Position numbers and translations under genes: made by a program
The notes under the pieces: model-generated
What the model saw: only the letters and a program-made list of their open reading frames with translations
The model's database searches: none
Told to the model about the DNA's origin: nothing
Shown: in pieces, positions 1-64,000 of the stretch
Layout of the letters: each line of letters starts with the position of its first letter
Position numbering within the stretch: the first letter of the stretch is position 1
Assembly: GCA_030600545.1 (NCBI GenBank)
Contig: JAUVLV010000006.1
Span: forward strand, 1-64,000
DNA from: Candidatus Aegiribacteria sp.
Lineage (GTDB): Bacteria; Fermentibacterota; Fermentibacteria; Fermentibacterales; JCC-6
Direction: 5' to 3'
DNA length: 64,000 nucleotides

Positions 1-10
1 ACACAGCGAG

Positions 11-1378
11 ATGCCTTCATACAGCTATGGAAGTTTTGTAGGTGACTATTATTACGCCTGTATTACAGGCGCTGACGATTTCCCTGAAATCGCTGTAGGA
101 AGACTCACGGGTGACTCGGCACAGATAGTTCACCAGGTAGATAAGATCATCGGAGGCTACATGAACTACGACTTCGATGGCAGGTATACAACCGATGTTA
201 CTCCCAGCGAAACCATCCTTGCCGCCCACCAGGAGCTGTATCCAGATAAGTATACCCTGTGCTGCAACCAGATCGCGGCGTACCCGTACAGCCTCATCGA
301 TATGACCTTCAACAAGGTTTATCCCTATGAAGGCGGAACGGCCGCAATGGTATCGGAAGGTATAAACAACGATATGGGTACAGTTACCTACAGAGGGCAC
401 GGGAACACAACCTCCTGGACATGGTCTCCCGGCTGGAACGCCACTAACATCAACGATCTGACGAACACTTTCATGCCCTTCGTTTTCAACATCGCATGTC
501 TCTGCGGTTCGTATACCGGTTCGGGAACGTGCCTTGCTGAAGCATGGCAGTGGGCCGATCACGGTTCCAGCGGGAACCTTGCCGCTACCGATCCTTCCTT
601 TACCAACACAAACCATACTTATATAAAGGAGATTTACAAGGCAATCTACGACACCGGATCCTTCCGCGTCGGCGAGGGAATAAACATCTCTACCGTCATT
701 ATAATTAACGATTTTGGCCCCTACGGCATCGCCAACGCGAGAATGTACGTATGGTTCGGAGACCCGGCAATCGATACCTGGACATTCGATACCATTACTG
801 AGCCCGGTGTGCTTGAGATATCACCTCCCGCAAGCATTCCTCCGGGGAACTCGGATGTCACCGTTACCGTTACAGATGATGGTTCCCCTGTGGAGGGTGT
901 CAATGTTACCCTTACCGACGGCGTTGATAATTACGGTACCGGTATGACCTTTTACGAAGAAGGTACAACCGATTTTTCGGGAGAGGTCGCTATTAACATC
1001 ATTGCTCCGTCAAGCGGAACCGTACATATCGGAGCTTTCCTTCATGACTACAGATACGACATCACGGAAGTAGTAATCGGTACTGGTTTTGCCGGGTCAG
1101 ATGGGTCATCATCCGTCCTTTCACTTGACAGGCCTTACCCTAACCCGATAGTTGCGAACGCGTCTCTTGGATTCAGTATTCCGACCGCCGGAAGAGTTAA
1201 ACTCGCGGTATACGATGTATCGGGACGAATGGTTGAAACTATCCTTGACGGCGCTGTTGAATCGGGAATCCATAATGTACAGTGGGCTCCGGGGGCTGAA
1301 ATAGCCAGTGGCGTCTACTTCATCAGGCTTTCAACCGAGAACGGAACCCTCACCCGGCAGGCTATGGTCATAAGATAG
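11..1378 (+). CDS. Gingipain-like C25 family cysteine peptidase with C-terminal FlgD/T9SS-like sorting domain (5' end probably outside window)
   Basis: C25-like motifs (DDFPEIAVGRLTGDS, YRGHGNTTSWTW, FNIACLCGSY); C-terminal YPNPIVANASLGFSI..VYDVSGRMV..GVYFIRL; frame open to the window edge. Confidence 0.85.
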   Translation: MPSYSYGSFVGDYYYACITGADDFPEIAVGRLTGDSAQIVHQVDKIIGGYMNYDFDGRYTTDVTPSETILAAHQELYPDKYTLCCNQIAAYPYSLIDMTFNKVYPYEGGTAAMVSEGINNDMGTVTYRGHGNTTSWTWSPGWNATNINDLTNTFMPFVFNIACLCGSYTGSGTCLAEAWQWADHGSSGNLAATDPSFTNTNHTYIKEIYKAIYDTGSFRVGEGINISTVIIINDFGPYGIANARMYVWFGDPAIDTWTFDTITEPGVLEISPPASIPPGNSDVTVTVTDDGSPVEGVNVTLTDGVDNYGTGMTFYEEGTTDFSGEVAINIIAPSSGTVHIGAFLHDYRYDITEVVIGTGFAGSDGSSSVLSLDRPYPNPIVANASLGFSIPTAGRVKLAVYDVSGRMVETILDGAVESGIHNVQWAPGAEIASGVYFIRLSTENGTLTRQAMVIR

Positions 1379-1405
1379 CAGGCTGACTGCGAAATTTCGA
1401 ACCGA

Positions 1406-1433
1406 AGGCGGGCTTTCAGGGCCCGCCTTTTAT
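1406..1433 (+). terminator. Rho-independent terminator
   Basis: aggcgggc-tttcagg-gcccgcct perfect 8 bp stem followed by tttta, just after the C25 peptidase stop. Confidence 0.8.
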
Positions 1434-1540
1434 TCATTATACCATCCGATTTCCATTTACTGCTGGAGGTTTTCAGCTGCCTGTTGAGGGCGTATACTAA
1501 CGTGTTGATACAATAAGTCCAGTTACCGTGGAGGGGCAAT

Positions 1541-2806
1541 TTGACTGAAGATAAAAATTTCACCAGTGATATCCTGTGGCGGATACTGGATGTTACCCGT
1601 CAGCTCAGTACCCCGATTGAGCTGGACGATATGCTTGTTCTGGTTGTTGACGTTGCCCGTGATGTTTTGAGAGCAGAAAGGGGAACAGTATTCCTTTACG
1701 ATAAGGAAAACCATGAGCTTTTCGCGGAAGTCGGAACGGGGCTGGAGATTGAGGAGATAAGGTTCCCTGCAGATCAGGGAATAGCGGGTATCTGCGCCCG
1801 TACATCCAGTATTGTTAACGTTCCTGACGCTTATTCCCACGAAGGATTCAACCCGGAAATCGACAAAAAGATGGGGTATCGGACCCGATGCATACTGTCG
1901 GTGCCGCTTGTGGGGCTGGACGACTCCCTTGTAGGTGTCCTCCAGCTTATCAACAAAACAGAGGGACCCTTCAACAGTGAGGACGAGAGGGTGGCGGAGG
2001 TTCTGGCCTCCCAGTGCGCCGTTGCACTGCAGAGAGCCAGGCTGCTGCGGGAATACATTATCAAGCAGAAGATCGAACATGACCTGACTCTTGCCAGGGA
2101 GATCCAGAGGGAACTGCTGCCAGACAGCATGCCCGAAATAGAGGGATACGATCTGGCAGGCTGGAACGAACCCGCTGACCAGACCGGTGGCGATATCTTC
2201 GATGCTATCAGTTTTGACCATGGAAAGGTTTTGCTTCTTCTTGCCGACGCGTCCGGGCACGGGCTAGGTCCTGCCCTTTCTGTAACCCAGTTTCTGGCAA
2301 TGGTAAGGATAGCTTTCCGTCTTCAGAGTAACCTTTTCGACCTCCATAGCCATACGAATAATCAGCTTGTGGAAGACCTTACGGCGGAACGATTCATTAC
2401 AGCCTTTATCGGCCTGCTGGAGGCTGAGTATAACACCATCATCTACCATGCCTGCGGCCAGGCACCATTGCTGCATTACCACAACTTGACCGGGGAAGTG
2501 GATGTTCTCGCTGCCTCGGCACTACCCTTAGGTATAATGCCGGATATTCCCCTTGAGGCCCCGGATCCCATTCGTATGAAGAAAGGGGATATATTTGCTC
2601 TTATCTCCGATGGTATCTTTGAACAGGTAGATAATGCAGGAGAGCAGTTCGGCGTGGAAAGAACCATTAATTTGATTCGCGAAAACAGTATGCTTCGCAT
2701 GAATGAAGTCGTTAAAAAAATATACTCAGCGGTTGTCCTGCACGCGGGCAAAGCCGTTCAAGACGATGATATGACCATCGTTCTCGTAAAGCGGGACACG
2801 AATTGA
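1541..2806 (+). CDS. GAF domain - PP2C/SpoIIE (RsbU-like) serine phosphatase, TTG start
   Basis: GAF-like N-terminus (ERGTVFLYDKENHELFAEVGTGLE), linker EHDLTLAREIQRELLPDSMPE, SpoIIE motifs GGDIFDAI, LLLADASGHGLGPAL, GDIFALISDGIFEQ. Confidence 0.9.
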   Translation: MTEDKNFTSDILWRILDVTRQLSTPIELDDMLVLVVDVARDVLRAERGTVFLYDKENHELFAEVGTGLEIEEIRFPADQGIAGICARTSSIVNVPDAYSHEGFNPEIDKKMGYRTRCILSVPLVGLDDSLVGVLQLINKTEGPFNSEDERVAEVLASQCAVALQRARLLREYIIKQKIEHDLTLAREIQRELLPDSMPEIEGYDLAGWNEPADQTGGDIFDAISFDHGKVLLLLADASGHGLGPALSVTQFLAMVRIAFRLQSNLFDLHSHTNNQLVEDLTAERFITAFIGLLEAEYNTIIYHACGQAPLLHYHNLTGEVDVLAASALPLGIMPDIPLEAPDPIRMKKGDIFALISDGIFEQVDNAGEQFGVERTINLIRENSMLRMNEVVKKIYSAVVLHAGKAVQDDDMTIVLVKRDTN

Positions 2807-2861
2807 ATTTATTGAGGGCTTGACCCGGATACTAATATTTCCGATGTTTGCTCTGTCGTTT

Positions 2862-2955
2862 GCTGCGCAACTTATTACGCAGCCCGAAGTGACGCCAGTC
2901 ACCGGACCGGAAACGATTTACAGATATTCTAAGGTATGCTCCTTCCGGTCGGGTG
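2862..2955 (+). promoter_or_regulatory. Candidate structured 5' leader of rpsF (S6:S18-type autoregulatory RNA)
   Basis: gctgcg/cgcagc hairpin (2862-2883), then a long helix caccggaccggaa (2900-2912) pairing with ttccggtcgggtg (2943-2955), 12 of 13 bp, with CCG elements, ~40 nt before the rpsF start. Confidence 0.5.
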
Positions 2956-2994
2956 AAAATAGCGTTTAACCCGGTTCAGGAAGGAGTTACTGAT

Positions 2995-3348
2995 TTGCGA
3001 GACTATGAAACCGTAATACTCTGGAGTGCCAGCATCCCCGAGGGTGATATCGAAAAGGAACACGATCGTGTTGTCAAGATCATCAAGGATGATGGAGGTA
3101 CGTACAATGGCTCTGACAAATGGAGTCGACGAATTCTGGCCTATCCCATAAAGAAACAGACCGAGGGGATCTACCATTTTCTTAAATGGACCGGCGGCAG
3201 CGATACTACAGGTGCAATAAGTAAGCATCTGAAGATCCATGACAGCTGCCTCAGGTATCTTACCCTTAGAACTGACCTCAAAGAACCTGCTCCCCTGGAT
3301 TCACTTGATGATAATGAAGCAGAGGACATGGAGAGCGAGGATAATTAA
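2995..3348 (+). CDS. rpsF: 30S ribosomal protein S6 (TTG start at 2995 after aaggag RBS)
   Basis: LRDYETVILWSASIPEGDIEKEHDRVVKIIKDDGG...WSRRILAYPIKKQTEGIYHFLKW; followed by ssb and rpsR. Confidence 0.93.
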   Translation: MRDYETVILWSASIPEGDIEKEHDRVVKIIKDDGGTYNGSDKWSRRILAYPIKKQTEGIYHFLKWTGGSDTTGAISKHLKIHDSCLRYLTLRTDLKEPAPLDSLDDNEAEDMESEDN

Positions 3349-3806
3349 TGGAACTGAGAATGCCCAGTATCAATAAGGTTATAATTTCCGGAAATCTTGT
3401 ACGTGACCCCGATACAAGAATACTGGAGAACGGAACACATCTTGCCAAAATGTCCATTGCGAATAACCAGCGATACCGCGACAGGAGTGGAGAATGGCAG
3501 GAAAAAACATGCTACGTCAATATAGTCGCATGGAGAAAAACTGCAGAACTGGTAAGCGAATTCTGCAGAAAGGGTTCCCCTGTACTGGTTGAGGGGGAAC
3601 TGAATTACAATTCCTGGGAAGACAGGGATGGCAATAAAAGAAGCAGGCTGGAAGTGAATGCAAGGAGAATACAGTTTCTCGAGAAGAAGGGTCAGAATTC
3701 TTCCTATAGAGACGATTCTACTGGACAATCCAGCAGTGATTTCAGTGATAACGAACACAATTCCGCGCCTGATTCAATGGCGCCGGATGACGATATCCCG
3801 TTCTAA
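3348..3806 (+). CDS. ssb: Single-stranded DNA-binding protein
   Basis: INKVIISGNLVRDPDTRILENGTHLAKMSIANNQRYRD...FCRKGSPVLVEGELNYNSWEDRDGNKRSRLEV; acidic DDDIPF C-terminal tip. Confidence 0.95.
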   Translation: MELRMPSINKVIISGNLVRDPDTRILENGTHLAKMSIANNQRYRDRSGEWQEKTCYVNIVAWRKTAELVSEFCRKGSPVLVEGELNYNSWEDRDGNKRSRLEVNARRIQFLEKKGQNSSYRDDSTGQSSSDFSDNEHNSAPDSMAPDDDIPF

Positions 3807-3811
3807 TCAGT

Positions 3812-4165
3812 ATGACTGTCCCCCATGAAACACCTGAACTGAATTACATTGTCCTTACCGGACGGATTATGAGAAAAGGTGACCTTAAATCTTCCAGTTA
3901 CGGAATTTTTGTAATCAGGTTCGATTTGGAAAACTACGTTTCGTACGATGATTCAAGCTCAGGAGAAGATAAGAAAACCTACATCATCTGTGTTGAGGCC
4001 TGGGGAAACCTCGCGGAAAGAATTGACCGAAGCATTTCGAATGGAATGTTCGTATTGGTCGAGGGCAGTCTCGTTAGCAGATCCTACGAAGATAGATCAA
4101 AAGGATTACACCATAGAATGATCGTAAAGGCATCCGACGTAACAGCGTTAGAAACCGGATCATAA
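3812..4165 (+). CDS. Second, short SSB-like OB-fold protein lacking the DDDIPF tip
   Basis: NYIVLTGRIMRKGDLKSS...VEAWGNLAERIDRSISNGMFVLVEGSLVSRSYEDRSK; tandem after ssb; ends ...DVTALETGS. Confidence 0.8.
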   Translation: MTVPHETPELNYIVLTGRIMRKGDLKSSSYGIFVIRFDLENYVSYDDSSSGEDKKTYIICVEAWGNLAERIDRSISNGMFVLVEGSLVSRSYEDRSKGLHHRMIVKASDVTALETGS

Positions 4166-4189
4166 AGACCGTCAGGAGGAATCGATTAA

Positions 4190-4444
4190 GTGGCAAAGAA
4201 AAGAATGAAAAAGAAGAGCAGCAAGTTCGGACGTAAAAAGAAATGCCGTTTCTGTGCAAATCCGAATCTGGAAATATCGTACAAGAGTGAAAGGATGCTG
4301 CAGAGGTACGTTTCGGACAGGGGAAAAATTGTAGCAAGGCGGGTTACGGGCAACTGTGCAAAACACCAGAGAATGGTTGCAAACTCCATCAAGGTTGCGC
4401 GGTTCCTTGCCCTTGTTCCCTACGTTAGAGAACACTACAGATAA
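4190..4444 (+). CDS. rpsR: 30S ribosomal protein S18 (GTG start)
   Basis: [63 protein letters not shown]. Confidence 0.96.
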
Positions 4445-4462
4445 ACCTGCAGCATACCTGAG

Positions 4463-5335
4463 ATGCAAAAGACGTCGGGAGGAGCAGGAAACGGATTCTT
4501 CGGTATCATCGCCGTTGGGATCATTCTTGTTCTCATGGGGGTTCCATTCGTTGGAATGACCGTAATGTCAGTCATGATGGTAGACCGGGAGTCAAAATTC
4601 GGTCTGCCTATGGCGCTTGCAACTCTCTTTGTAGTTTTTCTAATTTCCGACTTCACAGGCGCTCTTATCGCGGCAACCGGGTCAGGAATTATCGTTGCCC
4701 TTATAAGGTCCGGCAGAAGCTTCAGGTTCTCCCTGACAGCAGCTGCGGCAGCTACGGCACTGGCCTGTATTTTCGGTACACTGCTGCTTCTTCAGCAGTC
4801 CCTGTTATCCTTCGAAAATGTTCAGGCTCTCATGCAGCTCTATAATTCAGCGGGAATGAGTTCATCCGAAATATTTTTCGTAATGGACATGTTGATTTAT
4901 TTACTGCCGGCCCTTCTTGCGTTGTGGGCTGTGGCCGGTGTTATCACTTCCGCAGTGGCTGCCAGGCTTATATGCAGAAGGAGAGGGATATGGCCGGCTC
5001 TGCCCGGAGAAGATTCCCTCCGTCTCGGACTGCTTCCCGCCTGGATACTGATAGCGTCCCTGGCATTGAATATTACCTGCAGCAGTTTTTCCCCATACCT
5101 TCAGCAGGCTGCTGTGAATATATCGATATTCATGATTCTACCCTACTCCGCTGTAGGATTGGCTGTATGCAGAAAATTTCTGTTTTTGTATCCCCAGAGC
5201 TTTCTTCTGGCAGTACTTTTGGGAATAATCTTTCCCCCGATTGCCGTTGGATTGCTCATGATTACCGGTATACTTGATACGTGGTTTGATTTCAGAACAC
5301 GTCTCGAAAGTATAAATGAAAGGAAAAGCTCATAA
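4463..5335 (+). CDS. DUF2232 (YybS-like) polytopic membrane protein
   Basis: Multiple TM segments; conserved position between rpsR and rplI. Confidence 0.7.
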   Translation: MQKTSGGAGNGFFGIIAVGIILVLMGVPFVGMTVMSVMMVDRESKFGLPMALATLFVVFLISDFTGALIAATGSGIIVALIRSGRSFRFSLTAAAAATALACIFGTLLLLQQSLLSFENVQALMQLYNSAGMSSSEIFFVMDMLIYLLPALLALWAVAGVITSAVAARLICRRRGIWPALPGEDSLRLGLLPAWILIASLALNITCSSFSPYLQQAAVNISIFMILPYSAVGLAVCRKFLFLYPQSFLLAVLLGIIFPPIAVGLLMITGILDTWFDFRTRLESINERKSS

Positions 5336-5787
5336 TGAAAGTACTACTTATCAAAAGTGTGGAAGACCTCGGCCTTGGGGGTGATGTTGTTGATGTAGCC
5401 GATGGATATGCAAGGAATTACCTGTTTCCCAGGAATTTTGCGATTAAAGCAACTCCCGCAGCTGTCAAATCAACCGAAATCTACAGGACAAAAGCCCTGA
5501 AAGAACAGGCAAGAATAAACGAGGAATCTCAGCAATTCGCGAAGAAGCTCAAGGATTTTGTTGTAGAGATTACAGCAGCAGCGGATGACACCGGGCATCT
5601 TTACGGAAGTGTCAACGAAAGGAACATTTGCGAGTCTATCAATGAATCAGGTTTCGATATAGATGTTGAGCAGGTGCTACTCAGCGAACACCTTAAATCA
5701 ACAGGAGAGTATCCTGTTCCCATCAAGATCTACGGAGACATCCGTGCAGACATACTGGTCAGGATCCTCCCCGAAGAGGAAGAATAA
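5335..5787 (+). CDS. rplI: 50S ribosomal protein L9
   Basis: MKVLLIKSVEDLGLGGDVVDVADGYARNYLFPRNFAIKAT. Confidence 0.97.
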   Translation: MKVLLIKSVEDLGLGGDVVDVADGYARNYLFPRNFAIKATPAAVKSTEIYRTKALKEQARINEESQQFAKKLKDFVVEITAAADDTGHLYGSVNERNICESINESGFDIDVEQVLLSEHLKSTGEYPVPIKIYGDIRADILVRILPEEEE

Positions 5788-5792
5788 CCACT

Positions 5793-6806
5793 TTGCGGAT
5801 TCTTGCCGTAGAAACATCCTGCGATGATACAGCGGTTGCGCTGCTTGATGGATGCAGAGCAATCGCTGAACGCATTTACCGCCAGGAAATACACTCAAAA
5901 CACGGAGGTATTGTTCCTGAACTGGCTTCACGTAAGCATATGCAAATTCTCCCGGGTCTTGTCGAAGAAGTTCTTCGTGCCGGGGGAGTGAAAAGTTTTG
6001 AAGAAATCGATGCCTTTGCCGCAACAACGGGTCCGGGGCTGACGGGATCTTTGCTTGTGGGCCTTGCCTGGACCAAGGCGGCAGCATGGGCTTCCGGCAA
6101 ACCCTTCCTGGGGATAAATCACCTGGCGGCACATTTGTATATTCATTATGGAGGAAAGAGACAGGTGGTATTTCCCGCTGCAGCCCTTCTCGTTTCCGGC
6201 GGTCATACCAGCCTTTTCAGAATGAACTCGTGGGAAGATATTCTTCTTCTTGGTTCAACAAGAGATGACGCTGCGGGAGAAGCTTTTGACAAAACAGCAA
6301 AGCTTGCGGGACTGGGCTATCCGGGTGGTGCCGCTCTTGATCTTGCCGCTGACAGGGGTGACCCCGAGAAGGTTTCCCTTCCATCCCCAATAGCTGATCC
6401 GTCGATACCGGAATTCAGCTTCAGTGGTCTTAAAACAGCGGCTAAATTGCTCTGGGAGAAGGGAACAGATCGGAACGACCTTGCGGCTTCGTTCAGGAAA
6501 ACCGTTGCTAATCTACTGGTATCGAAACTGATGTACCAGTGTGAAAAGCACAAAATGAAAAGTGTAATCGCAGCCGGTGGTGTTACGGCCAACAGCCTTC
6601 TCAGGCAGATTCTTAGGGAAGAATGTTCCGAAAAAAACCTGAACCTGTTTCTTCCGGACAGGGAACATGCAACAGATAATGCTCTTATGGTAGGACGTGC
6701 CGCGGCAGCCATTCTTGAGAAAGATCCTGTGGCGTCTTCTCCGCTTTCATGCAATGCTTTCGCGAGATGGTCGGGGAAAACTCTTTCTCCCATCGGCTGC
6801 TACTGA
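5793..6806 (+). CDS. tsaD: tRNA N6-adenosine threonylcarbamoyltransferase TsaD (TTG start)
   Basis: RILAVETSCDDTAVALLDG; HSKHGGIVPELASRKH; TTGPGLTGSLLVGL; GINHLAAHLYIHY; FSFSGLKTA; AAGGVTANSLLR. Confidence 0.96.
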   Translation: MRILAVETSCDDTAVALLDGCRAIAERIYRQEIHSKHGGIVPELASRKHMQILPGLVEEVLRAGGVKSFEEIDAFAATTGPGLTGSLLVGLAWTKAAAWASGKPFLGINHLAAHLYIHYGGKRQVVFPAAALLVSGGHTSLFRMNSWEDILLLGSTRDDAAGEAFDKTAKLAGLGYPGGAALDLAADRGDPEKVSLPSPIADPSIPEFSFSGLKTAAKLLWEKGTDRNDLAASFRKTVANLLVSKLMYQCEKHKMKSVIAAGGVTANSLLRQILREECSEKNLNLFLPDREHATDNALMVGRAAAAILEKDPVASSPLSCNAFARWSGKTLSPIGCY

Positions 6807-6871
6807 CCTCAGGAGATTAGTACTATATAATATACAATTGACAAAGATATTATTCTTCTGGAGAATATTCT

Positions 6872-7270
6872 ATGACAGCTGATTTTAATACCTACGGTGT
6901 TGACATTGTCAGTATTCAGCGGGTTGAAAAAGCTCTTAAAAGAAGCGGAAAGGCTTTTCTGCAAAGGATATTCAATGGCAAAGAACTGGACATGCAGGAG
7001 GATATCGGTTTTCTTGCAACAAGATTTGCAGCAAAAGAGGCTTTTTTCAAGGCTCTTGGAACAGGGGTTTCAGAGGGAGTACGATGGCATGATTTCCTGC
7101 TTCCCCCCGAAGATAATACCTGTCCGAGTCCTGTTATCAGCGGAAAATCCAGGGAATTGCTCAGAGGCAGCAAAGTTCTTGTAAGCGTCTCCCGGACAGA
7201 AACCACCGCTGTAGCAATTGTTTTACTTGAAGAACAGGGGGAAGTGAATGAAATACTGGGTAATACCTGA
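6872..7270 (+). CDS. acpS: Holo-[acyl-carrier-protein] synthase
   Basis: YGVDIVSIQRVEKAL..RIFNGKELD..LATRFAAKEAFFKALGTG. Confidence 0.92.
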   Translation: MTADFNTYGVDIVSIQRVEKALKRSGKAFLQRIFNGKELDMQEDIGFLATRFAAKEAFFKALGTGVSEGVRWHDFLLPPEDNTCPSPVISGKSRELLRGSKVLVSVSRTETTAVAIVLLEEQGEVNEILGNT

Positions 7271-8795
7271 GGAAATGGCTCAATACGACATGAGGGCAAT
7301 TGAGAGTGGAACTCCCGGAGACGTTCTGATGGAAAAAGCCGGAACTCTGGCAGCGGAGAGAGCCATGAAAATGATTTCTCCCGATCAAGGACCGGTTATT
7401 GTATTTGCGGGGTCGGGAAATAACGGCGGAGATGGTCTTGTTTTAGCAAGAAAACTCCGTGAAAAATCGTACTATGCTCACGTGGTCCTTGTAAGTGCTC
7501 CTGGAAAAAGTCTTTCACACAACTGCCAGACAAACCTGAATCGATTCGTGCAGGATGGAGGCATTGTTATTCCTCTGGACGAGATGAACAGATTGCCTTA
7601 TTCCCCCTCCCTTATAGTCGATGCCCTTCTGGGAACTGGTTTCAGAGGAAAGATCGAGGGAGTATTCGCCGAGTGTCTTGATAAAGCAAGTAATTATAGC
7701 TGCAAAGTACTTGCTGTAGACACCCCTTCCGGTATCAACGGAAGAACGGGAGAAACCGATCCCCATACAGTACCAGCAGATGTAACCGTAACATTTGCCG
7801 CTCCGAAGGCTGGGCTTCTGTTTCCTCCAGGGTGCGGTTATTCAGGAAATATTTTCACAGCTGATATCGGTATTGAAGTAACTAAGATGAAAAATCGCAT
7901 GATCCCCGGGCTGAGTGATATTTACGCACTGCTTCCCGAAAGACCTGTTGACGGAAATAAGGGAACGTTCGGAAAGTTGCTGCTGGTTAGTGGCTCTGAG
8001 ACAATGCCGGGTGCTCCCCAGCTGATGTCACTAGGAGCCCTTCGCTCGGGAGCAGGTCTGGTTACCCTTTCCGTCCCTCTTTCCGCCCATCAGCTCATAG
8101 CAGGACGCATTCCCGAAGTGCTTTCATCGTACTTCCTTCCGGGGGATGCCACGGGAATCCCTGACACTGATAATTTCCAGGCGGCAGCCGCAGGGCCAGG
8201 AATGGGAAACAATCCGGCAACTAAAAAGGTCATAAATCATATACTCAGCCACTGGGACATTCCGCTTGTTCTGGATGCGGATGCCCTTAACGTACTTGAT
8301 AATCCTGTCGCGAATCTGAAAAGGTATCGGGGAAAGCTACTGATCACCCCTCATCCCGGCGAAATGTCAAGACTTATGAAATGCGATCCATCAAATATCG
8401 CCAGCAGGTCCTCAGCGGCTGGTAAGCTGGCCGACGCAGCTGGAATAACAATTGTGCTCAAAGGCAGGCCAACGATGATATTCCATCCAGATAAAGGCTC
8501 CTGCACCATCGCCGCGGGTAACAACGGGCTTGCAACCGGGGGAAGTGGTGATATACTGACGGGAATTATTTCGTCCCTCGTGGCTCAGGGAATGGAACCC
8601 TTCAATGCAGGTATGCTCGGTGTTTACGTACACGGCCTCGCAGCTGATATAGCTATAGAGAATTCTTCCAAAAGATCCCTGATTCCATCGGATATTGCTT
8701 CCTGTCTTGGCCTGGCATTTAATGCAATAGAAAACGGAAAGAACAGTGACCTTCTGACCTCTGGAGGCAAGTGGAACAGTGAGTACATTGATTAG
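7248..8795 (+). CDS. nnr: Bifunctional NAD(P)H-hydrate epimerase / ADP-dependent NAD(P)H-hydrate dehydratase
   Basis: FAGSGNNGGDGLVLARKL; VDALLGTGFRG; VDTPSGINGRTGE; LLITPHPGEMSRL; NNGLATGGSGDILTGIISSLVAQG. Confidence 0.95.
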   Translation: MKYWVIPEEMAQYDMRAIESGTPGDVLMEKAGTLAAERAMKMISPDQGPVIVFAGSGNNGGDGLVLARKLREKSYYAHVVLVSAPGKSLSHNCQTNLNRFVQDGGIVIPLDEMNRLPYSPSLIVDALLGTGFRGKIEGVFAECLDKASNYSCKVLAVDTPSGINGRTGETDPHTVPADVTVTFAAPKAGLLFPPGCGYSGNIFTADIGIEVTKMKNRMIPGLSDIYALLPERPVDGNKGTFGKLLLVSGSETMPGAPQLMSLGALRSGAGLVTLSVPLSAHQLIAGRIPEVLSSYFLPGDATGIPDTDNFQAAAAGPGMGNNPATKKVINHILSHWDIPLVLDADALNVLDNPVANLKRYRGKLLITPHPGEMSRLMKCDPSNIASRSSAAGKLADAAGITIVLKGRPTMIFHPDKGSCTIAAGNNGLATGGSGDILTGIISSLVAQGMEPFNAGMLGVYVHGLAADIAIENSSKRSLIPSDIASCLGLAFNAIENGKNSDLLTSGGKWNSEYID

Positions 8796-9342
8796 CCGGA
8801 AAAAAGCCCTTGAATTACTTGAAGAGAATCTCAGCAACAGGAACCTCATACGTCACTGCCTGGCGTCCGAAGCCGTTATGCGCAGGCTTGCGGAGGACAG
8901 GGGAGAGGATCAGGATATCTGGGGTACTACCGGTCTTCTGCATGACCTTGACTACGAAAAAACCGCTGATAACCCCGCTAAACACGGTCTTGTTACCGCT
9001 GAAATGCTTGAGGGGCAGCTCCCGGAAGAATCGATAAATGCTATAAAAGCACATAATTATGAGAATAACGGTATCGAGAGAGTTTCTAATCTGGATTATC
9101 TTCTCGCCGCAGGAGAGTCAATAACCGGTCTGATAGTTGCAGTTGCCCTGGTTTACCCCGGGAAGAAACTTCAGCCTGTAAAATTGAAATCAGTTACAAA
9201 GAGAATGAAAATGGCCGCCTTCGCCCGATCGGTTCCCAGAGAAACCATCAAAGATTGCTCCAGGGCCGGATACGAACTGAACGAATTTATTCGCCTTTCC
9301 CTTGAAGCAATGAAGGGGATAGCTTCGGAAATAGGCCTTTAA
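8779..9342 (+). CDS. HD domain-containing protein
   Basis: LIRHCLASEAVMRRLAEDRGEDQDIWGTTGLLHDLDYEKTADNPAKHG; GTG start overlaps nnr. Confidence 0.85.
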   Translation: MSTLISRKKALELLEENLSNRNLIRHCLASEAVMRRLAEDRGEDQDIWGTTGLLHDLDYEKTADNPAKHGLVTAEMLEGQLPEESINAIKAHNYENNGIERVSNLDYLLAAGESITGLIVAVALVYPGKKLQPVKLKSVTKRMKMAAFARSVPRETIKDCSRAGYELNEFIRLSLEAMKGIASEIGL

Positions 9343-9460
9343 CGACAAACGTCCTGTAACTGCTGTTTGAATTCCTCTAATTTCATCTGTTCCATATCAA
9401 CATCCCAGTAAATGTAACTGCACCATATCAGCGTTACAACAGTAATAGTGTACATATTCT

Positions 9461-9507
9461 TGTCAAGTCACATCGTCTTGACAGTTAAATAGCTTAATTA
9501 ATATGAT
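9461..9507 (+). promoter_or_regulatory. Sigma70-like promoter with inverted-repeat operator candidate upstream of the ORF6N gene
   Basis: TTGACA (9478-9483), 18 nt, TATGAT (9502-9507); tgtcaag (9461-9467) / cttgaca (9477-9483) inverted repeat overlaps the -35. Confidence 0.5.
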
Positions 9508-9592
9508 ATTGCTTAGTAGGTACATTATGCAAGCATCGAGATATGTTGCAGTTACATAATCATTGTTCTCCGATAGAGCAGAAAGGAAATAA

Positions 9593-10132
9593 TTGCCTGA
9601 AAAATCAAAGGATCTCACAGAACATCGTATTATCTCAAGCATCTTAATCGTTCGGGATACGAAAGTTATTCTTGATTCTGATCTTGCTAAACTGTATGGA
9701 GTTGAAACTCGCCGTTTAAATGAGCAAGTTCGGCGTAATCTTTCCAAATTCCCAGATGACTTTATCTTTCAATTGTCCAAAGAGGAATTCGAAATCTTGA
9801 AGTCGCAAATTGCGACATCAAGTTCCAGCTGGGGTGGACGCAGAAAACCACCAATTGTCTTTACTGAGTATGGCGCATTACAGGCTGCAAATTTGCTGAG
9901 CTCAGAACAGGCAAACAGAATGAGCGTTTTCATTATACGAGCATTTATCAAACTGCGCGAAATGGCATTCACAAACGAAATACTATCCCGGAAATTCGAG
10001 CAATTGGAAAAACAAGTCACTGAACATGATGAAATCTTGATAAAATTAGTTCAAGAAATTAGAAAACTGATAGATCCACCCAAGACTTCAGCAAAGAAAG
10101 CGATAGGTTTTAGAAGTCCCGATAAGAAGTAA
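9593..10132 (+). CDS. ORF6N domain (phage/mobile-element type DNA-binding) protein, TTG start
   Basis: ILIVRDTKVILDSDLAKLYGVETRRLNEQVRRNLSKFPDDFIFQLSKEEFE...VFTEYGALQAANLL. Confidence 0.88.
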   Translation: MPEKSKDLTEHRIISSILIVRDTKVILDSDLAKLYGVETRRLNEQVRRNLSKFPDDFIFQLSKEEFEILKSQIATSSSSWGGRRKPPIVFTEYGALQAANLLSSEQANRMSVFIIRAFIKLREMAFTNEILSRKFEQLEKQVTEHDEILIKLVQEIRKLIDPPKTSAKKAIGFRSPDKK

Positions 10133-10143
10133 TAATATGCGGA

Positions 10144-10222
10144 GAACAAATGCATGAACCAGTCACAAATGCAAAGCTATGACCCAGAGTAATATCTGTG
10201 CTGGTTATGCAGAGCGTTAGAG
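10144..10222 (+). other. Candidate integron attC recombination site #1
   Basis: aac(10145-47)/gtt(10216-18); spacer aaa/gagc; L-stem tgcat[g]aaccag[t]caca (10151-10167) pairs with tgtgctggttatgca (10197-10211), 15 bp with two single-base extras on the left arm. Confidence 0.6.
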
Positions 10223-10267
10223 AGTGAAAATAGCTTACACCGATAACGAAGTGGAAGAAAGGAAATA

Positions 10268-11557
10268 ATGAAACAGGAAATTCTTAATCTAAGTATTTCT
10301 TTCTCCCTTCTGTTTTTCTCAATATGCAATACCTTTGCTGAACCAATCCCTGAAGTATCTGTAACGGGTTCTTCTGCTCCAGAAGCTCATGAAATCTTCT
10401 CTATTGAAACATCTGAGGATCTTGAATCAATTCTAACTGACGGCTACCCTTTGCCATGGGTTGCTGAAATCCTTGAAGACGAAACTATTCCAGAGAAAGA
10501 CAGATATTGGCTTGACTGTCGGATAAGAGCAATCATTGCCCAGGATTTGCATACTTTCTTCAACAGAGAGGGAGAACCGGTTCAAGTAGATGCTGATTGG
10601 ATAAGGTATGGTGAGGATTACTGGCAGGAACACTTCATCGTCAATCCGCCAGGAGAGTTTCCTATGGGAGAGTATAACCAGATTTCACTTACATTTGACA
10701 CAGAGCCAGATCCAGTAACTGGATTATGGGGAGAGAATGGGTTTGCTTACAATCGATTTGGAGAGAAAACTGGTGAGTTTGCTCTTTGCAACACATCCTT
10801 ACAGCTCTCAAGAGATGGTTCTATTGGCTTAGTGCTTGCTAGAGGTTCACAGAGAGTAACTGAATATGGTCCAGTTTATCTCTATTTTGTCCATAGCGAT
10901 GGAACTTTTTACAAAAATCCTGAAGAACTCTGGATTTACGACTATTCTCTTAGCAAAAGTGGTGAATTCGCTTTACTAGTTCAAAGAAAAGAAAATGAGC
11001 CAGACTCGATTGAAATGTTTGACAGAAGAGGGAATCTGATTTGGGAGCAGGAAGTAACGGCAACAATGTATCAGCGAATATCAATCTCACCAAACAACGA
11101 ATTGTGCTTGATTCCATCAAGTCAGCGAAATCCAATCAATCACTATATCCAAGTTCTTAATACCGCTGATGGTAGTGAACTGGAGGTATACAATGAATAT
11201 CCGATTTTCTCTCCTGATGGAGAAATAGTATGCATTGGATCAACAGTATGTGTATCCTCCGACAATCTTACTGAAATATGTTCTATCGGAAATCCAGATG
11301 AGAGTTTGTCTACTTATGACTTAAGCATTGATAACAACGCAAATCTTTTTGCTGGAATACTACATCCACCAGAAGCCTTGATTTCAGAAGAAACAAAACT
11401 AGCAGTATGGTCTCAAAATGGCTTGATAATACTGGAGCAACCTTTCGTTCGGAACGAGAATATCGTTCTTTCTCCAAACGGAGCATTCGCTATGGTCTTC
11501 TCAGAATACAGCAATACCTCTTCAACTTCATGCACGATTTGGAGGATTGATTTTTGA
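10268..11557 (+). CDS. Secreted protein with repeated propeller-like segments, function unknown
   Basis: N-terminal signal peptide (LNLSISFSLLFFSICNTFAEPIPE); repeated LSRDGSIGLVLA / SLSKSGEFALLV / SISPNNELCLIP / IFSPDGEIVCIG segments. Confidence 0.6.
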   Translation: MKQEILNLSISFSLLFFSICNTFAEPIPEVSVTGSSAPEAHEIFSIETSEDLESILTDGYPLPWVAEILEDETIPEKDRYWLDCRIRAIIAQDLHTFFNREGEPVQVDADWIRYGEDYWQEHFIVNPPGEFPMGEYNQISLTFDTEPDPVTGLWGENGFAYNRFGEKTGEFALCNTSLQLSRDGSIGLVLARGSQRVTEYGPVYLYFVHSDGTFYKNPEELWIYDYSLSKSGEFALLVQRKENEPDSIEMFDRRGNLIWEQEVTATMYQRISISPNNELCLIPSSQRNPINHYIQVLNTADGSELEVYNEYPIFSPDGEIVCIGSTVCVSSDNLTEICSIGNPDESLSTYDLSIDNNANLFAGILHPPEALISEETKLAVWSQNGLIILEQPFVRNENIVLSPNGAFAMVFSEYSNTSSTSCTIWRIDF

Positions 11558-11649
11558 AGGTGCTAAATAGCGTACCAGCCCGCTGCGCGCGCCCACATCT
11601 AAAAGTAAATTTAAGTTACTTGAAAGATTTGAATTATGAGAATTAATCT

Positions 11650-11730
11650 CTAACAACCAAATTCAACAGAACTGCGGCTATGTTCTCCCAAAGTTATGTT
11701 ATTGCAGTCAGCTGATTTGGAGCGTTATGG
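11650..11730 (+). other. Candidate integron attC recombination site #2
   Basis: taac(11651-54)/gtta(11724-27); spacer aa/agc; ccaaat[t]ca (11657-65) pairs with tgatttgg (11713-20); inner [a]actgc (11671-75) pairs with gcagt (11704-08); left arm carries the extra bases; ends GAGCGTTATGG. Confidence 0.6.
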
Positions 11731-11746
11731 CTAAAAAAGGAGGACA

Positions 11747-13498
11747 GTGATGCTAGTATTTGTTTCATTGGTTATTTCTCTGGTCTCTGCAACGAGTGTT
11801 TCAATAACAGAACCGATTGATGGGGAAACCTACGATGGCGACTGGCTGACCGTTCGTGCAATTGTGGAGAATGAGAACGAAACTCCAGACTCAGTTCATT
11901 ACAGTCTAAACGGCCTATCCGTTATTCAGATCCCCAGGCTGGACACTGATTGGCCAACTTACATGCAGAATTACCAGAGGCATGGATACTCCGAATCACC
12001 GGCACCACATACATCAGATATTCTGTGGACTGCTCCGGTCTGCGGAGATTATCATGAATTCCCAACTCCTGCGGTTGTGGATGGGACGGTATACTATCCA
12101 CAGGACGGTGTTGGAGCGGGAGATACTCTCTTTGCTCTCGATTCAGCAACAGGTTCGATAAAGTGGTCCTACCCGGTGGGATATACTGATGACACGGTTA
12201 CACTCAAGAACGGTCTGCTTTATTCTGCATCGGATTCTCTTTTCTGCCTGGATGCAGGGACCGGAGCAAGGGTATGGGCATGGGGAGATGAAGCTGATTT
12301 CCACCAGACCGGCAGCCCTATCGTGACCAATGGTGTTGTGTATTTTGCCACTAGCCATGATTATGACACTTCAAGAGTATATGCAGCAGACGCAGCATCG
12401 GGTCTGATCATCTGGGAGACCGGGTTCTCAGGTGCGCTTGAGACCAGTCTTGCATATTTCGATAATACCATATACATAGCTCTGTTTACAGATTTTATGG
12501 ATTACGACGATCATGAGTCTTTGTTCGCTCTTGATGCCTCGTCCGGTTCCATTCTATGGTCTAACGACCATACCGATGGAGGATACTGGGACTCGTCTCC
12601 GAACATCTATGAAGGGATGCTGTACATCGATGGATGGGATGGTTGCCTGCACGCTTTCGATGCAGAGAATGGTGTTCTCGCATGGGAAACAGTATTACAT
12701 CCCGCCTCCTATCTATTCGGTGTCGAACCAACACCCGCGATACATGATGATCTACTGTTTATCGGTTGCTGTTTCTACGGATGCGGAACGCCTTTCGGTT
12801 ATGTAGGAGCTCACTCCACGACAACTGGTTCGGAAGTATGGAGTATTGTTGATAGGATAGAGCTCCATGGCTCGTTCGGCCTGGCAGAAGATCTCGCATT
12901 CATAGGATCATTCACAAAAGACAGTATATTCGCATTCGATCAGTCAACCGGTGAGATCGAATGGGTTTATGGATTCCAGGGAACCAGGTATGATGGTTGT
13001 CAATCAAGCCCTTCCATAACAGATGGTGTCATGTATATCGCTGCAACTGACGGTAATCTTTACGCATTCGGCACAGGTCTCAAATTCACCTACCTTGATG
13101 ATCTTTTCGCTGGAGTAGGAGCCAATGAATTGATAGCAACTTCCTTTTATGAAGGAGTTGCTATGGCAGTTGATACGATCAACTTCACCGTGACTGGTAC
13201 TGGAATCGAACTTGATCCATTTCGCATGCTTCAGATCAGCGTAAGCCCTAATCCTTTCCATTCAACCGCAAGCATCTCGTTCGAGCTTGCAGAGCCTGGA
13301 TGGACGATGGTGTCCGTGTACGACCTCTCGGGTAGGACCGTCAGAACACTAGAGAATTCAGAACTCGGAGCCGGTCAGCACTCAGTAGCCTGGGATGGAA
13401 CAGGTGAAAACGGTGAGATTCTTGCAACAGGTGTCTATATCTGCAGAATACAATCCGGAGGATTTTCTAAAACCACAGGTCTGTGTCTGTTGAGATAG
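11747..13498 (+). CDS. Secreted PQQ-like beta-propeller protein with C-terminal FlgD/T9SS-like sorting domain
   Basis: Repeated LFALDSATGSIKWSYPV / LDAGTGARVWAW / DAASGLIIWET blades; C-term ISVSPNPFHSTASISFEL..VYDLSGRTVRTL..GVYICRIQ. Confidence 0.88.
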   Translation: MMLVFVSLVISLVSATSVSITEPIDGETYDGDWLTVRAIVENENETPDSVHYSLNGLSVIQIPRLDTDWPTYMQNYQRHGYSESPAPHTSDILWTAPVCGDYHEFPTPAVVDGTVYYPQDGVGAGDTLFALDSATGSIKWSYPVGYTDDTVTLKNGLLYSASDSLFCLDAGTGARVWAWGDEADFHQTGSPIVTNGVVYFATSHDYDTSRVYAADAASGLIIWETGFSGALETSLAYFDNTIYIALFTDFMDYDDHESLFALDASSGSILWSNDHTDGGYWDSSPNIYEGMLYIDGWDGCLHAFDAENGVLAWETVLHPASYLFGVEPTPAIHDDLLFIGCCFYGCGTPFGYVGAHSTTTGSEVWSIVDRIELHGSFGLAEDLAFIGSFTKDSIFAFDQSTGEIEWVYGFQGTRYDGCQSSPSITDGVMYIAATDGNLYAFGTGLKFTYLDDLFAGVGANELIATSFYEGVAMAVDTINFTVTGTGIELDPFRMLQISVSPNPFHSTASISFELAEPGWTMVSVYDLSGRTVRTLENSELGAGQHSVAWDGTGENGEILATGVYICRIQSGGFSKTTGLCLLR

Positions 13499-13501
13499 GA
13501 A

Positions 13502-13581
13502 CCATAACCAGAGGCTGCAGTGGAATACTACTCGCTGAATCCAATTCCTTGTAGGACTATCCACTGAGCCTATTGTTTGGT
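13502..13581 (+). other. Candidate integron attC recombination site #3
   Basis: aac(13506-08)/gtt(13575-77); L-stem aggct[g]cagtgga (13512-24) pairs with tccactgagcct (13560-71), 12 bp with one extra G on the left arm, then [a]ta/ta; starts 4 nt after the PQQ gene stop. Confidence 0.6.
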
Positions 13582-14184
13582 ACAAGACATATGAATGGAA
13601 ACAAACGACGGTACACCGTTCGCCAAGCTACGGAAGCAGATTTACCCGTCCTTGCGGACATCAAGTCACCAATGGCCATCCACAAAGACCGCCTTCTGGA
13701 TGCGGACAGCGAGAAAATGCTCTACATGATTATTGAGGAATTCGGTACTGTTATTGGATTCGGACTTCTCGTTTTCAAGCGTCCACCCACTTGGCCTGAC
13801 GCTAACGACAGCTCCCATCTCCCGGCGATGGTCGACTTGCTTGTCAGCCCGGACCGTCGGAGTCGTGGTGCGGGATCATTCCTCATCAGTTGGATGGAGG
13901 AAACCATACGCTCCAGAGGAGGTAACCATTTGTACATGTGCGTGGACCCGGTCGATAATCCAAGAGCCCATCAACTCTACCTGCGTCTGGGATACTCAAC
14001 TCTCCAGACACAGCCATACAGGTCACATTGGAAGTTCGCGGATTCTGACGGAAACGTGCACGAAGGAAACGTATGGAACATTGATATGGTGAAGGATCTA
14101 AGTCAGAAAACACGGGGGTCACCCAACACTTATGAGGCCACCCTCTGTCAAGGGGCAAAGTTCGTCACTGACAGCATGTGCTAA
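13573..14184 (+). CDS. GNAT family N-acetyltransferase (start could be ATG at 13591)
   Basis: YTVRQATEADLPVLADIKS..AMVDLLVSPDRRSRGAGSFLISWMEETIRSRGGNHLYMCVDPVDNPRAHQLYLRLGY. Confidence 0.85.
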   Translation: MFGTRHMNGNKRRYTVRQATEADLPVLADIKSPMAIHKDRLLDADSEKMLYMIIEEFGTVIGFGLLVFKRPPTWPDANDSSHLPAMVDLLVSPDRRSRGAGSFLISWMEETIRSRGGNHLYMCVDPVDNPRAHQLYLRLGYSTLQTQPYRSHWKFADSDGNVHEGNVWNIDMVKDLSQKTRGSPNTYEATLCQGAKFVTDSMC

Positions 14185-14394
14185 CTGTTTTCATTTATCG
14201 TCTTGTATTCAGTCTTCGCGTTCTGTCTTAGTTTCAATATCAGGTTCTGCGCCAAACACTTATCGAGGATCTGCGGCTCATCCTTGATGAACCGGGAAGG
14301 ATTCTTCCTTCTCGTCCTAGAAACACATACGTTCCCTCATGCCGTCCCATTCACAACGTCGGGCTGAATGCCGTAGCATTCACCAGTTAGCTCC
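14180..14394 (+). other. Weak fourth attC-like candidate (boundaries ambiguous)
   Basis: GCTAACTG (14180-87, over the GNAT stop) inverted to CAGTTAGC (14384-91); alternatively the compact fold aac-gtcg-gg[c]tgaatgc-cgta-gcattcacc-a-gtt (14355-14388). Confidence 0.3.
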
Positions 14395-14607
14395 GGGTTC
14401 GGGGGAGGAGCAGAACACTTCATCGAATACTTATCATTTCTGCGGGAGCGAAGCGACCATCCAATCAAAGCGTATGTTTACCTGGAATGCGCTGAGGTAC
14501 CTTCATCCTGGTCAAGGCCAGATTCTCTCGAAGTTTCTCTTCGAGGGTACTCATCCAGCTTCTTCCTTTCGGTCACAGTTAGCTGTTCGGCTTGGCCGCT
14601 CCCTCCC

Positions 14608-15654
14608 TTATACTCTGAGGAATTTTTTCATATCGAATGCCTTCTCGCGCTTTAGCATATAGTAGACCGTTCTTCCAAGCTTGTGGGCAAGGATGAAAAG
14701 AGACTTGGCTTTGCCATGTTTTCTCTCCAGCCGCTTCTTGTACTTCATCCCTTCCGAATTTCCACGCAGGAACAGTACAGCAGCTTCGGAGAACGTCCAC
14801 TTCAGATGAACATTCCCGATCTTGCTTCCGGAAGTTCCATATCGTTTTCCGGCGGATTCTCTGGCACATTTCACCAGCCTGCTGTATGAAGCAAAGTTCT
14901 GCACCCTCGGGAAGCGGTTAATGTCTCCTATCTCGTAGAGAATCGTCAGAGACAAGATTTTCCCGATTCCATAAATGGTTCGGAGCAGGTGAAGTGACTG
15001 TGGATCATGGTTCTTTGCATTGCTCAGAACATGCTTTTTCATGGCTCTGATCTGAACTGCAAATTGGTCTATCATATCCATATTGGTCTTCATACTCATG
15101 TATACATTCGGATCGGTGAAGTGACTCAGAACCTCTTCACGGCGACATTTGTGAGTGATATTGGAAGTGCCGAAGAGAGGCTGATTGTACTGGCTGTTCG
15201 TGTTCTGAACATGGGTGATAAGATCAGCCCTCTTCCGAACCAGGTAATTTCTTCTTCTCAGAAGATCTCTCGTTGCCCTCATCTTCGCAGGATAGACATA
15301 GGCCATGGGGAACATTCCGCCTTTGAGCATGACAGCTATCTTTCCCGAATCTATCCTGTCGTTCTTGGCTTTTCCGCCATGGATGGCTTTCATGTACAAG
15401 GCATGACCAAGAGTGAAAGGTATTCCTTCCTCTGCACATAGATCCGCCACCCAGTACCAGGTGAAGATGCATTCCACTCCGATGACTATATCCGGTCTGT
15501 ATGGTTCGATAGCTTTGAGAAGGGATTCCGGATCAGCTTTCATGTTCCGGTGAAGAACGATTTCACCATCTGAACTGATGATGCAGAGATACATCACCCT
15601 GGCGTGTAGGTCGATGCCGCAGTAATATTGGTGTGTGGTAGTATAGAATCTCAT
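14608..15654 (-). mobile_element. IS110-family transposase (DEDD RuvC-like N-terminus + Transposase_20 C-terminus)
   Basis: YYCGIDLHARVMYLCIISSDGEIVLHRN; IGVECIFTWYWVADLC; HALYMKAIHGGKAKNDRIDSGKIA; LLRTIYGIGKILSLTILYEIGDINRFP; ASYSRLV; KIGNVHLKWTFSEAA. Confidence 0.95.
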
Positions 15655-15687
15655 TGGGTCTCCTCCTTGTTAGGGAAAAAGTTATCA

Positions 15688-15718
15688 CCCTCAGCATACC
15701 AGAATGGCATGCCGAGGG
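15688..15718 (-). ncRNA. Hairpin upstream of the IS110 transposase (possible part of the guide/bridge RNA or IS end)
   Basis: 13 bp stem ccctcagcatacc/ggcatgccgaggg with 5 nt loop; fully paired, using two G-U wobbles, only if transcribed from the minus strand (transposase sense). Confidence 0.35.
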
Positions 15719-15728
15719 GGAGGCCTCA

Positions 15729-16100
15729 ATGAGTATCAGAGGAATCTGGTTCACTCCTGATCATTGTGAAACATATACTCAATTAGGAGGTGCTTCAGGG
15801 ATTCCTGACAGGAATATTTTCCAGAATATTGTTAGTGGTGCAGTTGATATTGCTATAGCACCTTTTTCGGCCTTTCAGGATTATCTGATAGAGATTCAGC
15901 AGGTATCTATTCCGTTTCATATGAAATCTTCAGGCAGAATCCCAGAACTCTTGAATATCTTGCAGCAGCACCAGCAGATACCGGTAATTTCGGAGAAAGA
16001 TTCCTTATGGGGATGTGTGATGAGCTTCCTAATGGAAATTCGCCTTGATACCGGGCAATATTCCCTGAATCGAATTCCGCTATTAAGGTTTGATCAATGA
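15729..16100 (+). CDS. Orphan short ORF, function unknown (ATG with GGGGGAGG RBS-like sequence)
   Basis: MSIRGIWFTPDHCETYTQLGGASGIPDRNIFQNIVSGAVDIAIAPFSAFQDYLIEIQ...; the longer ORF 15654-16100 runs into the IS 5' region. Confidence 0.35.
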   Translation: MSIRGIWFTPDHCETYTQLGGASGIPDRNIFQNIVSGAVDIAIAPFSAFQDYLIEIQQVSIPFHMKSSGRIPELLNILQQHQQIPVISEKDSLWGCVMSFLMEIRLDTGQYSLNRIPLLRFDQ

Positions 16101-16242
16101 CTCAGTCATGGTCGAAAAGTATACTTCCAGGTTTTCTCGATCGGAACCTGATGGTTACTTTTTCTTCTGCTTCGCCTGTTTCCTGGCGAGGCTGATAACA
16201 GTTCTCGCTGCAGCGATTCTTATCTCCCTGGAATCGTTCCTG
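16091..16242. repeat. Direct repeat copy A: 3' end + 3' UTR of the GGDEF-HEAT gene (see 17922-18073)
   Basis: About 142/152 identical to 17922-18073; minus-strand translation RNDSREIRIAAARTVISLARKQAKQKKK*. Confidence 0.92.
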
Positions 16243-17011
16243 CCCAGTTTCGAAGAATCTCCGGGAAAAGCTTTACCCTAAGGAGGTCGTTCCTTCCGGG
16301 AACGAATGGTTCCACATCCCTTACAAGGTCATCAATGCTTCTTTCGCCAAGGCGATTTAATATAAGCTCCTCGATCTTATTTCTGGAAGAAATCTGAACC
16401 TTCTGCTCAAGGAAATTCATATCCGGTTTTGTGATTCCGAATAGATGAGAGGCGTCATAAAGATCACGACCCATGATTCTCCTGCGGTTCAGTATGGCAT
16501 ATAGCTTCTGGGCCAGAATCAGTTCAGCGGGAGCTGCAGGTACTGGAACGATCACATCCAGGCGGTTCAGCACCTTTACCCGCGGTGTATAGCTATACCG
16601 CTGCGGTGAAGCGTCAAACTTGAGGGTGAGCACCTCATCTCTATGGCGCGTGAGTTCCCACTGTTGAAGGATATTAGTGAATCTGAACTTTGTTGAAAAC
16701 GCGGTTCCTCTGCCAAAAGATATATTGCACTCAACAGCCTCTAATTTGAATTCATTAACTGCTGTCAGGGCTATTCGCTGAAGAGCATCACCGGAAAGGT
16801 TCTTTGAATCAAAGTCAAGATCTTCGGAAAACCTGCTGCTTCCATAGAATACTCTCAATGCTGTTCCACCCATGAAAACCAGTCCGCTGCTTTCCTTCGC
16901 TCTGAAAATGAACTGAAGTGTTTTGTACTGCAGGTATTCCCTTAGCATGGCTCTTTTAAAGGTATCGGGAATGCCGGGGAAAGCGTCATAGACGATCGAA
17001 TGGTCAAGCAT
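16220..17011 (-). CDS. AbiEii/AbiGii-type nucleotidyltransferase toxin
   Basis: LQFIFRAKESSGLVFMGGTALRVFYGSSRFSEDLDFDSKNL (GGTAL..R.SEDLDF signature). Confidence 0.9.
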   Translation of the reverse strand: MLDHSIVYDAFPGIPDTFKRAMLREYLQYKTLQFIFRAKESSGLVFMGGTALRVFYGSSRFSEDLDFDSKNLSGDALQRIALTAVNEFKLEAVECNISFGRGTAFSTKFRFTNILQQWELTRHRDEVLTLKFDASPQRYSYTPRVKVLNRLDVIVPVPAAPAELILAQKLYAILNRRRIMGRDLYDASHLFGITKPDMNFLEQKVQISSRNKIEELILNRLGERSIDDLVRDVEPFVPGRNDLLRVKLFPEILRNWAGTIPGR

Positions 17012-17618
17012 TTTTCATCACCTCAATCAATATTTTTACCTTCCTTGTCAGCCAGGGCTTGTTGAACCGTTCTGCCATGTCGAGGATCTCCATTGGATCC
17101 AATCCGCTAAAAGTCTCCGTGTCAAAACGTAGTTCCAGCATATCCTCCGCCGAGCTGATATCCCTCCTGAAGTAGAGCAGATCAACAACCGCTCTCTCCG
17201 GAAAAGCCATAAGATATCTGTGATTTCTTCCCGTCTTTGCTTCATAACCGAAGAGATACTCCGGCTGAATGCTTCTGTATATGAATGTGCATAGAGGTGA
17301 ATCGATGCGACGGGTCTTTCTTGTGCAGACAGAAGTGACAGAAAGAACTGTCTCCGGAATGAGCTCGTAAAATGAAAGTGCTGATTCCAGAGAAACGAAC
17401 GAGGGTGTGTATATCCTGCCGGCAATTGCAAATAGATCGGTCTCTTCACTGGTTTCCCCCGTTAGAACATAGTATCCGGGAGCCACCATTATGATCTTTC
17501 CGCTACGGTTCCACCTGGAAAGGGTTTCCTGACGAAGACCGGGCATTGTGCTCCTTACATCAGCAAGTGAAACAACCGGCAACTTCTTCGCTATTTCAGC
17601 AAATTCGTGCAACCTCAA
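17004..17618 (-). CDS. AbiEi-like antitoxin / HTH transcriptional regulator of the TA pair
   Basis: 8 bp overlap with the toxin ORF; N-terminal wHTH (VSLADVRSTMPGLRQETLSRWNRSGKIIMVAPGYYVL) and SLESALSFYELIPETV..ERAVVDLLYF typical of AbiEi-family proteins. Confidence 0.82.
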   Translation of the reverse strand: MRLHEFAEIAKKLPVVSLADVRSTMPGLRQETLSRWNRSGKIIMVAPGYYVLTGETSEETDLFAIAGRIYTPSFVSLESALSFYELIPETVLSVTSVCTRKTRRIDSPLCTFIYRSIQPEYLFGYEAKTGRNHRYLMAFPERAVVDLLYFRRDISSAEDMLELRFDTETFSGLDPMEILDMAERFNKPWLTRKVKILIEVMKNA

Positions 17619-17921
17619 AAGTGTATTTCCCTTCTATGATATTTATTTAATAATATAGAAATACTATTTTGTGATTGCAAGGTATTCAATTGTTCAGTAA
17701 TTCGTTCAGTCTGACTATGCCTTTATCGAGGTGGAAAATCAATTTTCCCAATGGTTGTTCGCTCTTCTTCGAATTTCTCAAAACAACACCTATATGATCT
17801 TATTCCATTAAGATGCACACTCGCCACAAAACAGACATTCAGAGAATAAACTCTCTGTTTCTGACACTCATATTGACATGCTCACCCCCCCCCCTACTAT
17901 TTTGTGCTTAGTATTTTATTA

Positions 17922-18073
17922 TGATTAATGACTCAGTCATGGTCGAAAAGTGTACTTCCAGGTTTTCTCGATCGGAACCTGATGGTTACTTTTTCTTCTG
18001 CTTCGCCTGTTTCCTTGCGAGGCTGATGACTGTTCTGGCTGCTGCGATCCTTACCTCCCTGGAATCGTGCCTG
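17922..18073. repeat. Direct repeat copy B: native 3' end + 3' UTR of the GGDEF-HEAT gene
   Basis: Matches 16091-16242; contains atgactcagtcat palindrome and caggtt..aacctg hairpin beyond the stop codon. Confidence 0.92.
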
Positions 18074-19974
18074 AGAAGCTCGTCAAGATAAGCCTTTGAA
18101 AGAGCGTATTTGCCTGTAGAGGCCCATCGGAGCATCGATACTATTCCTTTTCTGGTAAGTTTCAGCTTGTTGCCGGCCACCCTGTCAATGATCCTTGCCA
18201 GATCGTAACCTCTGGGAGTAACCTCCCGAGATTTCATGCTTTCCAGAAGAGCTTCAAATTCATCTGGATCAGCGGTTTTGTCGAGACTGTCGAGAAGCCA
18301 TTTTGAAGTTCTTACCGATGCTTTACCTGGCAATCGTCCAAGAAATCTAAGAACCGCAATACGGTCACTGCGTCTTTTCAGTTTAATGCCTGTAAATGAA
18401 AATTCCAGTTTTTCAAGCAATCTCGCAGACACTCCATGAGGATCGAACCTGTCCAGCTGCTGCAGAAGATCAAAATAATCTCCACTGTCCATAGTTTTCA
18501 GCATTTCATCAACACAGATCTGTCCCCCGAGCGTAAGCAGTGTCTTCCATACGATTTTCTTCTTTACGCCCGGGTTCTCTCTGAGAATATCAACCACCGC
18601 GCCTGCCAGGCGCGGGTTCCCGAGGAATGCGGCACCCTCCAGGGCTGCGGCAAGTTCCTGCCTGTGGTTCAGCCAGAACCTTCCCTCAATGGGTTTTCCA
18701 AGTTCGTCTTTCAGGATTTCTGCTGCCCCCTGCCAGCCGCTTATACCCAGACCCCGGAGAGCTGCCCTTCGAACCCAGGTGTTTCCGTCATTAACAGCAT
18801 TCTTCAGAAGAACTCCAGCCTTCCTTCCCAGTACAAATGGTAACGCCATTGTCGCAGCGGTTCTGACATGTGCATTACTGTCCTTCATCGCGATCTTCAA
18901 AGCCTCTTCTGAATCCCGTCCCGCAATGTTTCCAAGAGCTCTTGCAGCACTCTTACGTATTTTATGATCGTTCTCCCTGTTAAGGATTTCAATCAGGCAG
19001 CCTGCCATTTTAGTATCTCCAAGGATACCCGCGGATTCAATCAAGGCCTTGATCTCCACAGTATCCGGTTCCGAATTCCGAAGCCAGTCCGCGAAATCAT
19101 GATATTCGGGTATTTCATCTCCTTCATTGAGAAAACTGGCGACCGTGTCGGGAAGGAGTTCTCCCTTCAGTCTTTTCTTCTCCAGTCCGGCCCTGCGTGC
19201 AAGTTCTTCCACACTGCTGCAACCTGATCCATCAATTATCGATACGGTAATGTCCATTACGGGATAGAACCGGAATTCTCCGGATCTGTCCAGGGCTTCG
19301 ATTCCGCCTGCGGCATGATCCCTGCCGCTGTAGAAACCCCCGGCCCTTCCGTTGAAAATCCTTGTGGCCCGTTTGACGGATTCCACAAAATCATTGCCTT
19401 CACCTACTGCTACGAAATCGTCTCCCCCAACATGGCCGACAAAATATCCGGACAGGTTTTCAGTCAGTATTGACGCCACCGCGCGGAGTACGGCATCCCC
19501 TCGACTGAAGCCGTAGTAGTCGTTGAAAGGTTTGAACCCGGATATATCGAAGTAGGCTGCCAGGCCGTGTCCATCAACTACAACGGAATTAAGACTGGAT
19601 GTAATGGAAATGTTTCCGGGAAGCCCCGAGAGAGGATTTCTTGTACTTGCGCTTTCAAGGAGTTTTGAAATACCGTGAAGAGTTGCCCGAATGGTCTTTT
19701 CCGACGTTCCGGCGGGAATAAACCCGGCAGCTCCGGTATCAAGCCACTGCTCAATGTTCTCATCCGAGCAGTATACCAGCCAGGGAGTTTCAGAACTGCA
19801 AAAATCTCTGATGATTCCCAGCACCGTACCGGGATCCTGATTTCCCGAAACAAGAACGGCGGAGCAGTCCTTGCGGTTGCAGCTACCTATATCAGTGAAA
19901 CCTGGAAATGGGGAATTTTCATCTCCCATCCATACGAATTTACCTGATGGCTGCTCTCCCATCGTACCACTCAA
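17986..19974 (-). CDS. GGDEF domain protein with N-terminal receiver-like region and C-terminal HEAT repeats
   Basis: LAAYFDISGFKPFNDYYGFSRGDAVLRAVASIL..VGHVGGDDFVAVG; KIRKSAARALGNIAGRDSEEALKIAMKDSNAHVRTAATMALPFV. Confidence 0.88.
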   Translation of the reverse strand: MSGTMGEQPSGKFVWMGDENSPFPGFTDIGSCNRKDCSAVLVSGNQDPGTVLGIIRDFCSSETPWLVYCSDENIEQWLDTGAAGFIPAGTSEKTIRATLHGISKLLESASTRNPLSGLPGNISITSSLNSVVVDGHGLAAYFDISGFKPFNDYYGFSRGDAVLRAVASILTENLSGYFVGHVGGDDFVAVGEGNDFVESVKRATRIFNGRAGGFYSGRDHAAGGIEALDRSGEFRFYPVMDITVSIIDGSGCSSVEELARRAGLEKKRLKGELLPDTVASFLNEGDEIPEYHDFADWLRNSEPDTVEIKALIESAGILGDTKMAGCLIEILNRENDHKIRKSAARALGNIAGRDSEEALKIAMKDSNAHVRTAATMALPFVLGRKAGVLLKNAVNDGNTWVRRAALRGLGISGWQGAAEILKDELGKPIEGRFWLNHRQELAAALEGAAFLGNPRLAGAVVDILRENPGVKKKIVWKTLLTLGGQICVDEMLKTMDSGDYFDLLQQLDRFDPHGVSARLLEKLEFSFTGIKLKRRSDRIAVLRFLGRLPGKASVRTSKWLLDSLDKTADPDEFEALLESMKSREVTPRGYDLARIIDRVAGNKLKLTRKGIVSMLRWASTGKYALSKAYLDELLRHDSREVRIAAARTVISLARKQAKQKKK

Positions 19975-20932
19975 TCAGTTTTTCAAACGAGACTTCCGTT
20001 TTCGAAGCTGTTCCAGTTTTCCCCAGTAAAGAATCTATAATATTATCCAGAATCGCAATACCCGCGGGCTGCCCGGTTTTTCCAAGTACGATCCCTGCGG
20101 GAGCATCTGACTTCCGGAGTTTTGCCATTACACTTATAAGATCATCCCCCGCTTCAAAATAAGGGAATCCCTCAACACCGTTCCCATCAAGTACATTGTT
20201 GGATCTAACGATTGAATTGCCATCCACATATCCCCGTATGGTCTCACCATCCTTTTCACACACCAGCACAAAAGGATACTCCGTATCAATAAGTTTCTCA
20301 AGTACAGCATTTCTGGTCTCACCAATTCTGGTGAATGGTATTTCTCTGAGTTTCCTCATGACATTACCGATTCTCACATCGTTCATTCGAAGGATTCTCT
20401 CCGCAATGGGTCCGGCATCCGATGATGAATCGGTAAGAAGTCCCAGTATCTCGCTCTTACTTTCGAACACGCGGGAATCACGCCTTCTGCCTACAATCAG
20501 AGAGGAAAAGAAATCAGCGATGAGAATAACAGGGTACAGAACTATTCTCAGTACAAGCAGTGAGAATGAAAGGTTCGAAACTACGCTTTCCCTCGATACA
20601 AGCATAAGATGTTTTGGTATCAAATCCGCGAATATCAGTATGAAGAAAGATAGAAAAGCTATAAGAACCGGTTCAGCCCAGGGAATATCGATGCCTTCTG
20701 AAAACCTCGAAGTAATGCCTGATGCCAGAACCATACCAACATTCGTTCCCACGAGAGTCGTGGTTAGATACTTCCTGGGATTTTCAATGAAGCTCAGAGA
20801 AAGACGAGACCATTTTCTGCCCTCCCTGAGGCGGCTGTAAGCTCTTATTCTGCTTGCCGCAGAAAAGGCGGTCTCCGCACCACTGGAAAAAGCTGACAGT
20901 ATTACTGCAAGAATAAAAAGGAACAGCATCAT
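19940..20932 (-). CDS. CNNM/DUF21-CBS transporter (CorC/HlyC-like) paralogue 2
   Basis: FLFILAVILSAFSSGAETAFSAASRIRAYSRLREG; LIFADLIPKHLMLVSRE; CBS-like C-terminus. Confidence 0.85.
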   Translation of the reverse strand: MMLFLFILAVILSAFSSGAETAFSAASRIRAYSRLREGRKWSRLSLSFIENPRKYLTTTLVGTNVGMVLASGITSRFSEGIDIPWAEPVLIAFLSFFILIFADLIPKHLMLVSRESVVSNLSFSLLVLRIVLYPVILIADFFSSLIVGRRRDSRVFESKSEILGLLTDSSSDAGPIAERILRMNDVRIGNVMRKLREIPFTRIGETRNAVLEKLIDTEYPFVLVCEKDGETIRGYVDGNSIVRSNNVLDGNGVEGFPYFEAGDDLISVMAKLRKSDAPAGIVLGKTGQPAGIAILDNIIDSLLGKTGTASKTEVSFEKLIEWYDGRAAIR

Positions 20933-22125
20933 GATTGAGACTCTTTTTTTCTGATGAGCCTGACTTCCATACGATCCAATCTGGGTCCCTCCATGGAAGT
21001 TATCCGGAATAGATAGTTCGAAATTTCAATTTCTTCTCCCTCGAAGGGTATCCTTCCCGTAACCTCCTGAACCAGCCCGCTGCATGTTTCAGCGAACCTG
21101 GCGTGAAATTCCTTTCCAGTAAGCTCCGAAAGGATTGAGAGCTTCATTGCTGCAGGTATTTCAAGCCACCCGTCCTTTACACTTACGCCTTCTGGAAGGG
21201 TGCCGGGTTCCAGGGCGGAGCTGAACAGGAAATAATCAAGGATATCATGTACAGTGATCATACCTGTCCAGTCACCATATTCATCGAATACCGCGCCGGT
21301 TTCTTCGTCCGAATCCCTCAATCCCTTCAGAACTACTTCGAGAGGAGCATTCTCGGGAAACGACGGAAGATAATGAATTGGAAGGGGTTCTCCGTCACCG
21401 GAGATGAAATACTCTCTGGAATCAATGTAACCCGCTACCTTCTCCATGGGACCGTCCAGTACGGGGAATCTGGTATGTCCGGTGCTTCTCATGACTTCGC
21501 TGAACCGCTTCTCATCCCATCCCGTCCTTAGAACTGCTACTTCCGACCTTGGTTTCATTACATCGGTACACTGCGATTCGTTCAGTGTAAGAAGGTTCAG
21601 TGTCGCTCCCCCCTCGGAACCGAGAAGACCTTCTGACCGACCCAGTTCAACCATCGCTATTATCTCGTCACGGGAGAGCCTGCTGGCGGGACTCTTAATC
21701 CCTATTTTCCCGGAAATGAACTTCGAAAATTTCGATAGAGTAAAAGCGATGGGAGTACATATTTTCATGAAAACCAGTAATGCCAGGGAACTTCTTGATG
21801 CCCATTTTTCGGCGTGAGACACTGCCAGTGTTTTGGGTGATATTTCACCGAAGATCAGAAGCATAAATGTCGTTACACCCACAGCAAGGGCCAGACTGAT
21901 ACCTTCACTGCCCGGGAACATCCCGGCGGTAATGGATGCCGCAATAGCCGAAGCGGTGATATTTACAATCGTATTACCGAAGAGAATTGTGGACAGAAGT
22001 TTTTCCGGGCTTGAAAGAAGATAGAGAACCCTTCTTCCCGATTCTGTTCTCCGCAGTCTTCTTTTCTGAAGCCGGTCAAGGCTGAAACAGGCAGTTTCAG
22101 AGCCGCTGAAAAATGCGGAGAGCAC
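20929..22125 (-). CDS. CNNM/DUF21-CBS-CorC_HlyC transporter paralogue 1
   Basis: LSAFFSGSETACFSLDRLQKRRLRR; LLIFGEISPKTLAVSHAEKWA; CBS pair; CorC_HlyC C-term. Confidence 0.9.
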   Translation of the reverse strand: MLSAFFSGSETACFSLDRLQKRRLRRTESGRRVLYLLSSPEKLLSTILFGNTIVNITASAIAASITAGMFPGSEGISLALAVGVTTFMLLIFGEISPKTLAVSHAEKWASRSSLALLVFMKICTPIAFTLSKFSKFISGKIGIKSPASRLSRDEIIAMVELGRSEGLLGSEGGATLNLLTLNESQCTDVMKPRSEVAVLRTGWDEKRFSEVMRSTGHTRFPVLDGPMEKVAGYIDSREYFISGDGEPLPIHYLPSFPENAPLEVVLKGLRDSDEETGAVFDEYGDWTGMITVHDILDYFLFSSALEPGTLPEGVSVKDGWLEIPAAMKLSILSELTGKEFHARFAETCSGLVQEVTGRIPFEGEEIEISNYLFRITSMEGPRLDRMEVRLIRKKESQS

Positions 22126-22168
22126 CAGAAGAATTACCAGAATTGCGTATTCCAGCAGTCACACCTCC

Positions 22169-23455
22169 CTATCGCAGCTCAACATCATGTGAATCCATGG
22201 AAAACTCTTCTGTGAATGTTTTGCTGAAATAACCCTTGCTGGAGTATACAGGTTGTATGACAAGTTCCAAATTGTAATTTCCTCCTGGAACGGGAATGCC
22301 TCTGGATGTGGTTCCCTCCCACTCTACGTGAAATTCCCCCGCGGGATACCGGCCTTCGGCAAGTCGGTAAACCGCTTCTCCGCCCCCATCGTAGATCATT
22401 GCATCCACCCGCGCGGGTTCCGTAAGAGTACCGTCTACCTGAAGCCCCCGTCCTGTTGCTTCGATATCCGGATTGACAAGATCAGCACCAACCCAGAAGT
22501 ATCTGGCGCCTTCTTCTTCAGCTACGAAAACCTGTCCGTAGCGTTTCCAGATAGTCAATCCTGTAGGAAAATACAATTCCCTGTCTTCGTGACCTTCCGA
22601 ACCGAAGCTGCAGAGGTAATCAATACTGCCGGTGAATTTGTGCACGGAACATGAAATGCTGTCAGTAATCCAGACGTTGCCCCAGAAATCTATGGCGGGG
22701 TAATTGAAACAAGACCCGTTGCAGTCTGTAAGATCAGCTTCCGCAATGATCTCCCCATGCGCCAGTTTGACAATGGAGGAAGCATCTTCAGTAATGACAA
22801 CCGCGAATTCTTCATCATCATGAAACCAGGTTTCACTCCGTACTGCATCCACCCCCGTTGGGGATTCTATTTCAATAACCTCAGGCAGCGTATCGGAAAG
22901 GGAACTGTAGATGTAAAGCCTGTCCGCGGCACGATCGGTAACATAAATTCCTCCTGCTCCATCCAATGCTACATCCCATGGTTCCTGAAAATCACCGTGA
23001 AGATATCCATCCGGAATCAGTCTGGAACCGTTTCTCCTCAGAATCACAACTCTCCGGTTACCAGTATCGGCAACAAGAACAAGGCCTGAGGGATCGGCCG
23101 CAATACCGTGAGGTCGAAGCAATTCGTTCTCCCCCGATCCGTTATCACCATACAAACCAAGGGCATACATACTCGCATTGTAAATAATCTGGCCGCTGCC
23201 TGAATTCACTCCGTATACGGCAAGTTCATCATCATCGGAAGTTCCGGGAGTATCCCATTCTTCAAGTTTCACGCATGCCAGCCCCTGAGGATTATCGAAT
23301 CTCACCAGCCCTCCAAGGAACATCGAAAGCTGTTCGGTTCCTGCTCTGTAGATACCCATGCAATGCCCGAAGGGCGGGTATACAAGGGTGGTTGGCACAG
23401 CCGGCTCAACAAAGTAACCCGTAACGATCATCAATAATGCAAGTATCATATTCAT
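22169..23455 (-). CDS. NHL-repeat propeller protein with C-terminal FlgD-like Ig domain
   Basis: LLRPHGIAADPSGLVLVADTGNRRVVIL..EPWDVALDGAGGIYVTDRAADRLYIY; GEFHVEWEGTTSRGIPVPGGNYNL. Confidence 0.8.
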   Translation of the reverse strand: MNMILALLMIVTGYFVEPAVPTTLVYPPFGHCMGIYRAGTEQLSMFLGGLVRFDNPQGLACVKLEEWDTPGTSDDDELAVYGVNSGSGQIIYNASMYALGLYGDNGSGENELLRPHGIAADPSGLVLVADTGNRRVVILRRNGSRLIPDGYLHGDFQEPWDVALDGAGGIYVTDRAADRLYIYSSLSDTLPEVIEIESPTGVDAVRSETWFHDDEEFAVVITEDASSIVKLAHGEIIAEADLTDCNGSCFNYPAIDFWGNVWITDSISCSVHKFTGSIDYLCSFGSEGHEDRELYFPTGLTIWKRYGQVFVAEEEGARYFWVGADLVNPDIEATGRGLQVDGTLTEPARVDAMIYDGGGEAVYRLAEGRYPAGEFHVEWEGTTSRGIPVPGGNYNLELVIQPVYSSKGYFSKTFTEEFSMDSHDVELR

Positions 23456-25641
23456 CGCCTTTCGTATATCCAGGCAGATCTTTGAACCTTCTTAACATAC
23501 ATTCTGGTTTCTCTATAGGTTATCTGCTCAATATACAGTTCAGGGTCAGCAGGATTCCATCCATGCGTATTCACCCATCTTGTCGCGTTACCCGGGCCTG
23601 CATTGTAGGCCGCGAGGAAAAGGGGATTCTCACCGCTGAAATTTTCCTGCTGCCTGTTTATGTACAGTGCGCCGTACGGAAGCGAAGCAGCGGGATCGAA
23701 GAAATCATCATTTTCAAGGTTCGGAAGTCCGAACCATCGGGCAACATCGTAAGCGGTACCGGGCATAAGCTGCACAACACCCATGGCTCCAGCGCTTGAG
23801 ATCACCCATCGGTCAAAGTAACTCTCCTCCCTCATTATTCCCTGCAGTACGTTCGCTTCAAGAACAAGGGAATCCGTCGCCTCCAGTGCAAGCTGCCTGT
23901 AAGGCGAGGGAAAGTAAAAGCACAGAAGAGAATCGGGAAGTATTACGTTAGATGATTCCCTCAGGTCCGTATCAAAAGCACGCAGCATCCTGAGGACAGA
24001 CCCGTGACGCCCCATCAAAGACAGTACAACAGCCCTTGTGGAGGGGGAGTCGGATGAGCCCTGCGAGAGCATCTCCACCGCTGGAACCCCGAATCCCGCG
24101 GCTGTCATTCCAACAGCCAGCGAACATGCGTCATCTTCCATCAGGTCAATCTCAGGCACAGAAAATCCATTACTGCTTTCGATTCCAAGTCTGTCCGCAG
24201 CCAGTATTCCGTAGAACTCCCATGGATGCTCCTGAGCAACTACCAGAAGAAGTGAATCTCTAAGGTCATCTCTTCCGAGTTCACCTGCCAGTCTGGCTCT
24301 CCAGAAAAGCATTTCATCTCTCCAGTAACCGGCGGGCCATTGTTCGCACGCATGGGTCCAGAGCGAGTCTGCCTCTATGAATCTGCCAACCATGTAAAGG
24401 GAAAACCCGCCCCGCCAGTGAGCCCTTTCGTCACCTCCCCATGAACCTGAGGTTTTCAGTGAAGTCAGATAAGCTTCCGCAGCGCTGTTCCATTCCTGCT
24501 CACAATCGTAGTACTTACCCGCATTGTAAGCAGCTTCCCTTGCATGCGGATGCTCTGGAAATTCAGTCGCGAATTCCAGATAGGCCGGGTAGTAAACGCT
24601 TCCCAGGTTTTCAGAACCTTTCAATGCGTGAGCTCTGAAAAGAGCGGCTCTTGCTCTGACTGAATCGGGAGTTCCATCGCTTATGCTGTCGACGAGCTGA
24701 AGAAGCTCATCGTACTTCTCCCGCTGAAGCAGAACGGCCATATCTGTACCTGTTCTGTGCCAGGAGTCTCCTTTGCCGGAATAGGCGATTGCGAGATCGA
24801 CAGCACCGGATTCAACAAGACAGTCAACTACATCCCAGCGGGGGCTGTATTCGAAAAGATACCGCTGCAGAATTTCCTCCACAGCAATAGAACAGGCTCC
24901 ACAGCTGGAGTCCAAAGCTTCGTCCCAGAACCTGAGAGAACCGGAATCAGCCATAGACTGCATTTCAAGAAGCAAAAGCCTGCTTTCAGCCGTCGGTGAA
25001 ATCGAAGAAAGTATTTCAGTAAGCCAGGGTCCAGCGGTATCCATGGATGCCTCAAGTTCTCTCAGCAGTACGTTCCTTACCGATGGAAATAGAGGTTCAT
25101 ACTCCGCGAGACAACACAGTTTATCGGGAGAAAGACCTCCCGGCGCGGCAATATGTGCCATGACAAAGGCATCGCATGGACCGAGAATATCCGGAATATC
25201 AATCCCGGTCTCCACGAAATCGATTTCCCATGACAGCCATCTGTATAGCGTTAATTGTCCTGGAAATACATATTCAAGTGCCTTGTCGGGAGTTCCGGCA
25301 AGATCCAGAGCTGAAACCTTCCATCCCGAAAGAGAGCCGAAACCCTCCAGTTCCAGGTTATCAAGAAGGTTTACAAACTCATCTTCCATCGCCCTGCCAT
25401 GGTACAATCCAAGCATCCTGAACAGAACCTCATCCTTGAGCGTTGAGTCCTTACTCAGCGCTGACAATAGGGAATCACGCACGGTCTTGAATTCACCTGC
25501 CAGGTAGAGGGAATCAATATTCGAAAATGTATCCGTTTTGCTTTCCTCTACCGGTTCGGGAAGAGATATTTCTTCTTCATGAACACGGTTGCATGACAGC
25601 ACTGTCAGAATTACTGCTGAAAAACACAGAAGGAGTTTCAA
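23452..25641 (-). CDS. Soluble lytic transglycosylase-like lipoprotein (TTG start at 25641 overlapping the upstream stop)
   Basis: VLQGIMREESYFDRWVISSAGAMGVVQLMPGTAYDVARWFGL..LPYGALYINRQ..LFLAAYNAGPGNATRW; lipobox-like VLSC at N-terminus. Confidence 0.9.
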   Translation of the reverse strand: MKLLLCFSAVILTVLSCNRVHEEEISLPEPVEESKTDTFSNIDSLYLAGEFKTVRDSLLSALSKDSTLKDEVLFRMLGLYHGRAMEDEFVNLLDNLELEGFGSLSGWKVSALDLAGTPDKALEYVFPGQLTLYRWLSWEIDFVETGIDIPDILGPCDAFVMAHIAAPGGLSPDKLCCLAEYEPLFPSVRNVLLRELEASMDTAGPWLTEILSSISPTAESRLLLLEMQSMADSGSLRFWDEALDSSCGACSIAVEEILQRYLFEYSPRWDVVDCLVESGAVDLAIAYSGKGDSWHRTGTDMAVLLQREKYDELLQLVDSISDGTPDSVRARAALFRAHALKGSENLGSVYYPAYLEFATEFPEHPHAREAAYNAGKYYDCEQEWNSAAEAYLTSLKTSGSWGGDERAHWRGGFSLYMVGRFIEADSLWTHACEQWPAGYWRDEMLFWRARLAGELGRDDLRDSLLLVVAQEHPWEFYGILAADRLGIESSNGFSVPEIDLMEDDACSLAVGMTAAGFGVPAVEMLSQGSSDSPSTRAVVLSLMGRHGSVLRMLRAFDTDLRESSNVILPDSLLCFYFPSPYRQLALEATDSLVLEANVLQGIMREESYFDRWVISSAGAMGVVQLMPGTAYDVARWFGLPNLENDDFFDPAASLPYGALYINRQQENFSGENPLFLAAYNAGPGNATRWVNTHGWNPADPELYIEQITYRETRMYVKKVQRSAWIYERR

Positions 25642-27779
25642 TTGAACAGCTCCAAATATATCCATGTATTAGCCATTACGTGCTTTACGTAACCTCTTGT
25701 TTCCGTCAGAGGAATCTGCTCTATAAATAGTTCGGGATCGCCATCCTCAAGGGGAAACTCCTCCATCCATTTTGCGGCGTTTCCCGGACCTGCATTGTAG
25801 GCGGCAAGCGCAAGAACCAGCGATCCGTTGAATGCCGAATACTGCCTTGAAAGATACAATGACCCGTACCGTATGGATTTTTCGGGAACGAAAAAATCTG
25901 ATCCTGACAGTACCGGCAGGCCGTACCATCTTGCTATGTCGCCCGCGGTACCGGGCATAAGCTGAATAAGCCCTGATGCTCCCACCCATGACCTTGCCCA
26001 TCTGTTGAAATAGCTCTCCTGGCGCATCAGTCCTGTTACAACCTCAGGCGGAATGTTCATTCCATCTACTGAACTCCAGGTTAGCTCCCGGTAAGGTGTC
26101 GGGAAATAAAAACAGAGAAGATTATCCGGAAGTATACCGATGTTCCCATCTCTCAGATGAAAATCCCATGCACGAAGCAAGGCCAGAGACTTACTGTGTT
26201 CACCCATAAGTGAAAGGGCCGCACAGCGGGTTCCCACATCACAGAGTTCGGTTCCATATAGCATTTCAGAAGCCATCGAACCGTACCCTCGGGACATCAT
26301 GTCAACAGCTTCAGCAGTTACAGAGTTATCGAGTAGACTGATCTGTGAAGTCTCAATATTAAGATAACATGAACCTGTTCTTGCAGCGGCAAGAAGCCCA
26401 TAGAATTCCCAGGGGAACCTTTCTGCGGTTTCGAGAAGAAGTTCATTCTCCCGCCCGGTATCACCTGTTCTGTTTGCGTACCTTGCACTCCAGAAGAGCA
26501 TTTCATCACACCAGGCGGAGAAGGGGTATTTCCCTATCCCTTCTGTCCATATGGAATCACCTGTGTTTCCCCTTCCGCACATGTAGTGACAGAATCCCCC
26601 CCGCCAGTAAGCTCTGGCTTCGCCGAAATCTCCGGAGGACAGGGCTGCCATGTAGGCGTCGGCCGCGGCTGGCCAGTTCCTTTCAGAGTCGTAGTATTTC
26701 GCTGCCAGATAGGCAGCTTCAGACGCCTTTTCATGCCAGGGGTATGAAGCGGCAAACGCAAGGTAACTTTCGTAGTACACTCCGGCAGGCTGCCGAAGAG
26801 CTCTGAGCGCCCTGGCTCGAAAGAGACCAGCCCTGGCTCTGAGAGTATCAGGAGAGTCGGGTGCAATGGAATCATATAACGCAAGAAGTTCGCCGTACTG
26901 TGAAGTATTTCTCAGAATCGCCATCGATACTCCGCTTGCGAAAGAGATGTCGCCTGATACCGTGGCAATGCTGTCTACTAAAGCGGTATATCCATTCTCA
27001 GCAAGTATATCCATGATCAACCAGGATCTTCCCCATTTGCCGGGATCAGTCCTCAGAAGAATAAGAGCGGCTGATAATGATATGTCTCTGCCAAGCCCAA
27101 GGCGATACTCCCAGGTTTCCGCAGAACCCCGCGCCAGGTGAATATCCCTGGCAGCAAGAAGCATATCCAGCCCGCTGCTCTCATAAACCGATGCCAGATT
27201 CAGAGCAGTCTCATCCCACCAGGAACCAGCGGTCTTCAGAGTCAGCTCCAGCTCTTCTATAACTTCATCTCCGAGGAAACCGACAAGGGCGGCATCTGTA
27301 ACGCTCTGATCGATCTGTCCTTTAGTCATACGGCCATCGGCACAGATCATCGCCCTTACAGCCCTTTCTGCAATACAGTCAGGCTCAGAGAGAATACATG
27401 ACATAGGTGATTGGTCCGATTCCATTTGTAGCCATAATAACAGCAGGACATTATCGGAAGGTACAAGGGGCAGAGCCTCAAAAGACCTCCTGGACAGGCC
27501 CAGGAGAGATACTTTCCACCCGTAAAGATCTTCTCCGGTCTCGTGCTGTATGCTGTCAAGAAGAAGGATGCATTCGTCTTCCATTCCCGCTCCGTGATAA
27601 AGGCCGGCAATTCTGTAGAGAATGACATCTCCGGGGATATAATCATCCCTCAGCAGCGAAAGGAGTTCCGAAACCGCCAGTTCATTGCTTCCCGTAAGAA
27701 TCAGCGAATCCGCGCGGTGGAGAGATGCCGGTGCCAGGGGCAATGATACGGCCAGCAGCGTTAGAAGAAATTTAATCAT
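25638..27779 (-). CDS. Soluble lytic transglycosylase, tandem paralogue
   Basis: VVTGLMRQESYFNRWARSWVGASGLIQLMPGTAGDIARWYGLP..LALAAYNAGPGNAAKW; TPR-like N-terminal region. Confidence 0.9.
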   Translation of the reverse strand: MIKFLLTLLAVSLPLAPASLHRADSLILTGSNELAVSELLSLLRDDYIPGDVILYRIAGLYHGAGMEDECILLLDSIQHETGEDLYGWKVSLLGLSRRSFEALPLVPSDNVLLLLWLQMESDQSPMSCILSEPDCIAERAVRAMICADGRMTKGQIDQSVTDAALVGFLGDEVIEELELTLKTAGSWWDETALNLASVYESSGLDMLLAARDIHLARGSAETWEYRLGLGRDISLSAALILLRTDPGKWGRSWLIMDILAENGYTALVDSIATVSGDISFASGVSMAILRNTSQYGELLALYDSIAPDSPDTLRARAGLFRARALRALRQPAGVYYESYLAFAASYPWHEKASEAAYLAAKYYDSERNWPAAADAYMAALSSGDFGEARAYWRGGFCHYMCGRGNTGDSIWTEGIGKYPFSAWCDEMLFWSARYANRTGDTGRENELLLETAERFPWEFYGLLAAARTGSCYLNIETSQISLLDNSVTAEAVDMMSRGYGSMASEMLYGTELCDVGTRCAALSLMGEHSKSLALLRAWDFHLRDGNIGILPDNLLCFYFPTPYRELTWSSVDGMNIPPEVVTGLMRQESYFNRWARSWVGASGLIQLMPGTAGDIARWYGLPVLSGSDFFVPEKSIRYGSLYLSRQYSAFNGSLVLALAAYNAGPGNAAKWMEEFPLEDGDPELFIEQIPLTETRGYVKHVMANTWIYLELFN

Positions 27780-27790
27780 CGTTATCCAGT

Positions 27791-29278
27791 CTAGTGTCTG
27801 AAATGCCGTGTTCCCGTAAATACCATGGACATACCGTGCTGATTCACCGCATCGATTACTTCCTGATCACGCATCGATCCACCTGGCTGCACTATGGCTG
27901 CTATCCCCTCTTCGGCTGCGCGGTCAGGGCCGTCTCTGAAGGGAAAAAAGCCGTCGGAAGCCAGTACTGCTCCCTCAAGGGAATGCCCTTCCCTTTTTGC
28001 CCTTCGAATGGCAAGGTCAAGGCTTTCGATCCTGCTCATCTGACCGGCACCCACACCAAGTGTGCCCATGCTGTCACCAACGACTATGGCATTGCTTTTG
28101 ACTGACCTGCAAACCCGCCAGAGAATGTCCATGGCCGCAAGCTCCCGTTCTGATGGTTCACGTTCGGAAACTACATCGATTTTTTCAAGGCCGGTTACAG
28201 AATCCGGGTCCTGAAAAAGCAGTCCTCCCAGAATACTTCTGATCTGCCTTCCAGCTTTCACACTCTCCGGCATTCTCAGAATTCTCAGCTTCTTTCTTTT
28301 CTGAAGCCGCAGCAGAGCATCCTCATCAAAGGAAGGAGCCATTACTATTTCCAGGAATAGTCCTTTCAATCTGGCGACAAGCTCCATATCCACATTGCAG
28401 TTCAGTGCGAGTATTCCCCCGTACGGAGAGATTCTGTCGGCCCTGAAAGCATTCTCAAAGGCCTCAGCGGGAGTAGCTCCTGTTCCTGTTCCACAGGGAT
28501 TGCCGTGTTTCATGAGAATGGCGGAAACGGAACCTTTCTGCATTTCAACCGCAAGATCCCATGCGGCAGTTGCATCCAGATAATTGTTGTAGCTCAGGGC
28601 TTTTCCACCAAGGATTTCCGCACTTCCAAAACCATTTTTGGGCCATGGAAAATGCACTACAGCCGACTGATGTGGATTCTCTCCGTACCGAAGCTCGGGC
28701 ACAAAACCCCGCTCAAGGCTCAACGAAATATCAAGATCGTAGCGCGATGTAATGTCGAAGGTTCTCGATGCCATCATCCGTCTGAACGCCTCATTGTCAT
28801 GTTCGTTTGAAATCGCTTCAAGTACTGCGGGAAAAATATCACATCCGACAGCTGAAATGACATGGTGCCAGTTTTTTGCAGCTCCGCGGGCCATAGTCGG
28901 GCCACCGATGTCGATGAATTCAACCAGCTCCGGATCAACAGCTTCCATTCCGGCTGTTTTCTCAAAAGGATAGAAATCAACAGCAACCAGGTCGAACACC
29001 GGTTTTCCCTCACTTATTCTGGCTTTCCTGTCTTCTCCTGCGGCAAGGATAGCCGCATGAAGTTCAGGATGAAGGGTCTTCACCCTTCCTTCCAGTAATG
29101 AGCTTATACCTGTGATTTCTTCGGTTGAAACCACATCTGTTCCGCTCTCTCTTATATGCCTGGCCGTTCCTCCGGATGCGTATATCTTCCACCCCATATC
29201 GGAAAGCCCAAGAGTCAGCTCATCGAGCCCTTTTTTGTTCCAGGCACTGATCAGAGCGGTTCTTCTTGCGTCAGCCAT
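27791..29278 (-). CDS. purH: Bifunctional AICAR formyltransferase / IMP cyclohydrolase (start at MADARRTALIS)
   Basis: ALISAWNKKGLDEL..IYASGGTARHIRESG; GRVKTLHPELHAAIL; DIGGPTMARGAAKNW; LRYGENPHQSA; LKHGNPCG; SDGFFPFRDGPDRAAEEGIAAIVQPGGSMRD. Confidence 0.97.
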   Translation of the reverse strand: MADARRTALISAWNKKGLDELTLGLSDMGWKIYASGGTARHIRESGTDVVSTEEITGISSLLEGRVKTLHPELHAAILAAGEDRKARISEGKPVFDLVAVDFYPFEKTAGMEAVDPELVEFIDIGGPTMARGAAKNWHHVISAVGCDIFPAVLEAISNEHDNEAFRRMMASRTFDITSRYDLDISLSLERGFVPELRYGENPHQSAVVHFPWPKNGFGSAEILGGKALSYNNYLDATAAWDLAVEMQKGSVSAILMKHGNPCGTGTGATPAEAFENAFRADRISPYGGILALNCNVDMELVARLKGLFLEIVMAPSFDEDALLRLQKRKKLRILRMPESVKAGRQIRSILGGLLFQDPDSVTGLEKIDVVSEREPSERELAAMDILWRVCRSVKSNAIVVGDSMGTLGVGAGQMSRIESLDLAIRRAKREGHSLEGAVLASDGFFPFRDGPDRAAEEGIAAIVQPGGSMRDQEVIDAVNQHGMSMVFTGTRHFRH

Positions 29279-30014
29279 TGTCCTCCATCCATTTTCTTGC
29301 ATCAAAATATACCGTTGGATTCCTTTTATGTTCCGTGGACTGAACCATCTTCTCAATTATTGAAGCTGCTTCCCCGGAGATATCTCCTTCCTGAAAATAC
29401 GCCCTGATATCCCGGTATGAAACTCCCATTTCCCCCTCATCGCTCTGCCCTGGCCATAACCCGGCAGACGGAACTCTGTCAATGACCCGGCGTGGCAGCC
29501 CCAGTGTCGCTGCAAGTTCTTTTACCTCATCCTTGAACAATCTGCCTATGGGGAGAAAATCTGAAGCTCCGTCCCCCCACTTCGTCCAGTAACCTACAAG
29601 TATTTCAGAGTAATTACTCGTTCCCAGAACAAGCCTTCCCGAAGAATGTGCATAGAGCATTATCATTCTGAGCCGCGATTTGACATTTGCCAGGTTCATT
29701 ACGGATGAATCATCAAGTTCATCGGTAAAGGATTGAAATATCCGGGACAGGTCAATAATCTTGTAGACGATCTCCAGATGCTCCGCTATCCTCACTCCGT
29801 CATCCGTATCCGACTGCATGCTCCCGCACGGCATTATCAATCCAAATACATTCTCATTTCCCAGGGCTTCAGCACATAGCGCGGCTGAAACAGCGGAATC
29901 AAGACCTCCGCTCAGGCCGACAACCACACCTGTTGCCGATGCTTCAGATATGATCTGTCTTATCCATTTCTCAATCGAATTTGCCAATGCTCTGTAATCA
30001 GTTATCTGTCCCAT
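29271..30014 (-). CDS. nadE: NAD(+) synthase (NH3-dependent)
   Basis: VVGLSGGLDSAVSAALCAEALG; GTSNYSEILVGYWTKWGDGASDFLPIGRLFKDEV. Confidence 0.94.
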   Translation of the reverse strand: MGQITDYRALANSIEKWIRQIISEASATGVVVGLSGGLDSAVSAALCAEALGNENVFGLIMPCGSMQSDTDDGVRIAEHLEIVYKIIDLSRIFQSFTDELDDSSVMNLANVKSRLRMIMLYAHSSGRLVLGTSNYSEILVGYWTKWGDGASDFLPIGRLFKDEVKELAATLGLPRRVIDRVPSAGLWPGQSDEGEMGVSYRDIRAYFQEGDISGEAASIIEKMVQSTEHKRNPTVYFDARKWMEDNG

Positions 30015-30017
30015 AAC

Positions 30018-32081
30018 CTATTCCCTTACCGGCTTTAATGATAACTTTCTTTCCATGGGCTCAACTTTGAGAACCTCAACTTCAATAAGTGAACCTTCAT
30101 GATAGGGTCCTCCGGATTCTGTGAAAGGAATTCCGGCTCGTCTAATATCGTTTTTGTGAGCCATCCCCTCTACAGGAACACCCTCAATCCTTACGAAGAT
30201 ACCAAAGCTCTTAATACCGGTAACCACACCATTGAAAACCTTTCCAATATTTTTTGACAGAAACAGAAGAGCCATAAGTTCTTCAGCTTCCCTCTCCGCG
30301 CTCTCAGCATTGTCCTCATTCGCGTTGCATAACTCAGCGAGTCCTGCAAGGTCGGAACCCTGAGCCGGGATTTCGCCTCTTTCCAGAACGGCCAGAACCT
30401 GGTGAACAATCAGGTCGGGATAGCGGCGGATTGGGCTTGTGAAATGCAGATAGCTTCTCAGCGCCAACCCGAAATGCCCCGTATTCGACGGAAGATAGAC
30501 AGCTTTCTGCATCGATCTGAGGATATACTCAATGGCAAGGTCATGCAGGGGTGAATCCCGCAGGCTGTCCAGTATCTTCTTCAGAACGGCAGGGCTGTGT
30601 ATCCTTCCCCCCGGAAGTGAAATGTCAAGCTGATCAAGTTGTTGCGCAAGACGCTCCTCGGATACGGAGTCAGGATCATCGTGTACTCTGAAAATAACAG
30701 GCAGTCCTGACCAGATGCAGTGATCCGCGACAGCCCTGTTGGCCTCCACCATGAAATTCTCGATCAGTCTGTGTGCCCTGTCTGAAGGTACTGCTCTGAA
30801 ACCATCAGGCCAGCCGTCCTCTCCAAAAACAGTCCGGTATTCTCTGCTCCCCAGATCAAGAGCGCCCCTTTCCTCGCGGAGGGAATCAAGGTCCGCAGAA
30901 AGTGCTCCCATGGAGTTGAACAGCTGCTGGAGTTCGCTATCGGATCCTTCGCCCTCAAGGTACTCCAGAGCTTCTTCGTAGGTCATTCTTCTGCTTGAAC
31001 GTATTACGGAGGGAACGATAGTGAAATCCAGGCGTTCACCGGTAGAATCGAATTCCATCACCACTGTTCTAGCAGGTCTTTCCTCACCTGGTTTCAGGCT
31101 GCACGCCCCGTTGGAAAGCACCTGGGGAATCATGGGCAATACTCTGTCAGGAAGATATACACTTGTCCCCCTGCGCTGCGCTTCTTCATCCAGTTGACTG
31201 CCGGGGGTAACGTAATGAGCGACATCTGCTATATGAACGTACAGAATCCTGATATCGCCCTTAATCACTATTGAAACAGCATCATCAAAATCCCTGGCAT
31301 CCACGGGATCAATGGTAATGGTTGGAAGATCCCGGAAATCCTCTCTTCCTTCCAGAGTCCAGGGTTCGGAAGCCAGTTCTTCAGCTTTTAATATCACACT
31401 TCTGGGGAATTTATCAGGAATGCCATGATCAAGCACAACCGAATCTATCAATGCACCCGGAGAGGAGGGGCTGCCAAGGTCCTTCTTCATATCGGCTGCC
31501 AGTTTCCTTCCCGAATAGTCCAGTTTCGCGAATACAAGCCTTCCCTGCGTGATATCCGCAGCGGAATCTGTTCTCAATAGTATATTTCTGGGAAGCACCG
31601 GGTTAACGGGATCGATCACCCATTTTCTTCCTCTTTTCCTTGCTACACCGCTTATTCCCTGCCTGCGGCGTTTCAGGACAACCTCGACCTTTCCCCTGTA
31701 CCGGGCTTCTCCCGGAAGCGCTCCAAGCTTTCTGACCATGACAGAATCACCATCAAGCGAACCGGCATCATTGCGGGGATCTATCTCTATCCGATCTCCA
31801 TCGGTTTTAACGAAACCACTGCCGTCAGCACGCTTGATGATGATTCCACTCGATATTCCAAGTTCCGATGGAAGCGCATACTTCTCGCTTTCCGCAGTCC
31901 ACAGCTGCCCTTTTTCAACAAGCTGCTCCACAACTCCCGAGAGGTGAGGGTGAACGCCTTCCAACCGTTTTGCGATCTGCTGAAAAGTCAGCCTTGATGA
32001 GGGTTCGCGCTGAAACAGTTCCAGCACTGCATCAGAGGATACTTCACGGGACCGGGAAGGATCTGGTGTGCCGGTCGCCAT
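30018..32081 (-). CDS. rnr: Ribonuclease R
   Basis: TITIDPVDARDFDDAVSI; LYVHIADVAHYVTPGSQLDEEAQRRGTSVYLPDRVLPMIP; HFTSPIRRYPDLIVHQ; C-terminal S1. Confidence 0.96.
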   Translation of the reverse strand: MATGTPDPSRSREVSSDAVLELFQREPSSRLTFQQIAKRLEGVHPHLSGVVEQLVEKGQLWTAESEKYALPSELGISSGIIIKRADGSGFVKTDGDRIEIDPRNDAGSLDGDSVMVRKLGALPGEARYRGKVEVVLKRRRQGISGVARKRGRKWVIDPVNPVLPRNILLRTDSAADITQGRLVFAKLDYSGRKLAADMKKDLGSPSSPGALIDSVVLDHGIPDKFPRSVILKAEELASEPWTLEGREDFRDLPTITIDPVDARDFDDAVSIVIKGDIRILYVHIADVAHYVTPGSQLDEEAQRRGTSVYLPDRVLPMIPQVLSNGACSLKPGEERPARTVVMEFDSTGERLDFTIVPSVIRSSRRMTYEEALEYLEGEGSDSELQQLFNSMGALSADLDSLREERGALDLGSREYRTVFGEDGWPDGFRAVPSDRAHRLIENFMVEANRAVADHCIWSGLPVIFRVHDDPDSVSEERLAQQLDQLDISLPGGRIHSPAVLKKILDSLRDSPLHDLAIEYILRSMQKAVYLPSNTGHFGLALRSYLHFTSPIRRYPDLIVHQVLAVLERGEIPAQGSDLAGLAELCNANEDNAESAEREAEELMALLFLSKNIGKVFNGVVTGIKSFGIFVRIEGVPVEGMAHKNDIRRAGIPFTESGGPYHEGSLIEVEVLKVEPMERKLSLKPVRE

Positions 32082-32082
32082 A

Positions 32083-33099
32083 TCAGAGAACCTTTTTACT
32101 GACAGGTACCAGAAGAGAGACTGATCCGTTTTCAGTATTCCATCTGTTCAGTTTGAATATCATACCGGTATGAAAAGCCATCAGTGAAGCCCTGGTGAGC
32201 AGGTCAGCAGCAGAATCCATGTTGTTGAGGCAGAGTCCGGAACCCTTCGGAGGGGAAGTCCATTTTATTCTGAACTCCGCCGCGTTCCCCCGGGGGGACG
32301 CAATCATCCTTATGGATCCGATGCCGTTAACAGAAATCGTAGTTGAGGCGACAATGAGCCCGATGAGAAGGTTCATCCGGTTTTTACTGACAGGAAGTTT
32401 CCGGGGCATTCCTTCTTTTTCCTCGTACGAGAATTCAACGGATGTTCCACTCGACATCTGGCCGAGTTCAAGTATGTCCGCTTCGTTCCCTAAGGTCCAT
32501 TCACTTTTAACATCAGGTGTTGAGTATATGGCCAGTCTTTCCAGGAAGCTCCTCAGTTCCTCCGTACCCTCAAGCGCAATAGAGAGTTTTTCCTTCACCT
32601 TATCAGACTGACTGCTGTGAAATTCAGCAAGTTCTACGTTTCCCATTATCCTCGCGAGGATATTGTTCATGTTATGAAGGAAGAATGGAAGAAGAGAACC
32701 GGTTCGCTCCCATAGAATGAGGTTCAGGTTCGCTGCTTCCCCGGCATCAATTCCAGCATAACAGATCATCTTTCTTAATACATCCAGGGAGAAATCACAC
32801 ATCTGAAGAAATACAGGAAACCCGGTTCCGGAATCGGGTGAAAATGGGAGTATGACAGCTGACAGAACATCTGGAGAAAGATGCTTCCCCTCCGTTTCCG
32901 TGTACATAATCTCAAGTTCCTTCTTATCACATGGGCAGAAAATCGCGAAGATCATTCTTTCGGGATAATCAAGTTCCTTTAATTTTTCAACTGTTATGCA
33001 GGATGATGGAATTCTGCCCTCAATCAGTTCACAGATATTTTCCCTTTCACTTCCTGTTAAAACAACTAACCCCTGTCTGCTGTTATCCATATTAAACAC
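32083..33099 (-). CDS. Degenerate histidine-kinase-like protein (H-box-like LHNMNNILARIMGNVELA; ATPase motifs poor)
   Basis: Only the H-box-like motif is recognisable; C-terminal domain lacks clear G boxes. Confidence 0.4.
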   Translation of the reverse strand: MFNMDNSRQGLVVLTGSERENICELIEGRIPSSCITVEKLKELDYPERMIFAIFCPCDKKELEIMYTETEGKHLSPDVLSAVILPFSPDSGTGFPVFLQMCDFSLDVLRKMICYAGIDAGEAANLNLILWERTGSLLPFFLHNMNNILARIMGNVELAEFHSSQSDKVKEKLSIALEGTEELRSFLERLAIYSTPDVKSEWTLGNEADILELGQMSSGTSVEFSYEEKEGMPRKLPVSKNRMNLLIGLIVASTTISVNGIGSIRMIASPRGNAAEFRIKWTSPPKGSGLCLNNMDSAADLLTRASLMAFHTGMIFKLNRWNTENGSVSLLVPVSKKVL

Positions 33100-33763
33100 T
33101 CTTCCCTTTCCAGTGTCTGCACGGTTTCACAAGCGGTACAAATCTTACCGGAAGTGATTTCTTCATAATCAGGTTATCGCCATCTCTGGTAACTGATATC
33201 AATCTCTGTTGCCATTCTCCCGAAGGTAAAACCAGTCTGCCACCATCCGGGCTCAGCTGCTTTTCAAGTTCATCGGGTATGCTCACAGGAGCAGCTGATA
33301 CGATTATCCCATCGTATGGAGCTGCGGGACTCCACCCCTGATATCCGTCTGCGTTAATGAACTTGATATCCGCATCGGGAACAACGGCAGGAACAGCCTT
33401 CTTCGCGCTGACGATCAGATCCGGTATAAGCTCAAGTGTTACTACTTCCATACCCATTGAAGCAAGGATGGCTGTCTGGTAACCTGAGCCTGTCCCTATT
33501 TCAAGTATTCTGTCTCCCGGTTCGATCTCAAGCATCTGAATCATGAAAGCAACAATAAAAGGCTGCGATATCGTCTGCCCGAATCCAATGGGATAGGGAT
33601 AGTCGCCGTAAGCGTCAGCAAGCCTTGTACCGGGGGGAACAAATTTTTCTCTTGGTATTTTCATGAAAGCATTGAGAATACGTTCATCGTCAATTCCCGC
33701 ACCTGCAAGGTCTCTTCGAACCATTCTCATTCGGAGAATGGCTGATGATGATTCAGAATTCAA
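33092..33763 (-). CDS. pcm: Protein-L-isoaspartate O-methyltransferase (TTG start, TTGA overlap with rarA stop)
   Basis: PREKFVPPGTRLADAYGDYPYPIGFGQTISQPFIVAFMIQMLEIEPGDRILEIGTGSGYQTAILA. Confidence 0.93.
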   Translation of the reverse strand: MNSESSSAILRMRMVRRDLAGAGIDDERILNAFMKIPREKFVPPGTRLADAYGDYPYPIGFGQTISQPFIVAFMIQMLEIEPGDRILEIGTGSGYQTAILASMGMEVVTLELIPDLIVSAKKAVPAVVPDADIKFINADGYQGWSPAAPYDGIIVSAAPVSIPDELEKQLSPDGGRLVLPSGEWQQRLISVTRDGDNLIMKKSLPVRFVPLVKPCRHWKGKSV

Positions 33764-35085
33764 GGATTTCCTCTCTCCTTCCTTGCATTTTCTCTCAGCC
33801 TTTTCCACTCAGCCAGTTTTCTGATCACTGCTGCTTCCCTCCCGGATTCCGAAGGAACGTAATATTCCTCTTCCTTCATCCCATCGGGAAAATTCATGTG
33901 GGTTACAATACCACCCGGCTGTGAATGAGCATACTGGTAATCTCGTCCGTAATCCAGTCTTTTCATAAGTTTCGTTGGCGCGTTCCTGAGATGCAGCGGA
34001 GCTGGAAGACTGCCGCTCTGCGAAGCGGATGAAACGGCTTTCTTCCAGGCAGTGTAGACGGAATTGGATTTGGGCGCCAGGGCAAGGTAACACGCTGCTT
34101 CCGCAAGGGCAAGATCTCCCTCGGGAGAACCCAGAAATCTCCAGGAATCTGTAGCCCTCATCGCGACTGTAAGCGCGGACGGGTCAGCAAGGCCGATGTC
34201 TTCGGTGGCAAATCGTATCATCCTTCGAGCAATGTAAAGAGGGTTCTCACCTGATGTTATCATCCTCGCAAGCCAGTACAGCGAGGCGTCTACATCTCCG
34301 GAACGAAGTGATTTGTGAAGTGCGCTGATAAGGTTGTAATGCTCTTCTCCGGATTTATCATAGCAAAGCGGTGAGGAGAGAATCGCCTTTTCTGTCAGTT
34401 CAACCGTTATTTTCTTCCCGGAAGCCATTCCCGCCAGAAGTTCAAGCATATTCAAAGCCCGTCTGCCGTCTCCATCCGCTGCCGCAGCAATCCTGCTGAG
34501 TACCCCTTCCTGAATACCCCCGGGGTTCATCTCACTGAATACGGTGTGATCGGCAGTCCTCTTCAATATCGATTCAATGTGCGATTCCTCAAGCCTTTTA
34601 AGAACGTAAACCGTACATCTGCTGAGAAGAGGGGCGATTATCTCAAAGGATGGATTCTCCGTAGTAGCACCCGCGAGGGTTACGGTGCCGTTTTCCACAT
34701 GTGGAAGGAAAGCATCCTGCTGAGCTTTGTTGAACCTGTGAATCTCATCTACGAAGAGCAGTGTCTTCATACCATTCCGCCTGAGCCTTGAAGCATCAGC
34801 CACTATGGCTCTTACCTGTTTGACCCCACCGGTAACAGCGCTGAATCGAACGAAATTCTGTTTGGCATACTCAGAAACGAGCAGTATAAGAGTTGTTTTT
34901 CCGGAGCCCGGCGGCCCCCAGAGAATGAACGAGCCAAGAACACCTTCCGTAATAGCCTTCCTGAAAGGCGCGTCTTCCGACAATAGATGATCCTGTCCCG
35001 CCACCTCCTCCAGTTTTCGGGGTCGGAGGAGATCAGCAAGGGGCGGTTTCGGTTCTTTTCCATTGATACTATCAAGCAGGTTCAT
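33760..35085 (-). CDS. rarA: Replication-associated recombination protein A (MgsA/RarA AAA ATPase)
   Basis: PLADLLRPRKLEEVAGQDHLL; LWGPPGSGKTTL; LFVDEIHRFNKAQQDAFLPHVENG; LAGATTENPSFEI. Confidence 0.95.
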   Translation of the reverse strand: MNLLDSINGKEPKPPLADLLRPRKLEEVAGQDHLLSEDAPFRKAITEGVLGSFILWGPPGSGKTTLILLVSEYAKQNFVRFSAVTGGVKQVRAIVADASRLRRNGMKTLLFVDEIHRFNKAQQDAFLPHVENGTVTLAGATTENPSFEIIAPLLSRCTVYVLKRLEESHIESILKRTADHTVFSEMNPGGIQEGVLSRIAAAADGDGRRALNMLELLAGMASGKKITVELTEKAILSSPLCYDKSGEEHYNLISALHKSLRSGDVDASLYWLARMITSGENPLYIARRMIRFATEDIGLADPSALTVAMRATDSWRFLGSPEGDLALAEAACYLALAPKSNSVYTAWKKAVSSASQSGSLPAPLHLRNAPTKLMKRLDYGRDYQYAHSQPGGIVTHMNFPDGMKEEEYYVPSESGREAAVIRKLAEWKRLRENARKERGNP

Positions 35086-35135
35086 TTGAATCGAAAATAA
35101 ACTATTAGGAACATGAAAGGAAGGGAAAGATTGAA

Positions 35136-35162
35136 GATGCCCGGCTTTGAAGGCCGGGCATC
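35136..35162 (-). terminator. Hairpin terminator downstream of the 35182-36198 lipoprotein gene
   Basis: gatgcccggc / gccgggcatc perfect 10 bp stem. Confidence 0.7.
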
Positions 35163-35181
35163 ATTATAGAAAATATTGTTA

Positions 35182-36198
35182 CTAGTTCAAGCCTCTGCTT
35201 GGGGAGCCACCCATGGCGCCCATCTGCGATTGCATTCCCTGAAGGAACATCATAGCCTGAATTGTCTGTGCTGGTTCACCGGGAAGAAGGTTCTCGGCGC
35301 CGCTGAAACCGTATCCCTTTACCTCAACGAAATGGGTTTCGCCGTCGCTGGATACTTTAGCGTAAGCAATGGGAATAAGTGGAAGCTCTGATGAAAGAAC
35401 AGCTTCTGCTTCGCCTTCAGGATGCACAATGGTGAATTCCATTCCCTGAATTGTACTTCCCGCGACATCAACAGAGGTCTCGTTCATGCTGAACTGCATG
35501 TTATCAAGCTCGTCCATGAATTTATCGAGGTCTTCCTGTCCGCTCTCGGCTTCGAAGCCCTGGGTAAAGCCCTGCTGGAACTGTTCCTTGAATGCAGGAT
35601 CGTCCATCATTTCCTCAAGAAATTCAGGTACACCGGCAAGATCGATGGCCATGACCATTCCCTGCTGATCGTATTTTACTATTCTGATGGCGCCGATCAG
35701 TTCAATTGCCATATCCATGTTCTCTTCGCTGCCGAACATTTCAGCCATGTTGCCTGCATCGGACACATTCTCACGGATATATGCTGCAGGATCGGCCACG
35801 AAAGTACCAAACTGATCTTTGTAATCACCCATGGCATTTTCCATACCTTCAGCATCAACAAGCAACTGTGCTACGAAATCAGTAGTGCTGATCTGCACCC
35901 AGTAGCACTCGGTTCCCTGGTTGGTCTCGGTTCCTACTACAGAGATCGTAAGCGTTTCTCCCAGATCGTCAGCACTGTATTCGATCCACTGTCCGACAGC
36001 CATTTCAGGATTATCCAGATCGAAACCCTCAATTGAGACAACTTCATGATCCCCGTCGTCGCCGTGGGCATCATCACCGTTGCTGTCCGAGACAGTTTCT
36101 CCGTTATCTCCGCCATTACCAGCCTGGTCAGCCTGTTCTCCGCATCCGAAGAATGCAAGACCAATGACCATTACTACTATAAAAAGCAGCTTTGACAT
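35182..36198 (-). CDS. Hypothetical lipoprotein
   Basis: MSKLLFIVVMVIGLAFFGCGEQADQAGNGGDNG (signal + lipobox, acidic/Gly linker). Confidence 0.7.
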   Translation of the reverse strand: MSKLLFIVVMVIGLAFFGCGEQADQAGNGGDNGETVSDSNGDDAHGDDGDHEVVSIEGFDLDNPEMAVGQWIEYSADDLGETLTISVVGTETNQGTECYWVQISTTDFVAQLLVDAEGMENAMGDYKDQFGTFVADPAAYIRENVSDAGNMAEMFGSEENMDMAIELIGAIRIVKYDQQGMVMAIDLAGVPEFLEEMMDDPAFKEQFQQGFTQGFEAESGQEDLDKFMDELDNMQFSMNETSVDVAGSTIQGMEFTIVHPEGEAEAVLSSELPLIPIAYAKVSSDGETHFVEVKGYGFSGAENLLPGEPAQTIQAMMFLQGMQSQMGAMGGSPSRGLN

Positions 36199-36285
36199 GT
36201 TTTTCCTTTCAGTTTGAATTAACAGTTGCGATATTTGTTCTGGTAAGGTGTAACTATGCGAAATTCAATGCATTTAGTCAAATAT

Positions 36286-36825
36286 CTACTCGGAATCAAC
36301 CTCTATGAGTTTCACATAAGAGATTCTATTTTCCATAAGTTTATCCCCACCACCTAGAAATTTCAGATCTACTACGAATGCTGCGCCTGCCACAATACAT
36401 CTGTCCCGGCGAAGCAGTGATACTGCCGCCATGGCCGACCCGCCAGTAGCTATAAGATCGTCTACGATCAGTACTCTGCTTCCGGCTGGAAGCGAATTCT
36501 TATGCATTTCAACAGTATTTGTACCGTACTCAAGGGAATACTCTTCGCTGACAGTATCGCCGGGCAGTTTCCCCGGTTTTCGAATAAGGACAAGCGGTAA
36601 ATCCTGTTTCGCCGCCATGACCGAACCGAATATGAATCCTCTTGATTCTATTGCGGCAATAGCATCGTATTCAAAACCTTCACATGCTTTTTCAAGATGC
36701 TTCACCGTATCATTCAAAGCCCCTGGATGGGTAAGAAGTGTCGTAATATCCTTGAAAATAACTCCCTCAATCGGAAAGTCGGGAATGTTACGAATATGAC
36801 TTTCCAGTTCCTCCAGATTCAGCAT
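36286..36825 (-). CDS. apt: Adenine phosphoribosyltransferase
   Basis: IRNIPDFPIEGVIFKDITTLL; AIESRGFIFG; VLIVDDLIATGGSAMAA. Confidence 0.95.
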   Translation of the reverse strand: MLNLEELESHIRNIPDFPIEGVIFKDITTLLTHPGALNDTVKHLEKACEGFEYDAIAAIESRGFIFGSVMAAKQDLPLVLIRKPGKLPGDTVSEEYSLEYGTNTVEMHKNSLPAGSRVLIVDDLIATGGSAMAAVSLLRRDRCIVAGAAFVVDLKFLGGGDKLMENRISYVKLIEVDSE

Positions 36826-37298
36826 AAATTCCCTCCAGTATTCTCAATAATGAAATCCAGTGCTTCCTCCGGTGAACTTACCGGTACTACTCCATCGATT
36901 CCGGCCCATTTTCCCATAGCGCAGACGGGTTTTCCGGCCTGGAGAGCGTAAGCTATTTCGGACAGTGTCCCATACATCCCGCCTACTGCTGCAACAACTC
37001 TTCCGGAGAGTGCGATTATTCTGTTTCGTGAAGTTCCCATACCTGTTACAATAACGGTCTCCACCCAGCGGTTAGCCTTCTGAGGGTCTGACCCCGGAAG
37101 AATTCCGATACTGTGGCCGCCCTTGAAAGCTACGCCACGACATACTGCTTCCATGATGCCGGTTCCACCGCCGCAAATGACAGTAAAACCGTTATCTGCC
37201 AGCAGCTTACCGAACTTCTCCGCCCAGGAGATCTCCTCATGATCAGCGGAAGCTCCACCGATTACGGATATTAGATTCGTTCTGATATCAGCCATCAA
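36819..37298 (-). CDS. TIGR00725-type / LOG-like nucleotide-binding family protein
   Basis: VIGGASADHEEISWAEKFGKLLADNGFTVICGGGTGIMEAVCRGV; SRNRIIALSGRVVAAVGGMYGTLSEIAYAL. Confidence 0.85.
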   Translation of the reverse strand: MMADIRTNLISVIGGASADHEEISWAEKFGKLLADNGFTVICGGGTGIMEAVCRGVAFKGGHSIGILPGSDPQKANRWVETVIVTGMGTSRNRIIALSGRVVAAVGGMYGTLSEIAYALQAGKPVCAMGKWAGIDGVVPVSSPEEALDFIIENTGGNLC

Positions 37299-37321
37299 TC
37301 TACTATCATCGTTAAATGGAA

Positions 37322-37399
<78 letters not shown>

Positions 37400-37458
37400 A
37401 CTACTGTTTCAGCCAAGCAAATTTACTATTTATACTGCTATTACGCAACATCGGAACT

Positions 37459-37980
37459 TCAGCTGGATCCAACCAGAAAACCGATACCTGCCAGAGTACC
37501 GGACATTATCAGAGTAATAATCGCTCCAGCGATTGCTACTCCAAGGGCTATTGCAGGAATTGCAAGCTTTTTAGGAATTCCGAACAGGAACGCGGCCACC
37601 GAACCTGTCCAGGCACCTGTTACCGGTAGAGGTATTGCCACAAATAGAGTCAGGCCGAGAGCTTCGTATTTTTCGATCTTCGTCCCGGCGCGTTTTCTGG
37701 CTTTTTCAAAAAGTACATCGAAAAACCTGTCGAATACTTTCCATCTCCTCAGGAACCTGCTGACCGGCTCCAGGAACCAGAGCAGGAATGGTACCGGCAG
37801 AAGGTTGCCAGCTACCGCAAGAAGGTAGATCTTCCACCATGGCCATGCCCACTGGCTGCTCATAACGGTCCATGCAATGGGAATGCTGCCACGGAGTTCA
37901 GTGAGAGGAAACGCTGAAAGGATCATCATCTGTACTTCCCCGGGAATTCCTCCAAGCCAGTGAAGCAGTGTTTCACCCAT
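37459..37980 (-). CDS. COG2426 small multidrug export family membrane protein
   Basis: FPLTELRGSIPIAW..LAVAGNLLPVPFLLWFLEPVSRFLRRWK..VAIPLPVTGAWTGSVAAFL. Confidence 0.88.
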   Translation of the reverse strand: MGETLLHWLGGIPGEVQMMILSAFPLTELRGSIPIAWTVMSSQWAWPWWKIYLLAVAGNLLPVPFLLWFLEPVSRFLRRWKVFDRFFDVLFEKARKRAGTKIEKYEALGLTLFVAIPLPVTGAWTGSVAAFLFGIPKKLAIPAIALGVAIAGAIITLIMSGTLAGIGFLVGSS

Positions 37981-38018
37981 AGGATCCCTTCATGCATACT
38001 GATTAAATGAATAAAGAA

Positions 38019-38095
38019 TGGTCGGGGCGACTGGATTCGAACCAGCGACCACTTGAACCCCATTCAAGTGCGCTACCGGACTGCGCCACGCCCCG
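38019..38095 (-). tRNA. tRNA-Pro (GGG), CCA encoded
   Basis: Reverse complement CGGGGCG..cttga-ATGGGGT-tcaag..GGTTCGAATCC..CGCCCCG-A-CCA. Confidence 0.93.
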
Positions 38096-38111
38096 ACCGA
38101 AGTGAGCAAAA

Positions 38112-38501
38112 TTACCCTTTATCACTCAGTTTGTCAACTGCCATTGGATCTCTGTCCAGTAAACAAATAATATCAGATATCTCTTTTTTTATGGAGTCGA
38201 TCATCTCAGCCGAAACCGTTGTATCCTCAAGCTTCAGTTCCATCTGCTCGTTCAGGTCGTCCATATCTTCTATCTTCTGCCTTGCTCCGTCAATCGTATA
38301 GCGTTCCTGGTAGAGCAGCCTGCTGATCAGCTTGATCAACCCTATATCTTCCTGCTTGTATACTCTGTTGCCGGACTGGTTCTTGGAAGGTTTCAACATT
38401 GTGAATGCAGTCTCCCAGTACCTCAGCACATGGGGCTTGAGTCCCGTTAGACTGCAAACCTCACTTATGGAATAATAGAGCTTTTCGCTGCTGGAATCCA
38501 A
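38112..38501 (-). CDS. MerR family transcriptional regulator
   Basis: YYSISEVCSLTGLKPHVLRYWETAFTMLKPSKNQSGNRVYKQEDIGLIKLI. Confidence 0.9.
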   Translation of the reverse strand: MDSSSEKLYYSISEVCSLTGLKPHVLRYWETAFTMLKPSKNQSGNRVYKQEDIGLIKLISRLLYQERYTIDGARQKIEDMDDLNEQMELKLEDTTVSAEMIDSIKKEISDIICLLDRDPMAVDKLSDKG

Positions 38502-38506
38502 TTCGG

Positions 38507-39253
38507 TTACTCCTTGCGTTTGAAAGCCTTTGTTACTTTTATCAACAATCTCTGAATGGGTGGTTTTTCAGCATCCTTCAGCTCTTCTATCTTCCTCATC
38601 ATGCGCAGTGCGCCCTCGTGCTCAGCATTCCACGAAAGAGCCTCATGAAGAGCCTTTTCAGCCAGCGCAAGCTGCCCCGCCTGAATGTATATACTGCCCA
38701 GCTTCACGAAGTTATTGAGGGTACTATACTCAACTTTGCAGACCACCTTCATATGGTTTACTGCCTCATGGTACCTTTTTCTTCCAAGGGACGCGGTAGC
38801 AAGAGCTTTACGCAGCTGAGCGTTGTCCGGATGTGTCTTCAGAAATATCTCCAGTATACGAGTGGCCTCCCAGAAGTTGTCTTTCCTGCACAATCCCTCA
38901 GCTTGTCTGATGGTCCGTTTGAGTTTTGCATCAAGACGGCGCATATCCGCCCCGGGTTTGGCTTCGTTCCTGATGATACGGGATTCAGAATCTTTTCCCC
39001 GATCCCCCTTCCGCTGATTAACACCTATGGACTCATCATAATCCGCCCGATTCTCAGGATTTGAAATTACCTGGTAGGCTTCATTTATAGCCATATACCT
39101 TTCGGTAAGCTTACGATCATCTCCTGTTACATCGGGATGGAGTTTCCTGGCAAGGTCATGATAGGCGTCTTCTATCTCATCATGTGAAACCTTGCAGCTA
39201 ACTCCCAGTACTTCGTAGAAAGTCTTTCCCGGATCATCCATTGTGTCAGTCAC
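38507..39253 (-). CDS. DnaJ domain protein with C-terminal TPR-like region
   Basis: TFYEVLGVSCKVSHDEIEDAYHDLARKLHPDVTGD..ISNPENRADYDES; TPR-like helices. Confidence 0.88.
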   Translation of the reverse strand: MTDTMDDPGKTFYEVLGVSCKVSHDEIEDAYHDLARKLHPDVTGDDRKLTERYMAINEAYQVISNPENRADYDESIGVNQRKGDRGKDSESRIIRNEAKPGADMRRLDAKLKRTIRQAEGLCRKDNFWEATRILEIFLKTHPDNAQLRKALATASLGRKRYHEAVNHMKVVCKVEYSTLNNFVKLGSIYIQAGQLALAEKALHEALSWNAEHEGALRMMRKIEELKDAEKPPIQRLLIKVTKAFKRKE

Positions 39254-40716
39254 TTCATAACTGTAAATCTCCGGCTGTCGCAGTTTCCTGCGCCATCAGA
39301 GATCCTGGCAGTATACACTCCCGCCGGTATTTCATCGGGAACATCCCAGATCACGCTGCCGGTTCCTGCTGCAAGATCGCTGGCTATAAATGAATGAACT
39401 ATCCTGCCGCTGGTGTCATAAACAACCACGTCAACAACTGATACAGTGGGAGAGGTTATTCTGAAAACAGCGCTTGATACTACAGGGTTCGGGTATACCG
39501 TATCAAGCGAAAGTACTGGTTCAATTTCCACTTCACCCTCTCCGTTTATTCCAACGTAATTCAGGGCGGCAAAACAGAACAGAATGTTCATAGGACGGCA
39601 CTCGTTACATATCCTGACTATTTCCAACGTGTCGTTCTGTGAGCCCCAGAAACCGTTGTCATCAACCTCAGGTGTCATCGGATACATCCTTGCAACGTCT
39701 TCTCCGCAGTAACTCCAGTCGTTCTGTTCTCCGTTCACATTGTAGAGTATTTGCCATGCCGTGCCGTATTCGTAACCGTTCCCTGCCGTCATGATTTCGG
39801 ACCAGCCTACGAACATTTCATTGTCTGGAGCCAGAATATCTTCGTAACCCCACGGATAGAGCAGATAACCGCCATAAGTATGATAATTCATTGCTCCTAT
39901 CGGCTCGATACTGATTATGAAATCTCTCTGAACCTGTGTTTCTGGTTCTGAAAATGCGGAAGTCCCGCGGTAGGTTTGATCGTATGGATATGGGCTTGAT
40001 CCATAATCATCGTAACCCCACATGTATCCCCAGTTCCTGTTCAGATCGACTCCATCACCTCCCGCGCTCCAGTTCATGTTCTTTCTCTGATTCCCACCAT
40101 TAGGCATGTTGAATGCATAACCATCAGGATTTGCGATGGGTACGAAGTAAACTTCTGTATTGTCAAGTATCCATGCGGCCCTTGTGTCACCACCGTCGTA
40201 ATTGCTTGTGAGCCACATGGCGAAATCGATCAGTACCGAGTTGCCACCCGGTTCCCTGGCGTGAATAAGAGAAGAGAAGTAGATGGGTGGTTTGTAACCA
40301 GATGTCGAGCTGGTCATTCTGATCATGTATATATCACGATCCTCATATGACTGTCCGATTGTAGCGGGGGTATCAACAAGGTCGCTGTAATCTTCCGAAA
40401 GACCGCACCAGAAAGCCCAGTTTTCCTCCGGGCTGTAGTAATAACCGCCGTCATTCAAATTTTCCGGAAGCAGCTCTCCCCATTCCTTTGGAAGAACTTC
40501 ATAATTGTGAGAAAGAAGGGCAGCCTGATCTACATCCTTCTCCGGCAGCATGATATCCACATATTCTCCTCTGATATCAACGTTAGCTACATCGTACCCA
40601 TCTTCTATAAGTTTCATCGCAAAACCCCTGGAGACATCGTACAATCTTACCAGTCTGTCCGCCTCAGCGGAAGAAGAAAGAGCTACAATTACGAAAACCA
40701 GAAAGTACTTTTTCAT
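39250..40716 (-). CDS. Secreted zinc carboxypeptidase (M14) with C-terminal FlgD/T9SS-like sorting domain (start at MKKYFLVFV)
   Basis: IYFSSLIHAREPGGNSVLIDFAMWL; VYFVPIANPDGYAFN..GVDLNRNWGYMWGYD; FSEPETQ; YPNPVVSSAVFRI..VYDTSGRIVHSF..GVYTARISDG. Confidence 0.93.
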   Translation of the reverse strand: MKKYFLVFVIVALSSSAEADRLVRLYDVSRGFAMKLIEDGYDVANVDIRGEYVDIMLPEKDVDQAALLSHNYEVLPKEWGELLPENLNDGGYYYSPEENWAFWCGLSEDYSDLVDTPATIGQSYEDRDIYMIRMTSSTSGYKPPIYFSSLIHAREPGGNSVLIDFAMWLTSNYDGGDTRAAWILDNTEVYFVPIANPDGYAFNMPNGGNQRKNMNWSAGGDGVDLNRNWGYMWGYDDYGSSPYPYDQTYRGTSAFSEPETQVQRDFIISIEPIGAMNYHTYGGYLLYPWGYEDILAPDNEMFVGWSEIMTAGNGYEYGTAWQILYNVNGEQNDWSYCGEDVARMYPMTPEVDDNGFWGSQNDTLEIVRICNECRPMNILFCFAALNYVGINGEGEVEIEPVLSLDTVYPNPVVSSAVFRITSPTVSVVDVVVYDTSGRIVHSFIASDLAAGTGSVIWDVPDEIPAGVYTARISDGAGNCDSRRFTVMK

Positions 40717-40735
40717 TGAAATCTCCTTGCAAAGA

Positions 40736-40764
40736 TTGACTTCCAACGTTTCAGGGCTTAGAAT
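40736..40764 (+). promoter_or_regulatory. Sigma70-like promoter for rpsT
   Basis: TTGACT - 17 nt - TAGAAT, ~63 nt upstream of the TTG start. Confidence 0.6.
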
Positions 40765-40826
40765 CCTTTCCTGCTGAAACAATGTATTAATTCTAGTATC
40801 ATCTAATTTGTGAAAGGAGTCTCCTC

Positions 40827-41060
40827 TTGGCAAGGAGCAAACAGTCACTCAAACGCCGCAGAACCGATGCAGTCAAGGCAAAAAGGAACCGCAGTAAAAT
40901 GCGTGAGCTCAGAAGCGCCATCAAAAGTGTAAATGAATCTGACACACCTGAAAACAGAGAAAAAGCCCTGCGCAAAGCCCAGAGCCTGATAGACAAAGCA
41001 TCCAAAATTCGTCTTCTTCATCCTAATAAGGCAAGCAGGCTGAAGCATTCCATAATGTAG
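40827..41060 (+). CDS. rpsT: 30S ribosomal protein S20 (TTG start)
   Basis: ARSKQSLKRRRTDAVKAKRNRSKMRELRSAIKSV..ALRKAQSLIDKASKIRLLHPNKASRLKHSI. Confidence 0.93.
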   Translation: MARSKQSLKRRRTDAVKAKRNRSKMRELRSAIKSVNESDTPENREKALRKAQSLIDKASKIRLLHPNKASRLKHSIM

Positions 41061-41064
41061 CAAT

Positions 41065-41095
41065 ACGGACCCTATTTCGAACTTGAAGGGTCCGT
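41065..41095 (+). terminator. Hairpin after rpsT (possible terminator, weak U-tract)
   Basis: acggaccct / agggtccgt perfect 9 bp stem. Confidence 0.5.
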
Positions 41096-41154
41096 CTGCT
41101 GCACTCCAGGCATCTATCCGAGATAATTCTCCTGTCATCTTCTGGAAATGAATA

Positions 41155-41191
41155 TTGACATTATCCGTTCTTTTGTTAGATTGCTCTAACA
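41155..41191 (+). promoter_or_regulatory. Promoter/operator of the DtxR-FeoB operon
   Basis: TTGACA at 41155-41160 and perfect inverted repeat TGTTAGA-TTGC-TCTAACA at 41174-41191 over the -10 area, just before the regulator gene. Confidence 0.65.
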
Positions 41192-41208
41192 GAAATAGAG
41201 GTGTCTAT

Positions 41209-41988
41209 ATGTCAAATAGTGAAAACGGAATCACAGGATCACTTGAGGATTACCTTGAAACCATATATAGGATTCTCGGAAGAAGCTCCGTCGCCAGGGT
41301 CAGGGATATCGCTGAGGAGATGAAAGTAAGCCCTGCTTCAGTTACACCCGCCATGAAACGCCTGGCAGAAAAAAAACTGATCAAATACTCAAAACGCAAC
41401 TACATTGAATTTACCGAAAAGGGCCTCTTCATAGCGCGCCGCACAATGACCCGTCACAATCTGCTCTCCCGTTTTCTCACGGAAATTCTTGGAATCAACA
41501 AAGAACAGGCCGAGACAGACGCCTGTTCTATGGAACATTTCCTTTCAGAAAATTCGATGGAACGGCTGGCTGCTTTCTTCGAATTTCTTGCGGCCTGCCC
41601 GGATCTGCAGTTCCTGATAGATAATGGATTCAGCAAGTGCCTGGAAGGAGAAACCGAACAGCTTTCCCGGTGTAGATGGTCAATCTGTCCGCTGATGAAT
41701 CACGATCCGGATGATAATGATAAGGGGCTGGAGCTTATACGTCTTATAGATATTGATCCGGGTTCATCCAGAATAATCGCACGTATAAACGCCGATAAGC
41801 AGGTAAGAAAACAACTCATCGATTCAGGCTTCATCCAGGGAGCAAACATTATTCTAAGCCGTCCGGGAAGTAATGATCTGCCATGCATCGTAAAGCTTGA
41901 CGGATACGATCAGGAGCTGCCCCTTGAAATAGCTGAATGTGTTCTTGTACATCCCGAAGGCGAAGGAAAACATGAGTATGAGAAATAG
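41209..41988 (+). CDS. DtxR/MntR family metal-dependent regulator with C-terminal FeoA/SH3-like domain
   Basis: SLEDYLETIYRILGRSSVARVRDIAEEMKVSPASVTPAMKRLAEKKLIKYSKRNYIEFTEKG. Confidence 0.92.
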   Translation: MSNSENGITGSLEDYLETIYRILGRSSVARVRDIAEEMKVSPASVTPAMKRLAEKKLIKYSKRNYIEFTEKGLFIARRTMTRHNLLSRFLTEILGINKEQAETDACSMEHFLSENSMERLAAFFEFLAACPDLQFLIDNGFSKCLEGETEQLSRCRWSICPLMNHDPDDNDKGLELIRLIDIDPGSSRIIARINADKQVRKQLIDSGFIQGANIILSRPGSNDLPCIVKLDGYDQELPLEIAECVLVHPEGEGKHEYEK

Positions 41989-42598
41989 AAGAGGAAGAAA
42001 TCGCGGCAGGGGCAGAGGAGCAGTGTTCGCGAATACTGCAAGACCGGGCTATCCTCTGACCATGGCATCATCAGACGAATACGTAAGAGTTGTGACGATA
42101 ACCACCGATCATGCCGCAGAGAACAGACTTGTAAGCATGGGCATCAACCCGGGAGCCCTCCTTCATGTCATCTCTGCCTCGGGGAGCGGTCCCATAGTAG
42201 TAGCAAGAGACGAAACAAGGTTTGGAATAGACAGAAAAACCGCATGGCATGTAAGGGTGGTACCGGCCTCTTCCAATACAGTTAATACTGCTTATCCTGC
42301 TTTCTGCGATGATAACTGCAGAGGATGTTCCTACAGAACCGAAATGATGAAGGCCGAGTACGGTGAAAGCGTAACTCTTGATTCTCTGAAAGATGCAGAA
42401 ACGGGCACGATAATTTCCATACGAGGCAGAGGTGTAACAGTAGACCGGCTCAGAAAAATGGGGTTCAGGAAGGGAACACCTGTCAAAATGGTCCGCAACC
42501 TGCATCATCCTGATTCCGTAATCGTAGTTATTGAGGGAAAACAGGTGGAAATCGCGGGATGGGACGCTCTGCATGTCATCCTTGAGGTAAACCGATGA
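41972..42598 (+). CDS. FeoA-domain protein (two FeoA-like repeats), basic N-terminus
   Basis: AAENRLVSMGINPGALLHVI..GPIVVARDETRFGIDRKTA; VDRLRKMGFRKGTPVKMVRN. Confidence 0.82.
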   Translation: MSMRNRRGRNRGRGRGAVFANTARPGYPLTMASSDEYVRVVTITTDHAAENRLVSMGINPGALLHVISASGSGPIVVARDETRFGIDRKTAWHVRVVPASSNTVNTAYPAFCDDNCRGCSYRTEMMKAEYGESVTLDSLKDAETGTIISIRGRGVTVDRLRKMGFRKGTPVKMVRNLHHPDSVIVVIEGKQVEIAGWDALHVILEVNR

Positions 42599-44688
42599 AT
42601 CAGACTATTCCTGTTATCGCTCTTGCCGGAAACCCCAATTCAGGTAAAACCTCGATATTCAACGCACTTACCGGCGCAAGGCAGCACGTTGCCAATTATC
42701 CCGGAATCACCGTGGAGATCAAGGAGGGAAAAGCCCATTCAGGTGAGCTGACCGCAAGAGTAATAGACCTGCCGGGAACCTATAGCCTTACGCCCTACTC
42801 TCCGGATGAGGTTGCCGCAAGGGATTACCTTCTTGAACAGCATCCGGATGTTGTGATCCATGTGGTTGATTCATCCAACCTTGAGCGCAACCTCTACCTC
42901 ACCACACAGCTTATGGAACTTGGTGTACCTGTAATAATCGCCCTGAATATGATCGATATTGCCGAGGCCAGGGGAATAAGAATCGATTCGGAAGGTCTTT
43001 CCAGAATACTTGGAATACCCGTAATCCGCACCATAGGCAACAGAGGGACAGGCGCTGACGAGCTGCTGCAGAAGGCTTTGAGTGTAGCCGGGGAAAGAAC
43101 CAGCTGGATCCCGATAGATCTCTCCTACGGACAATCTTCAGATGAAGCTCTGAAGATACTGAAGATGAAGATAAGGGAAGCGAAACTCCTTGGCGATATG
43201 GTTCCTCCCGGATGGCTGGCTCTTCGACTTCTTGAGCAGGATTCGCATACAATTAACAGAGTAGAAAAACTTCATTTACCCGCAGGTGACGAAATACTGA
43301 ATCTGTCTGCCGACCTGGCGGACGGGGTCTTCAGGGAAATGAACGACGAAACCGAAGGTGTCATCGCCGATCACAGGTACGGATTTGTCGCGGGTGTGGT
43401 CAAACGTGTGAAAAGCAAACCTGCGGTAAACAGAGTATACCTTTCAGACAGGATGGATACATTCCTGACAAATCCCGTTCTTGGCCCGATTGTGATGGCT
43501 GCTGTACTCTTCGGTCTGTTTCAGTTCACATTTTTCATAAGTGATACACCTATTACGTGGATGGAAGAATTCTTCATCTGGCTTCACAATATCGCATGGG
43601 GCGTCCTGCCTGAGGGTTTCCTCAGATCAATGGTAGTAAACGGAGCCATCGACGGTGTCGGAGGTGTAGTCGGCTTTGTACCCCTTATCATGTTCATGTT
43701 CTTTTTCATAGCCATTCTTGAAGATACCGGTTATATGGCCAGGATAGCGTTTCTTATGGACAGAATATTCCGAAAGTTCGGACTTCATGGGAATTCCATC
43801 GTCCCCTTTATAATATCAGGTGGAATAACTGGAGGATGCGCAGTACCCGGTATAATGGCCGCCAGGACACTCAGGGATCCAAAAGAAAGATTCGCCACCA
43901 TATTTTCTGTCCCCTTTATGAACTGCGGCGCTAAACTTCCGATATACGCCCTTCTTATTGCAGCTTTTTTCTCCGCACATGAAGGCACAATGCTGTTTCT
44001 GCTTACCATTATTTCATGGTCATTCGCGATGATTTCCGCTAAATTGCTGCGTTCTACGATACTGAAGGGAGAATCGACCTCTTTCGTTCTTGAGCTCCCC
44101 CCTTACAGGCTCCCTTCCCTCAAGAGCCTCCTCATACATATGTGGCAGAGGACATGGCTCTACCTACGGAAGGCAGGAACAGTAATCCTTTTCGCCTCGA
44201 TCGTTATGTGGGCTCTTATGACATTTCCCACTCTGCCGCTGGACCGGGCATCCTCGCTGACCGGCAACGAACTCGCACAGGTAAAACTATCGTATTCGTT
44301 TGCGGGAAGGGCCGGCAGGATCTTCGAGAACATCACAAAACCGCTGATGGGATTTGACTGGAAAACCGATGTAGCGCTTATTGGAGGATTCGCAGCCAAG
44401 GAAATCGTGGTTTCCACCCTTGGTACGGTCTATTCAATGGGAGAGATTGACGCTGAGGAATCTTCATCACTTTCGGAAAGACTGGCCAATGAAGCGGGGT
44501 GGAACCCGGTGATGGCATTTGCCCTTATCATGTTTACAATGCTGTACATTCCGTGCATAGCCACAGTAGCTGTCATCAAACGTGAAACCCGTTCATGGAA
44601 ATGGGCGGGATTTGCCGTTGTCTATACAACAGGTATTGCGGCGATTGTATCGACAATTGTATACCAGATAGGGATGCTGTTCTACTGA
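42595..44688 (+). CDS. feoB: Ferrous iron transport protein B
   Basis: IALAGNPNSGKTSIFNALTGARQHVANYPGITVE; DLPGTYSLTPYSPDEVAARDYLL; GFVPLIMFMFFFIAILEDTGYMARIAFLMD; GCAVPGIMAARTL. Confidence 0.97.
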   Translation: MNQTIPVIALAGNPNSGKTSIFNALTGARQHVANYPGITVEIKEGKAHSGELTARVIDLPGTYSLTPYSPDEVAARDYLLEQHPDVVIHVVDSSNLERNLYLTTQLMELGVPVIIALNMIDIAEARGIRIDSEGLSRILGIPVIRTIGNRGTGADELLQKALSVAGERTSWIPIDLSYGQSSDEALKILKMKIREAKLLGDMVPPGWLALRLLEQDSHTINRVEKLHLPAGDEILNLSADLADGVFREMNDETEGVIADHRYGFVAGVVKRVKSKPAVNRVYLSDRMDTFLTNPVLGPIVMAAVLFGLFQFTFFISDTPITWMEEFFIWLHNIAWGVLPEGFLRSMVVNGAIDGVGGVVGFVPLIMFMFFFIAILEDTGYMARIAFLMDRIFRKFGLHGNSIVPFIISGGITGGCAVPGIMAARTLRDPKERFATIFSVPFMNCGAKLPIYALLIAAFFSAHEGTMLFLLTIISWSFAMISAKLLRSTILKGESTSFVLELPPYRLPSLKSLLIHMWQRTWLYLRKAGTVILFASIVMWALMTFPTLPLDRASSLTGNELAQVKLSYSFAGRAGRIFENITKPLMGFDWKTDVALIGGFAAKEIVVSTLGTVYSMGEIDAEESSSLSERLANEAGWNPVMAFALIMFTMLYIPCIATVAVIKRETRSWKWAGFAVVYTTGIAAIVSTIVYQIGMLFY

Positions 44689-44701
44689 CCCCCGGGCGTT
44701 T

Positions 44702-45964
44702 TCAGATTACGAATCCAGGTTCAAGCATGGTGTTCTTGGGTATAACAATTATGCCATCGCGAATGGAGAAGAGATCCGAAGAGTATTCCTGAACACCCTC
44801 TCTGTTCTCAAGCCTGCACCTGTTACCTATTCTGGCATTCTTATCGATGATGGCGTTTTTAATAACACAGTTCTCGCCAATTCCAAGCGGCAGCATTTCA
44901 CTGCTTTTGTTCCTGGGATCGAGGTAGTGACCTTCCCAGTAATCTGAACCCATGAATACACATCTTTCCATCACGGTTCCGTTTCGCACTTTGCCGCGGA
45001 GACCTACAATACACTTATTGAATGATACTCCGTTTACATCTGAAGCATCACATATGATCGTATCGTTCAGTGTACAGTTATTTATCCTCGCCCCGGGAAG
45101 AGCCCGCGCACGGGTATAAAGTGGTGAAAAACTCGTATACATGTCAAAATCAGGATTTGAAGTAGCCATATCCAGATTGGCCTTGAAGAAACTGGATATC
45201 GTACCTATATCCGACCAGTATCCGTTGAATGTATGTGAAGCCACTCTGTATGATCCAATGGAATGGGGTATGATCTCCTTCCCGAAATCGATAACATCGG
45301 GTTCCGCTTCAAGAACCTTCCTTAGAACATCCGATGAGAACATGTAGATTCCCATGCTTCCCAGATAGGGCCTTGAAACCGTAGTTCCCATCTGAGTGCT
45401 CTTCAGCCCTTCCAGTTCCTCTTCCGGGGGTTTTTCTCTGAATTCAGTGATAATTCCGTCTTCGCCTACCTTCATAATACCCATGGATGGAGCCTCGGCC
45501 GCGGTGACCGGTTTGGTTGCTATTGTTATGTCGGCTTTGCTGTTTTCATGATAGTCGGCGAATTCATTGAAATCCATCCTGTAAAGCTGATCACCGGAGA
45601 GTATCAGAACCAGATCAGGGTAGTAGCTGCTTATATACTTGAGACTCTGTCTTACAGCGTCAGCTGTTCCCTGGAACCATTCCCTGTTCTCATCGGTCTG
45701 TTCAGCCGCAAGAATAGAAATAAAACCATCGGTGAACCTGTCAAACTTGTACGTGCGTGCTACATGCTTGTTCAGGCTCTCGCTGTTATACTGAGTAAGT
45801 ACCAGCATGTGTCTGATCTGATCGTTAATGCAGTTTGAGATCGGAATATCTATTAACCTGTACTTGCCGCCTATGGGAACTGCAGGTTTGCTTCTGTCAC
45901 GAGTAAGGGGAAAAAGCCTTGTTCCCCTTCCTCCACCAAGAATTACAGCGATAATTCTTCTCAT
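44702..45964 (-). CDS. glgC: Glucose-1-phosphate adenylyltransferase
   Basis: IIAVILGGGRGTRLFPLTRDRSKPAVPIGGKYRLIDIPISNCINDQIRHMLVLTQYNSESLNKHV; WFQGTADAVRQ; LILSGDQLYRMDF. Confidence 0.96.
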   Translation of the reverse strand: MRRIIAVILGGGRGTRLFPLTRDRSKPAVPIGGKYRLIDIPISNCINDQIRHMLVLTQYNSESLNKHVARTYKFDRFTDGFISILAAEQTDENREWFQGTADAVRQSLKYISSYYPDLVLILSGDQLYRMDFNEFADYHENSKADITIATKPVTAAEAPSMGIMKVGEDGIITEFREKPPEEELEGLKSTQMGTTVSRPYLGSMGIYMFSSDVLRKVLEAEPDVIDFGKEIIPHSIGSYRVASHTFNGYWSDIGTISSFFKANLDMATSNPDFDMYTSFSPLYTRARALPGARINNCTLNDTIICDASDVNGVSFNKCIVGLRGKVRNGTVMERCVFMGSDYWEGHYLDPRNKSSEMLPLGIGENCVIKNAIIDKNARIGNRCRLENREGVQEYSSDLFSIRDGIIVIPKNTMLEPGFVI

Positions 45965-46071
45965 CTCTCCTCCTGGATTATCTTTTTGACAATAGAACCA
46001 CATGTCGCGGTAGAGTCAAGGAGTAAAATAGCTCTGTAGTATTCGAATATAGAACATTATTAAACCTGAAC

Positions 46072-46108
46072 TTGACATTTCTTAAAGTATTTATATATTT
46101 TCTTTAAG
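46072..46108 (+). promoter_or_regulatory. Promoter with flanking inverted repeat for the DUF2089 module
   Basis: TTGACA (46072-77), 16 nt, TATATT (46094-99); CTTAAAG (46081-87) / CTTTAAG (46102-08) bracket the -10. Confidence 0.55.
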
Positions 46109-46124
46109 ATATTGGAGGTTTGAT

Positions 46125-46475
46125 ATGGATATTGGTAATGCTAAATGTCCTGAGTGCGGAAGAGCCATGACACCTGTTGCCTGCGAGTGCCAACACTGTG
46201 ACATCAAAATGGAAGGGAAATTCTCAGTCTCTATTCTTTCACAGCTGTCTCCGGATGACCAGGCTCTGGTGATCGCGTTTGTACACAGTTTCGGGTCAAT
46301 TAAGAAAATACAGGAACTGCTTGACGTAAGTTATCCCACTGCGAGAGCGCGGATCACGGATTTGATAAAGCGGCTGGATTCAACCATGGAAGCACCTGAG
46401 AGCATAGAAAGCCAGGTTCTCGAAAAGCTCGACCGGGGGGATATTTCCTTCCATGAAGCGATGAAGGATTTATGA
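46125..46475 (+). CDS. DUF2089 family protein (zinc ribbon + HTH)
   Basis: KCPECGRAMTPVACECQHCDIKMEGKFSVSILSQLSPDDQALVIAFVHSFGSIKKIQELLDVSYPTARARITDLI. Confidence 0.88.
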   Translation: MDIGNAKCPECGRAMTPVACECQHCDIKMEGKFSVSILSQLSPDDQALVIAFVHSFGSIKKIQELLDVSYPTARARITDLIKRLDSTMEAPESIESQVLEKLDRGDISFHEAMKDL

Positions 46476-46732
46476 TGCCTGCCTGCATACTTCTGCTCAG
46501 GATAAAGAATTTCTTTATCCCGTTCCCCTGGTTCATCATCTGGGTCTTTCTCGTACCCTTTGTTCTCCTGGGATGGCTCGCTGGAAATATCGGACTGATC
46601 TTTGACCCCAACAGCTATGCGATGAAAGCGGCCAGCCAGTCCTGGAGAGTTCTTATGCTGCTCATGCGCCTTCATGGAACAGAAGTAAAAGTAAATACAA
46701 GTGAAGAAAATATTTTGATAAAATTCATCTGA
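46472..46732 (+). CDS. Small membrane protein
   Basis: ATGA overlap with the DUF2089 gene; PFPWFIIWVFLVPFVLLGWLAG TM segment. Confidence 0.7.
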   Translation: MMPACILLLRIKNFFIPFPWFIIWVFLVPFVLLGWLAGNIGLIFDPNSYAMKAASQSWRVLMLLMRLHGTEVKVNTSEENILIKFI

Positions 46733-46737
46733 CCTGA

Positions 46738-47169
46738 TTGAAAGGGGAAAACACAATGAAAAATGATTCACACAAGAAGATCCTGGAGATGCTTTCTAAT
46801 GGAAAGATCTCCGTTGATGAAGCCACTGCGCTTCTGTCAAAACTTCAAAGTCCCGATACCGGTGCTGAAAACGTAAACGAATCGGAATACGGTGAAGTGA
46901 AGAAAAAGGCTCTCAAATACCTGAGAGTAATGGTGGACTCCGCTGACGGTGACAAGGTTAACGTAAGGGTGCCCCTCAGTCTGATTAAGACCGGAATCAA
47001 ACTTTCTGCCCTTGTTCCCCGCAATGCGGCTGAACAGATGAGCAACCATGGATTCGATCTTTCGCAGCTGTCCGAACTTGACGGCGATGAACTAATCGAA
47101 GCACTCAGTGATATGCAGGTTGATGTGGACAGTGCCGATGGGGATAAAGTAAAGGTATTCACTGAATAG
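46738..47169 (+). CDS. SHOCT-like domain protein
   Basis: SHKKILEMLSNGKISVDEATALLSKL; VDSADGDKVNVRVPLSLIKTGIKLSALVP. Confidence 0.8.
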   Translation: MKGENTMKNDSHKKILEMLSNGKISVDEATALLSKLQSPDTGAENVNESEYGEVKKKALKYLRVMVDSADGDKVNVRVPLSLIKTGIKLSALVPRNAAEQMSNHGFDLSQLSELDGDELIEALSDMQVDVDSADGDKVKVFTE

Positions 47170-47179
47170 AGAAGTCGCG
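47136..47179. repeat. Repeat copy 1: SHOCT gene 3' end (see 48204-48247)
   Basis: 36/44 identical to 48204-48247; encodes DGDKVKVFTE*. Confidence 0.75.
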
Positions 47180-47242
47180 CTTTCTGAAGTACGGTCAACC
47201 TGTGGCTTTTGTGATACGTAAAAAAAAGGTAAAATCCTTGAA

Positions 47243-48001
47243 CTACCGGGGTTTATGAGCTTTCAGAACATATTCTCCGGGATATAATCCATAGTATTCA
47301 TCTATATCGCCATTCATCACCAGCACTTCAACCCTGAAACCCTGTTCTGTAAGTCTGCTCTTAAGACCCTCCACGGAATAGACACGTACATGATCTTCCT
47401 GACCGAAGTTAATCAGTCTATCCTCGGGAGCAGTTATCGATTGATCTTCATACATTTCTTCGCTGAACGGTGTCTGTACGAAACAACTTCCACCGGGTTT
47501 CAATATTCGAAAGAGTTCCATAATGGCATTTTTATCTTCTTCAATATGCTCCAGAACATGATAACAGATTATCTTGTCATACACATTTTCTGATTCATCA
47601 ATATCGGTAATATCAATGCACTTATCTGCAGTGAATTCTCCAGCATAATCTGTAGTTGTATATTCAATATCCGATCTCAATTCATATGCTCTCCTGATTG
47701 CCCCGGATGGTGAAAAATGAAGAATTCTCTCTTCGGAATTCACTTCGTTCTCAAGAATCATATAAAGCCTTCTGGCTCTTGAAGAACTGCCGCATCTGGG
47801 ACACAAACGATCTTCATCATTTATCTCAATGAAAGCTCTGAGCCCGTATCCACAAATATTGCATCTGTGTCTGTTACCTCTGTATAGAATTGCCAATACC
47901 CTTCTTAACAAGTATTCATGTTCGGCGAGAAGCCTTCCTGGAATCACTCTTCGGACTATACCTTTTACCAAGTTGAACACCTCAGATAACACCTCTCGCA
48001 T
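47243..48001 (-). CDS. SAM-dependent class I methyltransferase with N-terminal zinc-finger-like CxxC pairs
   Basis: RHRCNICGYGLRAFIEINDEDRLCPRCGSSSRARRLY; YDKIICYHVLEHIEEDKNAIMELFRILKPGGSCFVQTPF. Confidence 0.85.
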   Translation of the reverse strand: MREVLSEVFNLVKGIVRRVIPGRLLAEHEYLLRRVLAILYRGNRHRCNICGYGLRAFIEINDEDRLCPRCGSSSRARRLYMILENEVNSEERILHFSPSGAIRRAYELRSDIEYTTTDYAGEFTADKCIDITDIDESENVYDKIICYHVLEHIEEDKNAIMELFRILKPGGSCFVQTPFSEEMYEDQSITAPEDRLINFGQEDHVRVYSVEGLKSRLTEQGFRVEVLVMNGDIDEYYGLYPGEYVLKAHKPR

Positions 48002-48203
48002 CCGTTAGTTGAAGTGATTGCAACCCTCAACCAGTGGTCCATTGAAATCAATTGATCTTTATGTCATTGAGAGATTATACCATGTCCCATGGCTTACGGT
48101 CGACTTCACTATTATCTAATGTGAAACTGGCACTATTGCCTCTTTATACACCTATAAAGGCCTGGTGGGCAAACGTCCTGAGAACGAAAACAGGAAAATT
48201 GGT

Positions 48204-48247
48204 CGATGGAGATAAGGTGAGGGTTTTCACAGAATAGAATAGTCGCG
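48204..48247. repeat. Repeat copy 2: orphan SHOCT-gene 3' end
   Basis: DGDKVRVFTE* in ORF 48052-48237; five of six coding substitutions versus copy 1 are synonymous. Confidence 0.75.
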
Positions 48248-48296
48248 TCTCCTGTATTATATTTCTTTTTCTACTTATAGCAGAAAGGAAAGATCC

Positions 48297-49286
48297 GTGA
48301 AAATAGCCCTTGCCGGAAAACCGGGCTGCGGCAGGTCCACTCTGTTCCGAGCGCTTGCGGGCTCCGTTGATGCCGATACGGGAAAGCCTCTCACAGTAAA
48401 AGTACCCGACCACCGTCTGGACTTTCTTGAGAGCATCCACAACCCGGAAAGGAATACTCATGCTACGGTCGTTTTCTTCGATGTTCCATCTCCCTCTTTC
48501 TCAACGAAGAATCTGGCTCTTATCAGAAATGCCGCTGTACTGACGGTCGTACTCGATAATTACGCCCTGGGTGATACTGTGAACGATTTCAATGAGATCG
48601 AATCGGAACTCATTCTGAACGACATGGCATTATGCGAAAAAAGACTTGCGCGTCTGACAAAGGAAAGCAAGAGCAAATCTCGCGAGGCAATCCTTCTCGA
48701 CAAACTCCTTAAGCACATGGAGAACGGCAGTCCTTTGCGAATCCTTGATCTTGATGATGGAGAAACAGCTCTTCTTGCCCCTTACGCACTACTCTGCCAG
48801 AAACCTCTGATGGTTGTTTCCAACAGAATGGGTGATCCGGTAACTCCGGATGAAGAGCTCTCCGGAATTGTTCTGGACCATGGAGGAACCCTTCTCGGTA
48901 TCGATACTGGTTTTGAGCTGGAACTTACTGAGATAGAGGAAAGTGAACAGAAACCATTTCTGGAATCCATGGGCTACTCTTCCAGCGGCCTTTCGCGACT
49001 TATTAAAACCTCATACTCGGCCCTTGACCTGATAGTCTTCTTCACCATGGGCAAAGATGAAACAAGGGCGTGGCCCATTCATAGAGGCGCAACCGCTCTT
49101 AAAGCAGCGGGGACGATACACTCCGACCTTGCCAGGGGTTTCATACGAGCGGTTGTTATTCCCTGGGAGCTGTACCATGAGTTTCCCGATAAAACACTGC
49201 TCAAAGAAAAGGGTGAACTCGGGATCGAAGGCAAGGATTACATCGTCAAAGACGGCGATATAATAGAGATCCGATTCAACGTCTGA
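48297..49286 (+). CDS. YchF/OLA1-like GTPase-fold protein with TGS domain, degenerate nucleotide-binding motifs (GTG start)
   Basis: KIALAGKPGCGRSTLFRALAG..VPDHRLDFLESIHNPERNTHATVVFFDVP; C-term HSDLARGFIRAVVIPWELY..EGKDYIVKDGDIIEIRFNV. Confidence 0.82.
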   Translation: MKIALAGKPGCGRSTLFRALAGSVDADTGKPLTVKVPDHRLDFLESIHNPERNTHATVVFFDVPSPSFSTKNLALIRNAAVLTVVLDNYALGDTVNDFNEIESELILNDMALCEKRLARLTKESKSKSREAILLDKLLKHMENGSPLRILDLDDGETALLAPYALLCQKPLMVVSNRMGDPVTPDEELSGIVLDHGGTLLGIDTGFELELTEIEESEQKPFLESMGYSSSGLSRLIKTSYSALDLIVFFTMGKDETRAWPIHRGATALKAAGTIHSDLARGFIRAVVIPWELYHEFPDKTLLKEKGELGIEGKDYIVKDGDIIEIRFNV

Positions 49287-49300
49287 TCCGCTGCGCGAAT

Positions 49301-50182
49301 TTACCGGATACTCCGCATCGTTCTCGCCACCTTGCGCCATTCGTGAGTGATCTGACTGATCTCAGCCGCGCCCAGGAGTATCACACACTCCCAGTAGAGC
49401 AGGAAGAACGTAGCCATAACCCTTGCAAGTGAACCGTAAACCACTCCCCATCCCGGATGAGCAATGACCCAGATGTAAGCCTGTGTACCAAGACCGGTAA
49501 ACACCATGGCTACGGCCGTCGCAAGGAGAGCCTGTCTGATGCCTACCTTTCTGTTTGGAGCAGCTTTGAAAAGGGTAAAGAACAGCAGCGTCGTGAAGGT
49601 AATTCCCAATATCTGAGCAATACCGCCGCCGGTAAGGTGCCCGATCAAAGGCCATTGTGAGACAATGTCACCCACCGGGCTGTCCACAACCAGCCGGGCC
49701 ATTGTTGAAAAGATCAGTGAGAATACAAAACAGAAAGCCACAAGCAGAGCCAGGAAGAAATCGTACAGCTTCCCCAGGACGATATTGCGACCCCTGGATA
49801 CTTCAAATATTCTGTCGAATGCCGTCCGTATGGTACCGAAAAGCCTGCTGCCAAGCCACAGGAGAAAAACGAAACCCACTATTCCCGGTATTCCGGCATT
49901 ACCTGTGAAAATGGCGCTTTCGATCTCGTTCCTCGTGGAATCGGGAATGAGCGGATTGGCTGTATCGAGCCAGTTCGTAAGACCCTGCTGCAGACCCTCG
50001 TCCTCCTGGAATGCTATACCGCTGAATGTAAGTATCATAAGACCCAGAGGGAGGATGGTTATAAGTATATTAAAGGCAATGGCTGCGGCTGAGAAGAAGA
50101 CGCTGTCATCGTTCCACCTGTTGTACAGTCTTATTCCGAAAAATCTGATGAAGATCCATGATCTGTGAAGATGCTGTCTCAT
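49301..50182 (-). CDS. YihY/BrkB family inner membrane protein
   Basis: SVFFSAAAIAFNILITILPLGLMIL; GSRLFGTIRTAFDRIFEV..YGSLARVMATFFLLYWECVILLGAAEI. Confidence 0.88.
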   Translation of the reverse strand: MRQHLHRSWIFIRFFGIRLYNRWNDDSVFFSAAAIAFNILITILPLGLMILTFSGIAFQEDEGLQQGLTNWLDTANPLIPDSTRNEIESAIFTGNAGIPGIVGFVFLLWLGSRLFGTIRTAFDRIFEVSRGRNIVLGKLYDFFLALLVAFCFVFSLIFSTMARLVVDSPVGDIVSQWPLIGHLTGGGIAQILGITFTTLLFFTLFKAAPNRKVGIRQALLATAVAMVFTGLGTQAYIWVIAHPGWGVVYGSLARVMATFFLLYWECVILLGAAEISQITHEWRKVARTMRSIR

Positions 50183-50226
50183 TGATGCAGTCTTAACGCG
50201 CCATGGTCCTTTATCAGAAGCCAGAA

Positions 50227-52062
50227 TTACTCCACAGTAACGCTTTTTGCGAGATTTCTGGGCTTGTCAACGTCACAGCCCCTTGCAACCGCTATATGAT
50301 AGGCAAGAAGCTGAAGTGGAATCACGCTGAGCAAAGGGATAAGCATATCGGATGTCTCGGGAACCCTGATAATCCAGTCCGAAACCGATTCGATATCGGT
50401 GTCTCCCTCGGTAGCAATGGCAAGAACCCTCCCGTGTCTTGCCTTTACTTCCTGTATATTGGATATTACTTTATCATACGCCGCGCCCTTAACGGCAATC
50501 ACTGCTATGGGCATCATCTCATCTATGAGGGCTATAGGACCGTGTTTCATCTCCGCCGCAGGGTAACCTTCCGCATGAATGTAGGATATCTCCTTGAGTT
50601 TAAGGGCGCCTTCGAGAGCTACCGGGAAGTTTACGCCTCTGCCAAGGTATAGAAAATTCCTTACATAAGTAAATTCCCTGGCTATCTCGGCTATACTGCT
50701 GGAATTCTCCAGAATCTTACTTACCTTGTCCGGTATGGCCATTATCTCATGTGCCAGTTCAAGGCCCTGATCACGGTCGAGAATCTGCCTGGCTCTTCCA
50801 AATGCAAGGGCAATGAGGGTAAGAGCCATTACCTGTGAAGTGAAGGCTTTTGTTGAGGCAACTCCGATCTCGGGGCCTGCATGGATATAAACACCGGCAT
50901 CCGTTTCACGGGCGATGGTTGAACCGATCACATTAACTATGCCGAGAGTACGGCATTTCTTCTCTTTGGCCAGTTTCAGAGCGGCTAATGTATCAGCGGT
51001 TTCACCACTCTGGCTTATAAGTATCATCAGTGTATCCGGAGGCAGTACAGGATCTCTGTATCTGAATTCGGAAGCGTATTCCACCTGTACAGGTATTCTT
51101 GAATAGGCCTCTATAAGATACTTACCTATGGAAGCCGCATGCCAGGAGGTTCCGCAGGCGGTTATTACTATCCTGCTTATTGACCTCATGTCCTCCTCGG
51201 ACATATGAAGACCTCCAAGGTGTGCAGTACCCTGGACAAGATCCAGCCTGCCTCTGAAAGCGTTTGTAAGTGATTCGGGCTGGCTGTATATCTCCTTCAG
51301 CATGAAATGCGGGTAACCATCCTTTTCGATTTCATTAATATCCCAGTCCACATATTCAATACGTTCGCGAATGAGGGATGGATGGCCGTTATCCGATTGA
51401 ATCCCCTTGAGGTTAACTTCGATAACTTCACCCTCCTCAAGGTAAATAACGTCCCTGGTATGTGATACAATAGCTGCGACATCGCTGGCAACGAAATATT
51501 CATCATCACCTATCCCGGCCACAAGAGGGCTTCCGTAACGGGCTGCAACAAGGGTATCCGGTTCATCCGCGGAGAGTACAGCTATGCCGTATGCGCCATG
51601 AACTTTTACAAGGGCATCTTTTACAGCGCTGAATAGTTTCTTCCCTTTTCCAACTTCCAGACTGATCAGCTTCGGCAACACTTCGGAATCGGTTTCCGAT
51701 GCAAAGCTGACTCCCGAATCGATAAGCTCCTGCCTGAGTACCTTGAAATTCTCGATTATTCCATTGTGAACAACCGCGATCCTCCCACCCTGGTCGATAT
51801 GTGGATGAGCGTTAACATAGGAGGGTTCTCCATGGGTAGCCCAGCGGGTATGCGCTATACCCACAGTTGAGGAATCGGAATCTCCATAATCGATTTTTTC
51901 AAGGTCGCTGACGCGGCCTTCACACTTCCTTATAAACAGACTGCCGCTGTCCTGAAGCGCGTATCCCGCTGAATCGTAACCTCTATATTCAAGACGCTTC
52001 AGCCCTGCAAGAAGTATTTCCCTTGCGGGTTTGTTTCCCACATATCCAACTATTCCGCACAT
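50227..52062 (-). CDS. glmS: Glutamine-fructose-6-phosphate aminotransferase (isomerizing)
   Basis: MCGIVGYVGNKPAREILLAGLKRLEYRGYDSAG; TRWATHGEPS; ISQSGETADTLAAL; HAEGYPAAEMKHGPIALID; LAKSVTVE. Confidence 0.98.
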   Translation of the reverse strand: MCGIVGYVGNKPAREILLAGLKRLEYRGYDSAGYALQDSGSLFIRKCEGRVSDLEKIDYGDSDSSTVGIAHTRWATHGEPSYVNAHPHIDQGGRIAVVHNGIIENFKVLRQELIDSGVSFASETDSEVLPKLISLEVGKGKKLFSAVKDALVKVHGAYGIAVLSADEPDTLVAARYGSPLVAGIGDDEYFVASDVAAIVSHTRDVIYLEEGEVIEVNLKGIQSDNGHPSLIRERIEYVDWDINEIEKDGYPHFMLKEIYSQPESLTNAFRGRLDLVQGTAHLGGLHMSEEDMRSISRIVITACGTSWHAASIGKYLIEAYSRIPVQVEYASEFRYRDPVLPPDTLMILISQSGETADTLAALKLAKEKKCRTLGIVNVIGSTIARETDAGVYIHAGPEIGVASTKAFTSQVMALTLIALAFGRARQILDRDQGLELAHEIMAIPDKVSKILENSSSIAEIAREFTYVRNFLYLGRGVNFPVALEGALKLKEISYIHAEGYPAAEMKHGPIALIDEMMPIAVIAVKGAAYDKVISNIQEVKARHGRVLAIATEGDTDIESVSDWIIRVPETSDMLIPLLSVIPLQLLAYHIAVARGCDVDKPRNLAKSVTVE

Positions 52063-53396
52063 ATACTCTCCATGGTTTTACTGAAGATTCGGAAGTCCCT
52101 GTCAATGTAATCATTATCCCTGTTCTCGGCAATGAACCTGACAACCGATTCAGTACCCGATGATCTAATATGCATCCAGCCGCCATTCCTAATATACCAG
52201 AGGCCATCTCTTGTATCATCCGCCGGGCCGAACTCTTCCAGCAGTCTATATCTTAGAACCTCAAATTCATTTTTGAAGGGTAACTTCTTCTTGAACATAC
52301 TGTAAGATGGATAACTGTCTGCCCAGCTTCCTATACTGGAAGCAGGGTTGCTTCTGAGGAACGAGACCGCACAGGCCATTGCCACACCGCTGTCCCGTCC
52401 GGCGTGAAAAGCCCGATCAATAACACCGCCGTTACCCTCGCCACCTATGATGGCTCCACGTTTTTCCATTTCCTCTACAACGTTAACCTCGCCCACCGGA
52501 CTGCGGTACAGCCGGCATCCATGTTTCGCGGCGGCATCCTCAGCCAGTCTGGAGGTAGACAGATTAACAACAGCCGGACCCGGCCTTGTCGCAAGTACAA
52601 AATCTATTGCCAGGGCAACCGTGTAATCTTCGCCGATGATCTTTCCGTTCTCATCTACCAGAGCAAGCCTGTCTCCATCGGGATCAAATGCAAAACCAAT
52701 GTCAGCGTTCTCATTTGTAACCGCCCGGGATAGTCCCCTGAGGCTTTCAACGGTTGGTTCGGCAACACGGGGAAAATCGCCGAAAGGTGTCATTTCGGGA
52801 TTGATCACGGTACATTCAACTCCCAGCCTTTCCATTAACATCGGAGCAAAAGATACAGCTGCTCCTCCCGTAACATCAAGCACCGCTTTCAGTGGTCTTC
52901 CTTCAGTAATGAGCCATGGCAGTGAAAGTACACCTTCGATATGCCTTTCCACTGCCCCGCTCAGTTTCCGGGGAATTCCGACTTCTCTGTAACCCGCATG
53001 CTTCCTTGCGCTGCTGAGGAATGCCATCAAACGATTCCTGTCATCAGACCTCAGAAAAACACCATCGCTCCCGATGAGTTTCAGGGCGTTCCATTCGCCG
53101 GGATTATGGCTCGATGTAATGGCAATCCCTCCGCGTATTCCTTCCTTCATGGCTTCAAGCTGTACGGTAGGAGTAGGTACAATCCCCAGGAGAACCGGGT
53201 CACAGCCCACAGACATAAGACCTGCGGATACCGCTGCCTCAACCGCAGGTCCGCTTCTTCTTGTATCTCTGCCAACAACAACAGGTCCACTACCGGAAAG
53301 AATTCCGAACGCGGACGCGAATTCCGAGGCGTTGGCTACTGTAAGGGATTTACCGAATATGCCTCTTATTCCTGATCCGCTGATAATTGGTTTCAT
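52050..53396 (-). CDS. glmM: Phosphoglucosamine/phosphomannomutase family protein (likely GlmM)
   Basis: SGIRGIFGKSLT; ITSSHNPGEWNALKLIG; FDPDGDRLALVD; GEGNGGVI; RSSGTESVVRFIAE; overlaps glmS. Confidence 0.8.
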   Translation of the reverse strand: MKPIISGSGIRGIFGKSLTVANASEFASAFGILSGSGPVVVGRDTRRSGPAVEAAVSAGLMSVGCDPVLLGIVPTPTVQLEAMKEGIRGGIAITSSHNPGEWNALKLIGSDGVFLRSDDRNRLMAFLSSARKHAGYREVGIPRKLSGAVERHIEGVLSLPWLITEGRPLKAVLDVTGGAAVSFAPMLMERLGVECTVINPEMTPFGDFPRVAEPTVESLRGLSRAVTNENADIGFAFDPDGDRLALVDENGKIIGEDYTVALAIDFVLATRPGPAVVNLSTSRLAEDAAAKHGCRLYRSPVGEVNVVEEMEKRGAIIGGEGNGGVIDRAFHAGRDSGVAMACAVSFLRSNPASSIGSWADSYPSYSMFKKKLPFKNEFEVLRYRLLEEFGPADDTRDGLWYIRNGGWMHIRSSGTESVVRFIAENRDNDYIDRDFRIFSKTMESICAE

Positions 53397-53418
53397 AAAT
53401 CGTCCTTGAGTTGAAATT

Positions 53419-53494
53419 TGGAGCCGGCGAACGGAATCGAACCGTTGACCTGCGCATTACGAATGCGCTGCTCTGCCAGCTGAGCTACGCCGGC
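53419..53494 (-). tRNA. tRNA-Thr (CGT), CCA encoded
   Basis: Reverse complement GCCGGCG..gcgca-TTCGTAA-tgcgc..GGTTCGATTCC..CGCCGGC-T-CCA. Confidence 0.93.
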
Positions 53495-53541
53495 TCCGGA
53501 GCAATGGATATTATTGAAAAAAACACGAATCGTCAATAATA

Positions 53542-54180
53542 TCAGAAAATCGATCCTTCACTGCCGAATAGACTCACCGGAAAAGTGATACAGAATTGAG
53601 AGCTTCCAAGATCAGATTCAACCGCAGGATAAACCGAGGATTCTACTCCGTCTATTACTGCGTTGTCCATTTTGATGTTTGCAAATGATCTTCTGTACTC
53701 CAGCCTGCCAGTCAATGGTCCAACGAGTATGACCTCGGCCCCGACGGACAGAGCAAAACCAGCTGAGCTTCCATCAACTTCCACGAATTCGCCGAAATCA
53801 TCCGTTCCTCTGTACTTCCCGGTTATAAAAACTCCACCCACTCCCGCGAAGACGGAGAACTTTTTGAAAACATTGTATTCCGCAAGTGGCATAATTGAAA
53901 TCAGAAATGCGCTCAATTCACCATCCCAGCCTGTAGGTGAGGAATTCTTCCAGAAGTATTCCCCTGTAATCCTGAAGTCCAGTATCCCCGGCGCGTCGAT
54001 ATCTACTGCAAGGCCTGCCGATGTCCCGGGAGTGAGAAACCTGTTTTTGTAAACGGAATCCATCGGAGCAAGGTTAGATATCATCGGTCCTGCGCTGACT
54101 GAGATACCATCGGATGCAGAGCTTTGTGAAACGGAAATCAGTACAAGCACAATAATCTTAACAGCTGTATTAAATCTCAC
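53542..54180 (-). CDS. Outer-membrane beta-barrel-like secreted protein
   Basis: Signal peptide; alternating amphipathic strands; C-terminal ..SSQFCITFPVSLFGSEGSIF. Confidence 0.6.
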   Translation of the reverse strand: MRFNTAVKIIVLVLISVSQSSASDGISVSAGPMISNLAPMDSVYKNRFLTPGTSAGLAVDIDAPGILDFRITGEYFWKNSSPTGWDGELSAFLISIMPLAEYNVFKKFSVFAGVGGVFITGKYRGTDDFGEFVEVDGSSAGFALSVGAEVILVGPLTGRLEYRRSFANIKMDNAVIDGVESSVYPAVESDLGSSQFCITFPVSLFGSEGSIF

Positions 54181-54671
54181 GCTTCATCTCCGATAATGTA
54201 CTCCTTCTTAATGTGATCAAGCAATCCACCATCCTTGAGAATATCAAGCATCTCATCGGGCAGCGGCGGAAAACCGAATACTCTGTCACCTACATGCACC
54301 TTTCCCACGGCGGGATCTACTTCTACCTCATCACCTTCAGTGAAGTAATTGACAGCTTCCGGACTCTGGACCAGAAGCAATCCCTGGTTTATGGCGCTTC
54401 TGTAAAATATCCTGGCAAATGATTTCGCTATTACGGCTTTCACACCCACATATTTCAAACCGAGAGAAGGCTGCTCCCTGCTCGATCCGCATCCGAAGTT
54501 CTCCCCTGCCACTACTATGTCTCCGGGTTGAACCGCTCCTGCAAAGGCTGGATCAAGGTCTTCCAGAAGATGTTCCTTTATCTCGGGTCCTGTAGAACAG
54601 GTGTAAGTGTACTTGCCCGGAAAGAGCAGATCGGTGTTGATATCGTTCTGAGGATAGTGGAACACAGTCAT
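54177..54671 (-). CDS. leuD: 3-isopropylmalate dehydratase / homoaconitase-type small subunit
   Basis: [59 protein letters not shown]. Confidence 0.85.
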
Positions 54672-55927
54672 CGGAGTACCTCCCTTGGATCCTTTATTTC
54701 ACCTGCTATGGCCGAAGCAGCTGCCGTCTCGGGGCTGGAAAGGTATATCTCAGCTTCTTTTTCGCCCATTCTTCCCTTGAAATTCCGGTTCGCTGTTGAA
54801 AGACATTTCTCGCCCGGGGCCAGAACTCCCTGGTGCGCTCCCAGGCATGGGCCGCAACCGGGAGGAAGAATGACCGCTCCGGATTCGATAAGATCCTGCA
54901 TGACACCCATCTTTATTGCCTTAAGGTATTCTTTTCTGGAAGCCGGGGCAACTATCATCCTCACGTTTGGGTGAACCTTCTCGCCCCTGAGAATGTCGGC
55001 AGCCGATTTGAGATCTTCAGCCCTGCCGTTGGTGCAGGTTCCTAAGAAGACTTGGTCGATCTTCGTGCCGGTCATCTCTTCAATCGGGACAACATTATCC
55101 ACCTGATGGGGGCATGCAATAACCGGAACGATATCTGAAAGGTCGTACTCCAGCGATCTTGCATATTCAGCGTCATGATCACTCCAGACAGCTTTCTCGA
55201 TTTTTATATCCAGAGCCATGAAGTATTTGCTTGTCATTATATTAGCCGGAAATGCAGCGATCTTGGCACCCATTTCGATTCCCATATTCGCAATGGTCAT
55301 TCTATCGGATATCCTGAGTCCTCCGACGGCGGGGCCGTTGAACTCAACTGCCATATAGTTCGCTCCGCCCGCTCCCACATCTCCAATTATGGTAAGGATC
55401 AGATCCTTGGCTGAAATACCGGCATCAAAGGATCCGGTGAGTTCAATATTCATCGTTTCAGGTACTTTGAACCAGGTTCTGCCGGTTATCCAGATGCCAG
55501 CGGCCTCGGTTCTGTCAATACCTGTAGCGAAGCAGTTGAACGCACCATAAGTACATGTATGGCTGTCACTGCCGACGACGATAGATCCCGGCATGACAAG
55601 CCCCATTTCAGGCATGACCTGGTGACATATGCCGGTTCCTATATCAAAAAAATTGGTTATTCCCTGTTCTCTGACGAATTCCCGTATCTTCATGTGACCT
55701 GCTGCGTGCTTGCTTGAAGCTGCAGGTGTGACGTGGTCGAGAACAATAGCCAGCCTTCCGGGATACCTGACCTTACCCTCCGGAACAGTGGATTCGAACT
55801 TGCCTATTATAGCTGAACTGTTATCATGGGTAAGGATATAATCCGGTTCAACAAATACGATCTCGCCTTCCCTGATTTTCTTTCCGGCAGCTCGACTAAG
55901 AACTTTTACCGCAAAAGTTTCTCCCAT
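54668..55927 (-). CDS. leuC: 3-isopropylmalate dehydratase / homoaconitase-type large subunit
   Basis: VVGSDSHTCTYGAFNCFATGIDRTE; VFLGTCTNGRAEDLKSAADIL; GCGPCLGAHQGVLAPGEKCLSTANRNFKGRMG. Confidence 0.87.
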   Translation of the reverse strand: MGETFAVKVLSRAAGKKIREGEIVFVEPDYILTHDNSSAIIGKFESTVPEGKVRYPGRLAIVLDHVTPAASSKHAAGHMKIREFVREQGITNFFDIGTGICHQVMPEMGLVMPGSIVVGSDSHTCTYGAFNCFATGIDRTEAAGIWITGRTWFKVPETMNIELTGSFDAGISAKDLILTIIGDVGAGGANYMAVEFNGPAVGGLRISDRMTIANMGIEMGAKIAAFPANIMTSKYFMALDIKIEKAVWSDHDAEYARSLEYDLSDIVPVIACPHQVDNVVPIEEMTGTKIDQVFLGTCTNGRAEDLKSAADILRGEKVHPNVRMIVAPASRKEYLKAIKMGVMQDLIESGAVILPPGCGPCLGAHQGVLAPGEKCLSTANRNFKGRMGEKEAEIYLSSPETAAASAIAGEIKDPREVLR

Positions 55928-56050
55928 AATGTGAAACCTTCTCTCAAGAGTATTCCTGCTTCTGTGATCGATTCACTATAGTACGAATTATACAATCAGT
56001 TCCGCGAGTAGTAATCCTAAACATTATAATACAATTCATGAAGGGTTCCC

Positions 56051-57499
56051 ATGAGAATTGTAAGTGGAAAAGACAATATATCGGAAATGTGTGCAGACCT
56101 TCTTCAGGATGAATCAAACCTGTCAGGTGCGTGGTGCGAATCCGCGGCCTGGCCTGAAAACGCGGATGAAGCCGCGGATTACATCAAAGAATGTTCGCGG
56201 AAGGGAATTCCTTTTACCGTTTCGGGAGGATTGACCGGTATATCTGGAGGAGCTCTCCCGGAGGGCGGTTCAGTAATATCATCATCATCGATGAAGAATA
56301 TCAGTATGCTTGATAACGGTAATGTTACAGCCTCCGCAGGAATTACGATCGAAGAGCTTAACAATTTCATATCCGCAAACGCGAAAGGCTTTTTTTACCC
56401 GCCTGATCCTACCGAGGAAACGGCTTCCGTAGGTGGTACTATTGCTACCGATGCTTCGGGTGCAGACAGTTATCTCTACGGATCAACAAGGAAATGGGTT
56501 GAAGGACTTCAGATCATTCTCCCGGGCGGCAGAATTCTGAACATAGAACGTGGTCATCACTTTTTTAAGAATCTCACCTGCATACACCCCGTTCTGGGCA
56601 CAATTCACCTGCCTTCCCTTTCAAGAGAACAGCCGCCGAAGAATACCGCAGGCTATTACATGCGCCCGAATATGGACCTGATAGATCTGTTCATCGGTTC
56701 GGAAGGAACACTTGGTTTCATTACCGAGGCGAAACTGAAACTGGCACCTGAACCTGAGTACCTTATAGATCTCTCTGTCTTTCCAGAAAAGGCCGAGTCC
56801 TTCTGGAAACTGTACGATTCATTGCTGCATGCCGAGAAACCGCTCCGGATAAGAGCCCTGGAAATGATGGATGACAGGTGCATCGCATTCATGCGAATGC
56901 ATCCCGGGGAGCTTCCCCCTCCTCCCGAGAACGCTGCATTTGTACTGCTTCTAAGAGCTGAAGCTGACAGTGATGAGCATCTTGAAGAAACTCTGGTTCT
57001 TCTTGATGAGATGCTGACCGAATCCAATGCAAGCCCGAATACTGCATGGGGGGGGTTCGAGCCCTCCGAGAGAAAGAGGATCAAGGATTTCAGACATGCG
57101 CTGCCCGAAGCGGTTAATCACTGTATTTCGGAATCGAGAAGGAAGTACCCCTTAATTCACAAATACGGCTCCGATGGCGCGGTTGGACCATTCAAGCTAA
57201 GGGAATACTACAACATAACGCGGAAGATACTGGAAGAAAGCGACCTTCCCTTCGTAATATTCGGCCATGCCGGACAGAGCCACATTCATGCCAACGCAAT
57301 ACCGGAAAATCCGCGCCAGATGGATCTGGCTGATGAAGCCATGAGGAGAATAGCAAAAGCAGCAGTGGAAATGGGAGGTACTATATCCGCCGAACACGGA
57401 CTGGGAAAGCTGAAATTTGATTATTTGAGCATGATGTATTCTGAGGATGAGATCAAAGCCATGGATGCTATAAAAAACAGGATCAGATCTTGCATTTAA
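56051..57499 (+). CDS. FAD-linked oxidase (GlcD/D-lactate dehydrogenase-like)
   Basis: PFTVSGGLTGISGGALPEGGSVIS; PDPTEETASVGGTIATDASG; GSEGTLGFITEAKLKL; GHAGQSHIHANAIP; SAEHGLGKLK. Confidence 0.9.
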   Translation: MRIVSGKDNISEMCADLLQDESNLSGAWCESAAWPENADEAADYIKECSRKGIPFTVSGGLTGISGGALPEGGSVISSSSMKNISMLDNGNVTASAGITIEELNNFISANAKGFFYPPDPTEETASVGGTIATDASGADSYLYGSTRKWVEGLQIILPGGRILNIERGHHFFKNLTCIHPVLGTIHLPSLSREQPPKNTAGYYMRPNMDLIDLFIGSEGTLGFITEAKLKLAPEPEYLIDLSVFPEKAESFWKLYDSLLHAEKPLRIRALEMMDDRCIAFMRMHPGELPPPPENAAFVLLLRAEADSDEHLEETLVLLDEMLTESNASPNTAWGGFEPSERKRIKDFRHALPEAVNHCISESRRKYPLIHKYGSDGAVGPFKLREYYNITRKILEESDLPFVIFGHAGQSHIHANAIPENPRQMDLADEAMRRIAKAAVEMGGTISAEHGLGKLKFDYLSMMYSEDEIKAMDAIKNRIRSCI

Positions 57500-57506
57500 G
57501 CATTAT

Positions 57507-59258
57507 TCAATTTTCCAAACTCCTTACATCCGCATAATCTTCGATTATTCTGCAGCCTCTTGAGTAATCCTTTTCTCTGCACGCGCGGATACTGTCCGCA
57601 ATATCACTCCGCATCTCAGACAGGATTTCAAGAAGTTCCTCACGGGTCGCATTGGGAAATTCCCTTGTCAGTATATCCTTTTTAAAAGCCGACGTTTTAT
57701 CAGGACCGTCCTCATCAGACAGGCAGTCAAGAGCAAAAAACCTTACATGGAACCTGTACGTTTCAATCGCCCTGAGCCTGTGTGCTTCAGTAAGAAAATT
57801 CTTACCAAGACCGCTGATATCCTTATCTGTATATATCTCCTTTATCGATTCCACTTCAAGCTTTTCAAGAGCTTTCAGCATCATTTTCACAATATCTTTC
57901 CTGATGATACCACCGCGTGGTTCCCAATGCCTGGCACGGTTCCTGGACAGGTACTTCTTTTCATTTCTCTGTATTGCAAACAGGTTATCGGAAAGTACCC
58001 AGGAAGGAATTATCTGATTGAATGCGGGTGGAACACCATCAACCGAACTGAACGGTTCGCAGATCAGTGAGAAGGGAAATTCAACTTTCTGGGGTAGTGC
58101 AGTTACACCTGTCGCTATAATGGTGTAAGGAGCCTCTGAAAAGTCCGCCGGGAATTTCATAGAACATGCCAGTCCGAAGAACATACCCTCGCCTGGCCTT
58201 ATTTCCTGATCGGGACGCCTTGATGTATGGTTGCTGCCAACGTTGGCTCCGTAACCGATGTTTCCTCTGCCTTCGGGCCATCTGGCGGCTATCAGAAGTG
58301 ATTGATGGTGAGCTGCTGTAAAAGGACCGGCCAGTGATGCCGTTATTTCACCCTCTGCAAGTACCGAATTGGGCCCAAGGAAGGATGACGATAACTTACC
58401 ATGTTTCTCGACCACTGACGCTTCCCCTAGTATGGATTTCTCTACGATGGCCATTGAATCCACTCTGGAGCCCCATTTCAGGATTGAATTCCTTACAAGA
58501 GCACCGTCCAATACTGAAGCAGGATTCAATTCTCCACCAAGTAAAGTACTGTTCCTCACCGCACAGGCGTTAACGATCGATACACGGGAACCGATCCAGC
58601 AGTTTTCAACAACGGGCGTATCCTGAATTCTACAGCTTCTTCCGATGACACCAGACTTCCTCGATATAAGCTTCGTTAAAAACTCATCGAGAAATGTACG
58701 GTACATCGCAAGGTTATCCGCTCGATCAGAGCCGCCTGAAAGCACCGATGCAAGAAGTACATCAAGAAAGGGGAACGATGGCACGTTCCTCTCCCCTGTT
58801 TCAACCCCGAGTTCAAGTTCAACTCCGCAACCGCACATGGAGCCATATTCGTACGTGAGCCTGCCGCAGTTCTCTATGACAGTACCCTCTCCAATATGGA
58901 GATTACGCAGCAGATTTGATCTTTCAATCCTGCATCCGGGTAGAATCGTAACATTCTCAAGGATACAGTTCCTGAGAACAGGGTTAAAGCTGCAGCCTTC
59001 TACTTCAGCTGAAGTCATGGCCATTTGTACTTCACCTGAAAAAATGCAGTTTCGAACAGAATTCAGCAGGGCATCACTGAATACTTTAACTCTGGACCAA
59101 TCCTCGGATGAGTTGCCGTTATCTTCAAGAAGCCTGATCTGGGAATCAGACAGAGATATCCAGCCTTCTGAAGTATCGTCGACCGTGAACAGTTCCTCTG
59201 AAGCCTTCCGGAAGACTTCCTTGAATTTCTGCCTGTAATTCATATTTCTATGCATCAT
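57507..59258 (-). CDS. Left-handed beta-helix (hexapeptide-like) protein, DUF4954-like
   Basis: Successive imperfect hexapeptide turns (CILENVTILPGCRIERSNLLRNLHIGEGTVIENCG; IGRSCRIQDTPVVENCWIGSRVSIVNAC); NVGSNHTSRRPDQEIRPGEGMFFGL. Confidence 0.65.
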   Translation of the reverse strand: MMHRNMNYRQKFKEVFRKASEELFTVDDTSEGWISLSDSQIRLLEDNGNSSEDWSRVKVFSDALLNSVRNCIFSGEVQMAMTSAEVEGCSFNPVLRNCILENVTILPGCRIERSNLLRNLHIGEGTVIENCGRLTYEYGSMCGCGVELELGVETGERNVPSFPFLDVLLASVLSGGSDRADNLAMYRTFLDEFLTKLISRKSGVIGRSCRIQDTPVVENCWIGSRVSIVNACAVRNSTLLGGELNPASVLDGALVRNSILKWGSRVDSMAIVEKSILGEASVVEKHGKLSSSFLGPNSVLAEGEITASLAGPFTAAHHQSLLIAARWPEGRGNIGYGANVGSNHTSRRPDQEIRPGEGMFFGLACSMKFPADFSEAPYTIIATGVTALPQKVEFPFSLICEPFSSVDGVPPAFNQIIPSWVLSDNLFAIQRNEKKYLSRNRARHWEPRGGIIRKDIVKMMLKALEKLEVESIKEIYTDKDISGLGKNFLTEAHRLRAIETYRFHVRFFALDCLSDEDGPDKTSAFKKDILTREFPNATREELLEILSEMRSDIADSIRACREKDYSRGCRIIEDYADVRSLEN

Positions 59259-59264
59259 GGTCCC

Positions 59265-60707
59265 TTAATCCAGGGTCTCAAGCACCGATACAAAGAACTT
59301 CCAGAAACGCTGAAGGGAAGAAATGCTGGCTCTTTCGCCGGGTATGTGAACATCCCTGATATCAGGACCCATGGATATCATATCCATTCCCCCCACTCTG
59401 TCACCTATAATGCCGCATTCCAGCCCGGCATGTATGGATTCGATTCGTGGTTCATTTCCCGAGACTTCCCTGTATATCTCAATAAGTTTTTCAAGCAGTT
59501 CGGATTTCGGATCAGGCATCCACCCGGGATACGAGCCACCTATGGTGAATGTGCATCCTGCCATCCGCGCAATAGCAGCGATTTTGTTTCCAAGAGCGAT
59601 TTTCGCGGTTGCCAGCGAACTTCTTGCGGATAGCTCAACAGCGAACTCATTATCATTCATGGAAACAATAGAAAGGTTGACCGAAGTTTCTACCAGTCCG
59701 TTTATCACGCCACTCATCTTTTCCACACCATGTGGAAGAACAAGGAGCAGTTCCGCAATCTTCAAACTGGTTGCATAATCTACAGGTTCAGCCTTAAGAG
59801 GTTCATGCTCCATCCGGACTTGAATTCCATCTTCGATACCCATGTATTCAAGTGCCAGCTCAACTGATACCTGATTCAGGTATTCAATTGCTGAATTAAG
59901 CTCTTCATGCGGGAAATGGACAAGAGCGGCTGCATTTCGCGGTATCGCGTTTCTCTTTGTACCTCCAGAGATGTCAGCTATGAGGCAGTTATAATTTACA
60001 CAGAGATCTCTGAGAATTCGTCCAAGAAAACGGATCGCGTTTCCACGGTTCTTGTCTATTTCCATTCCGGAATGACCGCCCTTCAGCCCGGCGATTTCAA
60101 GACGATAACAGTTTACAGATTCGGATCGTTCCAGAGGCATTTCCAGATGAAAATCCATTCCACCTGCACATCCTACCGTAAACATTCCCTCATCCTCCGA
60201 ATCAAGATTTATCAAACGCCTGAACTTCATCCACTCCGGGTCAAGGTTACCGGCTCCCGTCATTCCCCTTTCTTCATCTGTTGTAAAAAGACATTCCAGT
60301 GGAGGGTGGGAAATGTTTTTGGAATCCAGTACTGCAAGCATAATCGCAACACCGATCCCGTTATCCGCTCCAAGAGTAGTATCGGGAGATGTAACCCAGT
60401 CACCCTGGATGACCGGAACTATGGGATCTTTTGAATGATCATGGTTGCTTTCATCCGTTTTTTCCGGAACAATATCGACATGAGCCTGCAGGACAAGTCC
60501 GGGATGATCAGCTGCCATACCTGAACCTTCAGCACAGATAAGAACATTATTTTCACCATCCCGTTTGCATTCCAGATTCCTTTTCTCAGCGAATTCAACC
60601 AGAAAATCCGTAATTCTCTTCTCCTCACCTGACGGCCTGGGAATTCTGCTTATTTCCTCAAACCAGTACCAGACTTCTTTCGGCTCGATGTTCTCTAATA
60701 TTCTCAT
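59265..60707 (-). CDS. pepD: Aminoacyl-histidine dipeptidase (M20, PepD-like)
   Basis: VWYWFEEISRIPRPSGEEKRITDFLVEFA; LQAHVDIVPEK; TLGADNGIGVAIMLAVLD; FTTDEERGMTGA; LKGGHSGMEIDKNRGNA. Confidence 0.93.
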   Translation of the reverse strand: MRILENIEPKEVWYWFEEISRIPRPSGEEKRITDFLVEFAEKRNLECKRDGENNVLICAEGSGMAADHPGLVLQAHVDIVPEKTDESNHDHSKDPIVPVIQGDWVTSPDTTLGADNGIGVAIMLAVLDSKNISHPPLECLFTTDEERGMTGAGNLDPEWMKFRRLINLDSEDEGMFTVGCAGGMDFHLEMPLERSESVNCYRLEIAGLKGGHSGMEIDKNRGNAIRFLGRILRDLCVNYNCLIADISGGTKRNAIPRNAAALVHFPHEELNSAIEYLNQVSVELALEYMGIEDGIQVRMEHEPLKAEPVDYATSLKIAELLLVLPHGVEKMSGVINGLVETSVNLSIVSMNDNEFAVELSARSSLATAKIALGNKIAAIARMAGCTFTIGGSYPGWMPDPKSELLEKLIEIYREVSGNEPRIESIHAGLECGIIGDRVGGMDMISMGPDIRDVHIPGERASISSLQRFWKFFVSVLETLD

Positions 60708-60713
60708 CTATAC

Positions 60714-61448
60714 TTACCTTTCGTATCTCTCGAATTCATGATGTATACTTTCACCCGGACTTCTGAATGTGTTGAGGAAATATCCAAAGAAAATGTTTCC
60801 TGTGTCAATCGATGGCCCATCATCAAGCACCGATTGCAGATCAATGCCATTATCCTTCAGGAGTTTAGCCTCCTCAGAGAAGAATCTGTTACCTTCACTG
60901 CGGGCAAATTCAGGATGGAACTGCATGCTGAAAAGGTTCTTCTTTCTGTCAATGAAAGCCTGGATTTCTGTATGACCGTTCCTGGCTATTAACTCAGCCG
61001 TTTGGGGAATTGCAAGCACTCTGTCAAAATGTGATTGAAAAACTCTTGAAACGGGCGCGACTCCCGGTATTTCCAGTCCAGCGCCCGTCATTTCCACATC
61101 GATCCAGCCTGCTTCCAAACCATTGGGACAGCTGCCTACAGCTGAAGATCCCTGAAGGGCTCTGCAGATAAGCTGATGACCGTAACAAACACCCATCTGA
61201 GGAATACCCGCCTTAACACATTTTCTTACAATATGTTCCGCACCTTCAAGGAATTCCGCATCTGAACATATGGATAAGCTTGATCCGGTATGCATTACAT
61301 GTGAATACTCAAGGGGGTCGGGAAAACTTTCACCAGAATAGACATAAATCGATGTTGAATCACAGCCATCAGGAAACCATCTTCTGAAAAGAGGTGCCTC
61401 TGAACGATCGGATGAATAATCAAGTATCAGAACATTTTCAGGATTCAT
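60714..61448 (-). CDS. Class I glutamine amidotransferase-like protein
   Basis: KAGIPQMGVCYGHQLICRALQG; FSMQFHPEFARSEG (Cys-His-Glu triad); start at MNPENVLILDY. Confidence 0.88.
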   Translation of the reverse strand: MNPENVLILDYSSDRSEAPLFRRWFPDGCDSTSIYVYSGESFPDPLEYSHVMHTGSSLSICSDAEFLEGAEHIVRKCVKAGIPQMGVCYGHQLICRALQGSSAVGSCPNGLEAGWIDVEMTGAGLEIPGVAPVSRVFQSHFDRVLAIPQTAELIARNGHTEIQAFIDRKKNLFSMQFHPEFARSEGNRFFSEEAKLLKDNGIDLQSVLDDGPSIDTGNIFFGYFLNTFRSPGESIHHEFERYER

Positions 61449-61455
61449 GTTTTCC

Positions 61456-61872
61456 TCAGGATTTCCTGATGATGATATCGTAGCTGAGTTCCGCTTTTCC
61501 CCGAAGCATTTCACTTACACCGCAATATTTCTCCTGAGAAAGACTTACAGCCCGTTCGATTTTTTTGCGCGGCAGATCCTCACCTGTGAAAACGAACTCA
61601 ACTTTTATGTGTTTGAATATCTTAGGATGCTTTTCAGTAGTTTCAGCGCTGGCTTTTACAGTAAGTTCGTAATCCCTGACTTTCATTTTTTCCAGGATGG
61701 AAACTGCATCCATACCTGTGCAGCCAATAAGGGCTGCAAGTATAAGATTCTTGGGTCTCGGCCCTCGATTCTGGCCTCCGTGTTCAGCGGATCCGTCGAT
61801 TGTGAATGTGTGATTGTCCTGGCTTATCGAGAATTCAAGACCTCCCTGCCAGACAGCCGTACTACTTGGCAT
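61456..61872 (-). CDS. OsmC family protein
   Basis: PRPKNLILAALIGCTGMDAVSILEKMKV..VEFVFTGEDLPRKKIERAVSLSQEKYCGVSEML. Confidence 0.9.
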   Translation of the reverse strand: MPSSTAVWQGGLEFSISQDNHTFTIDGSAEHGGQNRGPRPKNLILAALIGCTGMDAVSILEKMKVRDYELTVKASAETTEKHPKIFKHIKVEFVFTGEDLPRKKIERAVSLSQEKYCGVSEMLRGKAELSYDIIIRKS

Positions 61873-62035
61873 TATACACTCCGTTTCTTCAGCATGAACA
61901 GTATCGAATTTTCAATATCATAATACAAATAAACAGGTGTAATGAATACGGCTGGTCAGCTTCATGCAGAACACAGGATAGGCTGAAAACTGAGTAATTG
62001 ATATAAGAAAACACAGCGGAAACAGTTGGGTTTAA

Positions 62036-62638
62036 TCAGGGGAAGCTGTTCAGTCCCATGAAATTCGTTACTTTCCACTGGTCATCATCTTTTACAAGAT
62101 TAGCTTCGTAGGGAAGCTGAACCCCCGATGCAGTACTGAATATCAGCGGAATGACAAGCTCGTCACCGTTGATCGAATATTCGCCTATCTGCATGTCATA
62201 TAGTGAATAACGGGCTTTCATAACGGGAAGCACGATTGTATTTTTTAAATAGTCAATTGATGACCAGTCATCTATTTCATCCGCAGTTGCCGTATAGCCT
62301 GCAGCGCTCAATCTGGACATCGTAGATTCTTCGTTGTCTTCTATACTCTCCTTTAGAATATCCAGCATTATGTCTATTTCATCCAGTCCATCTTCGGAGA
62401 TAAGCTGTGATATCATAAAGCTATCACCAGTTTTCAGAGCCTGCAAAAACTCCTGGAGCACAGATGACGGGTCATTAACTAAAGTATCAGCAGACACGTT
62501 TTCAACGGGGATGGGAACCTCTTCCGTGGTCTGAAGTGAATCCTGTGAGGAAGGGACATCCTCAATAGGTTGAGCGTAGACACTTGCAGCAAACATCACC
62601 ATCAATACGGTCAGAAATGTTATTTGTTTCAACAACAC
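62036..62638 (-). CDS. Secreted hypothetical protein
   Basis: Signal peptide LLKQITFLTVLMVMFAASVYAQP; conserved-looking SSVLQEFLQALKTGDSFMISQLISEDG. Confidence 0.6.
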   Translation of the reverse strand: MLLKQITFLTVLMVMFAASVYAQPIEDVPSSQDSLQTTEEVPIPVENVSADTLVNDPSSVLQEFLQALKTGDSFMISQLISEDGLDEIDIMLDILKESIEDNEESTMSRLSAAGYTATADEIDDWSSIDYLKNTIVLPVMKARYSLYDMQIGEYSINGDELVIPLIFSTASGVQLPYEANLVKDDDQWKVTNFMGLNSFP

Positions 62639-62825
62639 CCTCCTCAGATATCAAGAGACTCCAAACACATAAAATAAATAGTGAATAAAAGCAAGGAGAG
62701 CAAATCACACTTTTACTGCCTCTGCATACTGCCGGACTCATCATCTGCTACGCATTCCATAAGTCCAACAGGGACAATATGATTAAGCAATTCTACTGAT
62801 ACAAGGACAAAGCACTCCATTGCAC

Positions 62826-64000
62826 TTACTCAGAACCCCAAATGCCGAGCGTTTCGAGAACAATTCTGTAGGACAGCTCAAGTCCCTTCACAGCAACCCA
62901 TTCTTTTCTGGAGTGAAATAGCTCCCCTCCTGTGGGCAGATTAACAGTGGGTATTCCCATAAAAGACAATCTGGAGCCATCTGTACCACCGCGAATTGAG
63001 CTTTCCTCCGGTTCAAGCCCCGCTGCCTTTGTTCCCCTGAGAGCGAATTCCACCGCCCTTTTGTCCTCCCGAAGGATCTCTCCGGGATTTCTGTACTGTT
63101 CCGACAATTCCAGAGATATTTCCGCTCTCGGATATTTTACCTGAATCCATTTTTCAAGGCTCTTCATCGTTTCAATCCTTGATTCCATTCCTTCGGATGT
63201 AAAATCACGTAAAATCATCTTCAGATCTCCCTCAGAGGTAACAGATGATATGGAAAGCGGGTAATGATATCCCTCATCGCCCGAACTGTTTTCCGGCATT
63301 TCTTCGGAAACTATCGATCCTACAATATCAGCCAGAACCCTTACCGCGTTTACCATTATTCCCTTGGCACTTCCGGGATGTACTTCTCTTCCCTTCACAT
63401 TCCAGTTCGCAGACCAGGCATTAAAAGTCTGGATATCAACTTTTCCGACGGAACCTCCATCGATAGTATAGGCGAAATCGGCACCGAACCTCTCCGTGTC
63501 AAAATTATCCATACCCCTTCCCACTTCTTCATCGGTTGTAAAAGCAATCCTCAGCGGTGGTCTGGGTATTCCTCCGTCGCTTATCAGAGTTCGCAGTATT
63601 TTCATAATGATTGCAACGCCAGCCTTGTCATCGGCACCAAGAAGTGTTGTCCCGTCTGAAGTGATAATAGTATTTCCAACATATCTTAGCATATCAGTCG
63701 TATCGGATGGATCAATCACCACCCCATCGCAAAGCTCAATTGGATTTCCATCCCAGTTATGATGAAGAACGGGGTTCACGTTTTCACCCGGGGCTTCCGG
63801 TGAAGTGTCCACATGGGCAAGAAGGCCTATCACAGTATCTCCGTATCCGTCTCCGGGCAGTGAAGCATAGAGAGTGCCCTTCTCATCAAGTTCAATATCA
63901 TCCATCCCCAATTCCATGAGTTCGTCCTCAAGTACTCTCAGGAATTTAATCTGCCTGTCAGTAGATGGCGATGCCGAAGAGGACGAATCGGAAGCGGTAT
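62826..64000 (-). CDS. pepT: Peptidase T (M20B), 5' end truncated by the window edge
   Basis: GLLAHVDTSPEAPGENVNP; TLLGADDKAGVAIIMKIL; AFTTDEEVGRGMDNFD; reading frame stays open through 63918-64000 (..SPSTDRQIKFLRVLEDELM). Confidence 0.92.
   Translation of the reverse strand, partial: TASDSSSSASPSTDRQIKFLRVLEDELMELGMDDIELDEKGTLYASLPGDGYGDTVIGLLAHVDTSPEAPGENVNPVLHHNWDGNPIELCDGVVIDPSDTTDMLRYVGNTIITSDGTTLLGADDKAGVAIIMKILRTLISDGGIPRPPLRIAFTTDEEVGRGMDNFDTERFGADFAYTIDGGSVGKVDIQTFNAWSANWNVKGREVHPGSAKGIMVNAVRVLADIVGSIVSEEMPENSSGDEGYHYPLSISSVTSEGDLKMILRDFTSEGMESRIETMKSLEKWIQVKYPRAEISLELSEQYRNPGEILREDKRAVEFALRGTKAAGLEPEESSIRGGTDGSRLSFMGIPTVNLPTGGELFHSRKEWVAVKGLELSYRIVLETLGIWGSE

Follow-up and report, generated by a model that had tools for sequence, protein, structure and literature searches.

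A probable decayed chromosomal integron with a retained attI-type leader in Candidatus Fermentibacterota

We analyzed a window of 64,000 nucleotides, i.e., the whole stretch of DNA considered here, on contig C47 of a 2.29 Mb MAG (G000; 74 contigs, 73% complete) from the phylum Candidatus Fermentibacterota, and compared 42 genomes of this phylum, namely G000 and 41 relatives. The assignment to this phylum follows from matches to named genomes, with 84% identity to Ca. Aegiribacteria and 78% to Ca. Fermentibacteria. Four co-oriented open reading frames (starting at 9593, 10268, 11747, and 13573) and three structured gaps were present at the coordinates given in the preliminary description. On the forward strand, the first gene (9593–10132) encodes an ORF6N domain (Pfam PF10543, E 1.7e-30), the second (10268–11557) carries a putative signal peptide with only a sub-threshold Pfam match (DUF5711) and has homologs in the phylum at ≤58%, the third (11747–13498) encodes a PQQ-like beta-propeller (PF13360) with a T9SS-type sorting domain over cut-off (TIGR04183), and the fourth, within what we call cassette 4, encodes a GNAT protein (PF00583). 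The last ~20 residues of this GNAT reading frame are IS sequence, and no GNAT homolog was found in the other genomes at E 1e-15.

The three gaps share one layout: on the left side, AAC is followed by 2–3 nt, a 5–6 bp helix, an unpaired base, and a second helix, after which come a second unpaired base 7–8 nt on, further pairing, a loop, the right arm, 3–4 nt, and GTT. The unpaired bases of the left arm are those named earlier (10156 G/10163 T, 11663 T/11670 A, and 13517 G/13525 A), and the first of them is the ninth nucleotide after AAC in 3/3 window sites. To identify such structures we used a covariance model, R1, derived from an alignment (A1) of 24 attC sites located beside IntI genes in relatives, with the window sites excluded. 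As anticipated in the preliminary description, R1 matched exactly three sites in the window, all on the forward strand, with no further match at E values of 10 or below: attC 1 (10141–10222; 71.9 bits, E 4e-14), attC 2 (11648–11730; 56.0 bits, E 2e-10), and attC 3 (13502–13581; 30.7 bits, E 1e-4), the last having the lowest R1 score and being dropped by a first-look filter in the whole-genome search. The full-length alignments to R1 display the structural features of attC recombination sites in all three, namely R''/R' arms (AAC...GTT), an unpaired spacer, and L''/L' helices whose extrahelical bases lie on a single arm. Within A1, 12 pairs changed on both sides and the structure was kept in 96% of cells, a figure that is inflated since these sites were picked by a descriptor requiring pairing. 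Applied to plasmid records, R1 recovered accepted class 1 integron attC sites beside aadA2, blaGES, and aac(6')-Il (E 1e-6 to 1e-3), and therefore does not capture a clade-only pattern. The preliminary description had also looked to further attC and intI genes outside the window, and several IntI genes of the same genus indeed have adjoining attC arrays, with individual sites resembling site 1 (L042:5800-5881 and L042:11450-11530), site 2 (L041:118-199), and site 3 (L042:4700-4777).

A geometric attC descriptor applied to the two strands of the window gave 2 matches scoring ≥12, i.e., sites 1 and 3, compared to 0.1 matches scoring ≥15 per simulated Markov window, which exceeds chance; having been written after the window sites were seen, this descriptor is not independent evidence. 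The expectation that the sites would fold better than shuffled sequence held in part: for bottom-strand DNA of sites 1, 2, and 3, z-scores were −1.94, −0.36, and −2.69, and folding energy by itself is weak evidence, site 2 being no better than its shuffles. An Rfam search over the window returned three tRNAs only and no attC match. The identification of the gaps as attC sites rests on the R1 matches, the homologous arrays, and the ends of the cassettes, not on stability. At the first extrahelical base (A1 column 16), the top strand carries G in 15/24 sites, C in 4, T in 3, and A in 2, so that the folded strand would mostly carry C; well-studied attC sites carry G at this position.

If G^TT is the point at which cassettes are joined, the GTTNNNN start of a cassette should be complementary to the NNNNAAC end of the same cassette, and the arms of a site in place, which come from different cassettes, need not pair at their outer bases. 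This is what we observed: the ends are complementary at 7/7 positions for cassette 1 (9566–10216; GTTCTCC/GGAGAAC), cassette 2 (10217–11724; GTTAGAG/CTCTAAC), and cassette 3 (11725–13575; GTTATGG/CCATAAC), all on the forward strand, and across 32 cassettes the four outer bases were fully paired in 29, compared to an average of 1.5/4 for in-place arms. The limits of cassettes 2 and 3 are exactly those inferred by the earlier reader. Cassette 4 (13576–14127, forward strand) is incomplete and consists of the GNAT gene and an R'' half-site, ACCCAAC (14121–14127), which pairs at 6/7 positions with the GTTTGGT of attC 3; the exact complement, ACCAAAC, is absent there, the actual end differing by one mismatch. 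Presence or absence of single cassettes with breakpoints at G^TT, another earlier expectation, was seen for the ORF6N cassette in the sister genome G009, where the same cassette lies between two other attC sites (G009:C16) and where DNA homology to the window sets in precisely at G^TT (9565) and ends within attC. Complementary own ends and the occurrence of one cassette in different contexts are properties of gene cassettes, and the breakpoints at G^TT, where IntI would recombine the folded bottom strand, are visible in the sequence.

Contrary to the earlier proposal, 14394 is not the end of the array: cassette 4 halts at its R'' half-site, where an IS1111/IS110-type element (~14128–15738, reverse strand; PF01548 and PF02371) is inserted directly after AAC. 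The DEDD transposase of this element (14608–15654, reverse strand) is followed downstream by a long non-coding region (14128–14607), which together with subterminal repeat-like ends (TGAGGCC..) fits the IS1111 type. The insertion point appears fixed, as the copies on contigs C3, C4, and C26 of G000 likewise have their left ends after R'' AAC. The right flank is attC sequence for the copies in G000:C3 and G009:C79, and rejoining the flanks in G000:C3 yields an attC-like site. In the window, the left flank is attC while the right flank is not recognisably so, and the join at 15738 could therefore reflect a rearrangement or a misassembly. Some IS1111 members, including ISKpn4 and ISPst6, are known to target one end of attC (PMC11187229); the window element resembles these in its DEDD transposase, its subterminal repeat-like ends, its long non-coding region downstream of tnp, and its several copies at one attC end, but differs in its Fermentibacterota host. 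Further along the window, a 152-bp direct duplication (93% identical; 16091-16242 and 17922-18073) lies around AbiEi/AbiEii-like genes.

Upstream of the array, cassette 1 starts directly after ATAATCATT^GTT, at the end of a 170-bp attI-type leader (9396–9565, forward strand; crossover ATAATCATTG^TT at 9565/9566). This leader recurs in G009, G015, and G000:C51, where the copy is 88% identical, and it aligns with the segment that separates intI from the first cassette in the IntI-bearing integrons of G009, G011, and G013; the window version is without 10 bp inside a conserved TAGTGTACATATGTTTAC box. It includes a promoter-like TTGACA-18-TATGAT (9478–9507, forward strand) facing the cassettes, which has 11/12 consensus matches and is kept in the closest leader copies, although promoter-like sites are no more frequent in the region than expected by chance. 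Judged solely by homology and consensus, the leader is a putative attI with a putative promoter, from which the cassettes may be expressed. Immediately upstream of the leader, ~13 codons on the reverse strand (MEQMKLEEFKQQL; 9357–9395) match DNA in G009:C79 and C63 that runs on into longer, broken IntI reading frames, indicating that intI was lost at the window locus save for these first codons. Elsewhere in the phylum, two loci (L103 and L105, i.e., G022:C142 and G037:C93) carry an attI-core-like GATATGTA.CA.TTACATAATCATT without GTT before a gene that is lexA-like by eye.

In relatives such as G008 and G022, an HD-domain gene is directly followed by iorB, whereas at the orthologous site of G015 the same leader is followed by one different cassette (BrnT toxin, PF04365), an attC, and then iorB. 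At this G015 locus (G015:C11, L091:2471-3340), ATATAGGTCT flanks the leader-cassette insert on either side, like a target duplication. In G000, iorB is found on contig C4, and upstream of it are an attC, a propeller paralog (~50% identical), and an IS copy. Given this neighborhood, C47 and C4 look like the two ends of one array, the break at an IS copy being due either to rearrangement or to assembly.

Taken together, the window locus is very probably a genuine decayed chromosomal integron of Candidatus Fermentibacterota rather than a bare CALIN. The preliminary reading of an integrase-less CALIN was right in that functional intI is missing, only ~13 codons being left, and in that three attC lie 1.5–1.9 kb apart (<4 kb) with no IntI over the cut-off nearby; it overlooked the attI-type leader and the intI stub, which mark the locus as the remnant of a complete integron and not as a free-standing attC cluster. 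We propose that an integron was ancestrally situated between the HD-domain gene and iorB, and that its IntI integrase would have gathered cassettes by joining circular cassettes at the G^TT of attI and attC, the substrate presumably being the folded bottom strand of attC by analogy with known integrons. Loss of intI at the locus down to ~13 codons would later have left attI, the promoter, and at least four cassettes, and the IS1111-type element was inserted into the cassette 4 attC. The remaining cassettes could still be mobile if an integrase acted in trans.

Several other histories could be imagined for such a locus. If the three structures were transcription terminators or chance inverted repeats between ordinary genes, the unexceptional folding energy of site 2 would be expected, but the absence of any terminator-like match at the three sites, the specificity of R1, the matched cassette ends, and the breakpoint at G^TT make this reading almost certainly wrong. 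Alternatively, the cassettes may have been inserted one by one by a remote integrase at a secondary chromosomal site that never had a local integron. Xanthomonas offers described examples of CALINs at secondary loci (PMC12444791), and no full intI is present in the window or was found in G000; yet the array opens at a 170-bp leader that aligns with attI from intact integrons and is preceded by the first codons of intI, which largely refutes an origin de novo and leaves it very improbable. Little probability likewise attaches to the suggestion that living cells carry an intact integron, whose array became separated from the integrase only in the MAG, through assembly breaks or the mixing of strains: while the genome is in 74 contigs, its array apparently split between C47 and C4, and contains many similar IS and attC repeats, the HD gene, the intI stub, and the leader are on one contig with the HD orthologs in order, and the second leader of G000 (C51) is truncated near the same intI codon.

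The occurrence of one leader type at both C47 and C51 of G000, and of the orthologous leader with a different cassette in G015, whose IntI is on another contig, raises another possibility, namely that orphan attI platforms multiply within genomes and are fed cassettes by an IntI at another locus, i.e., one IntI serving several satellite arrays. We consider this scenario rather unlikely. As for a possible source of integrase within G000, no intact IntI was found on its contigs, although in a MAG that is 73% complete such absence is not proof, and the tyrosine recombinases on C59, C45, C58, and C12 were rejected as candidates, all being well below the IntI cut-off. Other attC sites of G000 are on contigs C3, C4, C26, and C57. 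On C26 (L081:7581-8531), a 77-aa IntI C-terminal remnant has a HigBA cassette and an attC as neighbors, and this locus is a second decayed integron of the genome.

As a decayed integron, the window locus is of an already known kind. Loss of intI with retention of cassettes has been described for the sedentary chromosomal integrons of Xanthomonas at the ilvD locus (PMC12444791), and the window shares with these inactivated integrons a chromosomal platform comprising attI, promoter, and cassettes, an intI eroded by deletion, and a cassette content that varies among relatives at the same locus. It differs from them in phylum, in its location between the HD gene and iorB, and in the IntI of its clade, which is ~395 aa long with an N-terminal extension of ~80 aa. 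An origin of CALINs by degradation of integrons has been proposed (PMC9024848); like CALINs, the window holds ≥2 attC without a nearby functional IntI, and unlike them it has kept an attI-type leader plus the first codons of intI, which leave its origin from a complete integron visible. The locus illustrates clearly how a CALIN can arise, through erosion of the integrase gene to a short remnant and persistence of attI and the cassettes.

Integrons are common across this largely uncultured phylum: IntI over the NCBIfam cut-off was detected in 22/42 genomes and attC sites matching R1 in 35/42, with up to 63 scored sites in one. The seven genomes without R1 matches were G001, G002, G003, G005, G006, G010, and G020, four of which are ≥90% complete. 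Integrons nonetheless seem undescribed in the phylum, as our search of the open literature, with subscription papers outside its scope, found no paper linking Fermentibacterota with integrons; as far as could be checked, the system is new for Candidatus Fermentibacterota. Its cargo lies far from the usual setting of resistance genes, with probably exported propeller proteins as a recurring element: the propeller family (window 11747-13498; L167-L226) has ~100 matches in 30/42 genomes, up to 14 per genome, and 14 of the 60 homologs examined have an attC ≤ ~10 nt past their stop codon. ORF6N homologs of G009 and G016 are likewise in cassettes.

In the integrons of G009 and G013, which adjoin lepA, intI and array are divergent. 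The IntI proteins (L042:12651-13835 and others) have ~80 residues ahead of the region with similarity to the IntI model and to plasmid IntI. A tyrosine recombinase beside an attC array in G011:C50, considered as a candidate alternative integron integrase, is ~30% identical to IntI and also occurs next to a normal IntI in G023:C195. The three-attC array at G011:C50 (L092:1052-2660) stops at the start of a BrnT-type cassette and is followed by the 3' part of nnrD, a junction at which either nnrD is disrupted or the assembly is chimeric.
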